A stretch of 64,000 bases of DNA. Origin: Aureispira sp. CCB-QB1. Its GTDB lineage: Bacteria; Bacteroidota; Bacteroidia; Chitinophagales; Saprospiraceae. The notes under the pieces are model-generated. The model saw only the letters and a program-made list of their open reading frames with translations, did not search any database and was not told the origin of the DNA. Positions within the stretch are counted from its first letter, which is position 1; each line of letters starts with the position of its first letter. Positions 1 to 64,000 of the stretch are shown here, piece after piece. The stretch covers positions 62,001-126,000 of the forward strand of contig NZ_JHBV01000041.1 in the NCBI RefSeq assembly GCF_000724545.1, in the 5' to 3' direction. The position numbers and the translations under genes were made by a program.

Positions 1-440
1 TGTGGATACAAACAGATAGCAAAAATGAGAAACCCAAACGTTACAAACAATTTAAAGTGAAACGGTTCTTGGAAGAGCCTATTATTTTCCCTAAAAACCA
101 ACGTATTTTCACTGTAATTTTAGTCATTGCTCAAGTGCTATTTCTCCTACAAGAAGAACGCTTGGGAGAAGCTTTTGAACGAGTGGAGCGCCTAAAAGGG
201 TATTCTACGCGTTTATTAAAGCAAGAGGAGCACTATAGAATTACTCAGTTTGTCCGTTTGTTGCAACAATTAGCAAAGGCACATTTTGATTACAAGAAAA
301 TTGGAGTCCACCAAAAATACGTAGATCGTCTAAAAGAGTCTTCCATCAAATATAGAAACTCCCCCAATGAATTGGAAATTATCCCTTATACACATTTGTG
401 GGAGATGATTTTAGATATTACCAATTACGAAAATAGTTAA
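1..440 (+). CDS. Unrecognised protein, C-terminal part only (5' end outside window)
   Basis: The frame is open from base 3 to the stop at 440, with no stop upstream, so the gene enters from the left edge. The only start-like codon inside is a GTG at 57, but the peptide before it (rich in K, Q and R) reads on smoothly, so I treat this as a 3' fragment. The visible part is mostly helical with many Leu, Glu and Arg residues (for example LLQEERLGEAFERVERL), which suits a helical-repeat or scaffold protein. I do not recognise the family. It ends 6 bases before the next gene, so it is probably co-transcribed with that gene and the glycosyltransferase behind it. Confidence 0.7.
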   Translation, partial: WIQTDSKNEKPKRYKQFKVKRFLEEPIIFPKNQRIFTVILVIAQVLFLLQEERLGEAFERVERLKGYSTRLLKQEEHYRITQFVRLLQQLAKAHFDYKKIGVHQKYVDRLKESSIKYRNSPNELEIIPYTHLWEMILDITNYENS

Positions 441-446
441 GAATTT

Positions 447-986
447 ATGGAAGTGACAATTGAAAACATACATCAATGGGCTTATGATGAAAATCTACAT
501 TTTAAGAATCAAGATGAAGCTTCTTCTTTCTATAATCCAACATATATTCCGACATTAGTTGAACTAGCAGGGAAAAAGGATTGCCCCAAACAGGAACGAA
601 TTCAATCTATACTAGAATCTTATATCCAAGAGAGTTTTTTAAAACGAAAGACAGAGGTTCTAAAAGAGATCAACGGAAAGCTACAAGAAATAAAGCCTTT
701 TTTAAATACCCAGTGGTTGGTTTTATGGTTTGTTAATTTTCAATATATTTACAATATTTATCAAACTCCACAGCGTTTAACAACTGCTGCTTGTGATAAG
801 ATTGCTCATGACTTACTAATTGGTCATTTTACACAGCGAACGTTCAAAAAACACGGTCCCTTAAAAGATGGCGCTTTGGAATATAGTGCAGAAGCAACTC
901 CTTTTAAGCTTTACCTGTATATCCATCCAGTTGATGGCTTGTGGCGAACTTCTAAATACCTTCGTTTGTTAAAATTCGACCAATAG
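447..986 (+). CDS. Unrecognised 179-residue protein in a glycosyltransferase operon
   Basis: A complete ORF with an ATG start 6 bases after the previous stop and 2 bases before the next start, so it is very likely the middle gene of a three-gene unit. It has no signal peptide and no clear membrane segment; residues near 90-110 are aromatic-rich (LVLWFVNFQYIYNIY). The C-terminal half contains KHGPLKDGALEYSAEATPF. I do not recognise a family. Packing with a family 2 glycosyltransferase suggests a part in glycan or surface-polymer work, but that rests on context alone. Confidence 0.75.
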   Translation: MEVTIENIHQWAYDENLHFKNQDEASSFYNPTYIPTLVELAGKKDCPKQERIQSILESYIQESFLKRKTEVLKEINGKLQEIKPFLNTQWLVLWFVNFQYIYNIYQTPQRLTTAACDKIAHDLLIGHFTQRTFKKHGPLKDGALEYSAEATPFKLYLYIHPVDGLWRTSKYLRLLKFDQ

Positions 987-988
987 AC

Positions 989-1996
989 ATGAACGAATCC
1001 CTTGTTAGTATTTTAATGCCCGTTCGCAACACAGCTCCTTTTTTGGAAGAATGTTTGGATTCTATTCGAGAGCAAACGTATAAAAACTGGGAATTAATTG
1101 CCATTGAAGACCATTCTATAGACAAGAGTTGGTATATTTTACAAAAGTATGCATCATTAGACCATCGAATAAAAGTTTATCAAAATAAAGGCAAGGGTAT
1201 CATTGCTGCCCTGAGAATGGCTTACCAATATTCCAAAGGTTTTTTTGTTACTCGAATGGACTCTGATGACAAAATGCCTCCTAAAAAAATAGAAATATTA
1301 CAGGCTCAACTCCATCAAGCAGGACCTGGGCATTTGGCAACTGGCTTAGTAGAGTATTTTAGTGAACAAGCTTTAGGAAATGGCTATTTACGCTATGCCG
1401 AATGGTTAAACAAACTTACTCGGGAAGGAAGTAATTTTCAAGAAATTTATAAAGAATGTGTCATTCCTTCTCCTTGTTGGATGGTATTCAAAACAGATTT
1501 AGATGCTGCTGGAGCATTTGCGCCAGATCGATATCCCGAAGATTACGATTTATGTTTTCGATTTTATCAACAAGGCTTAACCTGTTTGGCTTCTAATCAT
1601 ATATTGCACTATTGGCGCGATTCAGAAGGTCGCACATCTAGACATGACCCTAATTATGCTGATAATAATTTTTTGGATATCAAGCTAGACTATTTCTTAG
1701 CATTAGACTATGATCGCACCCGCCCATTGATAGTCTGGGGTGCTGGCAAAAAAGGAAAATCCATTGCCCACAAGCTTATCGACCAACGTGTTTCTTTTAC
1801 TTGGATTTGTAATAACAGTAATAAAATAGGCAAAGATATTTATGGCCAACGGCTGTATCCCGTGCAGGAGCTCTCCAACTTAAAGCAACCCCAAGTGATC
1901 ATCGCTATTGCTCAACCTGATGCACAATTCTCTATTCGAACAATATTAAAAGAGCAGCACCTAAAAATTAAAGATGATTTCTTTTTCTTTGCATAA
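989..1996 (+). CDS. Family 2 glycosyltransferase with C-terminal Rossmann-like domain
   Basis: Predicted to move a sugar from a nucleotide-sugar donor to an acceptor at the cytoplasmic side. The N-terminal GT-A fold starts with VSILMPVRNTAPFLEECLDS. A DSDD metal-binding motif lies near residue 92 (TRMDSDDKMPP), followed by the acceptor-side region PEDYDLCFRFYQQG. The last ~90 residues are unusual: RPLIVWGAGKKGKSIAHKL starts a GxGxxG nucleotide-binding motif, and the rest looks like the small Rossmann domain that some sugar-processing enzymes carry. No membrane segment is seen. It is the third gene of a compact unit. The GT2 call is firm; donor, acceptor and tail function are unknown. Confidence 0.9.
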   Translation: MNESLVSILMPVRNTAPFLEECLDSIREQTYKNWELIAIEDHSIDKSWYILQKYASLDHRIKVYQNKGKGIIAALRMAYQYSKGFFVTRMDSDDKMPPKKIEILQAQLHQAGPGHLATGLVEYFSEQALGNGYLRYAEWLNKLTREGSNFQEIYKECVIPSPCWMVFKTDLDAAGAFAPDRYPEDYDLCFRFYQQGLTCLASNHILHYWRDSEGRTSRHDPNYADNNFLDIKLDYFLALDYDRTRPLIVWGAGKKGKSIAHKLIDQRVSFTWICNNSNKIGKDIYGQRLYPVQELSNLKQPQVIIAIAQPDAQFSIRTILKEQHLKIKDDFFFFA

Positions 1997-2210
1997 AGAC
2001 AACGGTTTATTCAATTAAAGCCTAATAGCATTAAAATTTTCCTTAGAGTTTGTCTATCTTCGTTTTAGAAAACAAATTTTAATACAGCACAAATCATAAA
2101 AAGACTGCTAAATTTATAAAATATCGTTCTTAAAATCGTATTTTATCTTTTAGTCATCCTTTTATTTTGTGTAAAGAATATTATTAACTACTCGAAATCC
2201 TCACAAATAG

Positions 2211-2600
2211 ATGGATTATCATACAAAAGAATTTACATACAAGCTCCGACCCGATGACATTATAGAAATTTCCATGCGAAAAGATTTTGAAGGCAATTTA
2301 GTTTTAGAGGAAGTGGAGGAAAATTTGCGTATTTTAGATGAGGTTATTGGAGGCAAACCCAAAGGAATTATATTGCATTTTCCTGAAAAATATGTCAAAA
2401 AAGAAGTTCTAAAACAATATACAGAACCTCCTAAACATGTTGTAGCACGAGCCTTTTTAACTCAATCCTTTGCATCCAAATTGATTGGCAATCTTTACCT
2501 AACTCTAATACAACGTTTCATAAAAGAAAATATACCTTCTAAAATTTTTAGCAAAAAGCAAGAAGCTATAGAATGGTTGACAAAAGAACTCAACAATTAG
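2211..2600 (+). CDS. STAS-like (DUF7793-type) protein, paralogue 1 of 3
   Basis: A 129-residue soluble protein and the first of three tandem paralogues. All three share a start like M-x-Y-x-TKE, a central KYVKKEVLK, then an S-F/Y-x-SKLIGN block and an end like P-x-K-x-F...WLxKxL. That end pattern matches the SpoIIAA/STAS-like DUF7793 family, common in Bacteroidota, where the proteins are small alpha/beta domains with no proven role. No phosphorylatable serine of the SpoIIAA type can be pointed to with confidence. A degenerate Bacteroidota -7 box (TATCTTCG) sits at 2055-2062. The family call is by pattern memory. Confidence 0.75.
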   Translation: MDYHTKEFTYKLRPDDIIEISMRKDFEGNLVLEEVEENLRILDEVIGGKPKGIILHFPEKYVKKEVLKQYTEPPKHVVARAFLTQSFASKLIGNLYLTLIQRFIKENIPSKIFSKKQEAIEWLTKELNN

Positions 2601-2721
2601 CAGCGCAATTTTTGTAGCAAGTATTTAAAACAATTATTTAACTCCTTACTTTTGTTTTCACCCCCCAAAGCACATTTATACTATTTAACTTTATAAGTGT
2701 GGCATGATTGATAAACAATAA

Positions 2722-2790
2722 AAAGTTTACCTCTTGAGATCGCCAATGTAATTGATTATAATACTATTACGCGGTTTCAACAAACTATTA
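2722..2790 (+). repeat. Degenerate copy of the TAGTTCGTTG-family intergenic repeat
   Basis: The stretch AAAGTTTAC...GAGATCGC...ATTACGCGGTTTCAACAAAC keeps the right-hand end of the repeat seen in full at 50321-50433 and 58975-59224 (TACTGCGTGGTTTCAACGAAC). The left inverted end is lost. It fills most of the gap between the first and second STAS-like paralogues. Confidence 0.6.
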
Positions 2791-2848
2791 CTAGACGAAT
2801 ATCCCTTTTTGTAAACTTTTGCTAAGTTGGCAAATAAATATAAATATG

Positions 2849-3247
2849 ATGGAATACAACACCAAAGAGATGCATGTTGCAGTGCATTCAAACGGAATTC
2901 TAGAGTTACGTCCTGCTCCAGGTTATAATGGAACCTTGACTATGGAAGAAGTTGATAATAATATAGCTGCGTTGAAAAAAGCATTGAACAATCAACCTGG
3001 CGCTACTTTAATTTACTCTTCGGGTATGTACGTCAAAAAAGATGTCCTAAAACGATATACCGACACAGGGCTTCCTATTGTTGCTACAGCTCTGATAGCA
3101 GATTCATTTGCCTCTAGGTTGGTAGGAAATTTATTTCTGACACTTAGAAAACGGATGGATGCTAGCCAACGTCCTACCAAGATTTTTGCAGAGCGTTCAG
3201 AAGCTATTAAATGGTTGGAAAAACAACTTTCGTTAGCCAAAAAATAA
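2849..3247 (+). CDS. STAS-like (DUF7793-type) protein, paralogue 2 of 3
   Basis: The second tandem paralogue, 132 residues from the ATG at 2849. I chose this start because MEYNTKE aligns with MDYHTKE and MRYKTKE in the neighbours. An adjacent ATG at 2846 and a TTG at 2819 are also in frame. It has the shared central block MYVKKDVLKRY, then SFASRLVGNLFLTLRKR and the end PTKIFAERSEAIKWLEKQL. It lies 6 bases before paralogue 3, so these two are surely co-transcribed. It is presumably a small cytoplasmic STAS-like domain; function unknown. Confidence 0.75.
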   Translation: MEYNTKEMHVAVHSNGILELRPAPGYNGTLTMEEVDNNIAALKKALNNQPGATLIYSSGMYVKKDVLKRYTDTGLPIVATALIADSFASRLVGNLFLTLRKRMDASQRPTKIFAERSEAIKWLEKQLSLAKK

Positions 3248-3253
3248 AGCAAT

Positions 3254-3646
3254 ATGCGGTACAAAACTAAAGAAATAACTATTATCTCGTACCCTAATGC
3301 CATCTTGGAAATATCCATAAATAAAGAAGTTCAGGGAGTTTTGACATTGGAGGAAGTAGAGAATAACTTAAATACACTCCACAAAGCAGCCAACGGCAAC
3401 ACTGTAGCTACTCTAATTCATGTTTCAAATACTTATATCAAAAAAGAAGTCTTGCGACATTATGCTGATGTAGAATTTATCGTTGCTACAGTTCTCTTGG
3501 TCAACTCTTACCCTTCTAAATTGATTGGGAATATTTTCTTAAGCATTGTATCTCGTTTCAACACCAGACAAGTTCCTACCAAACTATTTACAAGCAAAGA
3601 AAAAGGTATTCAATGGTTGGAAAAACAGTTGGCGTTGCTAAAGTAA
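3254..3646 (+). CDS. STAS-like (DUF7793-type) protein, paralogue 3 of 3
   Basis: The third tandem paralogue, 130 residues, starting 6 bases after paralogue 2. It keeps YIKKEVLRHY, SYPSKLIGNIFLSIVSR and the end PTKLFTSKEKGIQWLEKQL, so the fold is intact. The N-terminal half has drifted most (ITIISYPNAILEISINKEV). The three copies differ enough to be an old duplication rather than a recent one. No known partner (PP2C phosphatase, anti-sigma kinase) is adjacent, so an anti-sigma-antagonist role cannot be inferred from context. Confidence 0.75.
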   Translation: MRYKTKEITIISYPNAILEISINKEVQGVLTLEEVENNLNTLHKAANGNTVATLIHVSNTYIKKEVLRHYADVEFIVATVLLVNSYPSKLIGNIFLSIVSRFNTRQVPTKLFTSKEKGIQWLEKQLALLK

Positions 3647-3693
3647 ATCTTAAAAAAAACGAACTCTTACACTACAAAACGAACTAATATTGC

Positions 3694-3701
3694 TATTTTT
3701 G
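3694..3701 (+). promoter_or_regulatory. Bacteroidota -7 box upstream of cmk
   Basis: TATTTTTG is an exact match to the Bacteroidota primary-sigma -7 consensus TAnnTTTG. It would place the transcript start near 3708, about 60 bases before the preferred cmk start at 3769. No clear TTTG is found at the -33 distance. Confidence 0.5.
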
Positions 3702-3768
3702 TGTACGATATTAAGAATAATCGTTTAAGGAAATGCTTCATTTCTCAAAAAATCACAAAGCTCTTTTC

Positions 3769-4476
3769 ATGGAAACTTCTAAAATTACGATTGCTGTTGA
3801 TGGCTTCGCAGCCTGCGGCAAAAGTACACTAGCTAAAGCACTTGCCAAAAAATTAGGATATGTTTACGTCGATTCTGGCGCTATGTATCGTGCTGTTACG
3901 CTTTATTTTTTAGATCACAATATAGACATTGAAAATCCAGCTTCGGTAGAAGAAGCGTTGCAAAACATTAACATTCACTTTGAAAACATTGAAGGTAAAA
4001 ATCATACTTTTTTAAATGGCGAAGACGTAGAAGATGCCATTAGAACCATGCGCGTTTCTAACTTTGTAAGCCCCGTTGCCACGATCTCTGCGGTACGCAA
4101 AGCTATGGTTAAGCTTCAACAAGCTATGGGTGCCAAAGGTGGGATCGCAATGGATGGTCGTGATATCGGAACGGTTGTTTTTAAGGATGCCGAACTAAAA
4201 CTCTTTCTAACAGCTTCCATCGAAGAACGGACACGCAGAAGGTTAGCAGAATGGCAAAGTAAGGGAATAACAGATATTTCTCCTGAAGAAGTAGAAAAAA
4301 ACCTACGCACACGTGATCACATTGACTCTACTAGAGCAGATAGCCCTCTTTGTCAAGCAGAAGATGCCATCGAGATTGACAATAGCTTGCTCACTCCTAC
4401 CGAACAATTGGAATTTGCACTTCAACTTTCAAAAGACATCATCGAAAAAAAGGCTATGGGATTAGTGACTAACTAA
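3769..4476 (+). CDS. cmk: Cytidylate kinase
   Basis: Phosphorylates CMP and dCMP with ATP in pyrimidine nucleotide recycling; cytoplasmic. The P-loop is GFAACGKSTLAK near the N-terminus, followed by VDSGAMYRAVT for the nucleotide-monophosphate site. MDGRDIGTVVF is the typical Cmk substrate motif, and RTRRRLAEW lies in the lid region. I prefer the ATG at 3769 (METSKITIAVDG): the in-frame ATG at 3733 adds 12 residues not typical of the family, and the -7 box fits the shorter form. Length 235 residues is normal. A strong terminator follows the gene. Confidence 0.95.
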   Translation: METSKITIAVDGFAACGKSTLAKALAKKLGYVYVDSGAMYRAVTLYFLDHNIDIENPASVEEALQNINIHFENIEGKNHTFLNGEDVEDAIRTMRVSNFVSPVATISAVRKAMVKLQQAMGAKGGIAMDGRDIGTVVFKDAELKLFLTASIEERTRRRLAEWQSKGITDISPEEVEKNLRTRDHIDSTRADSPLCQAEDAIEIDNSLLTPTEQLEFALQLSKDIIEKKAMGLVTN

Positions 4477-4563
4477 TCCTTCTAGTTTATCAACCATTTA
4501 TTTTATTATTGTAATTGGCTGCATTGTAGTGTAGTTTCAACGAGTCAGTATTAAATAGAATCG

Positions 4564-4597
4564 GCATTTTAGTAGAGTACTACTAAAATGCTTTTTT
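4564..4597 (+). terminator. Rho-independent terminator after cmk
   Basis: A perfect 12-bp stem GCATTTTAGTAG/CTACTAAAATGC with loop AGTA is followed by six T. It lies 88 bases after the cmk stop. Confidence 0.85.
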
Positions 4598-4650
4598 GCT
4601 TGCAGGAAACAAACTTCAAATCGTAACAACGATCTACCAAATAATGACCA

Positions 4651-5199
4651 TTATTCTTCTTCAAATATACCTGTCTCAAAACCATCCAAACTCGTTGTAT
4701 TTTTTTCTTTCCAATAACTTTTAATTTTTGCCCTTCCCTTTTTTTCTGCCCAATTTCTTAAAATGCTCCTTTCTTCTTTGAAATCCATCAAAGGTACCGC
4801 ATACCCACAGGATGTTTGCACCAAATCTAGGTCCAGCACAATAATTTGACGCGTTCCTACATCGGCAGGAAAACAATCAATGTACTGATGAAAAACTTCG
4901 TCTCGTTCATGATAAGCCTTTGCTTGACCATACAAGCGTAAGATAAGAGGTTTGCCTTCAAAAGCACAAAACATAATAGTCATTCGGCTATTTTCTAATA
5001 AATGCGCAGCCGTTTCATTGCCACTTCCCGTCAAGTTCAGCCACACAATACGCTTCCCATCAATTACTCGAAACGTATCCATCCCTTTTGGGGATACATT
5101 GACATGTCCTTCTTTTCTTGCTGTTCCTACAAAAAATAGTTTTTGTTTTTTAATAAATTCTATGAGCTCTTGGTTCAATTCTTTTAGTAATGTTGCCAT
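4651..5199 (-). CDS. PPOX-class pyridoxamine 5'-phosphate oxidase-like flavoprotein
   Basis: A member of the split-barrel FMN-binding superfamily. Visible family features are the N-terminal helix, LFFVGTARKEGHVNVSPKG (strand-turn with the SPKG flavin-phosphate region) and GSGNETAAHLLENSRMTIMF. The C-terminal part, with CGYAVPLMDFKEERSILRNW, is typical of the PPOX subgroup often annotated only by superfamily. Substrate is unknown; such proteins may reduce small organic molecules. The start is the ATG at 5199; a TTG two codons upstream is less likely. It shares direction with the kinase gene upstream (22 bases apart), so the two could be co-transcribed. Confidence 0.85.
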   Translation of the reverse strand: MATLLKELNQELIEFIKKQKLFFVGTARKEGHVNVSPKGMDTFRVIDGKRIVWLNLTGSGNETAAHLLENSRMTIMFCAFEGKPLILRLYGQAKAYHERDEVFHQYIDCFPADVGTRQIIVLDLDLVQTSCGYAVPLMDFKEERSILRNWAEKKGRAKIKSYWKEKNTTSLDGFETGIFEEE

Positions 5200-5221
5200 T
5201 TTCAACGATTTACATTAGAAG

Positions 5222-7261
5222 TTATAAAATATCCTGTTTTTTTGCCTCCTTTTTGATCAAATCAATAGATCTAGAGCAATTTTTAACAAAAGACATTTCT
5301 AAATTTAATAAAGTTTTATTGTATCTTTCCTTCTTTGCTAACAAGTCATCTTCCAATTTTGACAATCGAAGACGAATACTTTGCCGTAGCACCTTTATCT
5401 GATTATTAGCACTATTTTCAATTTCATACAGCTGCTCAATATAATGCTTGACAGAGGTATGAAGTATTTTTTTTTGATGTTCGTAAGTATTCTTTGCTAC
5501 GTTTTTCTGATTTTTAATAGCATCAATAATGACTTGGCGTTCCCTTATAAAGCGAATTTCTTCTTTTGCCTTTTCTTCTACTTTTCGAGTCGGTTTTATT
5601 AGATTGTCTATTCGATTTAATATCTCATAGTGTGTATTCTCTAGTGCTTCCCATCTAGGCTGATAACGAGCATCTATTGTTGCAATTTGTTGCAAATACC
5701 CTTCTTCTAAATCTTGTTGCTGTGTGGGTAAATATTTATTCTCTAGAAAGCGTTGTTTACGACTTGCCGTTTTTCCTATAAAAGCCTTCCACAAAGGTTG
5801 TGTATTTTGATTTTGCCGAATTTCTACGCACTTTTTTCGATACGCTTTAGACAATTGATGATACTGTTTTTGATAAAGCATTTGGCAAGCTTTCCAAGCT
5901 TCTTGATGGCTAGTAAACTCTTTTTTGTAAGATTCGTTGAATACTTTGTAACGCTGTTGCTCGCATTGATATACGTCAAAAACCTTTTGAATCTTTTGAA
6001 AAAGCAATACTTTCCACTGATCAGGAATAGCTGTCTCAGTAAATAAGTTGGTCAAAAATTCCAAGTCCTTGTCAACTTTCAAGAAATCTTTATTTGACCT
6101 TAGTTTCCAAAATCGTTTAATAGATTTCCACCAGTTATACCGTTCTTTCTTGAATTTATCCAACAGCGTAGGCAATGCAGCTTGAATCAACGGATGAAAC
6201 AAGCATTCAAAAGAATTCGTAAGCCAATCTATGTTTTCAATTTTTAATATAGGGGCATATATTTTTAAAACATCGTCTCCTAACGGAGTCATTAACTCTT
6301 CATCTTGTCCTTGTTCATTTCCAAAAACCAAGCACCAATCTTCAGCACTAGGACGCATACGCTCATTTTTAACCCCTTGTATAAAACAAAGATTAAATAA
6401 ATATTGCAAAGCAATTGGAAAATGATCAAATGCTCTGTGCAATGAAGGTATTGCCGAAAAATAGGTCTGTTGATTGGGATTATGTACATACAGACCATGT
6501 TTTAGTTTTTCTCCCAAGCCATTAGCGTCTTTAAATTGTCCCTTGGTCGTAGCAGCAAATGGATGGATACCCAATAAAATTTTATAAAAAACAACCGCCA
6601 TACTAAAGGCATCCCAACTAATAGGCAATGCTTTAGAACTACGCTGCAAAGCATGGAACTCTGGCGGTGCAAATTCTGGGGTTGCCATCGCTGCTGGAAA
6701 AAGTATTTGCTCCCCTCTTATAACTTCAATAGAATCCATATCTACCAAAGCAACCAGCCCATTGGATTGGATCAAAATATTATCAGGCTTCAAATCAACC
6801 ATTACATACTTTCCCGTTTGATGAATATGATACAAGGCAACAGCAATGTTAAAACATACTTTTTGTCTCAAAGCTAAAGCTCCTTCTGTTCCTAATTCAA
6901 AACGTTGCCATTTTGTAGGGAGATGCCTTGGCAATTTGGGTGTTACTAAAATCTCTAACAACTCGCCTTCGACTTTTGGCATCAAAAACCCAACAAAACG
7001 TTGCTGCATTTCCAATATGGCAACGGGCCAACTAATTAATTGCCCTTGGGTATTATTATCAAAAATAGGTGGGTTTTCTATCAAGTATCGCAACTTATGT
7101 TGCCGTTGCTTGGTTCTCTTATTAGAATGATAAATCTTGGCGACTAAGTGAACGTATTCTTGAGGCTGAAGGACTTTGTACAAACACCCTTCTCCTCCTT
7201 GTGCAAAAGGAGTTGCATTCAGTATTAAAATAACATGGTTAGTTGCATTCCAAACTTTCAC
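5222..7261 (-). CDS. Protein kinase-like protein with long C-terminal coiled coil
   Basis: An N-terminal eukaryotic-type kinase fold. The Gly-rich loop is GGEG (residues 22-25) and the ATP-binding lysine is K42 in VAKIYH. The catalytic loop VMVDLKPDN carries D156, K158 and N161, and the metal-binding position is D174 in VDMDS, so the usual DFG reads DMD. An APPE near 197-200 closes the activation segment. From about residue 380 to 679 the chain is highly charged and helical and should form a coiled coil. The start codon is GTG. The layout resembles kinase proteins found with tellurite/TerY-type modules, but no PP2C phosphatase or vWA protein is adjacent. Target unknown. Confidence 0.8.
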   Translation of the reverse strand: MKVWNATNHVILILNATPFAQGGEGCLYKVLQPQEYVHLVAKIYHSNKRTKQRQHKLRYLIENPPIFDNNTQGQLISWPVAILEMQQRFVGFLMPKVEGELLEILVTPKLPRHLPTKWQRFELGTEGALALRQKVCFNIAVALYHIHQTGKYVMVDLKPDNILIQSNGLVALVDMDSIEVIRGEQILFPAAMATPEFAPPEFHALQRSSKALPISWDAFSMAVVFYKILLGIHPFAATTKGQFKDANGLGEKLKHGLYVHNPNQQTYFSAIPSLHRAFDHFPIALQYLFNLCFIQGVKNERMRPSAEDWCLVFGNEQGQDEELMTPLGDDVLKIYAPILKIENIDWLTNSFECLFHPLIQAALPTLLDKFKKERYNWWKSIKRFWKLRSNKDFLKVDKDLEFLTNLFTETAIPDQWKVLLFQKIQKVFDVYQCEQQRYKVFNESYKKEFTSHQEAWKACQMLYQKQYHQLSKAYRKKCVEIRQNQNTQPLWKAFIGKTASRKQRFLENKYLPTQQQDLEEGYLQQIATIDARYQPRWEALENTHYEILNRIDNLIKPTRKVEEKAKEEIRFIRERQVIIDAIKNQKNVAKNTYEHQKKILHTSVKHYIEQLYEIENSANNQIKVLRQSIRLRLSKLEDDLLAKKERYNKTLLNLEMSFVKNCSRSIDLIKKEAKKQDIL

Positions 7262-7757
7262 TAAACAGATGTTTTAAGGCTTAAAGTAGCTAAGTGCCCT
7301 GCAAAGTATTTATCTAATATTTTTTCTGAACGATTATTTAAGCAAACCTTTTATCTACGTTTTAGCACAAAAAAAAGAGATTCTAAAAAAAATAAGGCTA
7401 CAAATAATCGACTAATTAATAGAAAATGTACCTTTGTGGCAAGATAGAGACTTATTGACATTATATTAGCGATGTACTAATATTAATATGGTGTAGCTTT
7501 CCTTTGTTTTTTATAAAAAAAATCAAAAAAACACCTTTGTATTAAACTCGCTGCCAGCTCTTTAAACATTTTCAATCAGCTACGCAGCATTCATACAATA
7601 AATTGATGCAAGTTAGCTACGCTGTTACTATATGATTTTCACAAAGTAATATACTATAAAAGTAATCAAAAAAAATGGAGACAGTAGTTTTAGTTATCGT
7701 CAGGTTTTGTAATAATTAAAACTACGCTACTATTCACACATAAAACTTACTCAAATT
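7262..7757. other. Intergenic region between divergent kinase and lpdA genes
   Basis: About 500 AT-rich bases with no ORF of note. TACCTTTG at 7429-7436 matches the -7 consensus TAnnTTTG and could serve lpdA with a long leader. Bases 7578-7650 hold scattered words of the intergenic repeat family (CAGCTACGCAGCATTCAT and GTTAGCTACGCTGTTACTA), so this is a decayed repeat copy. Nothing else is recognisable. Confidence 0.5.
7429..7436 (+). promoter_or_regulatory. Possible -7 box upstream of lpdA
   Basis: TACCTTTG matches TAnnTTTG exactly. It is over 300 bases upstream of the ATG, so the leader would be long. No convincing -33 element is seen. Confidence 0.3.
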
Positions 7758-9155
7758 ATGAACTACGATGTAATTGTAATCGGATCTGGACCAGGTGGTT
7801 ATGTTGCGGCTATTCGCGCAGCTCAACTAGGACTAAAAACAGCTGTTGTTGAACGTGAGTCGTTGGGAGGTATTTGTTTAAACTGGGGATGTATTCCAAC
7901 CAAGGCACTTCTTAAAAGTGCGCAAGTATTTGAATACATCAATCATGCATCTGATTATGGTATTGAAACTGCTGATCCTAAAGCAGATTTTGGCGCTATT
8001 GTAAAACGTTCTCGTGGCGTAGCGGACAAAATGAGTAAAGGGATCAAGTTTTTGATGGGTAAAAACAAAATTGATGTTTTGATGGGTACTGGTAAATTAG
8101 TGGCTGGCAAAAAGGTAGCCGTAACTGATGATAAAGGTAACACAAAACAATATGGCGCCAAGCATATTATTGTTGCTACAGGTGGTCGTGCTCGCCAATT
8201 ACCTGGTATTGACATTGACAAAAAGAAAGTTATTGGTTACCGTGAGGCAATGGTCTTAGAAGAACTTCCTAAGAAAATGGTTGTTATGGGATCTGGTGCG
8301 ATTGGTGTAGAATTCGCTTACTTTTACAACACGCTAGGAACAGAAGTTACTATTGTTGAATACATGGACAATATTTTGCCTAGAGAAGATGCCGATGTCT
8401 CAAAGGAGATGAAAAAAATCTTCAAGAAAGCTGGTATGCAATTAAAAACTAGCTCTGCTGTAACTAATGTTGATACCAAAGGAAAAGGTTGTAAAGTTAC
8501 TGTTAAACACAACAAAACAGGAAAAGAAGAAGTCTTAGATTGTGATGTGGTTCTTTCTGCTGTTGGTGTTGTTCCTAACACAGAAAACATTGGCTTGGAA
8601 ACAGTGGGCGTCAAAACCAACAAACATGGTTTCATTGAAGTAGATGATTTTTACAAAACCAATGTAGATGGGATTTATGCTATTGGTGACGTTTTGGCAA
8701 CACAAGCTCTAGCTCACGTTGCTAGTGCAGAGGCCATCACTTGTGTTGAAAAAATTGCTGGACACCATCCTGAAAAAATAGACTACAACAACATTCCTGG
8801 TTGTACTTATTGTAGTCCTGAAATTGCTTCTGTTGGTATGACCGAAGCACAAGCTAAAGAAGCTGGTTACGAACTACGAGTAGGTAAGTTTCCTTTCTCT
8901 GCATCAGGAAAAGCTAGTGCAGCAGGCTCTAACCACGGTTTTGTAAAAGTAATTTTTGACAAAAAGTATGGCGAGTTTTTAGGTTGTCATATGGTTGGTG
9001 CTAATGTTACCGAAATGGTGGCAGAAATTGTTGTTGCTCGCAAGCTAGAAACGACAGGAATGGAGATCATCAAATCGGTACATCCTCATCCAACAATGAG
9101 TGAAGCAGTTATGGAAGCTGCTGCTGCTGCTTATGATGAAGTCATTCATTTGTAA
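7758..9155 (+). CDS. lpdA: Dihydrolipoyl dehydrogenase
   Basis: The E3 subunit of 2-oxoacid dehydrogenase complexes; it re-oxidises dihydrolipoamide with NAD+. The N-terminal FAD site is VIVIGSGPGGYVAAIRAAQL. The redox-active disulfide is in GGICLNWGCIPTKALL (two Cys five apart), the NAD site is MGSGAIGVEFAYFY, a second FAD contact is YAIGDV, and the C-terminal active-site His/Glu is in HPHPTMSEAVMEAA. Length 465 residues is standard. No E1 or E2 genes are adjacent, so it is a stand-alone E3 that may serve several complexes. A strong terminator follows. Confidence 0.96.
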   Translation: MNYDVIVIGSGPGGYVAAIRAAQLGLKTAVVERESLGGICLNWGCIPTKALLKSAQVFEYINHASDYGIETADPKADFGAIVKRSRGVADKMSKGIKFLMGKNKIDVLMGTGKLVAGKKVAVTDDKGNTKQYGAKHIIVATGGRARQLPGIDIDKKKVIGYREAMVLEELPKKMVVMGSGAIGVEFAYFYNTLGTEVTIVEYMDNILPREDADVSKEMKKIFKKAGMQLKTSSAVTNVDTKGKGCKVTVKHNKTGKEEVLDCDVVLSAVGVVPNTENIGLETVGVKTNKHGFIEVDDFYKTNVDGIYAIGDVLATQALAHVASAEAITCVEKIAGHHPEKIDYNNIPGCTYCSPEIASVGMTEAQAKEAGYELRVGKFPFSASGKASAAGSNHGFVKVIFDKKYGEFLGCHMVGANVTEMVAEIVVARKLETTGMEIIKSVHPHPTMSEAVMEAAAAAYDEVIHL

Positions 9156-9185
9156 AGGCTAATAAGCTAACTTAATAATATACTT

Positions 9186-9217
9186 ACGCTGATTCTTCGG
9201 AGTCAGCGTTTTTTTTA
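9186..9217 (+). terminator. Rho-independent terminator after lpdA
   Basis: A ten-bp stem ACGCTGATTC/GAGTCAGCGT (one G-T pair) is closed by a TTCG tetraloop and followed by eight T, about 30 bases after the lpdA stop. Confidence 0.9.
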
Positions 9218-9321
9218 TGCCTAGTTCCCCCTAATCGCTGTGTAAAATCTTGGAGCAATTATAACAAACAATTAAATGTGTATTTTAATCTTCTAAATCC
9301 AAGAGAATCAAGTAATTTTTC

Positions 9322-9329
9322 TATCTTTA
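9322..9329 (+). promoter_or_regulatory. Possible -7 box for the CHAT gene
   Basis: TATCTTTA matches TAnnTTTG except for the last base. The same variant is at the expected place upstream of the first tRNA-His gene, so it may be functional here. Confidence 0.3.
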
Positions 9330-9391
9330 AAAGGCAACAAAACTAGAAGGTTTATCCTCTCCCCTTTTTTTATAAACCAACCGTTCTTATC

Positions 9392-12300
9392 ATGCAGATT
9401 TTAAAATCCGTTTCAAAATCTATGGCATTGCTATGCTTTAGTATAAGTATTCTAGTTATTGGGCTTACGTTTCCCCACTATGCCCAACAAGACAGCAACC
9501 AACTGCTTTCTCCAGATGCTCCGCCACAATCCGCAGATGATTTTCTAAAAACTGGATTAACGTTTCAAAAAGAAGATAAATTTCAGGAAGCTACTCCTAT
9601 GTTTCAAAAGGCATTGGCGCTTTATGAAAAAGATAAAAACTGGAATAAAATTGCAAAGACCATTTACTACGCAACCAAGCAGTGTAATTGTGGCGTAGCC
9701 AGCAAGTTTAATGGTCCTGTTATAGAAGCTTCTTTAAACCAACTCACTCCTTTGTTACCAGATACTAGTTATTGGATTGGACGCTTATATATTGCCAATG
9801 GTCTTTATTATAAAAGAGCAAAAGGAAAAAAAAGGGATCATAAAAAAGCGATAGAGTTGGTTCAAAAAGGAAAAGAAATCCTACAATTTCACAACAAACC
9901 TGAAGACATTCTTGCTGCGGATTTTATTATTGCCAGAGAGCTCAAATACACCTTTAAGAATAGAAAGAAGGGCTGGGAAGCCACCTTTAATGCTCTTATA
10001 AAAACGGCCATAGATGCTCGTAGGTTGCCTATAGAACATCCTACTCGTAGAGAAATACATTCGTACATACTCGATGAAATTGTTAACAAATCGAATGCTG
10101 CTAGGGCTTATGTTGAAGCAGAAAAAGAATTGCTAAAGCAAGAAAAACGTTGGGCAGATTACATTTATAGTAGCATTATGCTTAGCCAAGGGTATTACTC
10201 CATTCAAGACTACAAGGCGATGCAACAACAACTGCAACAAGCTTTAAACGTTCTAGAACAATATCAACTTCCAGACGACAAAGCCTATTTAGTCAGCCAA
10301 ACGTATTACCTTTTAGCAACATATTATCGACAGGTAGGTGATTTGGAACAAGCTGCCAAATTTTATAAAAAAACAGAATCTGCTCCCCTCACTCCTCAGG
10401 TGGAGTTAGCTTTGTACCAAGGTATGGGAATGCTTTATTTGCAAAAAAATGATTTTGAAAATGCTGCTCTTTATTTTAAGAACTTAGAAATACTCACTCA
10501 AACGACCAAAAATGATGTTTTAGAAGGGCGTTTACCTCATGATTTAGGTTGGATTGAAGAGCAAAAAAACTATTTGCGATTAGCCTTGCAGTTCTATCAA
10601 AAATCACATAAAAAAACATTAAAAAGTTTTCAAAAAAGAGGAGATGATACTGGCAATAAAATTCAAAGTCTGATACATACTAATCATGCCATTGCTAGAG
10701 TCAACTACAAATTAAATCGTCCAGATTCTGCTATGTACTATTTAGAGTTCAATCAGCATTTGCACAACCATCCATTTCCTGCGCATCCCAATGGTGCACC
10801 TTATCATAACTATACGACCAATCTTTGGTTGGGAAGAATTTATACTCAAAAAGGAGCATTTGAAAAGGCAAAACTTGCATTTGATAAAGCCTTAGAGCAA
10901 GCGCATCAAGTTCCCTCCGATATTCCCTATGACTTATATAAAATTCACCATGCCATCGCGGATCATTATTATGCTCAGGCGTATTGGGCTAAGAGCCTAG
11001 AAGCCTGCCAAATAGCCATTCAACATCTAATTTCCGACTACCCTATTGATGCGATTGACGCCTTGCCCAATCCTGAGAAGACACCATTTTTGCGAGAATT
11101 GTGGGAGTTGGTTTTATTAAAATCTAACGTATTCAAACAAATAGGAAAAATAGATTGGGCCTATCAAACTGTTCAACATGCTATTGTTATTATTAATCAG
11201 CTGCAAAATAGTTTTAATGGCGAAGATTCTAAGTTATTTATCACACAAGTAACCATTCCTACTTATGAACTAGCCATTGAATTAGCCATTCAATCCAAGG
11301 ATAATCCAACAGCTTTTCTTTATTCTGAACAAAGCAAAAGCGTCTTACTTTTGAGTGCGCTAAAAAATAATACGGCCAAAAAATTTGGCAACCTTCCCGA
11401 TAGCCTAATTGAAAAAGAAACAACTTTAGCTCAGAATTTAGTAGCCTATGAAAAGCAGCTTTTTGAGGCCGAAAGCTCTAAAGATACGTCCATTATTAAT
11501 CATTCTAGACCTAAAATATTGCAAATTCGACAAGAAATAGAAGCACTTCAGCGTTTGTTTGAACAAAAATATCCCAAGTATTATGCACTCAAATATGCGC
11601 CACAAATTGCAACCGTTCAACAGGTTCAAGATTATATTAACGATAGTACTTTGTTAGTTGAATACTTTGTTGGTGATAGTAGCATTTATCTATTTTCTAT
11701 TCAAAAAGAAGCTTTTCTTATCAAACGCATCCCTAAAGAAGCTAACTTTAATCGTACAACCAATGCTCTTTATCGTTCGCTAAAAAACATTGGCAAAATT
11801 AGTAGCGATTATGATGGCTTAGTAGAAAAATTTAGTCGTCATTCGCATTCTATTTACCAACAATATTTGGCTCCCGTCTTGATTCCCAACAAACAACAGC
11901 TTATCGTTGTCCCAAGTGGCAAGTTTGCTAATTTACCCTTTGAAGTTTTTCTACAGACACTTCCCAATCAGCAAGAAACAACAAGTTTTAAATCCCTAGA
12001 TTATTTAATCAATGATTATACAATCAATTACCAATACTCTACTTCTTTGATGTTGTATTACCACCCTGAATTGTCCAACAATGGGAAAGTTTTGGCGATG
12101 GCGGCTTCTTATGATTTGACGTCTCAAGAACTAGCAACCATAAAAGCTCGGGATACTCGTGCTGGCGATTTAAGAAGTAGCTTGGACCCTATTCCTGGAA
12201 CTAAAAAAGAAGTCAAAGCGCTTGAAGAACACTTTCACGGAAAATTCTTGGTTGACCAAGATGCTAACGAAACCAATTTTAAACACTTGGCTCAAAGCAA

Positions 12301-12865
12301 CGAATTTTCAATTATTCATATGGCTATGCACGGGATTGTAGACAAACGAAATCCAGAATACTCTTGCATGGCTTTGACAAAAGGCTCTAAGGATAGCTTA
12401 GTAGACGATTTACTGTATGCCTATGAGATTAATTTACTCGACTTGCAAGCCAATTTAGTGGTGCTTAGTGCCTGTGAAACAGGATATGGCAAATATGAAC
12501 GAGGCGAAGGAGTTATGAGTATTGGGCGTGGTTTTATGTATGCAGGAGTACCTAGCATTGTAATGACATTGTGGCCCTTGAGCGATGGTTCTGGTCCTTT
12601 TTTGATAGAAAAATTATACCAAGGTTTAGCCGAAGGATTACCAAAAGATCAAGCGTTGCGCCAAGCCAAATTAGCTTGGATTGATCATGCAGGTGATAAA
12701 ACGGCACATCCGTTCTTTTGGGCTAGTTTTATTACATTGGGTGATAATAGCCCAATTTATGTCAAAAAACACAGCTTATTAAAGGATTATTGGATCCATG
12801 GAGTTTTAGCATTGCTTCTTTTGAGTGGATTTGGTTTCTTTCTTAAACGAAAAAAAATGACGTAA
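9392..12865 (+). CDS. Exported TPR-CHAT domain protein (caspase-like fold) with C-terminal membrane anchor
   Basis: A 1157-residue protein. Residues 1-31 form a signal peptide (hydrophobic core to HYAQQ). A long run of TPR-like helical repeats follows, from about residue 45 to 640, for example ALYQGMGMLYLQKNDFENAA and WLGRIYTQKGAFEKAKLAF. The last third is a CHAT domain, related to caspase/separase peptidases. The catalytic dyad is visible: H980 in IIHMAMHG and C1028 in LSACETG, with GRGFMYAGVPSIVMTLW and HPFFWASFI as further CHAT signatures. A membrane helix at about 1132-1150 (HGVLALLLLSGFGFFL) and a basic end RKKMT anchor it, so the protease-like part should face the periplasm. Such proteins are common in Bacteroidota; the substrate is unknown. 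Confidence 0.92.
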   Translation: MQILKSVSKSMALLCFSISILVIGLTFPHYAQQDSNQLLSPDAPPQSADDFLKTGLTFQKEDKFQEATPMFQKALALYEKDKNWNKIAKTIYYATKQCNCGVASKFNGPVIEASLNQLTPLLPDTSYWIGRLYIANGLYYKRAKGKKRDHKKAIELVQKGKEILQFHNKPEDILAADFIIARELKYTFKNRKKGWEATFNALIKTAIDARRLPIEHPTRREIHSYILDEIVNKSNAARAYVEAEKELLKQEKRWADYIYSSIMLSQGYYSIQDYKAMQQQLQQALNVLEQYQLPDDKAYLVSQTYYLLATYYRQVGDLEQAAKFYKKTESAPLTPQVELALYQGMGMLYLQKNDFENAALYFKNLEILTQTTKNDVLEGRLPHDLGWIEEQKNYLRLALQFYQKSHKKTLKSFQKRGDDTGNKIQSLIHTNHAIARVNYKLNRPDSAMYYLEFNQHLHNHPFPAHPNGAPYHNYTTNLWLGRIYTQKGAFEKAKLAFDKALEQAHQVPSDIPYDLYKIHHAIADHYYAQAYWAKSLEACQIAIQHLISDYPIDAIDALPNPEKTPFLRELWELVLLKSNVFKQIGKIDWAYQTVQHAIVIINQLQNSFNGEDSKLFITQVTIPTYELAIELAIQSKDNPTAFLYSEQSKSVLLLSALKNNTAKKFGNLPDSLIEKETTLAQNLVAYEKQLFEAESSKDTSIINHSRPKILQIRQEIEALQRLFEQKYPKYYALKYAPQIATVQQVQDYINDSTLLVEYFVGDSSIYLFSIQKEAFLIKRIPKEANFNRTTNALYRSLKNIGKISSDYDGLVEKFSRHSHSIYQQYLAPVLIPNKQQLIVVPSGKFANLPFEVFLQTLPNQQETTSFKSLDYLINDYTINYQYSTSLMLYYHPELSNNGKVLAMAASYDLTSQELATIKARDTRAGDLRSSLDPIPGTKKEVKALEEHFHGKFLVDQDANETNFKHLAQSNEFSIIHMAMHGIVDKRNPEYSCMALTKGSKDSLVDDLLYAYEINLLDLQANLVVLSACETGYGKYERGEGVMSIGRGFMYAGVPSIVMTLWPLSDGSGPFLIEKLYQGLAEGLPKDQALRQAKLAWIDHAGDKTAHPFFWASFITLGDNSPIYVKKHSLLKDYWIHGVLALLLLSGFGFFLKRKKMT

Positions 12866-12903
12866 TTATTGGGGGAGAATAAAGACCAAGGAAGGTTAAA
12901 CAC

Positions 12904-13878
12904 CTACCTGCTAGATTTTGTAGAAATCCCTTCATTTTTTTGTCTAATTTTCAGCATAGTATTTTTTTTCTCAATGCGTACAATCGAATCGAGAATTAAT
13001 CCACAACATAGTAACAATAAAGCAATAATAATCAACCCTAATGCCAATATCGCTGTGGGAACTTTATAGACATAACTAAATTTGATATATTCATAAATAG
13101 GAAACATCCCTATTCCTACTCCAATCAAAGATAAAATTAACGCTAGAATAGAAAAAAAAGATAATGGTTTATAGAAGCGATATAAATTAAAAAATGTCAT
13201 GATGATCTTTATTCCATCCTGAAATGTATTCAACTTAGAATGGCTATCTTCAGGTCTGTCTCTATAATCAATGGGCACTTCTCTAATCCCTACGCCATAG
13301 TGTAGGGCAAAAATAGATAAGTCTGTTTCAAGCTCAAAACCTTGTGCCAATGACGAATAGTTTTTAACAAATGAATATGAGAAAATCCTATAACCGCTCA
13401 AAATGTCTTTCAAATCTGTATTAAAAAACACATTAATTAGCTTTTTGATTAAGTAATTCCCAAAAACATGAAATTTTCTTTTGTTTTCTTTCTGATAAGA
13501 TTGATTGGATAGCCGATCTCCTACAACCATATCAACATTGTAAACCAATAATTCATCTATCATTAAATTTACCTTATCAATAGGGTAAGTATCATCTCCG
13601 TCTATCAGTATATATATATCAGCCTCAATTTCGCCAAACATCCGAACAACAACATTGCCTTTCCCTTTATTGTACTCTTTGCGCACAATAGCATTAAATC
13701 TCATTGCGACTTCAGACGTTTTATCACTAGAGTTGTTATCATAAACATAAACCGTTGCCGCAGGTAGCTCCTTTTGAAACTGCTCTATAACATTTCCTAT
13801 TGTTTTTTCTTCGTTCAAACAGGGAATAAGAACGGCAATATTCAAATTGTCTTTATTCTCTAATGTATACTTATTCAT
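12904..13878 (-). CDS. DPM1-like family 2 glycosyltransferase with C-terminal membrane helices
   Basis: Predicted to transfer a sugar to a polyprenyl phosphate on the inner face of the membrane (dolichyl-phosphate-mannose synthase type). Motifs in order are IAVLIPCLNEEKTIGNVIEQ, VYDNNSSDKTSEV, ILIDGDDTYP (metal-binding D-x-D-D), ILSGYRIFS and GFELETDLSIFA. The last ~100 residues hold two membrane helices. The start is the ATG at 13878; the TTG three codons upstream is less likely. A short palindromic repeat lies 10 bases upstream. With the polytopic protein behind it, this fits a lipid-linked sugar donor plus acceptor enzyme pair. Confidence 0.88.
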   Translation of the reverse strand: MNKYTLENKDNLNIAVLIPCLNEEKTIGNVIEQFQKELPAATVYVYDNNSSDKTSEVAMRFNAIVRKEYNKGKGNVVVRMFGEIEADIYILIDGDDTYPIDKVNLMIDELLVYNVDMVVGDRLSNQSYQKENKRKFHVFGNYLIKKLINVFFNTDLKDILSGYRIFSYSFVKNYSSLAQGFELETDLSIFALHYGVGIREVPIDYRDRPEDSHSKLNTFQDGIKIIMTFFNLYRFYKPLSFFSILALILSLIGVGIGMFPIYEYIKFSYVYKVPTAILALGLIIIALLLLCCGLILDSIVRIEKKNTMLKIRQKNEGISTKSSR

Positions 13879-13888
13879 TATGTTCAAT

Positions 13889-13941
13889 TAGTAGTTCGTT
13901 GGTTGTCGTTAGTTTGACAACATAGTTTCAACAAACTATTG
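13889..13941. repeat. Minimal 50-bp copy of the TAGTTCGTTG palindromic repeat
   Basis: The left end TAGTTCGTTG (13892-13901) and right end CAACAAACTA (13929-13938) are inverted with one mismatch. Inside, GTTGTC and GACAAC form a second inverted pair. This is the shortest copy of the family and could fold as one continuous hairpin. It lies just upstream of a glycosyltransferase start, so it would be in its leader or promoter. Confidence 0.7.
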
Positions 13942-13987
13942 TTACATAAAAAGATTAAAATAATAAAATGAAACGTCTAAAACGCAC

Positions 13988-15454
13988 CTAACGTCCTTGA
14001 TAGATAAAAGTATTGACCCTATCAAAAAATCCTCTAACCAAAACATTATTCCCTAAAAAGAATGAAAATAAAATCATGACAGCAAACAACCCTCTTTTGT
14101 AAGAATAGACCATTACATTGTAGAAGCTATCCCAATTATAATCAATAAAGTAGAAAAAGATAGAATATACTATTAGCGTCAATAATGTCATGTAAACCAT
14201 AATCCAATGATCTAATACTACAGACTTTAGTTTATTTTTTTCTTGCTTAATTGTATATCTAAAAAACAAATACAACGAGCTAATTACTAAAAAAGCAAAG
14301 TATAAATAGGGCGTTAATCCAAAGAAAGTTTTGTTAAACAAGACACCATTTTTTATGGCATCTCCTCCCCATAAATATCCCCACCATTGAAGTAACTTGT
14401 CGTAGTTAAAGCTAAAGTCCAAGCCTGTTTTGGGCGTATGAGGCAATAGATTATTGACTTGAGTATACAACAACCAGAATAGTATGGGAAATAAAACAAT
14501 TACTCCGTAGCCAATTAATTGAGCCACATTTTCTTTATTTAACTGTTGAATAGTATGCGCTAGCAAAAGCAATCCTATCAAAAAACTAAACAAGACGTTT
14601 TCCAATCGGATCAAAGAGTTAATTGCCAGAAATAACAGAGTCAATATGAAATAAGGCTGTTTGTTTTTTTTGTCCCTAAACCAAATAAAAAATGAAATAA
14701 ACCCCAAAGAAGTATACACCCCTTGCGGCATATTAGTTTGTGACAATGAAGAATGAGCAACAAACTCAGGGATTAGTAAAATCAAAATTACTATAAATAT
14801 GCTATTAAGATGTGTCAATTCTAACTGCCGCAATAAGCCATACATCATGACTAAAAATGAGGTAAAAATAACACTTGTTATGATTTTCGATGTAATGGCT
14901 CCTGTCATGTAAGCATAGCCAAAAGTACCTGCAACAAAAGGAGGATAAACCAAACGGTGAGCCGTATTAAAAATAGAACGTCCGTCTGAATTAAACAAAC
15001 TATTGTCAAAAGTGCCTTCGGCAGCGAGTACCTTCGCCATTAAATCATATCCTGCTACGGTATCAAATTCAAAAGGGGGATAAAATAAACATTTCTGAGT
15101 GACCATCCACCATAGATAAATCGCTAAACTTGCTAAAAAACACCAAACAACATTTATTGATATTCCTTTTTTATAACTGCTCAAATTGCTTGGTAAGAGT
15201 ATTTTTTGGATGGGTGTTTTTTGGATTGCCAGACAAGCAACAGATCCAATAACTGCTATACTACTACCAATATAGATGTTGGTTAGTGAGACAGAAATTC
15301 CTACAAAATCGAGAAAAATCATGAGCATCACTTGCACTCCCAACCCCACCAAACTTGCACCACCTAAACGCTCTAAATATGAAAAATTAGATGCTATTGT
15401 TGTTAGTATAAAAAAGCCAACTAAAAACGTGATTAACAAACTTATAAATAACAT
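13988..15454 (-). CDS. Polytopic membrane protein, probably GT-C-type glycosyltransferase
   Basis: 488 residues with about 11-12 predicted membrane helices. After the first helices there is a longer non-membrane loop with FEFDTVAGYDLMAKVLAAEG and RLVYPPFVAGTFGYAYM, placed where GT-C enzymes (ArnT/PMT-like) carry their acidic catalytic loop; an acidic residue in FEFDTVAGYD is a fair candidate. It sits in the same direction as the DPM1-like gene, 109 bases away. I infer use of a polyprenyl-linked sugar in the outer leaflet. The family is not recognised with certainty, so it may be some other glycan membrane protein. Confidence 0.6.
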   Translation of the reverse strand: MLFISLLITFLVGFFILTTIASNFSYLERLGGASLVGLGVQVMLMIFLDFVGISVSLTNIYIGSSIAVIGSVACLAIQKTPIQKILLPSNLSSYKKGISINVVWCFLASLAIYLWWMVTQKCLFYPPFEFDTVAGYDLMAKVLAAEGTFDNSLFNSDGRSIFNTAHRLVYPPFVAGTFGYAYMTGAITSKIITSVIFTSFLVMMYGLLRQLELTHLNSIFIVILILLIPEFVAHSSLSQTNMPQGVYTSLGFISFFIWFRDKKNKQPYFILTLLFLAINSLIRLENVLFSFLIGLLLLAHTIQQLNKENVAQLIGYGVIVLFPILFWLLYTQVNNLLPHTPKTGLDFSFNYDKLLQWWGYLWGGDAIKNGVLFNKTFFGLTPYLYFAFLVISSLYLFFRYTIKQEKNKLKSVVLDHWIMVYMTLLTLIVYSIFFYFIDYNWDSFYNVMVYSYKRGLFAVMILFSFFLGNNVLVRGFFDRVNTFIYQGR

Positions 15455-15557
15455 AAATTAACTTTTAACAATAAATGGATACAGAAGTTTTGCCGACAAA
15501 AATTCTTGTTTTTAGTATGTCCAGCCACCACTAGTAGACGGGTGATTTCCTAGGCAA

Positions 15558-16388
15558 TTACCTAGTATTTGAAGGGATAACAGGTTTTTGCTGTGCATTG
15601 GAATCGTTAATTGGAAGTACAACATGGGCTTCTCTACGCCGAGGGATATAATTCAAATGTTCGTATCCTCTCCCATTAACAATAGCCACATGAGTAACTT
15701 TTTTACGCAATTCCTCATAATCACAATTTTGATAATAATTCTTATGCCCTTCTAGTGAATCTAGCCCTTCATATTCATCATATACCAACTGTCTAGGATA
15801 AACAAAATAATAACACCATGCCTTTCTCTTCAAGTCTGGAAACTCCAACGCATTATCAGGTGCTCCCTCTGGCAACACTAAATCTTCCTTATCTGGCATT
15901 AATATAATTGCATCTTCAGGCGTTTTATCTATGATACAATAGCGCAAGTATTGATAACTTGTACCACTTTTACTCGCTTGAATATCTTCTTGGCACAAAG
16001 TGTCTAATTCGATTATGTTTTTATAATTTTGAAGTAGATGCGTATTGTATAACCACTTATAGCTATGAAACCACTCATAGTTTTTTGAAGCAAAATAAGT
16101 CTGTGAATTTATTGCCATCGTTCGTTCATCAGACGTAACACTAGTATCTTGAGCGTTAATTTTGGCAACAATACGTTGCACTTCATTCAAATCGTAAAAG
16201 TCAACAACCAATACATACCAAAAACCCAATGCAAAAAAAGCAGCTACAATAGAGGAGCGAAAAAACACACTTACAAAAGTAGTTTCCTTACCTTTGTCTT
16301 GAGATATTTGAATATTTCCACTAATAGCTTCCGATTCTTTCGGAGACTTGTTCTTAGACTTTTTCTGTTTCCTGTTTTTCTTTGACAT
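15558..16388 (-). CDS. Unrecognised single-pass membrane protein beside glycan genes
   Basis: 276 residues from the ATG at 16388 (a TTG two codons upstream is unlikely). A very basic N-terminus (MSKKNRKQKKSKNKSPK) is followed by one membrane helix near residues 45-65 (SSIVAAFFALGFWYVLVVDF), then a soluble domain that should face the periplasm. It contains WCYYFVYPRQLVYDEYEGLD and HVAIVNGRGYEHLNY. No catalytic motif is recognised. It lies 103 bases upstream of the GT-C-like gene on the same strand, so the three leftward genes may act together in adding sugar to a lipid or protein. Function unknown. Confidence 0.65.
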   Translation of the reverse strand: MSKKNRKQKKSKNKSPKESEAISGNIQISQDKGKETTFVSVFFRSSIVAAFFALGFWYVLVVDFYDLNEVQRIVAKINAQDTSVTSDERTMAINSQTYFASKNYEWFHSYKWLYNTHLLQNYKNIIELDTLCQEDIQASKSGTSYQYLRYCIIDKTPEDAIILMPDKEDLVLPEGAPDNALEFPDLKRKAWCYYFVYPRQLVYDEYEGLDSLEGHKNYYQNCDYEELRKKVTHVAIVNGRGYEHLNYIPRRREAHVVLPINDSNAQQKPVIPSNTR

Positions 16389-16852
16389 ATCCAATAGGTA
16401 TTTTCCTACATTTTTTATTTTTGCAACGCCATCACTTATTTAGAATATCCATAGGATTGCCCTTTCTTAGTTGCCTATTTTAGCAACAAGAATTGTATTT
16501 TGGGGAACTAAATTTTATAATTTTGCTATCTCCCATCACTTCTTTAAAAAACATACCAAGCTGACTATCAAAAAAAATAAAAGATTGCCTTTCTATTTTT
16601 CATAGAAAAACTAAGCTTCCACCCTATCTTAATAAGATGCATCCATTGAATGTCAAATTGGATAATAATGGTTTTTTAAAGACAACAAATAACTAAGCAA
16701 AGTGCCTCATTAATCGAAGCGAGGAATTAATCCTATTAGTTTTCATTTTAGGATAACTCTTTCATTTCTAATAGAAAGAAAAGAATCTAAAGCGTATAGA
16801 TAGAGGTGATTTTTTGTCCCAATAAGACAAGAAGTCATAGTTTTTTGTTAAA
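16389..16852. other. AT-rich intergenic stretch, nothing recognised
   Basis: No ORF, RNA gene, repeat copy or clear promoter is visible between the single-pass protein gene and the terminator hairpin of the next leftward gene. Confidence 0.4.
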
Positions 16853-16884
16853 GAGGCTATCAGAAAAAGTTTTCCGATAACCTC
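16853..16884 (-). terminator. Probable terminator of the 16941-17882 lipoprotein gene
   Basis: The hairpin GAGGCTATC/GATAACCTC has one mismatch and a 14-base spacer that itself pairs partly (GAAAAAG with TTTTCC). Read on the minus strand it is followed by only a short T run, so it is of moderate strength. Confidence 0.5.
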
Positions 16885-16940
16885 TCACTACTAATTTAAC
16901 TATAAAAACACCCTATTTATTTTTACAATACAACCTAAGC

Positions 16941-17882
16941 CTATAGGTTGTTGATTGTTGTTTGTAATTGAGTTTGGGTTACAGGTGACATAGGAACTTG
17001 TATTGGGCTAGTAACAGCAGATATTGTTGTATTTAAAGTTCCCAAGTAAATTTGAGAAGCATCCATTCCAACAATTACGATAGTTACAGACTCGCCTATT
17101 GGTAATTGGAAAGAAGTACCAAATGTTCCTGTTGTAGGATTATAATACAAGGAAGCTACTGAGTTTAGGTTGTTAAAAACTACATACGCTGTTACATCTG
17201 TCAAATTTACACCTGCTGAAAGTCGAGGTTCAACACTAAATGCATTGGTCATATTTGCTCCTCCTACAAAATAATCGCAGTTGATCCAAGTTAAACTGTC
17301 AAAATAAAATTGATAGTTGCTGTTCAAAGAATCTATTCCTACCCAAGATGAATCAACAGGTGTCCAAGTAGAGTCTGATTCTGTAGACGTAAACAAATCC
17401 ATAGCTGAAGGATTAGAGGTAGCACTGCTAATTGGAACCTCCATGAAGTAATCTTGATTCAAAAAAACTTCCTGCCCTCCAGATGTTGCACTCATAAAAA
17501 ATTCTCCTCCAGATTCTAGCAACTGACCGTTAGAAGCTACCGTCATACGCTCTGACCAAATCATATCTCCTTTTGAATAAATTTCTTGGAGCTCGAAATC
17601 AATTTGCCCTGTAACAAGATTGCCCTGTGCATCGACAAAACTATTGGCAGAAAACGTAATTTTTGTTCCGTCCTCTCCTGTAATCGTTTGCGCTGATGTG
17701 GGTGTAATGGTAAACTTCTGCTTTTTAGGTTCTTGAGTATCAAAAAGATCACTAACTTTATTATAAGGCAAAAGCACATCATTTCCAACAGGCTGTTCAA
17801 TTTCTGTTTCTTTACAGCTCACAAAACATAAGGAAGATATAGTTACTAAAACCAACAAAGACTTAATTGCATTGATTGTCAT
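16941..17882 (-). CDS. Lipoprotein with ZU5-like N-terminal region
   Basis: A lipoprotein signal peptide ends at the lipobox LCFVSC (Cys near residue 23). The region after it contains TITGEDGTKITFSANSF and the strand VTGQIDFELQEIYSKGD. That pattern is seen in Bacteroidota lipoproteins with a ZU5-like beta domain (a self-standing surface fold). The remainder is Ser/Thr/Asn-rich beta structure with no enzyme motif. It probably faces the periplasm or cell surface. It stands alone with its own terminator; role unknown. Confidence 0.7.
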   Translation of the reverse strand: MTINAIKSLLVLVTISSLCFVSCKETEIEQPVGNDVLLPYNKVSDLFDTQEPKKQKFTITPTSAQTITGEDGTKITFSANSFVDAQGNLVTGQIDFELQEIYSKGDMIWSERMTVASNGQLLESGGEFFMSATSGGQEVFLNQDYFMEVPISSATSNPSAMDLFTSTESDSTWTPVDSSWVGIDSLNSNYQFYFDSLTWINCDYFVGGANMTNAFSVEPRLSAGVNLTDVTAYVVFNNLNSVASLYYNPTTGTFGTSFQLPIGESVTIVIVGMDASQIYLGTLNTTISAVTSPIQVPMSPVTQTQLQTTINNL

Positions 17883-18189
17883 AAATGATTGTATTAATTT
17901 GTGTTTAGGTAATTATTATTTACCCTACAAATATCCAGCATCTACCAACAAGAGCAAAAAACAGTTTTGCAACAAACTTTTTTAATTAATACATCCCAAA
18001 AACCATAAAACAATAATAATCAAACCATTAAAACACCAATCAAATAAAATTTCTTACAAAAACTATTTCATCACAAAGGCTATTTTCTAAAAAAAATGTT
18101 TAGCCACCAAATTTCAGTTTATGCTTTTTCATTTATTTTATTCCCTCCATTTCATATTACTTAGAACAAAATAAAGCCTATTTTGAGTA
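17883..18189. other. Intergenic stretch, nothing firm
   Basis: AT-rich sequence between two leftward genes. A GATATTTG on the minus strand (plus-strand bases near 17928-17935) is one base off the -7 consensus and could drive the lipoprotein gene. No other structure is seen. Confidence 0.3.
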
Positions 18190-20322
18190 TTATTTTTTTT
18201 CTTCGTCAGGATAAGCAATACGAACGTGGTTCATACTTTTTAATAACTTTTTGAACACCTTTTTGACCTCCTCTAATTCTTGAAAAGACAGGTTTGTATT
18301 TTCAAGTTGCCCCATTGTTATTTTTCCTTTAATAATATTCTCTACCAAATTATTAATATCCTCTTCTGTTGGTGATTTCAAGCTTTTTGAAGCAGCTTCC
18401 AAAGAATCTGCCATCATCATAATAGCTTGTTCTTTGGTTTGTGGCTTGGGACCAGGATAAGTAAAATTAGTGGGGTCTATCTCTTTGTCAGGTTGTTCTT
18501 TTTGCTCCATTCTATAGAAATACTCGACTCTAGTTGTACCATGATGAGTCAAGATGAAATCAATCAGCACTGTTGGCAATCGATTTTTCTTAGCCAGTTT
18601 GACCCCTTCTGTCACGTGCTTAATAATCATTTGAGCACTTTCTAAATTTGTCAATTTACTGTGCGGACTACTATCATTTTGATTTTCTATATAATATTGA
18701 GGGTTCGACATTTTACCAATGTCGTGATACAAAGCCGCTACTTTTACCAACAAAGAGTTGGCTCCAATTACCTTTGCAGCTGCTTCCGATAAATTTGCTA
18801 CTTGCAAAGAATGTTGTAACGTCCCAGGTGCTCTAATCGAAAGTTCTTTTAGCAAATAATTGTCCATGTCTGCCAATTCCACCAATGTAATATCCGAAGT
18901 TAACCCAAATAGTTTTTCAAAAAGAGGAATCAAAGGGTAAGATAACAGCGTCAAAAACACATTAAACAACACCCAACCCAACATGTGCCAACGTACTCCT
19001 TCTTCTATAACTGTTCCATTATCCGAAACAATTGGGAATATGGTTCCTGTATGAATTAGCTCTAAGCTAATGAATCCAGCCGCATAAGCGATTCCTATAT
19101 ACAACAAGGAAACAAAAAAATCAGATAAATGTCTTGTTTTTAATTTATTAACAACAGCTACCATTCCTACCAAGATCTGAATCAAAATAAAATGATAATC
19201 CAACGACAACAACATGCTTATTAGTAGTATAATAATAACATGTGTAAATAAAGCTAGTTGGGCATTGAAGAAGTTAATAATAATAATTGGAATGATACAA
19301 AACGGAATAACATATAAATCTAATATATAAATATCATGCACAATGTAAGCCAAATAAGCATAGCCAGCAATAATTAATAAAATCAAGGACAAGTGCCTAA
19401 AATTGTAAAAAACCTCTGGTGTATAAAACTGTACAAACAAGGCAAATATGGCAATTAATGCAATTGTTAAAGCAAGATACCCCAAGTAAATCAACCAACT
19501 ATTTTTATGCTGATTAATCTCTTGGTTATACTTTGTTTGGTATGAAATTAATTTTGAATAAGTAATAGAATCAATCAATCGATCTCTAGTAACAATAGGG
19601 TCACCTGCCTTGACCATACCCCGATAAGGAGAAACACTATTAAAAGCGTCTTCTAAAGATTTTTGTGTCACTATACTATCGAATGTGATATTAGGAACAA
19701 CTAAAATTTGCTCCAACAAATCTGACAAAAATTTGGATTCTGTCAATTCATCTTCCACACTATACAGCGTATCGACCAAAAACTGAATAGCAGCTTTGTT
19801 AGTATATACATCTTGCACCGAAAACTCTCCCAAATCTACATTACCATCCAACAAATCAAATACAAAATTTTCTTTTTGTTCTCTGTGCTTAGGTTCTAAC
19901 TCAATCAAACGCTTGGTATAGATTTTATCCAATACCTCTAATCCAAAACGAACATACTCCAAAGAATCTAACAATTGACTGGAGTCATTGGGTTCATAAA
20001 GCGCCCAAGCTGTATGAAATGCCTTTTCAAAAGCTTGCTTTTGCGTTGTAATAACTTCCTTATCCCATCGATAATAAGGATCTATTTGCTTGGCAATTCG
20101 CGCTCGTTCCCATTCTATTTCTTGGGGGGTTTTCTTTATTGGAAAATCAAAAGGAGCTTTTAAGTCATTGTGTTTCCAACGTTTGCCTTGCTCAAAATCA
20201 TAATCAAAATTCAAGTTCGTAGGAAAAAATAAACTAATAAATAAAGCCAACATTCCTAGCAAAATGAAGCGCACAATATGCGGTATCGTATCAATGGAAT
20301 TTTGTATTATTTTTAAACTCAT
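18190..20322 (-). CDS. 7TM-HD phosphohydrolase (PgpH type, likely cyclic-di-AMP phosphodiesterase)
   Basis: 710 residues in the PgpH order. An N-terminal membrane helix is followed by a long extracytoplasmic domain (about residues 40-290), then seven membrane helices (about 290-480), then a cytoplasmic HDIG domain. The metal-binding HD is in ALYHDIGKMSNPQYY and a further histidine pair is in ILTHHGTTRVEYF; QAIMMMADSLEAASKSL is the late conserved helix. The family hydrolyses c-di-AMP in Firmicutes; activity here is inferred. The start is the ATG at 20322, since the longer frame begins with TTG. Confidence 0.9.
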   Translation of the reverse strand: MSLKIIQNSIDTIPHIVRFILLGMLALFISLFFPTNLNFDYDFEQGKRWKHNDLKAPFDFPIKKTPQEIEWERARIAKQIDPYYRWDKEVITTQKQAFEKAFHTAWALYEPNDSSQLLDSLEYVRFGLEVLDKIYTKRLIELEPKHREQKENFVFDLLDGNVDLGEFSVQDVYTNKAAIQFLVDTLYSVEDELTESKFLSDLLEQILVVPNITFDSIVTQKSLEDAFNSVSPYRGMVKAGDPIVTRDRLIDSITYSKLISYQTKYNQEINQHKNSWLIYLGYLALTIALIAIFALFVQFYTPEVFYNFRHLSLILLIIAGYAYLAYIVHDIYILDLYVIPFCIIPIIIINFFNAQLALFTHVIIILLISMLLSLDYHFILIQILVGMVAVVNKLKTRHLSDFFVSLLYIGIAYAAGFISLELIHTGTIFPIVSDNGTVIEEGVRWHMLGWVLFNVFLTLLSYPLIPLFEKLFGLTSDITLVELADMDNYLLKELSIRAPGTLQHSLQVANLSEAAAKVIGANSLLVKVAALYHDIGKMSNPQYYIENQNDSSPHSKLTNLESAQMIIKHVTEGVKLAKKNRLPTVLIDFILTHHGTTRVEYFYRMEQKEQPDKEIDPTNFTYPGPKPQTKEQAIMMMADSLEAASKSLKSPTEEDINNLVENIIKGKITMGQLENTNLSFQELEEVKKVFKKLLKSMNHVRIAYPDEEKK

Positions 20323-20642
20323 AATTTTAGTTATAATAGCCAAGGAGATTTTTTAACAATTCACAACATTGGACTGTATTGCTCCTTATAATTAGTCTGC
20401 TTCAATCTAGTCATAATAGCGTACTCTTATGGAGCATTGCTATCTAAAAAAATGCAATTTAATACATTCATTTGAACAAAAGTTGAATTGCTTCTATTTA
20501 ATCTTTTGTATGTTTGCAAAAGCTATAAAAATACTTCTAAATTTGTTACTTTTTACTTTTAGTTAGCTCTGCTGCTATTGCACGTTTTCCATGAAGTAAT
20601 GCTATAGAGCAAGTTCTATTTTTTATTATAAAATCATCTAAT
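20323..20642. other. Divergent intergenic region with repeat remnants
   Basis: Holds TGCTCC (20380-20385) and GGAGCA (20431-20436) as a loose inverted pair. Near 20555-20600, words of the intergenic repeat family (TTTTAGTTAGCTCTGCTGCT) form a decayed copy. TATGTTTG at 20509-20516 is an exact -7 match for the rightward lipoprotein gene. Confidence 0.45.
20509..20516 (+). promoter_or_regulatory. -7 box for the 20643 lipoprotein gene
   Basis: TATGTTTG matches TAnnTTTG exactly, with a TTG at 20488-20490 giving an 18-base spacer. The predicted leader is about 120 bases and includes the repeat remnant. Confidence 0.45.
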
Positions 20643-21209
20643 ATGCAATATTTAAGTAAATATCTATTCTGTTTTTGCTTAATTATCTATCTATTTTCTT
20701 GTGACGTACCTGCTGCTAAAGAAAGCAAACGTCTTCAAACTAATTTTTTTGACATAAAGGCTTTTTTCGAAAAAGAAGCCGCTTATTTAAAAGCTCAAGA
20801 TGTTCAAATTCTAAAAACAATTCAACACAATCAAACAAAGGAAACACAAACTATTACTCCCAAAGATTGGAATAAAGAACTTTCTATGTTTGCGGGAAGT
20901 GACATCAACAAACCTTCGTGGAAAGACAAATATTTGTTGGACTCTACCAACCGAGGCAATGGCTTAACATTATTACATTACAAAGCTATTGATGACAAAT
21001 TAAGCATACAAGTCTTAGATGTTGAGCTAAAAGAAAACAAGGTGCACTCTATTTTGATTGTCAAAAAAATATCCAATCAAGTCTACGAGTCGCAACAACA
21101 TTTAACGTATATACCTCGTAAAGGGTATACTATTAAAAAAAGCCAAGACGTTACTTTATTTGACAAAGACGATTACAGCATCGAAGCAAAATATATTTAT
21201 CATGAATAA
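20643..21209 (+). CDS. Small unrecognised lipoprotein
   Basis: 188 residues with a signal peptide and lipobox LFSC at about residues 17-20. The mature part has HYKAIDDKLSIQVLDVELKE and a strand-rich end, as in small Bacteroidota lipoproteins with a beta-sandwich core. Its last codons overlap the next gene: ATGAATAA carries both the next start and this stop, so the two are translationally coupled. No family recognised. Confidence 0.75.
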   Translation: MQYLSKYLFCFCLIIYLFSCDVPAAKESKRLQTNFFDIKAFFEKEAAYLKAQDVQILKTIQHNQTKETQTITPKDWNKELSMFAGSDINKPSWKDKYLLDSTNRGNGLTLLHYKAIDDKLSIQVLDVELKENKVHSILIVKKISNQVYESQQHLTYIPRKGYTIKKSQDVTLFDKDDYSIEAKYIYHE

Positions 21210-21687
21210 ACTAAGCAAGATTGTACATAAGATTTACAAGTTACCTGCTTTTATGCAAAAAACAGCACTCTCCTATTCTATTGGTAATGTTGTAAAATTT
21301 GTAGGAACGGCAGGGCTTCGATTTGAAAAAATGAGTCAGCATGAAGTAATTTTGTCGCTAGAAAACAAAGCGAAGGTACAAAACCATATTGGTCAAGTTC
21401 ATGCTGTCGCCACTGCTTTGTTAGCAGAAACGGCCACAGGCATGGTGGTAGGCATGAACCTGCCTGACGACAAGATTCCTCTTTTAAAAAATATGTCTAT
21501 AGATTACACCAAACGCAGTCAAGGTGCTCAAAAAGCTATTGCTACGATTACTCCAGAAATGATCGAACGGCTAAAAGTAGAGGACAAAGGGGATTTATTA
21601 ATTCCTGTTACAATCACTGATTCAGTAGGTACGGAAGTAGTTCAAGTAGAAATGCTTTGGGCTTGGATTCTCAAAAAAAGAAAATAA
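21202..21687 (+). CDS. DUF4442 hotdog-fold protein (thioesterase-like)
   Basis: 161 residues from the ATG at 21202, which overlaps the upstream stop by eight bases. The upstream in-frame ATG at 21160 lies inside the lipoprotein gene and is unlikely. The hotdog pattern is visible: long helix NHIGQVHAVATALLAETATG, then MNLPDDKIPLLKNMSIDYTKRSQG and VPVTI-type strands. Members of this family resemble PaaI/YiiD thioesterases, but a catalytic residue is not certain. It presumably acts on an acyl-CoA or acyl-ACP. A hairpin follows between this gene and the convergent SDR gene. Confidence 0.8.
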   Translation: MNKLSKIVHKIYKLPAFMQKTALSYSIGNVVKFVGTAGLRFEKMSQHEVILSLENKAKVQNHIGQVHAVATALLAETATGMVVGMNLPDDKIPLLKNMSIDYTKRSQGAQKAIATITPEMIERLKVEDKGDLLIPVTITDSVGTEVVQVEMLWAWILKKRK

Positions 21688-21700
21688 ATCAATTCGGTTG

Positions 21701-21727
21701 GAGTATACCTAAAAATTAGGCATACTC
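21701..21727. terminator. Shared hairpin between convergent genes
   Basis: The stem GAGTATACCTA/TAGGCATACTC has one mismatch and a short A-rich loop. It overlaps the last codons of the SDR gene and could slow transcription from both sides. T-runs are weak. Confidence 0.45.
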
Positions 21728-22597
21728 TTGCTCCGTCACTCCATAAGATTTGATGTTTGCCAACTCCATGCTCTTATCCCAAATTCTTTGGGCAGCTTTT
21801 TTGTCCTTTGCCAATCGGCTAATGCGTGCCTTCTTGCCGTGTGCATAATAGGTTCCTGTTACAGAAGCTACTTCTTCCGCTGTTGCTAAATAAACAGAAG
21901 TCTTAGCCCCAGTATCTGCTTTGGGCAAAAAACGCCCTCCTAACTGCACTAATTTTGCAAAAGCCTTACTCCCTGAAGCACCAAACCCTGTATAGATTGA
22001 TCCTGGGTGCAAACAATTTACAGTAATTCCAGTGCCCTCATCAAGGAGCTTTTTTGCCAACACTTTCGTAAAATAAATATTATAAAGTTTAGACAATCCA
22101 TAAGCTTTGAATTGACGGTAAGATACATTTCTCAGTTGCAAATCTCCCCATGGAATGCTCGATGGAATTTTGTGCGCCAGAGAAGCCACGCTTACAATTC
22201 GCTTTCCTGTTCCTGCTTTTACTAAATCTAGCATATAATGTGTAAACAAAAAATACCCCATATGATTTAGCCCAAAAGTCATCTCCAAACCATCTTTGGT
22301 CAATTGATGTTTGCCGAATATTCCTCCAGCATTATTAATCAATACATCTATCGCTCTGTATTTTTGGTGCATGACAAGGCTACAGGACTTAATGGACTCA
22401 TGAGAAGCCAAATCGCATAACTCTAACGTGACATTGTTATTACCACTTTCTTTTATAATCTCTTGTTGTGCGGCGAGTCCTCTTTCTTTGCTACGACAAA
22501 TCATTACAACTTGATTGCCTTGCTTAGCCAGTGCTAAGGCTGTTGCCTTTCCTATTCCTGAATTAGCTCCTGTGATAACAATTATTGGCGCTGTCAT
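21716..22597 (-). CDS. Short-chain dehydrogenase/reductase, retinol-dehydrogenase-like
   Basis: A classical SDR Rossmann fold. The cofactor site is TGANSGIGKATALA near residue 9. R35 in CRSKERG suggests NADP(H), LINNAGG is the structural motif, and the catalytic Ser and YGLSK (Tyr/Lys) follow. HPGSIYTGFG covers the nicotinamide side. The length, 293 residues, and the layout match the retinol dehydrogenase/WWOX-like group, which reduces many carbonyls. No pathway neighbours point to the substrate. Confidence 0.9.
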   Translation of the reverse strand: MTAPIIVITGANSGIGKATALALAKQGNQVVMICRSKERGLAAQQEIIKESGNNNVTLELCDLASHESIKSCSLVMHQKYRAIDVLINNAGGIFGKHQLTKDGLEMTFGLNHMGYFLFTHYMLDLVKAGTGKRIVSVASLAHKIPSSIPWGDLQLRNVSYRQFKAYGLSKLYNIYFTKVLAKKLLDEGTGITVNCLHPGSIYTGFGASGSKAFAKLVQLGGRFLPKADTGAKTSVYLATAEEVASVTGTYYAHGKKARISRLAKDKKAAQRIWDKSMELANIKSYGVTEQEYA

Positions 22598-23049
22598 GCT
22601 CTTATTTTTGGTGATTATACATTCTTATTACTTCGAAAAAATCATATTACATTGATTATCAAAAGAGTAAACTTTCACCACTTAATTCCTTATTAAGAAT
22701 TGATAATCAAACTGATGCAAAGATGCTTTTTTAGTTTTTTGCAAAAAAGCTAAAAAAGCCACGAAGTACTAAATTCTAAGACTTCATTCGTTAATAATAG
22801 TTCATTCAAAAGTGCATGAAACTATCGTATGGTTCCAAAGTTAAAAATATTTTAATAATAATAATACCAGTCAAACTCCTTATTTGAGGTGGTTTTACTG
22901 CCTTGAAAAAAAAATATTTTTTTTATCCCCTCTATATTTTTGATTCTTAACTAGATACAAATCCATGCTTAAATAAAAAGAAAAAAAATTCAGATTGAAC
23001 TTTTTTATTCCAATTGAAGTTTATATCTTTACATCGCTTTAGAAAAGAT
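22598..23049. other. Intergenic region with repeat-family hairpins upstream of tRNA-His
   Basis: Bases about 22650-22720 contain TTGATTATCA and TGATAATCAA as inverted arms. GCTTTTTTAG and CTAAAAAAGC then form a second perfect 10-bp inverted pair near 22725-22760. Both hairpins recur in the complete repeats at 60053-60192 and 27366-27521, so this is a further copy. A loose outer pair is present but not clear. The end of the region holds the tRNA promoter. Confidence 0.55.
23024..23031 (+). promoter_or_regulatory. -7 box of the first tRNA-His gene
   Basis: TATCTTTA lies 20 bases before the tRNA. The words around it (TATCTTTxCATCGCTTTAGAA) are shared with the second tRNA-His promoter, which has the exact TATCTTTG. 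Confidence 0.5.
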
Positions 23050-23050
23050 G

Positions 23051-23127
23051 GTGCCTGTAGCTCAGTTGGTTAGAGCATCGGTTTGTGGTACCGAGGGTCG
23101 TGGGTTCGAACCCCATCAGGCACCCCA
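23051..23127 (+). tRNA. tRNA-His (GTG anticodon), copy 1
   Basis: A cloverleaf is readable. The acceptor stem is GTGCCTG/CAGGCAC, the anticodon stem TCGGT/ACCGA has loop TTGTGGT with anticodon GTG, and the T-arm has GGTTCGAACC. Discriminator C and CCA are encoded. A G at 23050 supplies the G-1 that histidyl-tRNA synthetase needs. Confidence 0.96.
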
Positions 23128-23143
23128 TCATAAATTAAGCTGC

Positions 23144-23177
23144 AAAGCGTTTATCTTAATTGGTAAACGCTTTTTTT
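23144..23177 (+). terminator. Terminator of tRNA-His copy 1
   Basis: The stem AAAGCGTTTA/TAAACGCTTT with a ten-base loop runs straight into T residues, 17 bases after the tRNA. Confidence 0.85.
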
Positions 23178-23413
23178 ATTGAAGTTATTAAAAATACAAC
23201 TAAACAAGTGATTTCTTTTAAAGATTGTAAAGAGCAAATCTCAGCTCAAAATTTTGTCTTCGAAAAATAAATTTCAAATCATTATTTTAATTGAAGGTAA
23301 AAAAATTGCCAGACAACAAATCTTTTATACACTTGATTATCAATAAACAATATTTTTAGAGTTAAATTCCTCCAAAAAACATTCAAAAAAAACTACAAAA
23401 ACAAGCAAAATAA

Positions 23414-23444
23414 TTTGGACTTTTAAACTTACTTCGTATCTTTG
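23414..23444 (+). promoter_or_regulatory. Promoter of tRNA-His copy 2 (-33 TTTG, -7 TATCTTTG)
   Basis: TTTG at 23414-23417 and TATCTTTG at 23437-23444 are separated by 19 bases, an exact fit to the Bacteroidota housekeeping promoter. The tRNA starts about 20 bases later. Confidence 0.75.
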
Positions 23445-23463
23445 CATCGCTTTAGAAGATATG

Positions 23464-23540
23464 GTGCCTGTAGCTCAGCTGGTTAGAGCATCGGTTTGTG
23501 GTACCGAGGGTCGTGGGTTCGAACCCCATCAGGCACCCCA
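23464..23540 (+). tRNA. tRNA-His (GTG anticodon), copy 2
   Basis: Identical to copy 1 except for one D-loop base (CAGCTGG for CAGTTGG). It has the same G-1 at 23463, the same GTG anticodon and an encoded CCA. It is a tandem duplication with its own promoter and terminator. A short ORF reading through it is an artefact. Confidence 0.96.
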
Positions 23541-23556
23541 TCATAAATTAAATTGC

Positions 23557-23591
23557 AAAGTGTTTGTCTTAATTGACAAACACTTTTTTTT
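23557..23591 (+). terminator. Terminator of tRNA-His copy 2
   Basis: The stem AAAGTGTTTGTC/GACAAACACTTT runs into T residues. Relative to copy 1 both arms have changed in step (GCG to GTG with CGC to CAC, A-T to G-C), which keeps pairing and supports a real terminator. Confidence 0.88.
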
Positions 23592-23611
23592 TGTTATTTG
23601 CCCCTCCATTT

Positions 23612-23676
23612 GTTGTTATTTTCAAAAAAAACTGCTTCAAATAAATTTTGAAGCAGTTTTTTTTGAAAATAACAAC
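23612..23676. terminator. Perfect 30-bp hairpin, bidirectional terminator
   Basis: The arms 23612-23641 and 23647-23676 are exact inverted complements with a five-base spacer. The core ACTGCTTCAAA/TTTGAAGCAGT is flanked by eight A on one side and eight T on the other, so it works as a terminator in both directions. It lies between the rightward tRNA and the leftward LolA gene, 22 bases from the LolA stop. Confidence 0.85.
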
Positions 23677-23697
23677 AATGCTGTACTCTATATCCAA

Positions 23698-24363
23698 TTA
23701 ATCTCGTAAATCAATCTCTGTCACTCCAGGATACTGCGATTTGTCAAATTTGAAACTATTACTTGTTTCTTTTATATTTTTAATATCTTTTACGATAAAC
23801 GTCATGCGACTACCATCGTCCGAAAATATTTTTACAGAACTAATTTCTGTTTGCGCTTTGTTAACACGAATACGAATTTTCATAATTTCGGAATCTCTAT
23901 CCAAAGGTTTGAATTCAATTTTATACCCCCTACTATCTTCTCCTGTGATGGCATAAACGAAATCTTTATCGTTTTCATCTATGTTCAAAATCTTAGCAGG
24001 TGTAAAAGGTTGTTCTTCTTCAGGAATAATATCATTTACTTGCAATTCATTTTGCTTCTTAATATACATCAAGACCTTTTCCCCATCATTAATAATAATA
24101 TTCCCATTGTTATTTATTTTATACTTCTCTCCTTTTTGATAGATGCTTCCTTTTTGAATTTCTTCCTCCTCTCCATACTCCAACTTTAGCTCATAATCAA
24201 TCTCCAATCCATCGTATTTTCCATATACCTTTTTTAGGTTTTTAAGAATTTTGGTTGCTTCTGGATCAGATTTCTCTTTGAACGCCTGCCCTGGCTGTGC
24301 ATAAGTATTAATAAAAGTAAAAAGTAAACAACTAATTAAGGTGATATTTTTGAGTAATTTCAT
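23698..24363 (-). CDS. LolA-like outer-membrane lipoprotein carrier family protein
   Basis: 221 residues with a cleavable signal peptide (to TYAQPG). The mature chain follows the LolA half-barrel pattern: ATKILKNLKKVYGKYDGLEIDYEL, then alternating strands GSIYQKGEKYKI, NIIINDGEKVLMYIKKQNEL and YKIEFKPLDRDSEIMKIRIRV. In Bacteroidota the family carries lipoproteins across the periplasm, though several paralogues are usual and not all need be LolA proper. It is a single leftward gene ended by the large hairpin. Confidence 0.85.
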   Translation of the reverse strand: MKLLKNITLISCLLFTFINTYAQPGQAFKEKSDPEATKILKNLKKVYGKYDGLEIDYELKLEYGEEEEIQKGSIYQKGEKYKINNNGNIIINDGEKVLMYIKKQNELQVNDIIPEEEQPFTPAKILNIDENDKDFVYAITGEDSRGYKIEFKPLDRDSEIMKIRIRVNKAQTEISSVKIFSDDGSRMTFIVKDIKNIKETSNSFKFDKSQYPGVTEIDLRD

Positions 24364-24591
24364 AACGTATATTTAATAATAGCCTACTTCATTGTGCCTA
24401 TGAAAGGACTATCAGTAGTATGTGTTTTTTTATAAAATATAAACTCCTACAAAAAAAATTTATTGTATCTGTAAAAAATTAAATGCTGTAAATATTAAGT
24501 AGGAATAATTCTAGTAATTCAAATGCAATGCCAAAAGTCTACCTTGCTTTCAAAAGAAAACAATAAATTGATCAAAACAACACAAATACGA

Positions 24592-24656
24592 TTTACTTCG
24601 TGAGATCGCTTGGCTTAGTTTGCGGTGCTGTTACTACATGGTTTCAACAGAGTAGT
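24592..24656 (+). repeat. Right-half copy of the TAGTTCGTTG-family repeat
   Basis: TTACTTCGTGAGATCGC, GGTGCTGTTACTACATGG and TTTCAACAGAGTA match the right half of the full copies. The left end is missing. It lies 38 bases beyond the pirin gene stop. Confidence 0.55.
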
Positions 24657-24694
24657 CCCTAGAACAATTATAGACTAATTATGCTTGATTCTAT

Positions 24695-25861
24695 TTATCC
24701 TTTCATAATCTCTTCTCTACCGTCGGCATGCTTGGCAAAACGTCCTAAGTTTCTATCATGTACTTGATCGTACTTTGGCCAAGGCCATCCTCCAAAACGA
24801 GTTTGCTGATAATCAGCAAAAGCTTGTTGAATTTCCTGTCGTGTATTCATCACAAATGGTCCATGCTGTACAACTGGTTCATTGATAGGCTTGCCTTGAA
24901 GCAACAATATTTTTGCCTCTGTAGCCCCCACTTTTAATTCCAAATCCTGATCAGAATGCACTTCTATAGCATGGTATGGTGCTATCGTTGTTCCTTGAAG
25001 CTCTAAATCATTCCCCTCATAAAAATACAAGGTACGGTTAATCCCCTTTCCTGCTTTAGGTATTGTCCAAGTTCCATTCGCTTCAATTCTAATATTCCAA
25101 ATAGCTACCTCATTAGCAGCATCAGCTGCCCAAGAATTTGGAGGCGGCGCAGGTGCCTTGTACTCGCCCAATGTTCCAGCCATTACTTCTACCTGTGTTT
25201 GCTTCCCATTGGTATCCTGATGCTCATAATTTGGAATGGTGTCGCCCCACAACATCTTATAATGTGCATCTACCATTTTATTTTTTTGAGGCAAATTAAG
25301 CCAAATTTGGAACAACTCCATATGATTTTCTTTGTCCTTGTGTATTAGTGGAAACATTTCAGAATGCTGAATTCCTTTTCCTGCTGTCATCCACTGAATA
25401 TCTCCATCTCCATAACGCCCAGAGCCGCCCAACGAATCGGCATGATCTACCATCCCCTTTCGGACTACCGTAATGGTCTCGAATCCACGATGAGGATGCC
25501 CAGGAAAGCCAGGCACCGTTTCTCCATGATACATTCGCCAACCATCTTTCAAGATAAAATCTTGTCCAATTGCACGCCCTTTTAACAAAGCAGGGTCTGG
25601 TCCCATCTGATCGTTTCCCTTTGGGAACTTATCGTCATGATGCACACAAAACAAAAATGGATCGGCTGTTTCCCACTGAAAGCCCAATGGTTTAATTTTT
25701 ATAATAGGATGTTCTTGAGGCGAATCTTTGTGTTTCATAATATCGTTGTTTATAGGAGTTTCTTTGAGAGATTCATCTGCCAACCCTTTATAGGCTAGTC
25801 CTAAAGTTGTTGCTAATCCAACACCTAATTTTCCTAAGAAACTTCGTCTTGATTTTTTCAT
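24695..25861 (-). CDS. Pirin-family protein with Tat-type signal peptide
   Basis: 388 residues from the ATG at 25861 (MKKSRRSFLGKLGVG). A twin-arginine motif SRRSFLG and a hydrophobic stretch LATTLGLAYKG predict export by Tat. The pirin cupin metal site is seen in HPHRGFETITVV, followed by a histidine in GKGIQHSEMFP and a glutamate in ENHMELFQIW; the second cupin starts near HAIEVHSDQDLEL. Pirins are bicupin iron proteins, some with quercetinase activity, and most are cytoplasmic, so an exported form is unusual. The longer ORF upstream (MFRCRIYYGI) is not conserved in style. Confidence 0.9.
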   Translation of the reverse strand: MKKSRRSFLGKLGVGLATTLGLAYKGLADESLKETPINNDIMKHKDSPQEHPIIKIKPLGFQWETADPFLFCVHHDDKFPKGNDQMGPDPALLKGRAIGQDFILKDGWRMYHGETVPGFPGHPHRGFETITVVRKGMVDHADSLGGSGRYGDGDIQWMTAGKGIQHSEMFPLIHKDKENHMELFQIWLNLPQKNKMVDAHYKMLWGDTIPNYEHQDTNGKQTQVEVMAGTLGEYKAPAPPPNSWAADAANEVAIWNIRIEANGTWTIPKAGKGINRTLYFYEGNDLELQGTTIAPYHAIEVHSDQDLELKVGATEAKILLLQGKPINEPVVQHGPFVMNTRQEIQQAFADYQQTRFGGWPWPKYDQVHDRNLGRFAKHADGREEIMKG

Positions 25862-26157
25862 AATTTTATCTTTTAATCGTATACCATAGTAGATGCGACA
25901 TCTAAACAAAGCAAGTACTTTCTCTGTTCATTCGGAATCCAAATTATACAATTTTCTTGCTTCAAGCAACAGTCAACAATTCAGCTAAAAAGTTTTTTTC
26001 ATTGAGAATCAAGTATTCCGCAACAACTTCTTGTTAAAGTTTTATCTTATTATTCCTTTTAACATTTATATCTCATCCATTTTTTCTTTTTGGAGCTATT
26101 CTTGTATCACCTCCTTACAATTGTATATTCTGCTAAAAAACACCCAATACAATACTT
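25862..26157. other. AT-rich stretch upstream of pirin, nothing firm
   Basis: Sequence between the pirin start and the repeat copy beginning at 26158. No good -7 box, RNA gene or ORF is seen. Confidence 0.3.
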
Positions 26158-26415
26158 TAGTAGTTCGTTGATTAGTTCGCTACGCTCATGAGGGCGCAAG
26201 CTTAGTTTTTTACTTTTTTAGCTCGCTACGCTCGTGAGATCGCAAGCTTAGTTACCAAAAAGATAAAAAAGCACATTTATATTAGTTTAGCTGCGCTGCT
26301 ACTTCGTGGTATTGCATGAGTGCTGCGCAGTTGATAATTAAAATTTTAACACAAAACGCAACAAAAGCGCAACTTGCTAATTATCAAACTAATAAAGTTT
26401 TTCAACAAACTATTG
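26158..26415. repeat. Long copy of the TAGTTCGTTG palindromic repeat (about 258 bp)
   Basis: The ends TAGTTCGTTG (26161-26170) and CAACAAACTA (26403-26412) are inverted with one mismatch. Internal modules are shared with the 58975-59224 copy: GCTCGCTACGCTCGTGAGAT, a poly-T/poly-A hairpin, and TTGATAATTA...TAATTATCAA enclosing ACACAAAACGCAAC. It is non-coding and lies upstream of a lipoprotein gene. Confidence 0.8.
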
Positions 26416-26472
26416 ATACTTAAAAAGACTCCTCAAACTTGTATTCATCACTCTAAATAATAAAAGACAAGT

Positions 26473-27174
26473 ATGCAACAATTCCTAACTTATTCCTTTC
26501 TATTTCTTATTCTAAGTTCTTGTTCTCGGCAAACTTCTTTAGTTCCTTTGTCTGACAATACAGAATATATTCACAGTCGATTAACAGCAATTGAAAGCAA
26601 TCAAAACCTACAGTTAAAGATCAATTTTGAAAGAAAAACTAGAAACCATCTTATCTATCACGTATCTATTGATAACCTTTCTAATGCGCCCCTAGACATT
26701 CTTCCAACTGATTTTTACTATACAACATCCAATAGTTCTACCAAATTTAGAGCTGTTGAATATCATCACCTTATTCAAGATATTGATAAAAACATTGCAC
26801 ACGGGCATAATACAAACGAAGTAATTGGTTACCTACAATTAGCTCATGCCCTTGAGGATTTGGTTACAACAATTACTGATAGTGATAAAGACTTAAATAA
26901 AGAGGCTAAATTGCAAAAAGACTTAGATCGTGAGCAGGAATACAACAGTTATGTTGTTCAAGAAAATAGCAATTCTGAAGAGATCATCAAACTTTACCAA
27001 TTAAAAGAACAATTAAATCAGTTTTATTTAACTCCTGCAACATTAGATGTCGGTCAAAGTTATTCAGGAATTATCTATTTTCCAAGAGCAAAGAACCGAA
27101 TTAAAGATGGTTGTCATATAACTTATTCTAGTTCTAATGGGAAAATAAGCATCCCTTTTGGACAAAAAAAATAA
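26473..27174 (+). CDS. Unrecognised lipoprotein
   Basis: 233 residues with a signal peptide ending at lipobox LSSC (Cys 17). The mature part begins with a strand-rich region ERKTRNHLIYHVSIDNLSNAPLDILP, in the style of DUF4352-like immunoglobulin folds of secreted proteins. A charged helical insert follows (LQKDLDREQEYNSYVV), then a final beta segment. No enzyme motif is seen. It has its own terminator and sits between two repeat copies. Confidence 0.7.
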   Translation: MQQFLTYSFLFLILSSCSRQTSLVPLSDNTEYIHSRLTAIESNQNLQLKINFERKTRNHLIYHVSIDNLSNAPLDILPTDFYYTTSNSSTKFRAVEYHHLIQDIDKNIAHGHNTNEVIGYLQLAHALEDLVTTITDSDKDLNKEAKLQKDLDREQEYNSYVVQENSNSEEIIKLYQLKEQLNQFYLTPATLDVGQSYSGIIYFPRAKNRIKDGCHITYSSSNGKISIPFGQKK

Positions 27175-27205
27175 CTTAATTCACAGCTTACAGGCAGTTT
27201 CTTTG

Positions 27206-27249
27206 GGCACCACTTGTGTGAAAATTCACATATATTGGTGCCTGTTTTT
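27206..27249 (+). terminator. Terminator of the 26473 lipoprotein gene
   Basis: An outer stem GGCACCA/TGGTGCC and inner stem GTGTGAA/TTCACAT are followed by TTTTT, about 30 bases after the stop. Confidence 0.8.
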
Positions 27250-27365
27250 ATTCTAGAACCGCTCTGCTTTTAGTAACAATTAGCCAGCAATTGCCAATTC
27301 AAAATTTGGATTTATAAATTTATTAGATTACTTTTATTAAACAAATATTCAGTTAATTTAATCGT

Positions 27366-27521
27366 TACTCTGTTAAAAATTGTATTAATTTGATTATCAG
27401 CAAAATGCACCTCTTTTAATCTTGATACTAAAAGGCTGATAATCAGATTAAAAACTAAGCTTGCGCTCTCACGACCGCAGGGAGCTACCACGAAGTAGCA
27501 CCGCAGGTAATCAACAGAGTA
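27366..27521. repeat. TACTC-ended palindromic repeat copy
   Basis: The ends TACTCTGTT (27366-27374) and AACAGAGTA (27513-27521) are perfect inverted copies. Inside, TTAATTTGATTATCAG and CTGATAATCAGATTAA form a 16-base hairpin with one mismatch. A word AAGCTTGCGCTCTCACGA is the reverse of modules in the TAGTTCGTTG family, so the two repeat families share parts. It lies just upstream of the frameshifted gene. Confidence 0.7.
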
Positions 27522-27540
27522 TTATTTAATAATAAACAAG

Positions 27541-28486
27541 ATGAAACTCCCACTCTATTGGTTTTTATTGTTAAGTCTCTTAGCATTTCCTCTGCAACCA
27601 TTTTCTCAAAATACAACTTCCAATACTTCCATCGCTAGCGTAGAATATTTACAAGAACGCACTCCCATTCAAAAAAAAAATTAAAAAGAAAAAACGAAAA
27701 AAGAAGTTTCAACGTAAATTCAAGAAGACAACAAAGTTGCAAACTACTAATAGCAAAAAGGGAATTCCTACCTTTTTTCTAATCATGGCTGGAATCTTAT
27801 TACTAGCACTGATTGCTTGGTCTATATACTTTTTCCCCTTATTAGCTTCTGGCGCCTTGAGTGCGTCTTGGGGGTGTTTGGCTCCCATAGGAATCTTATT
27901 TTTTGGTTTTATAGGAATCCTGTTTAGTGCTATTCTTATTGCGGGTATTGTTCTATTTACTTTCTTTGCCATCCGAATGATCAACAGAAAAAACCGACCT
28001 GCACCAACCCCAAATACAAAAGAAAGCACTGCTCAAGAAGAAGATTACATTCAAGCTCAGATTAAAGACAAGGCTTCTAAAGACCTGCCTTACCTTGCTC
28101 CCAAAAGCTTAGAAAAATACACCAATATCAAACGCAACATTGTGGAATTAAAATACAAACGAAGTCAACTAGAAGCAAAACAAACCAACAGTGCCTTAAA
28201 AGGCAGAATACAACGTGAAATTACTGACTTGAACGAAAAAATTGCACGAAAGGAAGCATTAGTCAATGCCATTGAGGCGCTTCATTCTGATTTAGAAAAG
28301 ATGCCTGAACACAAAAAGGAGCCTTATACAAACATAAAATTAAAAATTGCAAAACTTCAATTCGATAAAAAGAAATATCAAGAAAGAGAGGATTACAGAG
28401 CCATTCAAAAACAAAAGGACATCGACGAAGCAATTCAAGAGCAAGAAGAAGAACTAAAGTTGCTTCTTGGCATTGGCAACAACTAG
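27541..28486 (+). pseudogene. Exported/membrane protein split by a 10-A tract frameshift
   Basis: The first frame starts at ATG 27541 and encodes a signal peptide (MKLPLYWFLLLSLLAFP to FSQN), then stops at 27682-27684 right after ten A (27671-27680). With nine A the frame would run on through a Lys/Arg-rich linker into the long ORF that ends at 28486. That part has two or three membrane helices (GIPTFFLIMAGILLLALIAW and IGILFFGFIGILFSAILIAG) and a charged coiled-coil tail. The long ORF alone would have to start at TTG 27737 with no signal peptide. I read it as one gene broken by a single-base change, a read error, or slippage. The family is not recognised. Confidence 0.7.
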
Positions 28487-28492
28487 CAAAAG

Positions 28493-29251
28493 TTAACGAA
28501 ATCCACGCTCTTGCTTTATATTCTCATAGGCTTCTTGTACTTTTAAGAACTTAGCAGTAGCGGCTTTTTTAACACCTTCTCCCAAGTGCTCTAACTTATC
28601 AGGATGATATTTTTTGAGCATAAAATGATAGGCATCTTTAACGTCTTCATCTCGGGCAGAAGGTGAAATTTCTAATATTTTATAATAGGCATCCATCGCT
28701 TGATAAAACATGGCTTTGATAGAGTCAAATTCTCCCGCCTCTACGCCAAGGTGAATGCTAATAACTTTTATGGCCGCGATTTCTGCCTCATCTATTGAAT
28801 AATCGGCATTGGCTATCCCAAACAAAAAATGAATCAATTGCAAACGAGTTTCATAGCTAGTTGTTCTGCGAATTTGTTGAGTTGTTTTTTTTAAATCAAA
28901 GTCATTGTTTATCGCTTCCATTAAAATATGCCAATAATCATCCATCTGAAGGGTACCAAACTGCTCTACTAAAAAAGAACGCACATAACTTAGTTCTAAA
29001 TCATCAACCTCACCATCAGCTTTTACAACGGCACCAGCCAATAATATAGAGCCAACAATAAAATCATTAGGATCGGTATCTTCAATCGAAGCTGGCGCAT
29101 TTTTATTCAGCCAAAGCTGTCCCCCATCTCGGTGCAGTTTATCCAAAATAGCCCCCAAAATCAAACCAATTAATCCGCCCCAAAAACCACCTACACTTGC
29201 CCCTACTATTGGTCCTACCAGTTTGCCTAACCAAAATTTTAGTTCCTTCAT
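28493..29251 (-). CDS. DjlA-like co-chaperone: TerB-like domain plus J-domain
   Basis: 252 residues. The N-terminus is Gly-rich and hydrophobic (LVGPIVGASVGGFWGGLIGLIL), able to enter a membrane. A TerB/DjlA-like helical domain covers about residues 55-185 (ILLAGAVVKADGEVDDLELSYV and IANADYSIDEAEIAAI, both with the acidic D-G-E/D-E pattern). The C-terminal J-domain (about 187-250) carries the HPD motif in LKKYHPDKL that stimulates DnaK ATPase. The order equals E. coli DjlA. It converges on the split membrane-protein gene with six bases between stops. Confidence 0.92.
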   Translation of the reverse strand: MKELKFWLGKLVGPIVGASVGGFWGGLIGLILGAILDKLHRDGGQLWLNKNAPASIEDTDPNDFIVGSILLAGAVVKADGEVDDLELSYVRSFLVEQFGTLQMDDYWHILMEAINNDFDLKKTTQQIRRTTSYETRLQLIHFLFGIANADYSIDEAEIAAIKVISIHLGVEAGEFDSIKAMFYQAMDAYYKILEISPSARDEDVKDAYHFMLKKYHPDKLEHLGEGVKKAATAKFLKVQEAYENIKQERGFR

Positions 29252-29612
29252 AATTTTGCACGATCCGCTATGAAGCCTTTTTTATGCCTCACAAAATGAA
29301 AAATGTTTATTAACGATTATCGCTATTCCGTTTTCAAAAGTAAGAAATTATTTTTTTTGATAATGAAATTGTTCCAATAATACTATTTCCACAGCACTAA
29401 ATCAACAACATTTGCTGTTTCATTTAAAAACTACTTCAAACTCAATTAAGTGTATTTGAACATCAAAAAATAGAAACAAATTATTTCAAAACAAATTCAG
29501 TCAGCGAGCATTTTTCGCTAAAAAAACGTATCTTAGTAGTTTGAATTAAAGTAGGTATTTTTAAGTTGATAATAACATACCTTCTCAAACCTTTGTTCGC
29601 AAAAAAACAGTC
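29252..29612. other. Divergent region upstream of dnaE
   Basis: No ORF or repeat copy. GTTG at 29565-29568 and AACCTTTG at 29588-29595, with 19 bases between, are a fair promoter for dnaE (first -7 base off consensus), with a leader of about 10 bases. The rest is featureless and AT-rich. Confidence 0.35.
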
Positions 29613-32600
29613 ATGCCAGAATTCGTACACTTACACTCTCATACTCAATTTTCACTTCTAGATGGAGCTTCTAACATTGATATTTTGATGGAAAAAGCCG
29701 CTGCTGATAATATGAAAGCCGTCGCTTTGACCGATCATGGAAATATGTTTGGGGCGTTCAAATTTGTGGCTGCTGCCGAAAAACAAGGCATTAAGCCAAT
29801 CGTGGGTTGTGAATTTTATTTGGTAGAAGATCGACACAAACAATCTTTTGCCAAAGCAAAAGGAGAACGAGACAAACGTTACCATCAATTGATGTTGGCC
29901 AAGAATCAAGTTGGTTATCAAAACCTGTGTAAGCTTTGTTCTTATGGCTTTATGGAAGGGCTTTACAGCAAATTCCCACGTATTGACAAAGAGTTAATTG
30001 AAAAGTATCACGAAGGTTTGATTGTTACCAGTTGTTGTGTAGGGGCAGAAATTCCCCAAGCTATTATAGAAGGTGACATCGAAAAAGCTGAAGAACTGCT
30101 TAAATGGTGGTTGAACATTTTTGGCGAAGATTATTATATCGAAATTCAACGACATCGTGGCTTAGAAGACTTGGACATTTTCAAGAATGGAAAGCGTGTC
30201 ATGAGTGGCGTTAGTCAGGAAGATGTCAACCAAGTTCTATTAGGTTTTGCCAAAAAATACAACATCAAAGTTATTGCAACGAACGATGCCCATTATGTGG
30301 AAGAAGAAGACTGGGAAGCTCATGATATGTTACTGTGTATCAATACGGGTTCTTTGGTAGAGGACACGAATCGTTTTAAATTCTCTAGTTCTGATTTCTA
30401 CTTTAAGACTCAAGCAGAAATGAATGCTATTTTCACCGACGTTCCTGAGTCGATCGCCAATACGATGGAAATTTATGACAAGGTAGACAAACTTACTTTG
30501 GCACGAGACATCTTATTGCCAGCCTACCCTCTGCCTCCTCAATACAATACTCAAGATGAATACCTTAGAGGTTTGACCTATGAAGGAGCCAAAAGAAGGT
30601 ATGGCATGATAACAGCCGAAATTTCGGAACGATTGGATTTTGAACTAGGAGTTATCAAAAATTCAGGTTATCCTGGATACTTCTTAATTGTACAAGATTT
30701 TACAACAGAAGCTCGAAAAATGGGCGTCTCGGTTGGTCCAGGACGTGGTTCGGCAGCTGGTTCGGCAGTGGCTTATTGTTTGGGAATTACCAATATTGAC
30801 CCGATTAAATACGACTTACTTTTTGAGCGTTTCTTAAATCCTGAACGGATTTCGATGCCCGATATTGATATTGATTTTGATGATGTGGGACGTTCTAAAG
30901 TAATGGATTATGTGATTGAAAAATATGGTCGTAACCAAGTAGCTCAAATTATCACCTATGGTTCGATGGCCGCCCGTTCTTCGCTCCAAGATGTGGGACG
31001 AGTAATGAACATTCCCTTACAAGAAGTGATTGCCGCCAAAAAAGTATTGCCTGAAAACTTGTCTGTCACACTAAAAAAAGTTTTAGCAGATGGCGATATT
31101 GATCCTAAATTAAAAGGCAAACTAAATTCTGAAGAGGTAGAATTAGCCTATCAATTCAGAAAATTGGCAGAAGATCAGGGGCATATCGGAACGATGATTC
31201 AAAATGCTAAAAAATTAGAAGGTTCCATTCGAAATACAGGGATTCATGCCTGTGGGGTAGTTATTACGCCTGACGATATTACAAATTTCGTTCCCGTAAC
31301 TGTAGCCAAAGATTCTGATTTATTGGTTTCTCAGTTTGATAACTCTGTTGCAGAAGATGCTGGGCTTCTAAAAATGGATTTCTTGGGACTCAAAACCCTA
31401 ACCATTATCAAAGATGCTTGTAAAATCATCAAAGCAAAACATGGCGTAGAAATAGAACCGGATGAAATTCCTCTAGATGATCAAAAAACATACGAACTCT
31501 TTCAACGTGGTGAAACGATTGGGGTGTTCCAGTATGAGAGTCCTGGCATGCAAAAATACATGAGGGAATTGGTGCCTTCTGAGTTCTCTGATTTAATTGC
31601 AATGAACGCTTTGTATCGTCCTGGTCCAATTGCTTATATCCCACTTTTTATTGATAGAAAGCATGGTAGAGAGCCGATTGAATTTGACTTGGAAGATATG
31701 CGAGAGTACCTTGATGAAACCTATGGTATTACAGTCTATCAAGAGCAAGTGATGCTTCTTTCCCAAAAGTTGGCTGGTTTCACAAAAGGGGAAGCCGATA
31801 TGCTACGAAAAGCAATGGGAAAGAAGAAAAAGAAATTGATTGACCAAATGTTTCCTAAGTTCGAAGAAGGTTGTGCTAAGAATGGTCATACAGGAGATGT
31901 TGTCAAAAAAATATGGAAAGACTGGGAGGCCTTTGCTTCTTATGCTTTTAATAAATCCCATTCTACTTGTTATGCTTTTGTTGCTTTCCAAACAGCCTAC
32001 TTAAAAGCACATTACCCTGCTGAATTTATGGCTTCGGTCCTCACGCACAACAAAAGTGATATTAGCAAGGTTAATTTCTTTTTGCAAGAATGTAAAAATC
32101 AAAATGTTGAGGTACTGGGTCCAGATATTAACGAGAGTTATATGAACTTCTCGGTTAACCAAGAAGGAAAAATACGCTTTGGCTTGTCAGCATTAAAAGG
32201 CGTTGGTGAAGGACCTGTTGAAGAAATTTTAAAAACTAAAAAAGAATCTGGAGAGCCTTACAAAGATATTTTTGATATTGTTCGACGCATCAATCTAAAA
32301 GTAGCCAATAAAAAATGCTTTGAAAGTCTAGCTTATGGTGGTGCCTTTGATGCTTTTGGTTTGGATAGAGCAGTTTATTTTACAAAAATAGACGGCAAAC
32401 ATACATTCTTGGAATTGGTATTGCGATATGGGAATGCCTACCAAAAACAAAAATCTGAATTAGCCTTCTCCCTCTTTGGTGCCGATGCTGTCGATCAAAC
32501 AATGCCCGAGCCGAAACTTCCTGAGACAGTCACAGAGTGGAATTTGATGGAAAAGCTAAAAAAGGAAAAAGAGGTAACAGGAATTTACCTCAGTGGGCAT

Positions 32601-33179
32601 CCTTTGGATGATTATCGTCTAGAAATTTCTAAGTTTACTAAAACCATCAATCGTTTAGACGAATTCAAAGACCAAGAAGTAGCTATCGCAGGTATTATCA
32701 CTTCTGTCAACCATCGTGTTAGCCAAAAAGGAAGCTTATTTGGTTTTGTTGGTATTGAAGATTATGAAGGAAGCGTTTTTGAATTTGGCTTGTTTGGTGA
32801 TTCTTACCTCAAACACCGTCATTTATTAGAAACAGATACCGTTATCTATATCAAAGGAAAATACCAAAAAAGCTGGCGAGACCCCAATCAATACGAATTG
32901 CGTATCAACGAAATCCAACTCTTAGATGAGGTAGGAAGTAGTAAAATTAAAGGGATTGCAATCAATTTGCCCATTCAACAACTCACACCTCAGTTGATCG
33001 ATCAATTGGATAGAATTTGTGATAAATACAAGGGAGAGCAACAGTTTTCGGTTAATTTGCTTGATGCAGCTAATAAAATTATTTTGCAATTAGATTCTGC
33101 CAATCGCCGAATTAACGCTGATAGTTTGTTTACCAACGAATTGGATAGTTTGGGTCTTAAACACAAAACAATTCTTTAG
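29613..33179 (+). CDS. dnaE: DNA polymerase III alpha subunit
   Basis: The replicative C-family polymerase, 1188 residues. The N-terminal PHP domain starts FVHLHSHTQFSLLDG and includes ALTDHGNMFGAF. The polymerase palm is PGRGSAAGSAVAYCLGI, then the catalytic aspartates D417 and D419 in PDIDIDFDD and a third likely at D589 in LLKMDFLGL. The tandem HhH and OB-fold regions follow (MFPKFEEGCAKNG; VAIAGIITSVNHRVSQKGS). The C-terminal tau-binding end is shorter than in E. coli, as usual in Bacteroidota. The next gene starts 20 bases on and is probably co-transcribed. Confidence 0.97.
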   Translation: MPEFVHLHSHTQFSLLDGASNIDILMEKAAADNMKAVALTDHGNMFGAFKFVAAAEKQGIKPIVGCEFYLVEDRHKQSFAKAKGERDKRYHQLMLAKNQVGYQNLCKLCSYGFMEGLYSKFPRIDKELIEKYHEGLIVTSCCVGAEIPQAIIEGDIEKAEELLKWWLNIFGEDYYIEIQRHRGLEDLDIFKNGKRVMSGVSQEDVNQVLLGFAKKYNIKVIATNDAHYVEEEDWEAHDMLLCINTGSLVEDTNRFKFSSSDFYFKTQAEMNAIFTDVPESIANTMEIYDKVDKLTLARDILLPAYPLPPQYNTQDEYLRGLTYEGAKRRYGMITAEISERLDFELGVIKNSGYPGYFLIVQDFTTEARKMGVSVGPGRGSAAGSAVAYCLGITNIDPIKYDLLFERFLNPERISMPDIDIDFDDVGRSKVMDYVIEKYGRNQVAQIITYGSMAARSSLQDVGRVMNIPLQEVIAAKKVLPENLSVTLKKVLADGDIDPKLKGKLNSEEVELAYQFRKLAEDQGHIGTMIQNAKKLEGSIRNTGIHACGVVITPDDITNFVPVTVAKDSDLLVSQFDNSVAEDAGLLKMDFLGLKTLTIIKDACKIIKAKHGVEIEPDEIPLDDQKTYELFQRGETIGVFQYESPGMQKYMRELVPSEFSDLIAMNALYRPGPIAYIPLFIDRKHGREPIEFDLEDMREYLDETYGITVYQEQVMLLSQKLAGFTKGEADMLRKAMGKKKKKLIDQMFPKFEEGCAKNGHTGDVVKKIWKDWEAFASYAFNKSHSTCYAFVAFQTAYLKAHYPAEFMASVLTHNKSDISKVNFFLQECKNQNVEVLGPDINESYMNFSVNQEGKIRFGLSALKGVGEGPVEEILKTKKESGEPYKDIFDIVRRINLKVANKKCFESLAYGGAFDAFGLDRAVYFTKIDGKHTFLELVLRYGNAYQKQKSELAFSLFGADAVDQTMPEPKLPETVTEWNLMEKLKKEKEVTGIYLSGHPLDDYRLEISKFTKTINRLDEFKDQEVAIAGIITSVNHRVSQKGSLFGFVGIEDYEGSVFEFGLFGDSYLKHRHLLETDTVIYIKGKYQKSWRDPNQYELRINEIQLLDEVGSSKIKGIAINLPIQQLTPQLIDQLDRICDKYKGEQQFSVNLLDAANKIILQLDSANRRINADSLFTNELDSLGLKHKTIL

Positions 33180-33199
33180 AAAAGAAGATACAAGACACT

Positions 33200-33781
33200 A
33201 TGTTTCAATATATCGAAAAGGTTTTAGCCAAAAACACATTTCAGTTTCAAATAACACAAGACGATGTTTTGATGACATTTGAACAAGTGTTAGAATTATG
33301 GGAATGTTCTAGAACCTTTCGATTGTTTTATACTCAAATCTTAAGAGAAGTTCCGTTTGCTGCTTTCTTTTGGGAGCATAAAGGTATTCATAAAACAAAT
33401 TTGCAACAAACCTATGAGTTCGTGATTGTTGGAACCAATGCTTTTGATGGCAAGCAAGCAAATTCGACACCTTTTAACACCTACTTTTCTTCTAAAGAAG
33501 AATCTGTTGTTTGTTTTTCTAATTTGGGTAATAATGCTCGATTAGTTGTGCCTTGCCCCAATTCTTCTAAAGAAGTATATACCCATTTGGGAACCTTTAT
33601 CCGAAATGCTCCTTACCAACAAATTGATACTTTTTGGCAGACTGTAAGCAAAGAATTACAACAAAATATTAATCAACAGCCACTTTGGTTAAGCACGTCT
33701 GGCTTAGGTGTTTATTGGCTACATGCTCGTTTGGATCAACGCCCCAAATATTACACCCATGCGCCTTATAGAAAAGTATAA
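33200..33781 (+). CDS. DUF6940 family protein
   Basis: 193 residues, soluble. The family pattern is clear: PFAAFFWEHKGI, YEFVIVGTNAFDGKQ, VVCFSNLGNNARLVVPCPN, THLGTFIRNAP, and the end PLWLSTSGLGVYWLHARLDQ then RPKYY...PYR. The family has no known function; the invariant aromatic and basic end suggests a binding or enzymatic pocket. It lies 20 bases after dnaE on the same strand, so it probably shares its transcript, but a replication role is not implied by that alone. Confidence 0.8.
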   Translation: MFQYIEKVLAKNTFQFQITQDDVLMTFEQVLELWECSRTFRLFYTQILREVPFAAFFWEHKGIHKTNLQQTYEFVIVGTNAFDGKQANSTPFNTYFSSKEESVVCFSNLGNNARLVVPCPNSSKEVYTHLGTFIRNAPYQQIDTFWQTVSKELQQNINQQPLWLSTSGLGVYWLHARLDQRPKYYTHAPYRKV

Positions 33782-33799
33782 GCACTCTATTTGTTAGGA

Positions 33800-33825
33800 A
33801 ATGCAACTGAATTGCATTAAATTTG
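33800..33825 (+). promoter_or_regulatory. Candidate Fur/Zur-type operator and -7 box
   Basis: AATGCAA-CTGAA-TTGCATT (33800-33818) is a perfect 7-5-7 inverted repeat. Its last base overlaps TAAATTTG (33818-33825), an exact -7 match, so a bound repressor would cover the promoter of the Fur-family gene starting at 33871. Autoregulation is inferred. Confidence 0.55.
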
Positions 33826-33870
33826 CAGTAAACAGATTAACTTTTAGTGTTTCAAAAGCCTTCAAATTAT

Positions 33871-34269
33871 ATGAAATCAACTAGAAATACTGCTGCGAAA
33901 TCAGCTATTCAATCCTTATTACAACAATCTGATACTGCTTTATCTCATAAGGACATTCAGAATGCAATTGGTAAATTATGCAATCGGGTGACTATTTATA
34001 GAATTTTAGATCGTCTTGTAGAAGAAGGAGAAATTCATAAAATCATCAATACTGATGGCGTTATCAAATATGCAGCTTGCCATCAATGCGAATCCCATCA
34101 CAACCACAACCATGATCATGTTCACTTCAGCTGTACAAAATGTAATTCTGTAACCTGTTTGGAAAATGTACAACCAAGTTATAACCTACCTCCTAATTAT
34201 ACCGTTCAAGAAGTTAATTTCACACTTTCTGGGATTTGCCCCAATTGTATGGATTCAATCGTTCGTTAA
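33871..34269 (+). CDS. Fur-family transcriptional regulator (possibly Zur)
   Basis: 132 residues from the ATG at 33871; the longer frame begins with GTG at 33847. The winged-helix part has ALSHKDIQNAIGKLCNRVTIYRILDRL, the typical Fur recognition helix, then LVEEGEIHKI. The dimerisation part has a His-rich stretch HHNHNHDHVHFSCTKC and a second CPNC, so both pairs of the structural zinc site are present. The many histidines favour a metal-sensing Zur/Fur member, but the metal cannot be told from sequence. A palindrome overlaps its likely promoter. Confidence 0.88.
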   Translation: MKSTRNTAAKSAIQSLLQQSDTALSHKDIQNAIGKLCNRVTIYRILDRLVEEGEIHKIINTDGVIKYAACHQCESHHNHNHDHVHFSCTKCNSVTCLENVQPSYNLPPNYTVQEVNFTLSGICPNCMDSIVR

Positions 34270-34307
34270 GTCAAACACAACAAACCACTGTAAATTGACG
34301 CCTTTAT

Positions 34308-34691
34308 TTATTTTTTAGAAGCAGAAGAATGCTTTTTTCCCAAAATTGCCTTTTCTTTCGCTAGCGTATCCATTACAGCTTGATATAGAGAATCTAAGGC
34401 TGGAGGGTTGGTAAAATAAGCATGCATACTTTGATTGAATACTGCTGTATCTACCTTATGTATTCTAAATATTTCACCATAATATAATCGAGCTAAACTA
34501 TCCTTCTCTCGTCTATCCACAATTTCTGTCAACAAAGCTTCTGCTACATGAATATCTTTGAGAATAGGAATAAGTTCGTCATCACTCAATAATGGTTCTA
34601 CTACGGGAACCTCTCGAAAGCAACCAGAAAAGAGTATGACTACTAGTGTAGCCATACTCCATAACTTTCTGTATGTTGTTCCTCTTAACAA
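34308..34691 (-). CDS. DUF4296 lipoprotein
   Basis: 127 residues if started at the TTG at 34691, which gives a basic n-region (RGTTYRKLW) before the hydrophobic core and the lipobox LFSGC. An ATG at 34655 would leave a very short signal without basic residues, so the TTG is preferred. The mature part has the DUF4296 pattern: LIPILKDIHVAEALLTEIVDRREKD and ARLYYGEIFRIHKVDTAVFNQSM. These are small helical lipoproteins specific to Bacteroidota with no known role. It lies 9 bases downstream of glutamine synthetase and may share its transcript. Confidence 0.8.
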   Translation of the reverse strand: MLRGTTYRKLWSMATLVVILFSGCFREVPVVEPLLSDDELIPILKDIHVAEALLTEIVDRREKDSLARLYYGEIFRIHKVDTAVFNQSMHAYFTNPPALDSLYQAVMDTLAKEKAILGKKHSSASKK

Positions 34692-34700
34692 GTTTTATTT

Positions 34701-36878
34701 TTATCTTAAGAATAATAATTCACGGTATTTAACCAATGGCCAAAGCTCATCGTCTACCAATTGCTCTAAATCGTCTGCTGCATTACGCAACGTTTCCATA
34801 ATTGGTTTTACCTCATCACAGTAAGCAAAAGCTTTTTCTCTAGAATCCAACAAACTCGCTTTTTCACGTTCGTCCTTCATCTTATACGCACAATCTCTAA
34901 TTGTGTTCACATAAGTAGCAATGTCTTTCACTAAGCCCAATTGCGCAGCATAACTCTCCTCTCCTAAGCCTAAATCTTTCAATGCACGGATATTTTCCAT
35001 CAGTATATTTTGATAATGTACTGCTACCGGCAAAATTTGATTCATACACATTTCAGCCATAGTACGCGACTCAATTTGAAGCTTTAATACGTATTCCTCC
35101 AAGCGAACTTCATAATGTGCGTGTAATTCTTCTTCTGACAATACCCCTGATTCCACAAATAACGCTTTAGTCGCTTCTGCCGAGTATGTTTCTAATGCTC
35201 TAGGTGTATCCCCATGGTTGCCCAACCCTCTACGAGCAGCTTCATCTCTCCATTCGTCGCTGTAACCATCTCCTTCGAATCGAATGCTCTTAGATTCGTG
35301 AATGTAGTTCTTTAAAACTAACAAAACAGCTTGATCTTTAGGCGTATTATTAGCCATCAAGATTTGAACATCTTGATAAAACTCTTTTAACTGTTTACCA
35401 ACAATCATATTCATAACAGCCATTGGAGCAGCACAGTTGACCGTAGAACCAGCCATACGAATTTCAAATTTATTGCCAGTAAAAGCAAAAGGCGATGTAC
35501 GATTTCTATCCGTATTATCTAACTCCAAATTAGGAATTTTGCTCAATAAATTTAGCACTGTTTTTACCCCATCATCTGTTACATCAACTCCTTTTTCAAT
35601 TTCGTCCAATACTTTTGTTAAAGCATCTCCGATAAATACCGAAATGATAGCAGGCGGTGCCTCATTGGCTCCCAGACGATGGTCATTAGAAGCAGAAGTA
35701 ACACTTGCACGCAAAATATCTGCATACTTATAAACGGCTTGAATAGTATTGACAAAGAATGTCAAAAACTGTAAATTCTTGCCTGGTTCTTTTCCTGGAG
35801 AAAGTAAATTCTTTCCAGTGTTTGTTGCTACCGACCAGTTGTTGTGTTTTCCAGATCCGTTTACCCCAGCATAAGGTTTTTCATGGAACAAGACACGCAT
35901 TTTGTGACGAATAGCAACACGTTCCATAATGTCCATCAACAACTGATTATGATCTACAGCAATGTTGACATCTTCATAAATTGGTGCAAACTCATACTGA
36001 CAAGGAGCTACCTCATTATGACGCGTGCGTAGTGGAATTCCCAACTTGTAACATTCTTGTTCCAAATCTGTCATATAAGCATATACACGCTCTGGAATTG
36101 TTCCAAAATAATGATCATCCAACTGTTGCCCTTTAGGAGCCAAACGTCCCAATAATGTCCGTCCTGTCATGACCAAATCTTGGCGCGCATTAAACAATGC
36201 TTCATCCAACAAGAAATACTCTTGCTCCCACCCTAGTGTTACCGAAATTTTTGTAATGTTAGCATCAAACAATTGACAAACATCAACCGCAGAACGCTCC
36301 AAAAATGCCTGTGATTTTAATAGAGGCAATTTATAATCTAAAGACTGCCCACCATAGGTTACAAAAATAGTTGGAATACAAAGTGTTTTCTGATTGTTAA
36401 CATCCAAGATAAATGCAGGTGAAGTTGGATCCCAAGCGGTATAACCTCTTGCTTCAAAAGTTGTTCTCAATCCTCCTCCTGGAAAACTAGAACCATCTGG
36501 TTCTTGTTGTACCAGTTCATTTCCTGTAAACTCCTCAATTGCTTCCCCGTCTGAGTTTAGCGTAAAAAAAGAATCATGCTTTTCAGCAGTACGCCCTGTC
36601 AATGGCTGAAACCAATGCGCATAATGGGTAACGCCTTTACTTAGTGCCCATTTTTTCATGGATTCTGCAACATGGTCTGCCAAATCTCTATCCAAGTTAT
36701 CGCCTGCATCTATAATTCCTCTAAATTTTTTGTACAGTTTAGGTGCGAGATACTGCTTCATAGTGACATCACTAAAAACATTGCAACCAAACATTTCTGA
36801 AACATTGGAAGATAAAGGAGCCGTTGTGAATTTTTTACGGTTGGATAACAGATCTAAAGCTTTAAATCTACTGTTCAT
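34701..36878 (-). CDS. glnN: Glutamine synthetase type III
   Basis: Makes glutamine from glutamate, ammonia and ATP; cytoplasmic dodecamer. The length, 725 residues, and N-terminus (NVFSDVTMKQYLAPKLYKKF) are those of GSIII, not GSI or GSII. Seen in order: HWFQPLTGRTAEKHDSF, the active-site region GWEQEYFLLDE, RHNEVAPCQYEFAPIYED, GVNGSGKHNNWSVAT, and SNDHRLGANEAPPAIISVF with NRTSPFAFTGNKFEIR. GSIII is the usual form in Bacteroidota. A -7 box lies 68 bases upstream. A DUF4296 gene follows after 9 bases. Confidence 0.96.
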   Translation of the reverse strand: MNSRFKALDLLSNRKKFTTAPLSSNVSEMFGCNVFSDVTMKQYLAPKLYKKFRGIIDAGDNLDRDLADHVAESMKKWALSKGVTHYAHWFQPLTGRTAEKHDSFFTLNSDGEAIEEFTGNELVQQEPDGSSFPGGGLRTTFEARGYTAWDPTSPAFILDVNNQKTLCIPTIFVTYGGQSLDYKLPLLKSQAFLERSAVDVCQLFDANITKISVTLGWEQEYFLLDEALFNARQDLVMTGRTLLGRLAPKGQQLDDHYFGTIPERVYAYMTDLEQECYKLGIPLRTRHNEVAPCQYEFAPIYEDVNIAVDHNQLLMDIMERVAIRHKMRVLFHEKPYAGVNGSGKHNNWSVATNTGKNLLSPGKEPGKNLQFLTFFVNTIQAVYKYADILRASVTSASNDHRLGANEAPPAIISVFIGDALTKVLDEIEKGVDVTDDGVKTVLNLLSKIPNLELDNTDRNRTSPFAFTGNKFEIRMAGSTVNCAAPMAVMNMIVGKQLKEFYQDVQILMANNTPKDQAVLLVLKNYIHESKSIRFEGDGYSDEWRDEAARRGLGNHGDTPRALETYSAEATKALFVESGVLSEEELHAHYEVRLEEYVLKLQIESRTMAEMCMNQILPVAVHYQNILMENIRALKDLGLGEESYAAQLGLVKDIATYVNTIRDCAYKMKDEREKASLLDSREKAFAYCDEVKPIMETLRNAADDLEQLVDDELWPLVKYRELLFLR

Positions 36879-36945
36879 GATTTTGATGAATTTTTTTAAA
36901 ATAGGTCTATAAACCTACTTAGGTGAAAATTACTTAATTTTGGCG

Positions 36946-36953
36946 CAAATGTA
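36946..36953 (-). promoter_or_regulatory. -7 box of the glutamine synthetase gene
   Basis: On the minus strand this reads TACATTTG, an exact TAnnTTTG match, with the start codon 68 bases downstream. No good -33 element is visible. Confidence 0.5.
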
Positions 36954-37043
36954 ATGAATTTGTTACTTAAAAAGAGGCTTATTGCTAACTAATTAAAAAT
37001 TATTTTTTAGTCTATTTTCTTATTCCAAGAACACGGCAACAAT

Positions 37044-37505
37044 CTACTTTATCAAATCATAATGAGGGACTTCTTCTAAAAATTCAAATGTTTTTTCTTC
37101 TTGGTTTATCAGTGAACAGTAATTAACAGGACCATTAGTTACTAATAAATAAGGCACCTTTAACGTCATATTATACTGTGCAATTTGGTGAAACACCTTA
37201 TTGTCCACTTTTACTTTAGCAGATTTACATTCTACTAATAACGCAGGCTCTAACGCTTTATTAAAAACCAAAATATCGCAACGCTTGGTCATGGTATTAA
37301 CTTCTAGTCCCATTTCTGAACGAATTCTATTCTTAGGATAACCTTTTTCCTCTACCAAGTAGTGCAAGATTAGCTGTCGCACGATCTCTTCAGGAGTTAA
37401 CACTAGGTATTTTTTACGAATCAATCCTAAGATGTATTTCTGGTTATTTGTGTATTTGATTTCTAACCTCGATTGGTATTTTAACAAATCTATTTTTAAT
37501 AACAT
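37044..37505 (-). CDS. Stand-alone HsdR-N-like (PD-(D/E)xK) protein
   Basis: 153 residues resembling the N-terminal nuclease domain of type I restriction subunit HsdR. PEEIVRQLILHYLVEEKGYP leads in, and the nuclease-fold core is RCDILVFNKALEPALLVECKSAKV, with Asp, then Glu-x-Lys (ECK) as the expected metal-binding set. A conserved glutamine follows in FHQIAQYNMTLKVPYLLVTNG. This short form is common in Bacteroidota and stands alone; no HsdM, HsdS or helicase domain is near, so restriction is unlikely and its cleavage target, if any, is unknown. Confidence 0.85.
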   Translation of the reverse strand: MLLKIDLLKYQSRLEIKYTNNQKYILGLIRKKYLVLTPEEIVRQLILHYLVEEKGYPKNRIRSEMGLEVNTMTKRCDILVFNKALEPALLVECKSAKVKVDNKVFHQIAQYNMTLKVPYLLVTNGPVNYCSLINQEEKTFEFLEEVPHYDLIK

Positions 37506-37960
37506 TAAATCTATTTTTTAATAGTCTACTCCCCCATGAACAGCGCCTATCCAGAATGTTCTAGGTTAAATACAGCGCTAAAGCTGTCATTCGTCGCAAA
37601 AAACAATATAAGTTTTTTAATTATAGTATCATTGCCTTATCAAATTTTGGTTGTTGATTCTGTGTGCAATCGCAAATAAAAGACTCCCATCTATTTTATT
37701 TGATAGTAATACCTAAGAAATGCTATTTAGCTACTTGATAGGCTTCCTTAGCAACTTTGCACCTATTACTTCTTCTAAAAATCACTTAAACTTTATTAAT
37801 TAATCTCAAAAATATTCTATACCAAGCACGAATCTAATTTAATCCATCAAAAGATGCGCACATTGATTTCAAAAGCTAATTTAATTGTTTTTGAAGCATC
37901 CTTATTATAAGTATTCATCCTTAATTTTTATTTAATTCATATTAACATTTTAATTAAAAA
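37506..37960. other. Intergenic stretch upstream of Kre9-like gene
   Basis: About 455 AT-rich bases. The word ACAGCGCTAAAGCTGT near 37571 can form a five-bp hairpin. No repeat-family copy, RNA gene or consensus promoter is seen. Confidence 0.35.
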
Positions 37961-39229
37961 ATGAAAAGTACATTAAAATTCAATTGCAGCAATTATTTAT
38001 TCATATTCTTTTTTATAATTAGCATTAATAATAATGGTGAGGCGCAATTTGGGCAAAGACCATTTATTAATATAACCAATCCAACTGCCAGTACTGTTTG
38101 GGTAAAGGGGCAAACGATAGACATCGAATGGGACGATAATATTTCTTCTGATGTTAGAATTCTCCTCTACCGTGGGACTACACCAATTACTTACATTTCT
38201 AACGGCACACCTAGCGATGGATCTTTTAGTTATACTGTTCCCAATAGTTTTGTTTCAGCCAATGATTATAGAATTAGAATCTTTAATATTAGTGGCACTA
38301 ATGTTTTTGATTATAGCGACTTCTTTACAATTTCTAATCCTCCCAATATTACTGTCACGAATCCGAATACTGGCACTGTTTGGGAAAAAGGGACAACTCA
38401 AGCAATACAGTGGGCAGACAATATCCCTTCTAATGTCAAAATACTTTTATTTCGTGGTTCTAATTTAGAAGCAACCTTATTTAATAGCACCCCTAGTGAT
38501 GGTTCCGCAATTTATTTTGTTCCTTTTAACTTGCCAAGTGCCAACAACTATAGAATTCGAATTGTAGATGTATCTAACTCAAATGTTTTTGGTATCAGTA
38601 ATTTCTTTACCATCACACTTAGTCCTACAATTACAATAAGTAACCCTACTTCTAATACAGTCTGGACAAAAGGGCAAAATCAGACAATACAATGGACAAG
38701 CAATATTGCAGCTAATGCAAATATGAGAATTAATTTATACGAAGGAGGCAACTTAGTTTCTCAAATAGCTAATTTTATACCCAATACAGGATCTTTTACA
38801 TATTCGGTACCTAATACCTTAAATAGTTCCTCTGTTTACCGTCTCCAAATTTACGAGATAGGCAACTCTGCGTCCGCCACTTATAGCGATTTCTTCACAA
38901 TTGACGACAACAATACCAAACGCCTAACAAATCCTAAGCCTTCTCATTTAGAGAACATAAAAAAAACAGACCTAATTCAGTCACTTACACTTAATCCAAA
39001 CCCTCAACTTTCAGGCGCAACATCTACCATTACAATCGGTGTCAATCAAACAAGTTCGGCTATACTGCTTATTTCTGATCTTTCAGGTAAAATGATTGGC
39101 AAACAGGCGCTTCATTTGACTGAAGGAAACAATCAAGTAAACCTTAAGCCAATCCTAGAAAAAGGAGTATACTTTGTTTCTATTCAAACTCCAAGTGCTA
39201 CTAAAAGTTTGAAATTAGTTATAGAATAA
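37961..39229 (+). CDS. Secreted protein with three Kre9-like repeats and type IX sorting domain
   Basis: 422 residues: a signal peptide to GEAQFG, then three repeats of about 95 residues each. Each opens like ITNPTASTVWVKGQTIDIEW and carries VRILLYRG and YRIRIFNIS, with an end like YSDFFTI. This pattern is that of the Kre9/KNH (Ser-Thr-rich anchored) domain. A linker of about 25 residues leads to a type A C-terminal sorting domain (SLTLNPNP, ISDLSGKMIGKQALHL, EKGVYFVSIQ, KSLKLVIE), so export over the outer membrane by the type IX system is predicted. Likely a cell-surface or released adhesin-like or matrix protein; partner unknown. Confidence 0.88.
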   Translation: MKSTLKFNCSNYLFIFFFIISINNNGEAQFGQRPFINITNPTASTVWVKGQTIDIEWDDNISSDVRILLYRGTTPITYISNGTPSDGSFSYTVPNSFVSANDYRIRIFNISGTNVFDYSDFFTISNPPNITVTNPNTGTVWEKGTTQAIQWADNIPSNVKILLFRGSNLEATLFNSTPSDGSAIYFVPFNLPSANNYRIRIVDVSNSNVFGISNFFTITLSPTITISNPTSNTVWTKGQNQTIQWTSNIAANANMRINLYEGGNLVSQIANFIPNTGSFTYSVPNTLNSSSVYRLQIYEIGNSASATYSDFFTIDDNNTKRLTNPKPSHLENIKKTDLIQSLTLNPNPQLSGATSTITIGVNQTSSAILLISDLSGKMIGKQALHLTEGNNQVNLKPILEKGVYFVSIQTPSATKSLKLVIE

Positions 39230-39284
39230 CTCTAAGCAAAGGCAAGCACTACTACTTTAAAATTCTAATTTATGGGTTAACTTC

Positions 39285-39317
39285 AAGAGGCATTGAATTT
39301 AATATCAATTGCCTCTT
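39285..39317 (+). terminator. Probable terminator of the Kre9-like gene
   Basis: AAGAGGCATTGA and TCAATTGCCTCTT pair with one bulged base around an eight-base loop. The following sequence (GTTATATTAT) is only weakly T-rich. Confidence 0.55.
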
Positions 39318-39326
39318 GTTATATTA

Positions 39327-39531
39327 TAGTAGTTCGTAGTACTACTACTCCATAGTGCTTCACAAATAGTTCTCCTACGCTGCTCACACAAGCCTACTCG
39401 ACAAGCCTTGCTAACAAAAAAACAAAAAAGAACCTCCATACGAACCTGGCAATCAAAAAAATTAGCACAAAAGGCAACACAACTGCAACTTACTAAATTG
39501 CAACAAAGTAAAGTTTTCCAACAAATGATTG
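39327..39531. repeat. Decayed copy of the TAGTTCGTTG palindromic repeat
   Basis: The left end is TAGTTCGTAG and the right end CAACAAATGA. In between, TTAGCACAAAAGGCAACACA and ACTTACTAAATTGCAACAAA match the inner loop region (ACACAAAACGCAACAAA) of intact copies. Many point changes show that it is old. Confidence 0.55.
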
Positions 39532-39566
39532 ATTTAGAGTACTACTTCAAAAATTCACAACAAAGG

Positions 39567-39598
39567 TTGTATTAATCTTCAAAGAATTTTTATATTTG
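39567..39598 (+). promoter_or_regulatory. queA promoter
   Basis: TTGT at 39567-39570 and the exact -7 box TATATTTG at 39591-39598 are 20 bases apart. The leader would be about 115 bases. Confidence 0.6.
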
Positions 39599-39721
39599 CG
39601 ACTATTGCTATTCAAAAGGTAATTTCCCTCCCCTCTAAAAATAGCGTATACTACTATAATATTTCAAGTCTAAAAAGGCAAAATATTAACTTTAGAATTA
39701 AACAGAATATACTATTCAAAC

Positions 39722-40780
39722 ATGAAACTATCGCAGTTTAACTTTAACCTTCCGAGTAAACTTATTGCTGAATATCCTGCTGAGCGTAGAGACGAATCTA
39801 GATTAATGGTCGTTAATCGAGCTGAAGGAACAATATCTCATCATATTTTTAGAGACATTCTTGACTTTTTTGATGATGGGGATTGCTTTATTTTAAATAA
39901 CACCAAAGTGTTCCCTGCTCGTTTGTATGGTCAAAAGGAAAAAACAGGTGCTAGAATTGAGGTTTTCTTGCTTCGTGAATTGAACGAAGAAATGAAGTTG
40001 TGGGATGTATTGGTTGATCCTGCTCGTAAAATCCGTGTGGGTAATAAATTGTACTTCAACGATGAAAATGGTGCTGAAATTTTGGTAGCAGAGGTTGTTG
40101 ACAACACAACATCAAGAGGTAGAACTATTCGTTTCCTTTACGATGGTAGTGACGAAGAATTCAAAGCACATTTGGACAAACTAGGTCATACACCATTGCC
40201 AAAATACATCAATAGACCTGCCGAGGACTTGGACAAAGAGCGTTACCAAACTATTTACGCCTCTGAAGTAGGTGCTGTTGCTGCTCCTACAGCTGGCTTG
40301 CACATGAGTCCAGAAGTCATGAAACGCTTAGAGATCAAAGGAATCAATTTTGCTACTTTGACGCTTCATGTTGGTTTAGGTACTTTTCGCAGCATTGAAG
40401 TAGAAGACTTGTCAAAGCACAAAATGGATGCAGAATACTTCAAAATTGATCAAGCTACTTGTGATTTAGTTAACAATACGATCAAAAATGGTGGTAAGCG
40501 TTGCGCTGTAGGAACAACATCTATGCGTTCTATTGAGTCGGCTGTTTCTGCGCACGAAATGCTGAAGCCTGCTGAAGGTTGGACAAATAAATTTATCTTC
40601 CCTCCTTACAATTTTAGTATTGCAGATTCTATGATTACTAATTTCCATTTACCAAAGTCTAGCTTGGCTATTATGGTTTGTGCTTTTGGTGGTTATGACT
40701 TAATTATGGAAGCTTACGAAGAAGCTATTAAAGAAGAATATCGCTTCTTTAGTTACGGAGATGCTATGTTGATTATCTAA
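39722..40780 (+). CDS. queA: S-adenosylmethionine:tRNA ribosyltransferase-isomerase
   Basis: Moves and rearranges the ribose of SAM onto 7-aminomethyl-7-deazaguanine in tRNA, the step that makes epoxyqueuosine. Motifs: [20 protein letters not shown] at the N-terminus, [47 protein letters not shown] and [10 protein letters not shown] near the end. The length, 352 residues, is normal. No other queuosine genes are beside it. It has its own promoter and terminator. Confidence 0.96.
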
Positions 40781-40818
40781 TTCGAAAGCTTTTCGGAACT
40801 AATAAGAACAATATATTA

Positions 40819-40849
40819 AAGACTGCTTTAAATAAAGCGGTCTTTTTTT
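40819..40849 (+). terminator. Terminator of queA
   Basis: The stem AAGACTGCTTT/AAAGCGGTCTT (one G-T pair) with loop AAAT is followed by a run of T. The same T-run supplies the -33 TTTG of the next promoter. Confidence 0.85.
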
Positions 40850-40878
40850 GTTATACCCAAACAACAACGGTATTTTTG
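40847..40878 (+). promoter_or_regulatory. Promoter of the META-like lipoprotein gene
   Basis: TTTG at 40847-40850 and TATTTTTG at 40871-40878 are 20 bases apart, both exact. The -33 lies in the T-run of the queA terminator. Confidence 0.65.
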
Positions 40879-40916
40879 CATTAGACACAAATTTAAACCA
40901 TCAACGACTATAAATT

Positions 40917-41717
40917 ATGATAACACTAAGAAAACATATCTTCTTTTTCTTTCTATGCACGTTGTTGCTAAATGCTTGCAACAAAAAAGGAACTGTTGAC
41001 AAAGCAACTACTTCTTCCTCAAAAACTGAAAAAACCGTTAGCCCAGTTGGTACTTGGACTGTCATTAGTTTTCCAAGTAACACCCAAGAAACTCCAAATC
41101 AAAAATCTTATGTTGTTCATTTTGACGCTGATAATTCGATGGGGTTGACGTTAGATGTCAATACTTGCGGTACCTCTTACAAAGTCAAAGATGGGATGCT
41201 CACCTTTCAAGAAGGTATGACTTGCACAGAAGCTTGTTGCGATAGCAAAGAAGCTAATTTCTTGACCAGCCAATTTAAAGGAAGCCTACACTATTCTATT
41301 GAGGGCAGTCTTATGACGATAAAAACAGATAAAGGAGATATCAAATTGATCAACAATAAAGATGGTATCATAGGCACTTCTTGGACTGCTATGAGTTATA
41401 AAAATTTTAAGAGTGATAATCTCACAAAATTTGAAAAAACCTATCGTTTGAGTTTTGATAAAAAACGAATGATGCTAAACTTAGATGTCAATACTTGCAA
41501 TACCAATATCAACTACCTGCCACAGATTTCTACATTTGAACTTCCTGATGGGATGGGATGTACCCGAAAATGTTGTGACAGCAAGGAAGGTATTGCTTTG
41601 ATGAATGCATTAAAAGGAAGAATTACGTACCAAAAAACCGATAATCAATTAACTTTAAATACAGCAACACAAGAAATTAATTTTGTCCTCTACAAAGAAA
41701 TTTCTAAAGAAGAATAA
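40917..41717 (+). CDS. Lipoprotein with two META/HslJ-like repeats and paired cysteine motifs
   Basis: 266 residues; the lipobox is LLLNAC. Two repeats of about 110 residues each open with GTWTVISF or GTSWTAMSY, then a LDVNTC strand. Each has a Cys cluster, GMTCTEACCDSKE and GMGCTRKCCDSKE, and ends in a LTLNT-type strand. The layout is that of META domains (small beta proteins often linked to heat or stress tolerance in lipoproteins), here duplicated inside one chain. The CxxxCC set is unusual and may bind metal or form disulfides. Role unknown. Confidence 0.75.
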   Translation: MITLRKHIFFFFLCTLLLNACNKKGTVDKATTSSSKTEKTVSPVGTWTVISFPSNTQETPNQKSYVVHFDADNSMGLTLDVNTCGTSYKVKDGMLTFQEGMTCTEACCDSKEANFLTSQFKGSLHYSIEGSLMTIKTDKGDIKLINNKDGIIGTSWTAMSYKNFKSDNLTKFEKTYRLSFDKKRMMLNLDVNTCNTNINYLPQISTFELPDGMGCTRKCCDSKEGIALMNALKGRITYQKTDNQLTLNTATQEINFVLYKEISKEE

Positions 41718-41785
41718 GAGAAACTCTGACATGGTTACTTTTGACTTATTTAATGGTTGATTAACCGTTCCACCTTATATTTTAA

Positions 41786-41857
41786 TACTTCGTTGCTTTT
41801 TTAGTTTTTCTATGAACCAAAAAACTCTTGGGGTAAAACATAAAAAGCAATGGAGTA
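41786..41857. repeat. Short TACTC-ended hairpin repeat
   Basis: TACTTCGTTGCTTTTT (41786-41801) and AAAAAGCAATGGAGTA (41842-41857) are inverted with two mismatches. The ends are like those of the 60053-60192 copy, so this is a short member of the family. It lies in the leader of thiG. Confidence 0.65.
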
Positions 41858-41993
41858 ATGATATTTGTAATTTATAAATAGTCATCCCTTAACTACTCTT
41901 TCTAGGTTGAAGAATTATTACTCCTTAACCAACTCATGTTAAGTGGATACAAATTAGATCAAGAAAAGTTGTTGAGTCAACATATTCAAACTT

Positions 41994-42761
41994 ATGCAAG
42001 CACTAACAATCGCAGACAAAACGCTTCAGTCTAGATTATTTACAGGCACTGGCAAGTTTGCCTCTAGCTTAATGATGAGAGATGCTTTATTAGCATCTGA
42101 ATCTGAATTGGTCACCGTTGCCTTAAAGCGAGTAGACATTAAAAATGAAGAAGATGATATTTTAACTCATCTAAATCATCCTCATATTCATCTGTTGCCG
42201 AATACTTCAGGAGCTCGAACCGCCAAAGAAGCTGTTTTTGCTGCTCAATTGGCGCGCGAGGCCTTGGAAACAAACTGGCTAAAGTTAGAAATACACCCAG
42301 ATCCTAAATACTTAATGCCTGATCCGATTGAGACACTACTTGCAGCAGAAGAATTGGTTAAATTAGGGTTTGTAGTATTGCCTTATGTGCACGCCGACCC
42401 TGTTCTTTGCAAACGACTAGAAGAAGTTGGGACACAAGCCGTCATGCCTTTAGGCTCTCCAATTGGTAGCAACAAAGGTTTAAAAACAATTGACTTTTTA
42501 GAAATTATCATCGAACAGGCCAATGTCCCTGTTATTGTAGATGCAGGCATTGGAAGTCCCTCAGATGCTGCGAAGGCTATGGAATTGGGTGCAGATGCTG
42601 TTTTGGTGAATACGGCTATTGCTGTTTCTGATAATCCAATTGAAATGGCCAAAGCGTTTAAACTAGGCGTTGAAGCTGGTAGAATGGCTTATGAGGCTCG
42701 ATTGGCAAGCCCATTCAACCATGCCAATGCAAGCAGTCCTTTGACTTCTTTTCTGGACTAG
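41994..42761 (+). CDS. thiG: Thiazole synthase
   Basis: Joins 1-deoxyxylulose 5-phosphate, dehydroglycine and ThiS-thiocarboxylate into the thiazole of thiamine. The (beta/alpha)8 pattern is clear: [12 protein letters not shown] at the start, [12 protein letters not shown], the Schiff-base lysine in [37 protein letters not shown] and [11 protein letters not shown] at the phosphate site. Length 255 is normal. It stands alone: no thiS, thiF, thiH/O, thiC or thiE is next to it, and no THI-box (TPP riboswitch) words are seen upstream. Confidence 0.95.
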
Positions 42762-42790
42762 TTCGTTCAATAACACACTTTTTTGCAAGA

Positions 42791-42821
42791 AGTAGGTATT
42801 CTTAAAAATAGAATATCTACT
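42791..42821 (+). terminator. Terminator-like hairpin after thiG
   Basis: The stem AGTAGGTATTCT/AGAATATCTACT (one G-T pair) with loop TAAAAAT is followed by CTTT, so it is a moderate terminator about 30 bases after the stop. Confidence 0.6.
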
Positions 42822-42825
42822 CTTT

Positions 42826-42869
42826 AGTAGTTAGCTACGGTGCTACTTCATGGTTTCAACGAACTATTG
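42826..42869 (+). repeat. Right-end copy of the TAGTTCGTTG repeat
   Basis: AGTTAGCTACGGTGCTACTT then CATGGTTTCAACGAACTATT is the right arm of the family with the CAACGAACTA end intact at 42857-42866. The left part is missing. Confidence 0.6.
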
Positions 42870-42939
42870 CTCTTATAAAATCATTCCTTATCATTAAGCA
42901 TTATCAAATATTAGAAAATGTTTATTAACTAATAAGAAC

Positions 42940-44664
42940 ATGCCATCCACTTCTTGTTTTCACTATGTTATTTTGCTTTTTGTTGGCGCTATTTTCAGTG
43001 CTTGCCAAGAGTCAAAACCACAAAGCAATCAACCTGTTTTCGACATTACCAAACAAGTAATCGAAGATTCTTCAATGGTCGTATCTGCTCATCCCTTGGC
43101 GACAGCAGCAGGAATTGAAATACTAAAAAAAGGAGGAAATGCGATTGATGCCATGGTGGCTGTTCACTTTGCTTTGGCCGTAACCTATCCACGTGCAGGT
43201 AATATTGGTGGTGGTGGTTTTATGATTTATAGAGATAAGAATGGCAATACAAATACATTAGACTTTAGAGAAAAAGCGCCTAGTTCTGCCCATAGAGATA
43301 TGTACTTAGATAATACTGGTCAAATTATTGATTCCTTGAGTTTAACAGGACCTTTAGCATCTGGTGTTCCTGGCTCTGTTGAGGGGATGTACGCTGCTCA
43401 TCAAAAATATGGCAAATTGCCTTGGAGCACATTGCTACAACCTGCCATTGATTTAGCCGACAATGGCATTCCTGTCAGTCAAAGAGAAGCGGATGCATTC
43501 AACGAACATATGGCATTGTTTAAGAAGTTTAATTTGCATCAGAATGCCTTTGTTAAAGATGCCAATTGGAAAAAGGGAGAAACGCTGCTTCAAAAAGACT
43601 TAGCCAATGTTCTAAAACGCATCCAAACAAAAGGTCGAGCAGGTTTCTATGAAGGGGAAACAGCTGATTTATTGGTTCAAGAAATGGGCAAAAATAAAGG
43701 GATTATTACTCATGAAGATCTAAAAAACTATAATGCAGTATGGAGAACACCCATCCAGTTTGAATACCAAGGATATAATATCATTTCGATGCCTCCTCCT
43801 TCTAGTGGTGGTGTCTGCTTGGCAGAATTGTTTAACATGGTAGAACCCTTCCCGATGTCTGAATGGGGATTTCAATCTGCTAAAAGTATTCACTTATTCA
43901 CAGAAGCCGCTCGTCGAGCTTATGCAGACCGTACCGAACATCTTGGAGACATAGATTTTTATCCTGTTCCTGTGGATGTATTAAGTAGTCAGGCTTATGC
44001 CGATAAACGCATGCAAGATTATGTGGATACTATGGCAACTCCTAGCGATAGCATAAGACATGGGAACCCTTACCCCAACGAAAGTGAGCAAACAACGCAT
44101 TATTGTGTCGTTGATGCCGAAGGCAATGCTATTTCTGTTACCACAACTATTAATTCTAACTTTGGAAGCAAGGTTATTGTAGAAGGAGCAGGCTTTTTTA
44201 TGAACAATGAGATGGATGACTTTAGTGCCAAGCCAGGTGTACCCAATCAGTTTGGTTTGTTGGGAAATGAAGCGAATGCCATTGCCCCCCACAAACGAAT
44301 GCTTAGCTCTATGACCCCAACGATTGTAGAAAAAGACGGGCAATTTTTCATGGCTGTTGGCAGTCCTGGGGGATCTAAAATTATTACAACTGTCTTTCAA
44401 GTTGTCACAAATGTTATTGATTATCAAATGCCCTTGAAAGACGCTGTCCATCAGCCTCGTTTTCATTTCCAGTGGTATCCTGACTTACTTTACCATGAAG
44501 AAGGAGCCTTTTCAGAACAATTGTTGGACGAATTAAAAGCGTTGGGGCATACGCCTCAAAGCAGGGCTCCCATCGGACAAGTGGAAGCTATTTTGCGATT
44601 GCCCAATGGGCAGCTAGAAGGTGTCGCAGACATCCGTGGAGATGATGATGCTCAAGGCTTTTAA
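42940..44664 (+). CDS. ggt: Gamma-glutamyltransferase (lipoprotein)
   Basis: Cuts and transfers the gamma-glutamyl group of glutathione in the periplasm. A lipobox (FSAC near residue 22) anchors it. The self-cleaving site is before T385 in TTHYCVVDAEGNA, which makes T385 the N-terminal nucleophile of the small chain. Other motifs: MVVSAHPLATAAGIEILKKG, GNIGGGGFMIY, DFREKAPSSA, MPPPSSGGVCLAEL and GSPGGSKIITTVFQ. Length 574 fits. It meets the DUF4249 gene tail to tail with four bases between the stops. Confidence 0.95.
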   Translation: MPSTSCFHYVILLFVGAIFSACQESKPQSNQPVFDITKQVIEDSSMVVSAHPLATAAGIEILKKGGNAIDAMVAVHFALAVTYPRAGNIGGGGFMIYRDKNGNTNTLDFREKAPSSAHRDMYLDNTGQIIDSLSLTGPLASGVPGSVEGMYAAHQKYGKLPWSTLLQPAIDLADNGIPVSQREADAFNEHMALFKKFNLHQNAFVKDANWKKGETLLQKDLANVLKRIQTKGRAGFYEGETADLLVQEMGKNKGIITHEDLKNYNAVWRTPIQFEYQGYNIISMPPPSSGGVCLAELFNMVEPFPMSEWGFQSAKSIHLFTEAARRAYADRTEHLGDIDFYPVPVDVLSSQAYADKRMQDYVDTMATPSDSIRHGNPYPNESEQTTHYCVVDAEGNAISVTTTINSNFGSKVIVEGAGFFMNNEMDDFSAKPGVPNQFGLLGNEANAIAPHKRMLSSMTPTIVEKDGQFFMAVGSPGGSKIITTVFQVVTNVIDYQMPLKDAVHQPRFHFQWYPDLLYHEEGAFSEQLLDELKALGHTPQSRAPIGQVEAILRLPNGQLEGVADIRGDDDAQGF

Positions 44665-44668
44665 AACA

Positions 44669-45553
44669 TTACCAAGGTATGTAAAGTGTATCTCTATCAT
44701 ATGCCAAGTACGTAAAAATTCCATAACCATTCTGTATATTAGTAGCAATTTTAGATGGCTCTACAAAAGGATTTAAGTTTGCAGATTGTGCTGCTCTTGT
44801 TGTTTCTAAATAATCATAATAAGCTTTAGATATGTGGTATATAGTTCCTATAGCTGTATCTGTTCTATAAAAATCATAATTACTAGCATGACCAATCTCT
44901 CCATTAGCAAATAACGCCTGATCATACAAAACTTGATCAAAATAGGGATTGGTTGCAACATGATTAAACAACGCATTGGGATCTTTTTTGGATAAAGAAA
45001 ACTTGTGTAAAGTCATTCTATAATAATTGAAGGTATTTAAATCGTCCTCACAAGTCAAAAGACAATAAGCAACCGAATCTTTGTTGAACTCTGCTTTAAA
45101 AGTTTTGATTGGCACAGCAGGTAAGGCTGTTGCAGAGGCTTTAACATACCGATCATTCAAAGTATCCCAAACTTCTAGGACAAACTCTGTATTAGCACTA
45201 AAGGGACACCGTGTGTTGGAACCATAGTTAAAAAACCGAGTAGAATCAGTATTCCAATAGGGCATGATACTGCTACATCCACTGCCACTATAAGGTGCCT
45301 CTACCAACGTATCTTTAATCCCATTTTGCGTAATAACAACCAGTGCATGTCGTACAAAAGGGCAAATATTGGTAATATCAAAATAGCTTTTTGTCTCTGT
45401 TAACATCAGTTGATAAGGTTTTCCTGCTTCTAAATAACATTCCACAACTAGACTGTTATCAGATGTTTCCAACTCTATATCAATGGTATTCTCCAATTTT
45501 TGGCAGGCAGAGAAAACGATTAACACCCAACAGATATAACTTATTCTTTTCAT
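44669..45553 (-). CDS. DUF4249 lipoprotein
   Basis: 294 residues; the lipobox is FSAC. The N-terminal pattern NTIDIELETSDNSLVVECYLEAGKPYQLMLTET is that of DUF4249, and a Cys pair in the first domain (CPF, CSSIMP) is common there. DUF4249 proteins are nearly always next to a TonB-dependent receptor and are thought to be its surface-exposed lid or substrate-binding partner, in the way SusD pairs with SusC. Here the receptor stops only six bases upstream on the same strand, so the pair is surely co-transcribed. Confidence 0.88.
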   Translation of the reverse strand: MKRISYICWVLIVFSACQKLENTIDIELETSDNSLVVECYLEAGKPYQLMLTETKSYFDITNICPFVRHALVVITQNGIKDTLVEAPYSGSGCSSIMPYWNTDSTRFFNYGSNTRCPFSANTEFVLEVWDTLNDRYVKASATALPAVPIKTFKAEFNKDSVAYCLLTCEDDLNTFNYYRMTLHKFSLSKKDPNALFNHVATNPYFDQVLYDQALFANGEIGHASNYDFYRTDTAIGTIYHISKAYYDYLETTRAAQSANLNPFVEPSKIATNIQNGYGIFTYLAYDRDTLYIPW

Positions 45554-45559
45554 CTTAAA

Positions 45560-47911
45560 TTACCATTTAAAATTCCAAGTAATGCTTGGAATAATTGGAA
45601 ATAACGAAACCATTTTAGCTTGAAACTTTTCTGGAATCTGTGTATTGTTTGCCCCTGAACCACCGTCCTCATAAACAGCATCTATATACATAAAAAAAGC
45701 ATTTCTTCGATCGTATGCATTGTAAATACTCAAAGTCAAATCACTTTGAAAACGCTTTCTTTTTAAGGGAAATAGTTCTAATACCAACCCCAAATCCAAG
45801 CGGTGATATGCTGGCATTTGGAACCCACCTCGTTTTTCATAAATCGGTATAAATTGGAATAAATTGGTCGCCGTTATATCCATTTGAATATAACGTTTGG
45901 TAGGAAGTGAAACAGGAGTACCTGTACCATAAACCCAAGATGCACTTAATGTTAATGGAAATTTAGGTTTTGTCCATGGAATATCCCAAGTTATTACAGC
46001 TGACAAATCGTGTCTCCGATCTTGTTGAGGATGGTAAGGCTGCCCCCCATTAATTTGATCAAACACCCTCCAAGTCCAAGACAATGTATACCCAATCCAA
46101 CCTCTTAAGTTTCCATTTTTCTTCTCCAAATAAATTTCTCCACCATAGCTATATCCCCTTCCAAATAAAAATTCATTTTCTAAATTATTATTCACAAACA
46201 ACTTTGCCCCATCTCTAAAATCAATTTGATGATGTAACCACTTGTAATACCCTTCTATGTTAATAAAGAAATCCTTTCCCAATGCGACTGAAACACTAGC
46301 TGCTACCAAATCTGAAATCTGTGGTTTCACCTTTGCACTAGAAGGATACCAAGTGCTTGTAGGTAATGTCGCTCCTGAAGTAGATACTAAATGCAAGTAC
46401 TGGCTCATTCGAGCATACGATGCTTTTAAGGCAACTCGTTGGTGAATTTTATAGTTAATAGCGAGTCGAGGTTCTATGTTTGGGTAGAATGCCTTGTTAT
46501 TATAAAAACCACTTACACGCAAACCAATTAAGGCACTTATACGATTGTTAATCTTCCAATCATCAGACCCATATACTGCAAATTCCCCTGCATGAAATAG
46601 TGCCCCTGCTCTTAGATTTAACCCCGCTTGATTTTTAGCATCAAATTGACCTACTGAAAATCTATGATAAATCGCATTGGCTCCTAATCGAACTTCGTGT
46701 TGGTTGCTCGGCAGCCATGTCATATCCGTTTTAAGATTAAAATCTCGAATTCCCGAACCTATTCGTACATTAACCTCTGCCAACCTACTGTTTATAGCAT
46801 AAACATAATCTGAAAAAGTGAAAGAGGTGTTTACAAATAGTTTGGAAGAAACAATTCTATTCCAACGCAGTGTACTAGCAATATTTCCCCATCCTAAGTT
46901 AAAATCAATTTGATCTCTTTTGAAAGAAAAAGCGTCTCGCCCCATATAAGCGCTAAAGAAAATGCGATCTTGAGTCGTGATATCATAGTTCCATTTTGCA
47001 TTGACATCGTAAAAGGAATAATTAGGAATATCAAACCAATCGGGATTTTCTCTATTTGCTTCGTTTAAAGCAGAAGTCAGTAAGCTTACATAAGAACTCC
47101 GTCCAGCCACAACAAAAGCCCCCTTATTTTTCTTTAAAGGACCTTCTACTGCCAATCGAGCCGATGTTACACCTAACCCTCCTGAAATTTGCCATTTCTT
47201 GCGATTGCCTTCTCTAGTTTTTACATTTATAACTGAGGATAGTTTTCCTCCAAATTGTGCAGGGAATCCTGCTTTGTATAAGGTCAAATTCTTAGTAATG
47301 TCAGCATTAAATGTACTAAACAAACCTAGCAAATGGCTTGGGTTATAAATCGAAGCCTCATCTAATAAAAAATGATTTTGATCTGCCCCTCCTCCTCTAA
47401 CATATATTCCAGCTGCGCCTTCAACTCCTGATTGTACACCAGGTTTTAGTTGCAACAATTTAATAACATCAACTTCTCCAAACAAGGCAGTGATTTTTTT
47501 TCCCTCTTTCACATTTATCTCCTCCTTGCCCATTTGCGTAGCATTTAATCGCTCTACATTAGATCCTTCTGCCACTACGACTTCACCTAGAGCGACTGCC
47601 TCCGTTAGTTCTATATTTTTTGTAGTATTATCATTCAAAAAGATAGGCTCCTTTATGGTTTGGTAACCAATATAAGAAACGACCAAAAAAAAGGTATCTC
47701 GTTGTTTTGGAATGGTCAAAGAATAAAAGCCATACTCATTTGTAATAGTCCCCCAAGTCTTACTAACTACATAAATATTCGCACCAATTAATACTTCACC
47801 ACTTTCAGAAGAGGTAACCACACCACTAATCGTATAGTTTTTTGCTTGCCCTAATGCTGCATTCGCAATTAATATCAAAAAGAAAGAAAATACTATAGGG
47901 ATAAATTTCAC
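45560..47911 (-). CDS. TonB-dependent receptor with carboxypeptidase-like N-terminal domain
   Basis: 783 residues starting at a GTG. After the signal peptide (to ALGQAK) comes a carboxypeptidase-regulatory-like domain (YTISGVVTSSESGEVLIGAN and a SYIGYQT end), then the plug (DVIKLLQLKPGVQSG, IYVRGGGADQNHFLLDEA), then the outer-membrane barrel to the last residue, ending in aromatic IPSITWNFKW as barrels do. It imports an unknown substrate with TonB energy. It pairs with the DUF4249 lipoprotein behind it; I cannot name the substrate. Confidence 0.92.
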   Translation of the reverse strand: MKFIPIVFSFFLILIANAALGQAKNYTISGVVTSSESGEVLIGANIYVVSKTWGTITNEYGFYSLTIPKQRDTFFLVVSYIGYQTIKEPIFLNDNTTKNIELTEAVALGEVVVAEGSNVERLNATQMGKEEINVKEGKKITALFGEVDVIKLLQLKPGVQSGVEGAAGIYVRGGGADQNHFLLDEASIYNPSHLLGLFSTFNADITKNLTLYKAGFPAQFGGKLSSVINVKTREGNRKKWQISGGLGVTSARLAVEGPLKKNKGAFVVAGRSSYVSLLTSALNEANRENPDWFDIPNYSFYDVNAKWNYDITTQDRIFFSAYMGRDAFSFKRDQIDFNLGWGNIASTLRWNRIVSSKLFVNTSFTFSDYVYAINSRLAEVNVRIGSGIRDFNLKTDMTWLPSNQHEVRLGANAIYHRFSVGQFDAKNQAGLNLRAGALFHAGEFAVYGSDDWKINNRISALIGLRVSGFYNNKAFYPNIEPRLAINYKIHQRVALKASYARMSQYLHLVSTSGATLPTSTWYPSSAKVKPQISDLVAASVSVALGKDFFINIEGYYKWLHHQIDFRDGAKLFVNNNLENEFLFGRGYSYGGEIYLEKKNGNLRGWIGYTLSWTWRVFDQINGGQPYHPQQDRRHDLSAVITWDIPWTKPKFPLTLSASWVYGTGTPVSLPTKRYIQMDITATNLFQFIPIYEKRGGFQMPAYHRLDLGLVLELFPLKRKRFQSDLTLSIYNAYDRRNAFFMYIDAVYEDGGSGANNTQIPEKFQAKMVSLFPIIPSITWNFKW

Positions 47912-47992
47912 AATTGCTTAATTGTTTTGGGTTTTAAAGAATAAATTTAATAGACTGTTTAGTCCCTGTTTCTGTGTGCTACTATATGTTTT

Positions 47993-48089
47993 TAGCGGAG
48001 TAATAGCAAAAGAGTATTAATATTAAATCAAAAGCACTAATACCCTCAAACTGATACAAGGCATTAATGCTTTTGAATATATTCCGCTA
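47993..48089 (-). terminator. Nested hairpin downstream of the 48131-49213 gene
   Basis: Inner arms AAAAGCACTAATACC (48030-48044) and GGCATTAATGCTTTT (48060-48074) pair at 12 of 15 positions. Outer arms TAGCGGA (47993-47999) and TCCGCTA (48083-48089) pair perfectly. Read leftwards the inner stem ends in TTTT, so it is a likely terminator for the gene upstream on the minus strand. Confidence 0.55.
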
Positions 48090-48130
48090 CAATGTGTTAG
48101 CGTATATCGTGGTCTTTGATTGATACTTGC

Positions 48131-49213
48131 CTATCTAGGCCAAGGACCTGTAAATTCTACGAGTACTAATTCTAAACGATCTACAAAGTCATCATAGTAG
48201 GTTTCCAAATCTTCTCTTGTTTCGTCTTTGTATTCGATAATAATGTCTGCGTATCCTTGAGGATCTTTAGCATAATCTAAATTCGCAATCTTAGTGCCTT
48301 TGTAGAAAACATCTGCATCAAACAAAGCATTGATTTGTGTATTGGTAGGATTAAATAAAGAGCGTGTAGTCTCAAAATCTGCCGTAAAAGGCAATTTAAA
48401 GTCACCATAAACAAACTCACCAGAAGCACTTTCACAGTCCTCAATATAGTTTAGGGTTCTATAATCTGCATTTTTGAACACTAAATCGGTTACTAGTGAG
48501 AACTTTTCTACGCCATTATTTTTTGCTTTTAAAACAACATTCAATTCAGCAGGTGCTGTTCTTGTTGCACTAATTTCGAAGACATAAGGAGACAATTTAA
48601 GCTCCATTTCAAAACTTACAGGAATTTGAAAAGAAGTATTATCATAAGACGCAGAAATCAACTTAGCGGCATAACATTCTTCATTAGCAACAGTTGCAGA
48701 GGCAGCAAAAGACGTTGGCAACCAATATTGATAACTATCAAACGTCACCATTTGGTCGTTGTAATAATCGGCTGTAGCAACTACTGTATTATTGGTTGAG
48801 TTCATTTGTTCTGGAAACTCTATAACAATCTTATCCGTTGGAGTGGCAGTTCTAGACCACGATTGATTGCCAATATTCCAAGTATGCGTCCCTACATGAT
48901 TGTTAAAATTAAATCGATCGGTTTGGTAAGCAGTAATATTTAAGTGCGTCTTTAAAGTATTGTACAACAACTCCGCCCAGTTTGAATTCAAGGCACTTCC
49001 TTGATCTAGGTTTAAAAAGTTATCAAAAGCCTGAACCGCACAGCCTGCTTTTAAAGCTTGTGCCTCTGAAATCACATCATTAAACAAGTTTTCAATATTT
49101 TCTTTGTCTTCTTCTACAGTTGTTTCGACTACCGTGTCATCTGTTTTTTCGGTACAATTACTAAAAATAATCGCGACCAAAAATAGGGTTAAAATTAGAT
49201 TGAGTTTAAACAT
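48131..49213 (-). CDS. Unrecognised large lipoprotein
   Basis: 360 residues with lipobox IFSNC near residue 20. An acidic linker (VVETTVEEDKENIENL) leads to a mostly beta mature chain, with THTWNIGNQSWSRTATP, KIVIEFPEQMNSTNNT and an end rich in acidic residues (YKDETREDLETYYDD). No enzyme motif is seen. It may face the periplasm or surface. A -7 box, TATCTTTG on the minus strand at 49294-49301, lies 81 bases upstream. Family unknown to me. Confidence 0.7.
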   Translation of the reverse strand: MFKLNLILTLFLVAIIFSNCTEKTDDTVVETTVEEDKENIENLFNDVISEAQALKAGCAVQAFDNFLNLDQGSALNSNWAELLYNTLKTHLNITAYQTDRFNFNNHVGTHTWNIGNQSWSRTATPTDKIVIEFPEQMNSTNNTVVATADYYNDQMVTFDSYQYWLPTSFAASATVANEECYAAKLISASYDNTSFQIPVSFEMELKLSPYVFEISATRTAPAELNVVLKAKNNGVEKFSLVTDLVFKNADYRTLNYIEDCESASGEFVYGDFKLPFTADFETTRSLFNPTNTQINALFDADVFYKGTKIANLDYAKDPQGYADIIIEYKDETREDLETYYDDFVDRLELVLVEFTGPWPR

Positions 49214-49293
49214 CTTGTGTATGAATTTGTTTTGGTTTTTAAAATAAGGTTACTCGATTAGAGTTATTATCAAACAACCTTTTGATAAGCTTT

Positions 49294-49301
49294 CAAAGAT
49301 A
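49294..49301 (-). promoter_or_regulatory. -7 box of the 48131-49213 gene
   Basis: On the minus strand this reads TATCTTTG, an exact match. The start codon is at 49213, 81 bases away. No good -33 element. Confidence 0.45.
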
Positions 49302-49427
49302 GACTCTTTTTTATAAAAAAGAAAGTAATTTGATTTTCATTCATTAAATAATCATTGAAAAACATATACTTAAATCAAGTAACACTTAAAAAGAGGAATA
49401 CCTTTTTTCCTGATCTTGTTCCGTAAG

Positions 49428-49934
49428 TTAAACTTCGTCATCCAACAGATTAATTTGTAATGGCTCTAACTTTCTATGGATGTAACGCAAGCTGACTTTA
49501 GGTGGTACAGTAATTTCCACCACCGTTTCGTGAAAACTAAAATCGTCTGCTTCTAATTTTCGAGATAAAGAATTAGCTGTATTAAGCATGCTCAAAATCA
49601 TATTAAACATTTTTTTGTTTTCGTATTCTTTCTTCAAAGCTTCCAACTTCTCTTCTGGAACTTCTGCCATTTTCGAAAAACTCACTTCAATAACGGGAGC
49701 TAGAGCAATTCCTATTTTAAACTCATTCGTACGATAGCCCGCTTGTTCCAACAAAGGCAGTACCGCAACCACATCATTAACCACATCTACAATTTTTTCC
49801 TTAGCCGCAGGACCTACCTGACCAATTTTTTCAACTCCTTCTTTTATTTTTTCAACAACATCTTCAGATGATTTTTTCACAAAATTGGTCGTCTTTGTTA
49901 AACCATCTTTTAAATTTTTTCTAAAATCTTTCAT
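49428..49934 (-). CDS. Unrecognised soluble protein with amphipathic N-terminus
   Basis: 168 residues with no signal peptide. Residues 1-50 form a long amphipathic, lysine-rich helix (KDGLTKTTNFVKKSSEDVVE, with a KEGVEKIG stretch after it), in the manner of phasins or lipid-surface proteins. Then comes a compact alpha/beta part with EFKIGIALAPVIEVSF, and the chain ends in VVEITVPPKVSLRYIHRKLE. I do not know the family; binding to a membrane or granule surface is only suggested by the helix. A -7 box lies 23 bases upstream. Confidence 0.65.
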   Translation of the reverse strand: MKDFRKNLKDGLTKTTNFVKKSSEDVVEKIKEGVEKIGQVGPAAKEKIVDVVNDVVAVLPLLEQAGYRTNEFKIGIALAPVIEVSFSKMAEVPEEKLEALKKEYENKKMFNMILSMLNTANSLSRKLEADDFSFHETVVEITVPPKVSLRYIHRKLEPLQINLLDDEV

Positions 49935-49956
49935 AATTCTATTTTTGGTAAGAGGG

Positions 49957-49964
49957 CAAAAATA
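49957..49964 (-). promoter_or_regulatory. -7 box of the 49428-49934 gene
   Basis: On the minus strand this reads TATTTTTG, an exact match, 23 bases from the start codon. Confidence 0.5.
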
Positions 49965-50235
49965 GGTTTCTTAGAAGTTGTTTAAAACTACCTTTCCCTC
50001 TAATTTATTTAATGATTTTTTTTCATATCAATCGCTAACTGTATTGCTACATCAACTAAGAACAAAAGATAACTCAAACTAATTCAAACTTCCTACTTAA
50101 TAATTGCTTTTTTATAAAAAAGGCAAAAGTACACACAGCATTTCTCCCAATATTGCCCAAGTATTATCTCAAAAAGAGTCTCCATTTTATCTAAAAAATT
50201 GTTAAAAGATTGCAATTGTAAAAAAAATAGACTTA

Positions 50236-50262
50236 CTTTGAATTTCAAAGCACTTTTAAAGT
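50236..50262. promoter_or_regulatory. Palindromic operator candidate 1 of the XrtN locus
   Basis: CTTTGAA-T-TTCAAAG (50236-50250) is a perfect 7-1-7 inverted repeat. One base later ACTTT-T-AAAGT (50252-50262) is a perfect 5-1-5. The same composite occurs at 51578-51600. It sits 204 bases before the first gene of the block, with a repeat element between, and is likely bound by the winged-helix regulator encoded at 51271. Confidence 0.6.
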
Positions 50263-50320
50263 CATTAAAACTTGACTCATTAGAGCATTGGTAATCCGTT
50301 AAAATTTACATACATAAGAT

Positions 50321-50433
50321 TAGTAGTTCGTTGATTACTTCGTGAGCGCTTTGCTTTTAGTTAGTTCGCTACGCTCATGAGGTCGCAAGCTTAGTTAGCT
50401 GCGCTGTTACTGCGTGGTTTCAACGAACTATTG
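50321..50433. repeat. Compact intact copy of the TAGTTCGTTG palindromic repeat (113 bp)
   Basis: The ends TAGTTCGTTG (50324-50333) and CAACGAACTA (50421-50430) are perfect inverted copies. Inner modules are TTACTTCGTGAGCGCT, GCTACGCTCATGAGGTCGC and GCTGCGCTGTTACTGCGTGG. It lies in the leader between the operator candidate and the first gene of the XrtN block. Confidence 0.85.
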
Positions 50434-50465
50434 CAAGATATAATCCAACAACCAATCTATCAACC

Positions 50466-51101
50466 ATGGATAACTTTAGCAGAGAAGAACAACTTCAGCA
50501 ATTATCAGAAATTCGTTCCCTAATGGAACGCTCAAGTCGATTTATTTCACTAAGTGGATTATCAGGAGTTGGAGCTGGTGTAACAGCATTAATTGGGAGT
50601 GCCATAGCTTATTGGCGTATTGAAGAACACACCAATTCTCTTATAAACCATGTTCGTTATGATCAATATTCTAATGCATTGCTCTGGGAGCTAATTTTTA
50701 TTGCTACTGGAATTTTAATAGTTGCTCTTAGCGTTGGTGCTTTTTTCACTTTGAGAAAAGCCAAAGAACAAGGACAAAGTATTTGGGACAAAAGTAGCCA
50801 ACAGCTCATCATTAACTTGCTAATTCCATTGGTAACTGGAGGTTTGTTTTGTTTATTGTTATTGGAACACGGTATGTTGGGAATGGTTGCCCCGGCAACA
50901 CTGATTTTTTATGGCTTGGCTTTGGTTAGTGCCAGTAAGTATACATTGAATGATATTCGGCATCTAGGATTTTGCCAAATCATCTTGGGCTTACTAAACG
51001 CTAAATTTATGGCTATTGGCAATGGTATTTTATTTTGGACAATTGGCTTCGGTGTGCTGCATATTATATATGGAATTTATATGCACTACAAGTATCGATA
51101 A
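50466..51101 (+). CDS. Membrane protein paired with winged-helix regulator, XrtN locus
   Basis: 211 residues with about six membrane helices. The N-terminus NFSREEQLQQLSEIRSLMER then SSRFISLSGLSGVGAGVTAL is the signature of a Bacteroidota membrane family that is usually encoded right before a small winged-helix protein, as here. The function is not known; sensing or holding the regulator at the membrane is a guess. It is first in a rightward block that leads to the exosortase. Operator candidate 1 lies upstream of the inserted repeat. Confidence 0.75.
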   Translation: MDNFSREEQLQQLSEIRSLMERSSRFISLSGLSGVGAGVTALIGSAIAYWRIEEHTNSLINHVRYDQYSNALLWELIFIATGILIVALSVGAFFTLRKAKEQGQSIWDKSSQQLIINLLIPLVTGGLFCLLLLEHGMLGMVAPATLIFYGLALVSASKYTLNDIRHLGFCQIILGLLNAKFMAIGNGILFWTIGFGVLHIIYGIYMHYKYR

Positions 51102-51194
51102 AAGATATCACTTGTACTTGTACTTCCTATTGCTTTAGTACTAAAATTAGCCTTGCCCAAATAGATAGCTTTTCAAAATTTAATAGAACTTTAC

Positions 51195-51202
51195 TACCTT
51201 TG
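51195..51202 (+). promoter_or_regulatory. -7 box upstream of the regulator gene
   Basis: TACCTTTG is an exact match, 68 bases before the regulator start. It could give the regulator its own transcript besides the one from upstream. Confidence 0.4.
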
Positions 51203-51270
51203 AGACTTAAACGTAGATCTATATTTATGTTCTAATAAATATAAATCACCTTGAACACAAAAAGCATCCA

Positions 51271-51561
51271 ATGATAGAAAATCTAAATAAAGTATTTGAA
51301 AGTCGTGTAAGATTAGGCATTATGTCTATTCTAATGGTCAACGAGTGGGTAGAATTCAAAGCTTTGAAGGATTTACTCAAAGTAACGGATGGGAATTTGG
51401 CTTCTCACCTTTCTGCATTAGAAAAAAAAGAATTATTAGTAGTGAATAAAGAATTTGTTGGTAAAAAACCACGAACTACTTACAATGCCACCAAAGAAGG
51501 TAAAACCCTATTTAACAAACACTTGGCTGCTCTTGAAGCTTTAATCAATAAAGAAAAATAA
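51271..51561 (+). CDS. Winged-helix transcriptional regulator, XrtN locus
   Basis: 96 residues forming a single winged-helix domain: KVFESRVRLGIMSILMVNEW, then the recognition region GNLASHLSALEKKELLVV and the wing KEFVGKKPRTTYNATKEGK, in the style of the PF13601-type family (MarR/ArsR-like). It has no sensor domain, so the signal may come from the membrane protein encoded upstream. Two near-identical 7-1-7 palindromes flank it (upstream of the block and 17 bases after its stop), which suggests it represses or activates the block through them. The regulator call is firm, the targets are inferred. Confidence 0.88.
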   Translation: MIENLNKVFESRVRLGIMSILMVNEWVEFKALKDLLKVTDGNLASHLSALEKKELLVVNKEFVGKKPRTTYNATKEGKTLFNKHLAALEALINKEK

Positions 51562-51577
51562 TTTTTTTGCTCAACAA

Positions 51578-51600
51578 CTTTGAAATTCAAAGTACTTTTA
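51578..51600. promoter_or_regulatory. Palindromic operator candidate 2 of the XrtN locus
   Basis: CTTTGAA-A-TTCAAAG (51578-51592) is a perfect 7-1-7 inverted repeat. It is followed by TACTTTTA, which makes AAAGTACTTT a second palindrome and is also one base from the -7 consensus. It lies 21 bases before the next start codon. Confidence 0.6.
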
Positions 51601-51613
51601 AAAACAACAAACC

Positions 51614-52066
51614 ATGAGTATTATCAAATGGCACAACCAGCTTTCAGCTAAAATCAGAGGCGCTCTTTTAATTTTTATTTTGCTAACCATCTTAGACAAT
51701 TCCACCCTATTTGACATTCCTATCTCCGAAACCTTCACTACGTCAAGCAATCTAAGTACTTGGTTGAGTTCCCTAATCATTGGCATTGGTTTTATTGATA
51801 GCTTTGCCTTTCATTTGGTCACGTTGCATTTAATGCTTATTGTGCTTTTATTTGGGGTTATCCAAGCCCCATTCAGAAATATATGGGCATTAAAATTCAC
51901 GCTTGCCAGCTCTTTTTTTGTTATTTTTATTACGAATTATCAACTCATAGAACCTAGCAACTCTAGTGCCGTTTTATTGAATGCCAGCTTTCAGTCCATC
52001 AAGTTAATTCCTTTAACATTGGCTTATCAGTGGACAAAACGCTTGGCCATTCCTGCCCTTATATAA
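51614..52066 (+). CDS. Small membrane protein of the XrtN locus
   Basis: 150 residues with about four membrane helices (IRGALLIFILLTILDNSTLF, LSSLIIGIGFIDSFAF, LHLMLIVLLFGVIQ, FTLASSFFVIFITNY). No motif is recognised. It sits between the regulator and the VIT-domain protein, on the same strand, directly behind operator candidate 2, so it opens the part of the block that holds the exosortase and its substrate. A helper role in the membrane is possible but not shown by the sequence. Confidence 0.65.
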   Translation: MSIIKWHNQLSAKIRGALLIFILLTILDNSTLFDIPISETFTTSSNLSTWLSSLIIGIGFIDSFAFHLVTLHLMLIVLLFGVIQAPFRNIWALKFTLASSFFVIFITNYQLIEPSNSSAVLLNASFQSIKLIPLTLAYQWTKRLAIPALI

Positions 52067-52135
52067 ACAGTGTTCTAAACAAATTCTAATTACGAAAACG
52101 CTTACCATTTTTATTCATCATCTAGCCCTACAACA

Positions 52136-54637
52136 ATGGAAACAACCATCGAATCAACCAAGCATTATTATGAAAAAAGAGATACCCACTTTTTTCTAGG
52201 ACTAGGCTTAATTGCCTTGTGTCTCAGTAGTTATCTTTTTGTAAGTGCAAGCCCCTATAATACTTATCATGTGAATTTCATCATTATTCTCAATTATAGC
52301 TGTGTTCTATTGTACTTCGCCTTCATGACCAGTTCAAACTATGTTCAAAATCGAAAATTCTTCCAACACACCAACCGTTATCAATACATCTGTTTCTTAA
52401 CGCTAGCGACGATTAGCTGCCTGACTTTAAACTTGGGAATTAATGTTTTTGATAAATTTTCATTTTGGGTCGATCTTTATATGATTGCAATGTATGGCGG
52501 ACTGCTTGCCTTTTGTTTCAGAGACCAAATGCCCCGCCAAGTACGAACAGTTATCTTTTTCACCTTAGGAATGGGAACGGCTTTAGCTACTTATTTTACA
52601 TTATACTTGCTTCCCCTAATGCCTTTTGGTATTCTACTTTGTTTTTTCTTTGGAGTAACGCTACACTTAGTCGTTCCTCTATTGGTACTCATCAACAGCA
52701 TCATATTATTTATAAGAACAGAAAAAAATCAGGCTGACAAAACAGCTTATGCATTGGGCTTAGGTGCGCCAATCTTAATTTCCGTACTTTTCACCATGCA
52801 ATGGCACCAAACCAATCAGTTGATTGAGACAACTTATACCAAACAAGAACATTCCAACGCCTATGGCTTGCCTGCTTGGGTGACACTCAGCCAAAAGCTA
52901 TCGGATGGTTTCTTTACACAACGCATTCTTAAAGGAGAAATTCTATATACCACATTATATGGCGACAGTTGGAGTTTCGGGCGAAATACAGGCACTTCGT
53001 TTCAAGATCGCAAAGAGCATGATCCTCTGATTGCCATTGCCAGTTATTTTAGTGGTAGAATTAATCTTTCTAGAAACGATCGCATTCAAATTTTAAAATT
53101 TTATAGCAAAAACAGACACGATACGCAACGCAAGCTCTGGTCAGGAAAACATCTTTCGACTACTCAAATAAAGAAAAAAATTTCGCTCTATCCAGCCTAT
53201 CGTTTAGCTTACATAGAGCAAACATTTACCATCAAAAATAATAGTTCCAGTTCTTGGCGTCAAGAAGAAGCCTTGTATACATTTACTTTGCCCGAAGGCT
53301 CTGTTGCCTCTTCTCTTTCGTTATGGGTCAATGGCATAGAACAACCCTCTCGGCTAACCACTAGAGGCAAAGCGGATAGTGCTTATGTCAATATTGTTGG
53401 TGTTGAAAGAAGAGATCCTGCTCTGTTGCATTGGCAAGAAGGCAACCAGTTGACGGTGACTGTTTTTCCTTGTACCTCCAAAGAAGATCGGATTTTTAAG
53501 ATTGGTATTACTAGCCCTTTAGTAGTAGACGACTCTGAATTGGTATTGGCTCCCATCACTTTTGAGGGACCTACTGCCGTATTTGCCGAAGAAGAGCAAC
53601 AAGTGGACTTTCCGATACAAAGAAATAAAACGTACCAAACCCACTTCAATGGTTCTATCACTTGCGATAAAATACCACTCAGTAAAGAACCTTTTTATTT
53701 CAATCACCAAAACTTTAACGTACGGGAATATCAAACCCAACAACGACATTTTGAGCCTCAGCACATCTACTTAGATGTCAACAAAAGTTGGTCGGAATCA
53801 GAATTCACACAAGTGTGCAATAGTTTTATCAGCAAGCCTATTTTTATGTTTGATAATGGTGTGTTAATACAAGTTGATGCCTATAGTTTAGATGCTTTTA
53901 AAAATGCTCAAAACAACAATTTTAGTTTGTTTCCTATCGAATTGATTGAGCATCCTGAAACAGCGCTATTGGTGAGCAAATCTACTTCAAAGTCGCCCAA
54001 TTTAAGCGATTTAAAAGAGACCCATTTGGGGCATACAACGATGACTTATTTAGAACAAAAAGAAGCTCCTATTGCCTTTTACAATCTCTCTTCTACCTTA
54101 TCTCCCTATTTGCAAAGTCTAAAAGAGTTTTATGTATTTGACTATGCGCAAGGTTCGATTCAAGAACTGAGACAATTGGCAAAACAACATCAATTTCCTC
54201 TGCAAATTACCAATTCAAAACAAGTTGTTCTACATCAAGCCAATATGCTGATACAACAAAAAAGCACTGACAATCCAACTATTTCTAAAGCACCAGATCA
54301 TTTAATGCGTTTATTTTCTTACCACCAAATTCTCAAAAAAATTGGCAAAGGTTATTTTTTGAGTGGCTACGAAAACCAAGATTTGGTCAATATTGCTAGT
54401 ACGGCACATATTGTTTCGCCTATTTCAAGTATGATTGTTTTAGAAACTCAAGAAGACTATGAGCGATTTGATATTGAAGCAAACGAAGAAGGATTGGGCA
54501 ACGCTTCTAACAAAAAGGGGCTTAAAAATGCTTCTAACAACAGTTCTGGTGCGGTTCCTGAACCACATGAATGGTGCTTTATCATCTTGATTACGCTTGG
54601 TATTCTATTCGTTCAAGTCAAAAGAATTCGCCCTTAA
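52136..54637 (+). CDS. XrtN-system VIT-domain protein with PEP-type sorting signal
   Basis: 833 residues. The first ~220 hold six or seven membrane helices. Residues about 340-460 form a VIT domain: AYRLAYIEQTFTIKNNSSSS, EALYTFTLPEGSVASSLSLW and VERRDPALLHW are the family signatures. Then HIYLDVNKSWSESEF may be a degenerate vWA start. An Asn/Gly-rich linker with a doubled GLxNASN word leads to the C-terminal signal: PEPHEW (about 808-813), a hydrophobic stretch FIILITLGILFVQV and a basic end KRIRP. That three-part tail is what exosortases cut. The matching exosortase starts 23 bases later. This is the likely dedicated substrate. Confidence 0.88.
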   Translation: METTIESTKHYYEKRDTHFFLGLGLIALCLSSYLFVSASPYNTYHVNFIIILNYSCVLLYFAFMTSSNYVQNRKFFQHTNRYQYICFLTLATISCLTLNLGINVFDKFSFWVDLYMIAMYGGLLAFCFRDQMPRQVRTVIFFTLGMGTALATYFTLYLLPLMPFGILLCFFFGVTLHLVVPLLVLINSIILFIRTEKNQADKTAYALGLGAPILISVLFTMQWHQTNQLIETTYTKQEHSNAYGLPAWVTLSQKLSDGFFTQRILKGEILYTTLYGDSWSFGRNTGTSFQDRKEHDPLIAIASYFSGRINLSRNDRIQILKFYSKNRHDTQRKLWSGKHLSTTQIKKKISLYPAYRLAYIEQTFTIKNNSSSSWRQEEALYTFTLPEGSVASSLSLWVNGIEQPSRLTTRGKADSAYVNIVGVERRDPALLHWQEGNQLTVTVFPCTSKEDRIFKIGITSPLVVDDSELVLAPITFEGPTAVFAEEEQQVDFPIQRNKTYQTHFNGSITCDKIPLSKEPFYFNHQNFNVREYQTQQRHFEPQHIYLDVNKSWSESEFTQVCNSFISKPIFMFDNGVLIQVDAYSLDAFKNAQNNNFSLFPIELIEHPETALLVSKSTSKSPNLSDLKETHLGHTTMTYLEQKEAPIAFYNLSSTLSPYLQSLKEFYVFDYAQGSIQELRQLAKQHQFPLQITNSKQVVLHQANMLIQQKSTDNPTISKAPDHLMRLFSYHQILKKIGKGYFLSGYENQDLVNIASTAHIVSPISSMIVLETQEDYERFDIEANEEGLGNASNKKGLKNASNNSSGAVPEPHEWCFIILITLGILFVQVKRIRP

Positions 54638-54660
54638 ACCTACTTTTTATATCTTTTGTA

Positions 54661-55959
54661 ATGCTAAACTCTAAAAACAAATTAATTGGAAGTTTCCTAG
54701 CACTGACCTTGCTTATTGGTATTCCTGTCTGGCAAGATTACCTGCATGGAAACTTCCTTTTTTATTTTACGCTTTTATTGGGTCCTTATATCCTTTATGT
54801 TCAACAAAAAGAAGTGGCTAGTACTCGCTATGCGTGGGCTAGTATTTTGTGTGGAATGGGGCATTTAATTTTAGGAATTAATATTTTATACCTGAGTGCT
54901 GCTTTGTTTTTTGTCCTATTTATAATTGAGTGGCAATATGGCAAATTGAATGCCCTATCTATTTATTGGATATTCATTTTATCTCCTTTAACCATTTTTT
55001 TGTTTGGTGTTTTTAGTTTTCCTATTCGGTTAGAATTGTCTAGGATAGCGAGTGGGTTACTGCAATTCGTACAACCCAATTTAACTTGTCAAGGCAATAT
55101 CATTGTTTTAAATGGGGCAGAATTTTCTGTAGACGAAGCCTGCATGGGATTAAAAATGGTCAGTTACAGCTATCTAGTCTTTTTAGTATTCATTGCCCAT
55201 TTTGAAAAAAAACACCAAGTCATCTTATCCAAACCCTTTGTAATAATGCTCTTGAGTGTAGGAACACTTCTAATTTTGTTTGCTAACCTTATTCGAATTA
55301 TTACCATCATCCTATTTCAAGCAATGCCTGACACCATCCTACACGAAGGTATTGGTTTGATTAGCTGGCTGGCTTATGTCATCCTTCCTTCTTTTTGGTT
55401 GATTCGTTTTAGCATTTGCTATTTTGGAAAAAATTATATCATCCAAAGTCCTAAGCAACTTCCAGTAAAATCAGTCCTCTTGGTATCAACTACTGCTCTT
55501 GTTTTATTAACCTTGGGCAGTTATCAAGCACTTACAAAAGATAAAACACCTCCTAAAGCAACAATTCCTATTCAACTCAAAGGCTTTGAAAAACGTATTG
55601 CAAAAGATGGTGTGGTACAACTAAGGAACGAAGTAGCACTAATCTATATCAAACCCTCTTGCGCTCCGTATCGTGCCGACCATGCTCCCAATATCTGTTG
55701 GAAAGGCAGTGGCTATAGTTTTAGTAAAGAACAACTAAGAACAATAAAAAACAAAACGGTACTAGCCGCCCAATTAAAAAAAGGAGAAGATATACTTTAT
55801 ACCGCTTGGTGGTACGACAACGGTCTGCACCAAACAGCTAGCCAAGTTGAATGGCGTTGGAATACACTACAAGGCAACGGCAACTATCAATTGATGAATG
55901 TAACGGTAGAAAGTCCTGAGTTGTTAGATGATTATATCTGCTTATTGATGACACAATAA
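54661..55959 (+). CDS. xrtN: Exosortase N
   Basis: 432 residues from the ATG at 54661 (the longer frame overlaps the VIT gene and is rejected). About eight membrane helices carry the exosortase triad: C161 in VDEACMGLKMVSY, R212 in LFANLIRIITI and H228 in HEGIGLISW. The enzyme is a membrane cysteine protease/transpeptidase-like protein that removes PEP-type sorting signals after export. A C-terminal domain of about 140 residues follows, with NICWKGSGYSFSKEQ; it recalls the EpsI domain found beside other exosortases and may be fused here. The substrate gene is immediately upstream. Confidence 0.9.
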   Translation: MLNSKNKLIGSFLALTLLIGIPVWQDYLHGNFLFYFTLLLGPYILYVQQKEVASTRYAWASILCGMGHLILGINILYLSAALFFVLFIIEWQYGKLNALSIYWIFILSPLTIFLFGVFSFPIRLELSRIASGLLQFVQPNLTCQGNIIVLNGAEFSVDEACMGLKMVSYSYLVFLVFIAHFEKKHQVILSKPFVIMLLSVGTLLILFANLIRIITIILFQAMPDTILHEGIGLISWLAYVILPSFWLIRFSICYFGKNYIIQSPKQLPVKSVLLVSTTALVLLTLGSYQALTKDKTPPKATIPIQLKGFEKRIAKDGVVQLRNEVALIYIKPSCAPYRADHAPNICWKGSGYSFSKEQLRTIKNKTVLAAQLKKGEDILYTAWWYDNGLHQTASQVEWRWNTLQGNGNYQLMNVTVESPELLDDYICLLMTQ

Positions 55960-55977
55960 TCTAAATTTTTATTTGAA

Positions 55978-57180
55978 TTACTTTGTAGGATCTGGCAACA
56001 TTTTAATATCTATCAAAGCTTTTCCTTCTTCATAACCAATCGTGGTCAACATTGGGCGGTCGATCACCCACCAAGGTTGGGTTGGATTCACTTCTAATTC
56101 TGCCTTGCCATTTTTCCAACGAACCGTAACACTTCCTGTAGCATTGTTATTTTGCCCCGCAATATCTAGTACAAAGTTTGAGGTGTAAGCCCCTTCAAAG
56201 GGTCTTCTCAGGTCAGGTAATGCAGGCGAAAAAGTAATGGTTGCTCCCGCTTTTTCTTTGTTCCATTGTTGCACATAAGCAGATTTAAGCTCCAATGTTT
56301 CTGTGCCCTCAAATTCATAGACCAATGAACGGAATTCATTTTGTTGTTTGACAACTGTTTTATTGGCTGCCTTTTGGATCGACCAATATTGCAAAACAGG
56401 TTTGCCCGTAGAAGGGTGCACTGTCGTCAACCTCCCTTCTCCCTCCACTCGCATTTCAAAAGCACCAGAACTCGCCCCTCCTTGTGTTTGTGTCAATGCC
56501 ATTTGAAAAGGAACCAATCCTAGCAACTTATCCATTTTGTAGGGTTGACCATTGTACGATATCCCCGCTTTTTTGCCAAAATCTCGATATGGCAAATGCA
56601 ATGCAACCAATAATTGATTTCTAGAATGCCCCATCGTAGAGCCATTTTTCTTTTTCAATTCTGTTTGAGGTCGTTTGCCTTGATACCAAGCTTCTACTTG
56701 TTCTCCTTTTATATTTTCATAAGAAAATGATAAATCCAACATCTTATCAGTACTCTTATCGTTTACTTTAACAGGGTAAGACTTACGCACAACAGGAAGT
56801 TCTGGCAACCAAGCTTCTATATTCGGCAAATCCGCTACAATATATTGATCTAAAGAACCTTCCTCTGCGTCTTTCATAATCCACAAATCCCCATCAGGGG
56901 TCTCTAACTTGGCATATTCATGCATATTCCAATCGGGATGCTTCGAAACTAATATCAAATCCAACTCATATGTTGCTGCCCAAATTTGTATTGGCAGTAC
57001 AGGAAACCCTACCAAAGGTGCACCTTGATACTTGACCGAATGTGCCTCTTGATTTAAAACTTCTTGGCGTTCTTGTGATGTCAAGGCAGGTCCTTCGGGC
57101 AGCATTCTTTTCAAGCTTTTGCAAGCGGTTACAAATTGAAATAACATAAGTAGTAAAAATAGTTTTGATAAAAATTGCAT
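55978..57180 (-). CDS. Unrecognised large lipoprotein
   Basis: 400 residues with lipobox FVTAC at about residue 20, followed by KSLKRMLPEGPALTSQERQE. The mature chain has LETPDGDLWIMKDAEEGSLD, YIVADLPNIEAWLPELPVV and a beta-rich C-terminus with RWKNGKAELEVNPTQPWWV. No known domain is recognised. It converges on the exosortase gene with 18 bases between the stops, so it is not part of that block. It may share a transcript with msrB upstream, although a terminator hairpin lies between. Confidence 0.7.
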   Translation of the reverse strand: MQFLSKLFLLLMLFQFVTACKSLKRMLPEGPALTSQERQEVLNQEAHSVKYQGAPLVGFPVLPIQIWAATYELDLILVSKHPDWNMHEYAKLETPDGDLWIMKDAEEGSLDQYIVADLPNIEAWLPELPVVRKSYPVKVNDKSTDKMLDLSFSYENIKGEQVEAWYQGKRPQTELKKKNGSTMGHSRNQLLVALHLPYRDFGKKAGISYNGQPYKMDKLLGLVPFQMALTQTQGGASSGAFEMRVEGEGRLTTVHPSTGKPVLQYWSIQKAANKTVVKQQNEFRSLVYEFEGTETLELKSAYVQQWNKEKAGATITFSPALPDLRRPFEGAYTSNFVLDIAGQNNNATGSVTVRWKNGKAELEVNPTQPWWVIDRPMLTTIGYEEGKALIDIKMLPDPTK

Positions 57181-57218
57181 AGTAAATACGAAAAATTCGA
57201 GGTATAAAAAACGAAAAA

Positions 57219-57242
57219 GAGGCTACCTATTTTAGGTGCCTC
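57219..57242 (-). terminator. Terminator after msrB
   Basis: Read leftwards, GAGGCACCTA and TAGGTAGCCTC pair with one bulge and are followed by TTTTTC. The stem begins about 30 bases after the msrB stop. Confidence 0.7.
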
Positions 57243-57273
57243 AACAAGATATTAAAAGATTTTATAATTTTGT

Positions 57274-57807
57274 CTACTTTCCTGTTTTCTCAAAATTCAG
57301 AGCAGCGGAATTAATACAATAACGCAAACCTGTTGGATCTGGACCATCGTCAAAGACATGCCCTAAATGACCATCACAACGACCACAGGTAACCTCTGTC
57401 CGAACCATTCCATAACTATTGTCTCTATATTCTGTTACATTTTCACTGGCGACAGGTTGATAATAGCTAGGCCAGCCTGTTCCTGATTTAAATTTGGTAT
57501 GCGAATCAAATAAAGGCAAGTTGCAAGCTGCACAGTGGTACATTCCTTTCTCTTTATGATCCCAATATTTTCCAGAAAAGGCACGTTCTGTCCCTTTTTC
57601 TCTTAAAATTCGATATTCTTCTGAAGTTAAGATAGCTTTCCATTCTTCTTCCGTTTTTTCTATTTTTCCAATCCCACTACTATCAGTCAGTATACTTCTT
57701 GTCGCATTTTGTTCGACTTTGGTAGGAACAGCTTTGGTTTTAGATTGACAAGATATCAAGGCTATAATAGCGATTAAGATACTTGCACCAAACAATAATC
57801 GATTCAT
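57274..57807 (-). CDS. msrB: Peptide-methionine (R)-S-oxide reductase, lipoprotein form
   Basis: Repairs oxidised methionine (R form) in proteins. 177 residues from the ATG at 57807: the signal peptide [19 protein letters not shown] ends in a lipobox, so the enzyme is tethered in the periplasm. Zinc is held by CAAC and [18 protein letters not shown] and [13 protein letters not shown] are the MsrB core, and the catalytic Cys is in [11 protein letters not shown]. The longer frame upstream would hide the signal. No msrA is adjacent. Confidence 0.93.
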
Positions 57808-58087
57808 TAGCATATATTTAGAATTAATAATTAACTGCATAGCATTTTCAAAAAACACATACCAAATTACTAAATCCGACTCTCAAAGGAACGAACGAAC
57901 AGCACATTGGGGTATTTATGAAATATTATTTTCACACAAAATAGTGTTAAAGCAGTTTACAAAGTATTCAATATTAATACCTCAAACAATACAAACGCTA
58001 TATTGTTATTAATAGTCCACTAATTTTTTAGTTTTTTAACTATCTTGTAACAGTATTCACCAAATAATCATCCATCCTTCACCATTT

Positions 58088-58912
58088 ATGATTTACACCA
58101 AAGCACAAACAAAAGGTATTCATCAACAAACATTTGCCTATCTCAATGTAATAGAACAAAACCATGTCTTGAATATCACCTTAAATCGTCCCAAACAGAA
58201 AAATGCACTTAACGAAGTCCTTACAAGAGAGTTAGCTTATGCTATTTCATACGCACAACATGATAACAATATTTGGGTCGTAACGCTCGGTGCAGAAGGC
58301 AATGTTTTTTGCGCAGGCGCTGATTTAAAAACTTTTATGGGGCACAAAGATGTTGATTCTGGCTCCACTATCCCTGATACAGGGCAAGAAATTATCTTAG
58401 GAGATTTATTTGATAATTTGCACAAACCTTGTATTGCTAAAGTTGGTCATCCTGTCTATGCAGGCGGCTTCTTGTTATTAGCAGGCTGTACGCACGTTGT
58501 GGCTACTACCTCTAGCACATTTACTTTATCAGAGGTTAAGCGAGGAATTTGGCCCTTTCAAGTAATGGCAAGTTTATTAAAAATCATGCCCGAGCGGAAG
58601 GTCTTGGATTGGTGTATGACAGGAGGCAGCTGGTCTGCACGATATGCTTTTGAAGCGGGATTGGTAACCATGCTAGTTGAAGATGGCGATTTAGAAGAAA
58701 GTGTGGATGCTTTAGTGACTCAAATTTGCAAAAACTCACCTTCTGCCATTCGCCTTGGATTAAAAGCCCTTCAAGAATTAAAAGAAGTAGCACCTCAAAA
58801 ACAGCATCAATTTCTACACCAACGCTTGATGGAAGTGATCCAAACTAAAGATGCTCAAGAAGGTATAAGTGCATTTCGAGAAAAGCGTCTCCCTAACTGG
58901 TCTGGTGAATAG
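58088..58912 (+). CDS. Enoyl-CoA hydratase/isomerase (crotonase) family protein
   Basis: 274 residues. Crotonase motifs: LNRPKQKNALNEVLTRELAY at the CoA-binding start, GNVFCAGADLKTFM as the first oxyanion-hole loop, KVGHPVYAGGFLLLAGCTHV as the second, and FTLSEVKRGIWPFQVMASL on the active-site helix, whose Glu is a candidate acid. AGLVTMLVEDGDLE leads to the C-terminal helices. Substrate uncertain: fatty-acid or leucine breakdown are typical. It stands alone. Confidence 0.9.
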   Translation: MIYTKAQTKGIHQQTFAYLNVIEQNHVLNITLNRPKQKNALNEVLTRELAYAISYAQHDNNIWVVTLGAEGNVFCAGADLKTFMGHKDVDSGSTIPDTGQEIILGDLFDNLHKPCIAKVGHPVYAGGFLLLAGCTHVVATTSSTFTLSEVKRGIWPFQVMASLLKIMPERKVLDWCMTGGSWSARYAFEAGLVTMLVEDGDLEESVDALVTQICKNSPSAIRLGLKALQELKEVAPQKQHQFLHQRLMEVIQTKDAQEGISAFREKRLPNWSGE

Positions 58913-58974
58913 ATTAATTGGATAAATTTATTACTTCTGTTCAAAAATTAATATAAAACGGTTAGTAAAGGTAA

Positions 58975-59224
58975 TAGTAGTTCGTTGCTTTTTTACTTTT
59001 TTAGCTCGCTACGCTCGTGAGATCGCAAGCTTAGTTACCAAAAAGATAAAAAAGCACATTTATATTAGCTTGATAATCAAAATTTTAACACAAAACGCAA
59101 CAAAGGCGCAACTTGCTGATTATCAACTGCGAAGCACTCATGCAATAAACTAATAAAGTTTACTTCGTGAGCGCTGCGCTTTTAGTTAGCTTCGCTGCTA
59201 CTGCGTGGTTTCAACGAACTATTG
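58975..59224. repeat. Full-length copy of the TAGTTCGTTG palindromic repeat (250 bp)
   Basis: The ends TAGTTCGTTG (58978-58987) and CAACGAACTA (59212-59221) are perfect inverted copies. Inside: a GCTTTTTTAC...GATAAAAAAGC hairpin, TTGATAATCA...TGATTATCAA enclosing ACACAAAACGCAACAAAGGC, and TTACTTCGTGAGCGCTGCGC. It is the best-preserved long copy. It lies upstream of a methyltransferase gene. Confidence 0.85.
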
Positions 59225-59269
59225 GGTAAATGAATGGAGAATTAATTGAAATCGAGAAAAATACAAATT

Positions 59270-59893
59270 ATGAAATGGTATGACATTTTTTCCAACATAT
59301 ACGACTCGTCATTAGAAAAACTCTACTTTGAAAGTAGAAAGAGGGCTGTTGAGTTGTTAGACTTGAAATCGGGTCAAACCCTTCTTGATGTTGCCTGTGG
59401 AACGGGAGCCAACTTCAAACACATTCAAGAGGCCAATAATGAGATAAAAATTTATGGAACCGATTTTTCGAGTGGAATGCTTAGAAAAGGGCAAAGTTTG
59501 ATTGAAAAAAATAATTGGATGAACATCTCCTTATTTCAAGCAGATGCAAGAGAACTAACCCCCGATTTTATAAAGAAACAGATTAACAGAGAACAATCCT
59601 TTGATAGAATCATTTGTGTTTTGGGACTGTCCGTAATTCCTGATTGGGATAATGTTTTAGATAAGTTACTTCTGCTGTTAAAAGAAAATGGAAAAATTGT
59701 AATCGTAGATGTTTTTGCAGAAAAAAGAAATTTTAATACATGGCTTGTAGAAAAAATTGCACGAGCAGATTTGAATAGAAAAATATGGCAAACGCTCAAA
59801 GAGAAAACGAACAATTTTGAATACGAATATTTACCAGTAAAAGAAAGCAAAGTAGGAGGAAAATTATTTGTTGCTGTTGGAAATAAAAATTAG
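59270..59893 (+). CDS. Class I SAM-dependent methyltransferase
   Basis: 207 residues from the ATG at 59270; the longer frame starts with TTG at 59246. The SAM site is LLDVACGTGANFKHI, then IYGTDFSSGMLRKG for the acidic ribose contact and LFQADARELTPDFI for the adenine. IVIVDVFAEKRN follows. It is of the UbiE/Methyltransf_11 type. The substrate is not visible. It begins 46 bases after a repeat copy, which may hold its leader. Confidence 0.88.
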   Translation: MKWYDIFSNIYDSSLEKLYFESRKRAVELLDLKSGQTLLDVACGTGANFKHIQEANNEIKIYGTDFSSGMLRKGQSLIEKNNWMNISLFQADARELTPDFIKKQINREQSFDRIICVLGLSVIPDWDNVLDKLLLLLKENGKIVIVDVFAEKRNFNTWLVEKIARADLNRKIWQTLKEKTNNFEYEYLPVKESKVGGKLFVAVGNKN

Positions 59894-60052
59894 AAACTAC
59901 TGCAATATTGTGTATAAGTAATAGCAATTTAAGTAATAAAACGAAAGTATAAACATAAAATAAAGCCCCGTATAAACCTGAAAAGTTAGTGAGTAGAAAT
60001 CCGCTACTACTCATACACGAGAACGTTTATGTACGGTTTTATAAAAAATCAT
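59894..60052. other. Intergenic region with a 70-base hairpin
   Basis: CCGTATAAAC (59968-59977) and GTTTATGTACGG (60025-60036) pair with a bulge and enclose TGAGTA/TACTCA (59990-59995 and 60008-60013). It may be a structured RNA end for the methyltransferase transcript. The words CCGTA...TACGG recall a group II intron hairpin, but no intron is present. Confidence 0.4.
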
Positions 60053-60192
60053 TACTCCGTTGAAAAATCGTATTAGTTTGATTATCAGCAAGATGCACTT
60101 TTATTAACCTTTACACTAAAAGACTGATAATCAAACTAATGCAAGATGCTTTTTTACGTTTTTCATAGGAAAACTAAAAAATCAACGGAGTA
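60053..60192. repeat. Intact TACTC-ended palindromic repeat (140 bp)
   Basis: The ends TACTCCGTTGA (60053-60063) and TCAACGGAGTA (60182-60192) are perfect 11-base inverted copies. Inside, TAGTTTGATTATCAG and CTGATAATCAAACTA form a perfect 15-bp hairpin. It stops 11 bases before the open frame of a start-less LRR gene. Confidence 0.85.
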
Positions 60193-60284
60193 TTAAAAAA
60201 TAATACAACATCGAATTACAAGAGAAAATATTACAGCTTTTAAAAAGCTCTGATTCCGCAAATTATCAACTTGGCTTAACTCTA

Positions 60285-60995
60285 TTGTCAGCCAATCCTG
60301 CCTATCTCAATCGAGCAATTAAAAAATGGCTTTTGCAAGATACGTTGCTTACAAATGAAGATTTTGATTTGTATTTTTCTAGTTCTAACTACAACGGGGC
60401 AAAGTTACTTAAACTTGCTCGGCATAATTTGGCAATTGTCATTAATAAACTAGAGCATATTGATTTGAGTTGCGTTCAAAATTTTGACGGTTTGGAACAA
60501 TTAACTCAATTAAAAGAAGTGCGTTTTTTTGACAACAAACTACAAGAATTACCTACACCACTTTTTGCCCTAAAAAATTTAGAGAAATTATACATTCGTA
60601 CCAATCCACTATTGGACTTTGAACAAGTTTGTTTACAACTTAAGAGTTTTCCTAAATTAAAAGAGTTGTATTTAGAAAACAATACTTTGAAAACTGTTCC
60701 TAATAATTTAAAGCATCTTCCACATTTGGAACACTTGCGGTTCAACAATCGACAATTTCGTTTACAAAATGAAATTCAAGAAATTCCTAGTTTTCTACTC
60801 ACATTTAAACAGTTAAAAGCCTTGCATTTTGAAAAAAATCCCATCCAGCAAATACCTTCTAATCTATTTGACTTTGCACAACAACAATTAAAAGAATTCA
60901 CACTTGGCAACTACGCATTCAATAATGGGCTTGAAGCAAAAGCCTATTTAAACCTATTCAAAGTACATGGTCTAAAAACCTGTCAAGACAATTAA
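60285..60995 (+). CDS. Leucine-rich-repeat protein, apparently missing its true start
   Basis: 236 residues if a TTG at 60285 is used. Leucine-rich repeats run from about residue 60 to 210 (LTQLKEVRFFDNKLQELPTP, FPKLKELYLENNTLKTVP, LKALHFEKNPIQQIP), as in Bacteroidota LRR proteins of the cytoplasm. The frame stays open upstream to the TAA at 60201 and reads IELQEKILQLLKSSDSANYQ, a natural helical N-terminus, yet there is no ATG or GTG in it. So the real start seems lost next to the repeat element. It may be a 5'-damaged gene or use a rare start codon. Confidence 0.65.
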   Translation: MSANPAYLNRAIKKWLLQDTLLTNEDFDLYFSSSNYNGAKLLKLARHNLAIVINKLEHIDLSCVQNFDGLEQLTQLKEVRFFDNKLQELPTPLFALKNLEKLYIRTNPLLDFEQVCLQLKSFPKLKELYLENNTLKTVPNNLKHLPHLEHLRFNNRQFRLQNEIQEIPSFLLTFKQLKALHFEKNPIQQIPSNLFDFAQQQLKEFTLGNYAFNNGLEAKAYLNLFKVHGLKTCQDN

Positions 60996-61099
60996 TTTTT
61001 TTCCAATTCCTTGATTTAATTCTCCTCAACTCTTATAGTTTTTGTATCTTTCTGATATTGGGCAACCAAGCTATTTTTAGATTAAGAAACCAACTATAA

Positions 61100-62491
61100 A
61101 TGAGCAATAAAATCGTTCGGATTGCAGGAACACAAGGCTTTTATGGAGATAGTCCAATGGGAGCAATTACAGTGGCTATGCAAGAAGCAGCCGACTATCT
61201 GATGCACGATGCATTGGCAGAGCTGACCTTATCCATTTTGCAAAAAGATAAACTCCGAGATCCTAATTTAGGCTATGCTAGAGATGTTGAATTTCATGCT
61301 GCCAAATTATATCCCATCACTTTGGCTAAAGGCATAAAAGTAGTTACAGATTCTGGAGGACTAAATCCTCATAGTGCCGCTAAAAAAGTACAAGAAATTT
61401 TACATCAACAAGGCATAAAAGACGCTAAAATTGCTGCAATTGATGGCGATGATATGTTGACGAAACTAGAACAACTAAAAGCAGATCAACTTCCTCTTAT
61501 CAATTTAGACACAGGCACCTCTTACCACGACTCTAGTTTTCCTCCCACCCATGCCAATGTCTATATTGGTGCTCAATGTATAAAAGATGCCCTAACACAA
61601 GGTGCTGACATTATTCTAGCTGGACGAGTTGCTGATCCTTGCTTGGCCTTAGGAATTTTAGCGTATGAATTTGACTGGGATTTGGAAGGAAAAACACAGA
61701 AAACATTGGATCAACTTGCCAATGGAATTATGGTTGGGCATATTTTAGAATGTGGTGGGCAAGCTTCTGGTGGCAATGCCTATTCCGAATGGCTTGGAAG
61801 AGATTACCAATTTAGTCATTTGGGCTATCCAATTGCTCATGTTGAAGCCGATGGTAGTGCAACAATTACAAAATTAGAAAACCAAGGCGGCAAAGTAACT
61901 CGGAATACCATTCGAGAACAATTGGTCTATGAAATCCACAATCCTCGAGCCTACATTACTCCTGATGTAACGGTTGACTTTAGTCAAATTCAGGTTCAAG
62001 AAATTGCGTCCAATCAAGTTCGGGTTAGCAATGCAAAAGGGAAGCCTCGCCCTGAAATGCTAAAACTTTGTATTGGTCAAATGGAGGGTTACGTTACAGA
62101 ACAGTTGTTTTATTTTTCTTACCCTTATGCTTATGATAAAGCCAAAGCCTTTGTTCAGGCAGTTAAAGAAACTTGGGCAACGCTTCCTTTTCAATATGAG
62201 GAATTGCGAGTCAATTATCTCGGTATTAATGGCATTCACGAAGATGCTGCTCCTATACTCCCCAAAGATACGATTGATAACATGAATGAAATTGGAGTGA
62301 GAATTGCGTTTCGCCATCAAGATAAGAAAGTTGGCAAACTATTGATTCAATCGATTGTTTGCTTAGGATTAAATGGTCCTCCAGGTTTGGCAGCCAGTAT
62401 GAATTGGGGTAAAGCTGCGTCCATTCGTCTAGGATTGTTTCCTACCCTCATTCCAAGAAAATATGTTGTTCCTAAAATTACGTTGTATTAA
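61100..62491 (+). CDS. AtuA family (DUF1446) protein
   Basis: 463 residues. The family pattern is clear: IVRIAGTQGFYGDSPMGAI, YLMHDALAELTLSIL, VVTDSGGLNPHSAA, YIGAQCIKDALTQGADIILA, GRVADPCLALG, HILECGGQASGGN and GYPIAHVEADG. AtuA is needed for growth on acyclic terpenes in Pseudomonas, and related genes sit in branched acyl-CoA clusters; the exact reaction is not known. It is followed after one base by a gene for the small AtuA-related chain, as often in genomes that split the protein in two. Upstream is the LRR gene, unrelated. Confidence 0.9.
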   Translation: MSNKIVRIAGTQGFYGDSPMGAITVAMQEAADYLMHDALAELTLSILQKDKLRDPNLGYARDVEFHAAKLYPITLAKGIKVVTDSGGLNPHSAAKKVQEILHQQGIKDAKIAAIDGDDMLTKLEQLKADQLPLINLDTGTSYHDSSFPPTHANVYIGAQCIKDALTQGADIILAGRVADPCLALGILAYEFDWDLEGKTQKTLDQLANGIMVGHILECGGQASGGNAYSEWLGRDYQFSHLGYPIAHVEADGSATITKLENQGGKVTRNTIREQLVYEIHNPRAYITPDVTVDFSQIQVQEIASNQVRVSNAKGKPRPEMLKLCIGQMEGYVTEQLFYFSYPYAYDKAKAFVQAVKETWATLPFQYEELRVNYLGINGIHEDAAPILPKDTIDNMNEIGVRIAFRHQDKKVGKLLIQSIVCLGLNGPPGLAASMNWGKAASIRLGLFPTLIPRKYVVPKITLY

Positions 62492-62492
62492 C

Positions 62493-62807
62493 ATGAAAAA
62501 GATAAAATTAATTGACCTTGCAGCTGCCCGTTCTGGCGATAAAAATGATATTTGTAATATTGGTGTTCTAGCCAATAGTTTGGAACATTATCACTTGCTA
62601 AAAGAGCATCTGACTGCTGAAAAAGTTAAAGCACACTTTGGTAACCTTATCAAAGGAAAGGTGGTGCGTTACGAATGGGATGCTTTGGAAGCACTCAACT
62701 TTGTTTGCTACGAAGCACTAGATGGTGGCGCTTCTCGCTCCTTGCGAGTCGATACTTTAGGGAAAAATTTCTCTAGCCACTTATTGCGAATGGAATTAGA
62801 AATTTAA
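62493..62807 (+). CDS. Small AtuA-related protein
   Basis: 104 residues from the ATG at 62493; one base separates it from the AtuA stop, so the two are translationally linked. The signature IDLAAARSGDKNDICNIGVL followed by FVCYEALDGGASRSLRVDTLG is that of the C-terminal AtuA-like domain, which in other proteins is fused to the large part. The two chains should form one complex. The longer frame that overlaps the AtuA end is rejected. Confidence 0.88.
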   Translation: MKKIKLIDLAAARSGDKNDICNIGVLANSLEHYHLLKEHLTAEKVKAHFGNLIKGKVVRYEWDALEALNFVCYEALDGGASRSLRVDTLGKNFSSHLLRMELEI

Positions 62808-62810
62808 CAG

Positions 62811-63203
62811 ATGACTTCAACAAAAGATATACAAACTAGAGCTGACGTAGAGCACTTGATTAGAACTTTTTATGAAAAAGTATTGGTAGACAAAACCATT
62901 GCCTTTATTTTTATAGATGTTGCTCAAATTGACTTAGACAAGCATTTTCCTCACTTATTTGATTTTTGGGAAAATATTTTGTTAACTCCCAATGGATACA
63001 AAAGAAATGTGTTGAAAGTACACTTAGATTTAAACCAAAAAGTTCCCCTTCGCCAAGAGCATTTTGAACGTTGGCTAGAACTATTTACCAACACCGTAGA
63101 TGAGCTTTTTGAAGGAACAGTTGCCAATAATGCCAAAAATAAAGCCTTGTCTATTGCTACGGTGATGCAAACAAAATTGCACCGGTCTAAGGGTTTGTTG
63201 TAA
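62811..63203 (+). CDS. Group III truncated hemoglobin
   Basis: 130 residues. The two-over-two globin of group III is seen in VEHLIRTFYEKVLVDKTIAF, FPHLFDFWENILLTPNGYKR and the proximal-helix region VHLDLNQKVPLRQEHFERWL, with a His in position to bind haem iron and the typical H-x(10-16)-FxxW end. These proteins bind O2 or NO and are linked to microaerobic life and nitrosative stress. It starts three bases after the AtuA-like gene and is probably co-transcribed. Its end overlaps the convergent MocR gene by 17 bases. Confidence 0.88.
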   Translation: MTSTKDIQTRADVEHLIRTFYEKVLVDKTIAFIFIDVAQIDLDKHFPHLFDFWENILLTPNGYKRNVLKVHLDLNQKVPLRQEHFERWLELFTNTVDELFEGTVANNAKNKALSIATVMQTKLHRSKGLL

Positions 63204-64000
63204 CGATAGATTTTTTAAAAATAAGAACCGCTTCTTCCAATTCATCCAGCGTCATAGAAGTAAATCCCAATCGAGTTGCTTTTAGGTTCGGTACATTAAT
63301 AGTATACCCCTCTCCTGAAGAAAAGAAAAGCCCTTGTCGAAGGGCTTTTTGGGCACTGCTTTGCACATCTATTTGGTTGTCAAAAACAGTCCAAATGGCC
63401 ATTCCTCCATTGGGTTTGTCAAAATAAACGACATCACTCATATAAGTTTTTAGCAATTCATCCAAACGATCTCTTCGCTGCTGATAGATGCGCAACGATT
63501 TTCGAATGTGTCGCTGAATTTCTCCAGTTTGAAACAGCTCTGCTATCGCTTTTTCGAGCGGAAAATCTCCTTGTCGATCAATAACCCTTCTCAACCTAGC
63601 CATCTCATTAATCAAATCAGGATGGGCGGCAACAAAACCTACCCGAAAAGCAGGTGCCATTACTTTACTCAAAGAGCCAATATAAATAACGTGCTTCAAC
63701 TGATCGATACTCGCCAAAGGCAGGATTGGATTTCTCTGATAATGAAAGTCATAATCGTAATCGTCCTCTATAATAGCAAAACTATGCTCTTGCGCCAATT
63801 TTAATAGTTTTAATCTCCTATCAGCACTCAAGGTCACCGTTGTTGGATGATGGTGGTGGGAAGCAACATAAATTGCCCGTATTGGTTTATGCCGACAATA
63901 CTGTTCCAACTGCTCTACAACAACTCCTTGCTCATCAACATCAATATAAACCAATTCTGCCCCTAATTCTTGAAACATCATATTTGCAGTACTATAATTT
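63187..64000 (-). CDS. MocR-type PLP-dependent regulator/aminotransferase, 3' part
   Basis: The frame is open to the window edge, so the N-terminal part, presumably the GntR-like DNA-binding domain, lies outside. The visible aminotransferase fold has YVASHHHHPTTVTLSADRR at the pyrophosphate-strand region, FAIIEDDYDYDFHYQRNPIL with the aspartate pair, and the Schiff-base lysine in YIGSLSKVMAPAFRVGF. The C-terminal end is NVPNLKATRLGFTSMTLDEL. MocR proteins bind PLP and regulate vitamin B6, GABA or taurine genes. The ATG pair at 63976-63981 is an internal Met, not the start. The stop overlaps the hemoglobin gene. Confidence 0.88.
   Translation of the reverse strand, partial: NYSTANMMFQELGAELVYIDVDEQGVVVEQLEQYCRHKPIRAIYVASHHHHPTTVTLSADRRLKLLKLAQEHSFAIIEDDYDYDFHYQRNPILPLASIDQLKHVIYIGSLSKVMAPAFRVGFVAAHPDLINEMARLRRVIDRQGDFPLEKAIAELFQTGEIQRHIRKSLRIYQQRRDRLDELLKTYMSDVVYFDKPNGGMAIWTVFDNQIDVQSSAQKALRQGLFFSSGEGYTINVPNLKATRLGFTSMTLDELEEAVLIFKKSIVTTNP

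Follow-up and report, generated by a model that had tools for sequence, protein, structure and literature searches.

Gene order and protein families at the xrtN locus

The window, by which we mean the whole 64-kb stretch of Aureispira DNA that was analysed, carries a block of five open reading frames, all rightward (+ strand). The first, gA (50466-51101), encodes a polytopic membrane protein that belongs to no Pfam family and is regarded here as the partner of the regulator encoded by gB (51271-51561), a 96-aa winged-helix protein of the HTH_34 family (PF13601, 100.6 bits for a gathering cut-off of 27). They are followed by gC (51614-52066), which encodes a 150-aa membrane protein, by the gene of a VIT protein (52136-54637), and by xrtN (54661-55959), whose frame opens at 54571 and whose translation probably begins with the ATG at 54661. 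The VIT protein is composed of N-terminal membrane helices, a VIT part, an alpha/beta (vWA-like) part and a C-terminal sorting tail (54542-54634, SSGAVPEPHEW-hydrophobic-KRIRP). A sequence-only reading of this DNA had proposed this gene order, a PEPHEW tail on the VIT protein and the residues C161, R212 and H228 in the exosortase; all three agree with our analysis, the residue numbers being correct if counted from 54661. We take these residues to be the catalytic Cys, Arg and His of the enzyme.

gB is the only strong HTH_34 match of the genome, one more protein barely reaching the cut-off. Its score of 21.3 bits with the ArsR/SmtB metalloregulators (NF033788) lies below the curated cut-off of 55, and among solved structures only 1ub9 is related to it by sequence at E<=0.01. 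Of the 60 gB loci examined, 59 have gA ahead of gB in the same orientation; gA is conserved across relatives and has a conserved N-terminal segment. A fold search with the gA model (pLDDT 75) returned no match at E<=0.001 and thus no recognisable sensor fold.

Upstream of gA, at 50321-50433 (+), lies a stem-loop element of about 110 nt (fold z -2.94), of which the window holds no second copy. An Rfam search of 50000-56200, the stem-loop and the palindromes described below included, gave no match. In one of the relatives that share gC (L002), the gap between operator and gA is only about 80 nt, insufficient for the stem-loop.

Operator sites and their link to gB

Two composite sites stand in the locus, both on the + strand. 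Site 1 (50235-50256) precedes gA-gB, upstream of the stem-loop, and reads CTTTGAATTTCAAAG at 50236; relatives also have a site before gA. Site 2 (51577-51598) precedes gC-VIT-xrtN, with the ATG of gC 15 nt farther on, and reads CTTTGAAATTCAAAG at 51578. In both, YACTTTTAAA comes next. The long composite, with up to 3 mismatches, is found twice in the window vs 0 times in 100 shuffles. The bare 15-mer under the same tolerance is not above chance in the window (8 found, 8.76 expected), so that only exact or near-exact composites are informative. The pattern CTTTGN5CAAAGYACTTT has only three matches in the 7.37-Mb genome, and none when reversed, which bears out the earlier claim of two matching composite sites: two of the three are the sites described here, and the third, on a different contig, faces away from DUF1361, its nearest candidate target. 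The 7-1-7 palindrome of the sequence-only reading is present in the Aureispira genome, but its symmetry is local and is not the form conserved among relatives, which is ACTTTG-N5-(C/A)AAAG-YR-CTTT. The operator thus has a third half-site, ACTTT, with which the ACTTTTAAA word begins. This conservation supports, at the level of sequence, an operator-like role for the palindromes.

Among 198 Bacteroidota genomes, the relaxed motif was found in 62 of the 75 that carry gB vs 1 of the 123 that do not, and the strict motif in 47/75 vs 1/123; the genomes being related, Fisher values overstate the independence of this tie. Of the 13 gB genomes devoid of the relaxed motif, 8 have a gB match that is weak (E above 1e-22), and in 5 it is strong. 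gB is no more than 2 kb away from 91 of the 116 relaxed sites, and gB and motif occur together in 15 families and 39 genera. Hence gB is most likely the reader of the operators. An operator specific to XrtN was rejected, since the motif tracks gB in genomes without XrtN. Judged from these distributions, gB, gA and the operator belong together as a unit that spans the phylum and is found mostly where XrtN is absent. The five genes do lie together, as had been proposed, but they do not make up a self-contained module. In the open-access literature searched, with queries that excluded the operator letters themselves, we found nothing on a gB regulon.

At XrtN loci, a search for the palindrome, suggested by the earlier reading as a check, showed that 31 of the 39 loci that could be assessed have an operator core close to where VIT begins, against a background of 3 cores in the 545 kb of the same loci that lie farther from the VIT start; the operator claim withstands this check. 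The remaining 8 loci belong to two genomes without gB, five with gB, and one (L036) outside the gB search. Motif and gB are each present in 35 of the 38 XrtN genomes, the same three being devoid of both. Nonetheless, gB resides inside the xrtN locus in only 5 of these 35 (L003, L004, L005, L008 and L012). In the other 30 it is encoded elsewhere, so that it would act on xrtN in trans, and even there xrtN usually bears the motif as well. In Chitinophaga, for example, gA-gB is unlinked from xrtN and sites mark both places.

Elsewhere, operator sites are found ahead of genes for CreD and for small membrane proteins. The gC family was found behind operators in 6 genomes; it precedes VIT in only 4 loci (the window, L002, L030 and L033) and stands behind operators without VIT in three further genomes (L055, L140 and L143). 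It is thus a facultative member of the regulon and not a constant member of the xrtN locus. The operator pattern is precise enough for predicting regulon members across many Bacteroidota.

Exosortase N and its predicted VIT client

XrtN matches the exosortase N family (TIGR04476) with 325 bits over residues 17-411 (cut-off 200), and the VIT protein matches the XrtN-system VIT family (TIGR04477) with 834.7 bits (cut-off 250). Both are thus far above the curated cut-offs of NCBIfam, whose family names already pair the enzyme with the VIT protein; what is added here is the regulator, the operator, the regulon, the client count, the vWA-like part and a substitute client in L045. No described function for XrtN was found in the open-access literature searched.

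The tail of the VIT protein, AVPEPHEW-CFIILITLGILFVQV-KRIRP, has the tripartite PEP-CTERM-like organisation of PEP motif, hydrophobic stretch and basic end. A tail profile, of which 21 of the 22 rows were drawn from the loci under test, found a single match at E<=6.3e-9 in every one of the 41 XrtN genomes, the next best being at 0.011; for the Aureispira genome, 150 of 187 first-look candidates were scored. TIGR04477 is above its cut-off in 40 of the 41. The earlier idea of one dedicated substrate is in line with this apparent one-to-one relation, and the VIT protein appears to be the sole predicted client of XrtN. It could be argued that XrtN leaves the protein uncleaved and that the tail does no more than anchor it in the membrane. 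We consider this unlikely. The N-terminal membrane helices that the VIT protein already has fit that view, but all 22 aligned rows of the tail share the G, PEP and EW, and 43 of 46 loci have a VIT frame immediately ahead of xrtN (one of the remaining three being cut off at xrtN). Each genome gives one strong tail match, and L045 encodes, adjoining xrtN, a different VIT-vWA body with the same tail. If the one-client rule holds, XrtN would be an unusually clean case for proving exosortase cleavage chemistry, because only a single protein needs to be followed.

The VIT domain is detected by Pfam (PF08487, 34.7 bits, gathering 26.5). Pfam finds no vWA in the protein, whereas it does in the L045 substitute. 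DxSxS is the metal-site motif of vWA domains; the candidate strand here reads DVNKS, and the 29-sequence consensus is DINxxW. PDB searches by sequence with XrtN and with the VIT protein returned nothing at E<=0.1. By fold, the best PDB match of the VIT protein is inter-alpha-inhibitor heavy chain 1 (6fpy, E 4.4e-12, 602 columns), with low TM-scores (0.27 and 0.35) and an rmsd of 11.9; the VIT protein differs from it by its added membrane helices and sorting tail and does not keep DxSxS. When the VIT family was compared by profile with the L045 protein, only the tails aligned, so the likeness of the vWA parts of the two rests on the fold match and Pfam.

Promoter overlap and a proposed envelope switch

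At site 1, a TTG at 50210-50212 (+), beginning 26 nt upstream of CTTTG, is the predicted -33 element, and TTACTTTG at 50233-50240 (+), which overlaps the left operator arm, is the predicted -7 box; one study gives TAnnTTTG at -12..-5 as the sigma-A consensus (PMC9723704). With palindromes taken in one orientation only, we showed that 65 of 99 first-type sites have TTG at -26..-24, vs 2-9 in ten shifted windows, and that TTACTTTG occurs in 38/99 and exact TAnnTTTG in 42/99. The predicted transcription start falls within the palindrome. Because the -7 box of the promoter coincides with the left arm of the operator, repression through promoter occlusion is likely. Second-type sites have TTG in 14 of 72 cases vs 0-3 in shifted windows, and site 2 has a T-run where a clear -33 element would stand, which makes the occlusion argument weaker for them.

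The same promoter overlap could mean that the word is the promoter class of a particular sigma factor, which gB merely uses. In its favour, CTTTG fits the -7 box and TTG is correctly spaced in most first-type sites. Against it, two parts located past the predicted start, namely the second arm and the third ACTTT, are found repeatedly in different genomes; TTG is missing from 58 of 72 second-type sites; and the word, which tracks gB, is uncommon, with 3 occurrences in the Aureispira genome and 0 to 7 in each of 38 other genomes. We give this reading little credence. It is very improbable that the palindrome works at the RNA level, as a leader hairpin of the attenuator or riboregulator type. CUUUG-N5-CAAAG could fold, and several Chitinophaga xrtN leaders show a terminator-like hairpin and a T-run between two sites. 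However, a search that kept the other four base pairs constant gave 172 sites, of which 155 have G-C as the inner pair, 15 have G-A and 1 has T-C (pairing broken in both cases), and 1 has T-A (pairing kept), and we rejected the hairpin because 16 of the 17 changed sites are uncompensated single-arm changes; the position of the predicted start inside the palindrome and the Rfam result also speak against it. Finally, gB might activate xrtN, or regulate it dually, from two sites. At least two cores lie near VIT in 23 of 39 loci, often 56-66 bp apart, which would suit cooperative or looping action, but first-type sites cover the -7 box and the start, a typical repressor position, and we hold activation or dual regulation to be rather improbable.

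We return to repression by gB, and regard the following scheme as probable. gB would be a dimeric winged-helix repressor of ACTTTG-N5-(C/A)AAAG-YR-CTTT. Bound at site 1, over the putative sigma-A -7 box, it would block RNA polymerase and repress its own gA-gB operon; at site 2 it would repress the gC-VIT-xrtN operon. gA may sense the state of the cell envelope and bind or release gB, perhaps via its conserved N-terminal segment, so that an envelope signal would open the regulon. XrtN would then cleave its single client, the VIT protein, at the PEP[HG]EW tail, and perhaps re-anchor it. The gB/gA pair and this DNA switch would offer a first handle on the purpose of the little-studied XrtN; the likely regulator, the defined operator and a regulon with CreD and other membrane proteins hint at when the system is needed.

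SdpR of Bacillus subtilis is a small autoregulatory winged-helix repressor, which the adjoining polytopic membrane protein SdpI sequesters upon sensing. gA-gB likewise pairs a small winged-helix regulator with a polytopic membrane protein, the two genes being linked (59/60) and gA conserved, and is perhaps a switch of the same kind, in which sequestration of gB is putative. XrtK is a single-target exosortase. With respect to the XrtK/MSEP-CTERM system of NCBIfam, TIGR04286 gives 72.8 bits for the VIT protein (curated cut-off 150) and TIGR04287 gives 29.3 bits for XrtN (curated cut-off 55), both below the cut-offs. Like XrtN, XrtF of Flavobacterium johnsoniae is an exosortase of the Bacteroidota whose gene has that of a system-associated protein next to it; the two genes emerged from a surface-colonisation screen (PMC10936215). 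It differs in belonging to another exosortase subfamily, and the available passages of that report leave its clients to future work and name no regulator (PMC10936215).

More tentatively, and with somewhat less than even confidence, we propose that gA-gB is an undescribed two-gene envelope switch found across the phylum, with a membrane sensor holding or releasing a winged-helix repressor, that it has repeatedly captured promoters by means of an operator on the -7 box, and that XrtN-VIT sorting is part of a general envelope-stress response of Bacteroidota. If so, the captured targets would include CreD, DUF1361 units, diacylglycerol kinase and the XrtN-VIT pair, and the response would cover the surface sorting of one inter-alpha-inhibitor-like protein. 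CreD (PF06123) is regulated in enterobacteria by the two-component system CreBC. Behind the operator, CreD (516 bits) recurs in Chitinophaga, in a cluster that spans 12 genomes, and there a winged-helix regulator and its membrane partner would replace CreBC.

The XrtN locus and its palindromic sites

We found the five rightward genes that the sequence-only reading had described at the XrtN locus: gA, a polytopic membrane protein (50466-51101), gB, a 96-residue winged-helix regulator (51271-51561; HTH_34, 100.6 bits), gC, a 150-residue membrane protein (51614-52066), the VIT protein, predicted client of the exosortase (52136-54637; 834.7 bits on the NCBIfam model for the XrtN/VIT pair), and xrtN itself (54661-55959; 325 bits on the NCBIfam exosortase model for the same pair), which is 77% similar to two Aureispira MAGs, placing the genome near that genus, and whose residues C161, R212 and H228 had been correctly assigned. 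Composite site 1 (50235-50256) precedes gA-gB and composite site 2 (51577-51598) precedes gC-VIT-xrtN. The full composite matches twice in the window vs none in 100 shuffles, and three times in the whole 7.37-Mb genome (184 contigs), where the reversed control has no match. Between site 1 and gA lies a stable stem-loop of about 110 nt (50321-50433) bounded by 11-bp inverted ends (TAGTTCGTTGA), which resembles a small mobile element or a REP-like one; at L002, another XrtN locus, the site-to-gA gap is too short for it.

Across species genomes, our scan turned up 46 loci with XrtN. Seven were left out: L001, L011, L029 and L042 are cut off, L043 has 185 bp upstream, and L015 and L045, alike in every ORF listed, have no neighbour resembling TIGR04477, the XrtN-system VIT family. 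The expectation that the palindrome would recur upstream at other XrtN loci held for most of the 39 assessable ones and not for all, since the core CTTTGN5[CA]AAAG, counted from 700 bases before to 200 bases after the point where the VIT frame starts, occurs at least once in 31 and is absent from eight (L026, L034, L035, L036, L038, L040, L044 and L046). At least two cores are found at 23/39 loci, the C-only core is found at 30/39, and L041 carries two copies of the A-variant. As background, the same loci hold three cores in 545,296 bases of one strand, taken more than 2,200 bases upstream or more than 200 downstream of the VIT start. Many Chitinophaga loci have two sites 56-66 bp apart directly before the VIT ATG. 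A terminator-like hairpin and T-run often lie between paired operators in Chitinophaga xrtN leaders (e.g. L006, L009, L013, L014 and L017).

Distribution of gB and of the motif

Neither gA nor gB was found at the Chitinophaga xrtN loci. For 38 of the 46 loci we searched the genome, and gB turned up in 35 of these genomes (best E no higher than 4.1e-26), in only five of which it lies inside the examined xrtN locus. The motif CTTTGN5CAAAGYRCTTT is likewise present in 35/38, against one control match over all 38, and the three genomes lacking it (G022, G034 and G037) are exactly those in which gB was not found. We also took 198 Bacteroidota genomes, each at least 90% complete, without regard to XrtN. 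Among them, gB (E<=1e-15) occurs in 75 and the strict motif in 48; XrtN exceeds its cut-off in only three, with 17 more weak matches below it. There, the strict motif is found in 47/75 gB-positive vs 1/123 gB-negative genomes and the relaxed motif (right arm C or A) in 62/75 vs 1/123 (Fisher value for gB vs motif 4e-37, kinship ignored). Both occur together in 15 families and 39 genera, and of 116 relaxed sites, 91 are no more than 2 kb away from gB. The relaxed motif is missing from 13 gB genomes, eight with a weak gB match (E >1e-22) and five with a strong one. Among XrtN genomes, G147 yielded neither gB nor motif, and G212 has both, with one site 88 bp before the VIT match. Because the motif follows gB across genomes, the putative operator is best read as belonging to gB, with XrtN as one recurrent target.

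Position of the operator relative to the predicted promoter

Bacteroidota promoters have a -33 element, TTG. We sorted 171 one-orientation sites into 99 of a first type, with no T-run or other core directly upstream, and 72 of a second type, which includes site 2. A TTG starts at -26 to -24 from the C of CTTTG in 65/99 first-type sites, vs 2 to 9 of 99 in ten control windows displaced by 3 to 18 nt, and in 14/72 second-type sites vs 0-3; these counts are not independent, since many sites come from related genomes. Exact TAnnTTTG is present in 42 and TTACTTTG in 38 of the first-type sites. TAnnTTTG is described as the Bacteroidota promoter element at -12 to -5 (PMC9723704). On sequence grounds, the first-type context fits the -33/-7 promoter, and so does site 1, where a TTG at 50210 and TTACTTTG at 50233-50240 predict a transcription start near 50245. 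Given this fit, the left operator arm would be the -7 box and the operator would span the start, as for a repressor. We also considered that the arms might pair as an RNA stem, and rejected it: among 172 sites, 16 break the inner pair by a one-sided change and one keeps it through two-sided changes, the other four base pairs being fixed by the search.

The predicted client, the gA-gB unit and the candidate regulon

The exosortase and VIT families, HTH_34 and CreD are already known; searches of the open-access literature by other terms than the operator letters brought up no account of the gA-gB unit, of its operator and regulon, or of how XrtN is regulated. TIGR04477 exceeds its cut-off in 40 of 41 XrtN genomes. 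A 37-position tail profile, its 22 rows drawn from XrtN loci themselves, gives exactly one strong match per genome in 41/41 (E <=6.3e-9; next best 0.011), with 150 of 187 first-look candidates scored in the window's genome. The VIT frame lies directly upstream of xrtN at 43/46 loci, and also in G147 and G212. In G037, a Saprospiraceae MAG (L045, 5968-7989), the xrtN neighbour is another protein, with VIT, a regular vWA and the same PEPGEW tail; by eye, it has a signal peptide. In Chitinophaga costaii (L028, 5585-6921), the VIT gene is split around two frames, presumably an insertion sequence, and the xrtN frame is still open. The predicted model of the window's VIT protein (pLDDT 83.5) shows membrane helices at the N-terminus and a helix at the C-terminus, besides a beta-rich VIT part and an alpha/beta part. 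The fold that matches it best in the PDB is that of inter-alpha-inhibitor heavy chain 1 (6fpy, E 4.4e-12), although TM-scores are only 0.27 and 0.35 (rmsd 11.9). Metal binding would not be expected, because the candidate strand reads DVNKS (consensus DINxxW).

We examined 60 gB loci, counting that of the window (the best 30 each from the XrtN genomes and the 198 Bacteroidota genomes). In 59 of them gA precedes gB in the same orientation, adjacent in most and 334-645 nt away in L154, L157, L159 and L166. gA has no Pfam match, and a PDB fold search with its model of long helices (pLDDT 75) gave nothing at E<=0.001. Across 64 sequences its N-terminus is nearly invariant (I16, M20, S23, F26, S28, L29, G31, G34 and G38 at 97-100%), as are positions 146-150 and 191-203; the N-terminus may have a docking role. 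In gB, D40-G41-N42-L43-A44 and H46 are 98-100% conserved (61 sequences), and 1ub9 is the only solved relative that the sequence search returned.

We clustered the genes behind 124 sites in the window's genome and in the XrtN genomes searched. The clusters are gA (34 genomes), the VIT protein (27), CreD (12), a 248-residue protein (9) and the gC family (6), with several small membrane proteins besides, and more rarely an MpaB-like protein (4), DUF2809 (3) and diacylglycerol kinase (2); their names come from testing one or two members of each against Pfam. At seven listed loci a DUF1361-like frame, assigned from the one tested, comes after the 248-residue gene. For the third site of the window's genome, the gene some 125 nt away is a DUF1361 one, but the site is in reverse orientation, which makes this target uncertain. 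A one-mismatch operator (ACTTTGTAATTCAAAGTTCTTT; L151, G000:C20:40903-40924) stands before two genes that we take to encode a UDP-glucose dehydrogenase, then a sugar-nucleotide epimerase or decarboxylase, and through it the gB regulon is possibly linked to exopolysaccharide. In one Chitinophaga genome (L137, 2095-3429), a protein with the serine beta-lactamase fold (PF00144) has an orphan operator 15 nt ahead of its gene.
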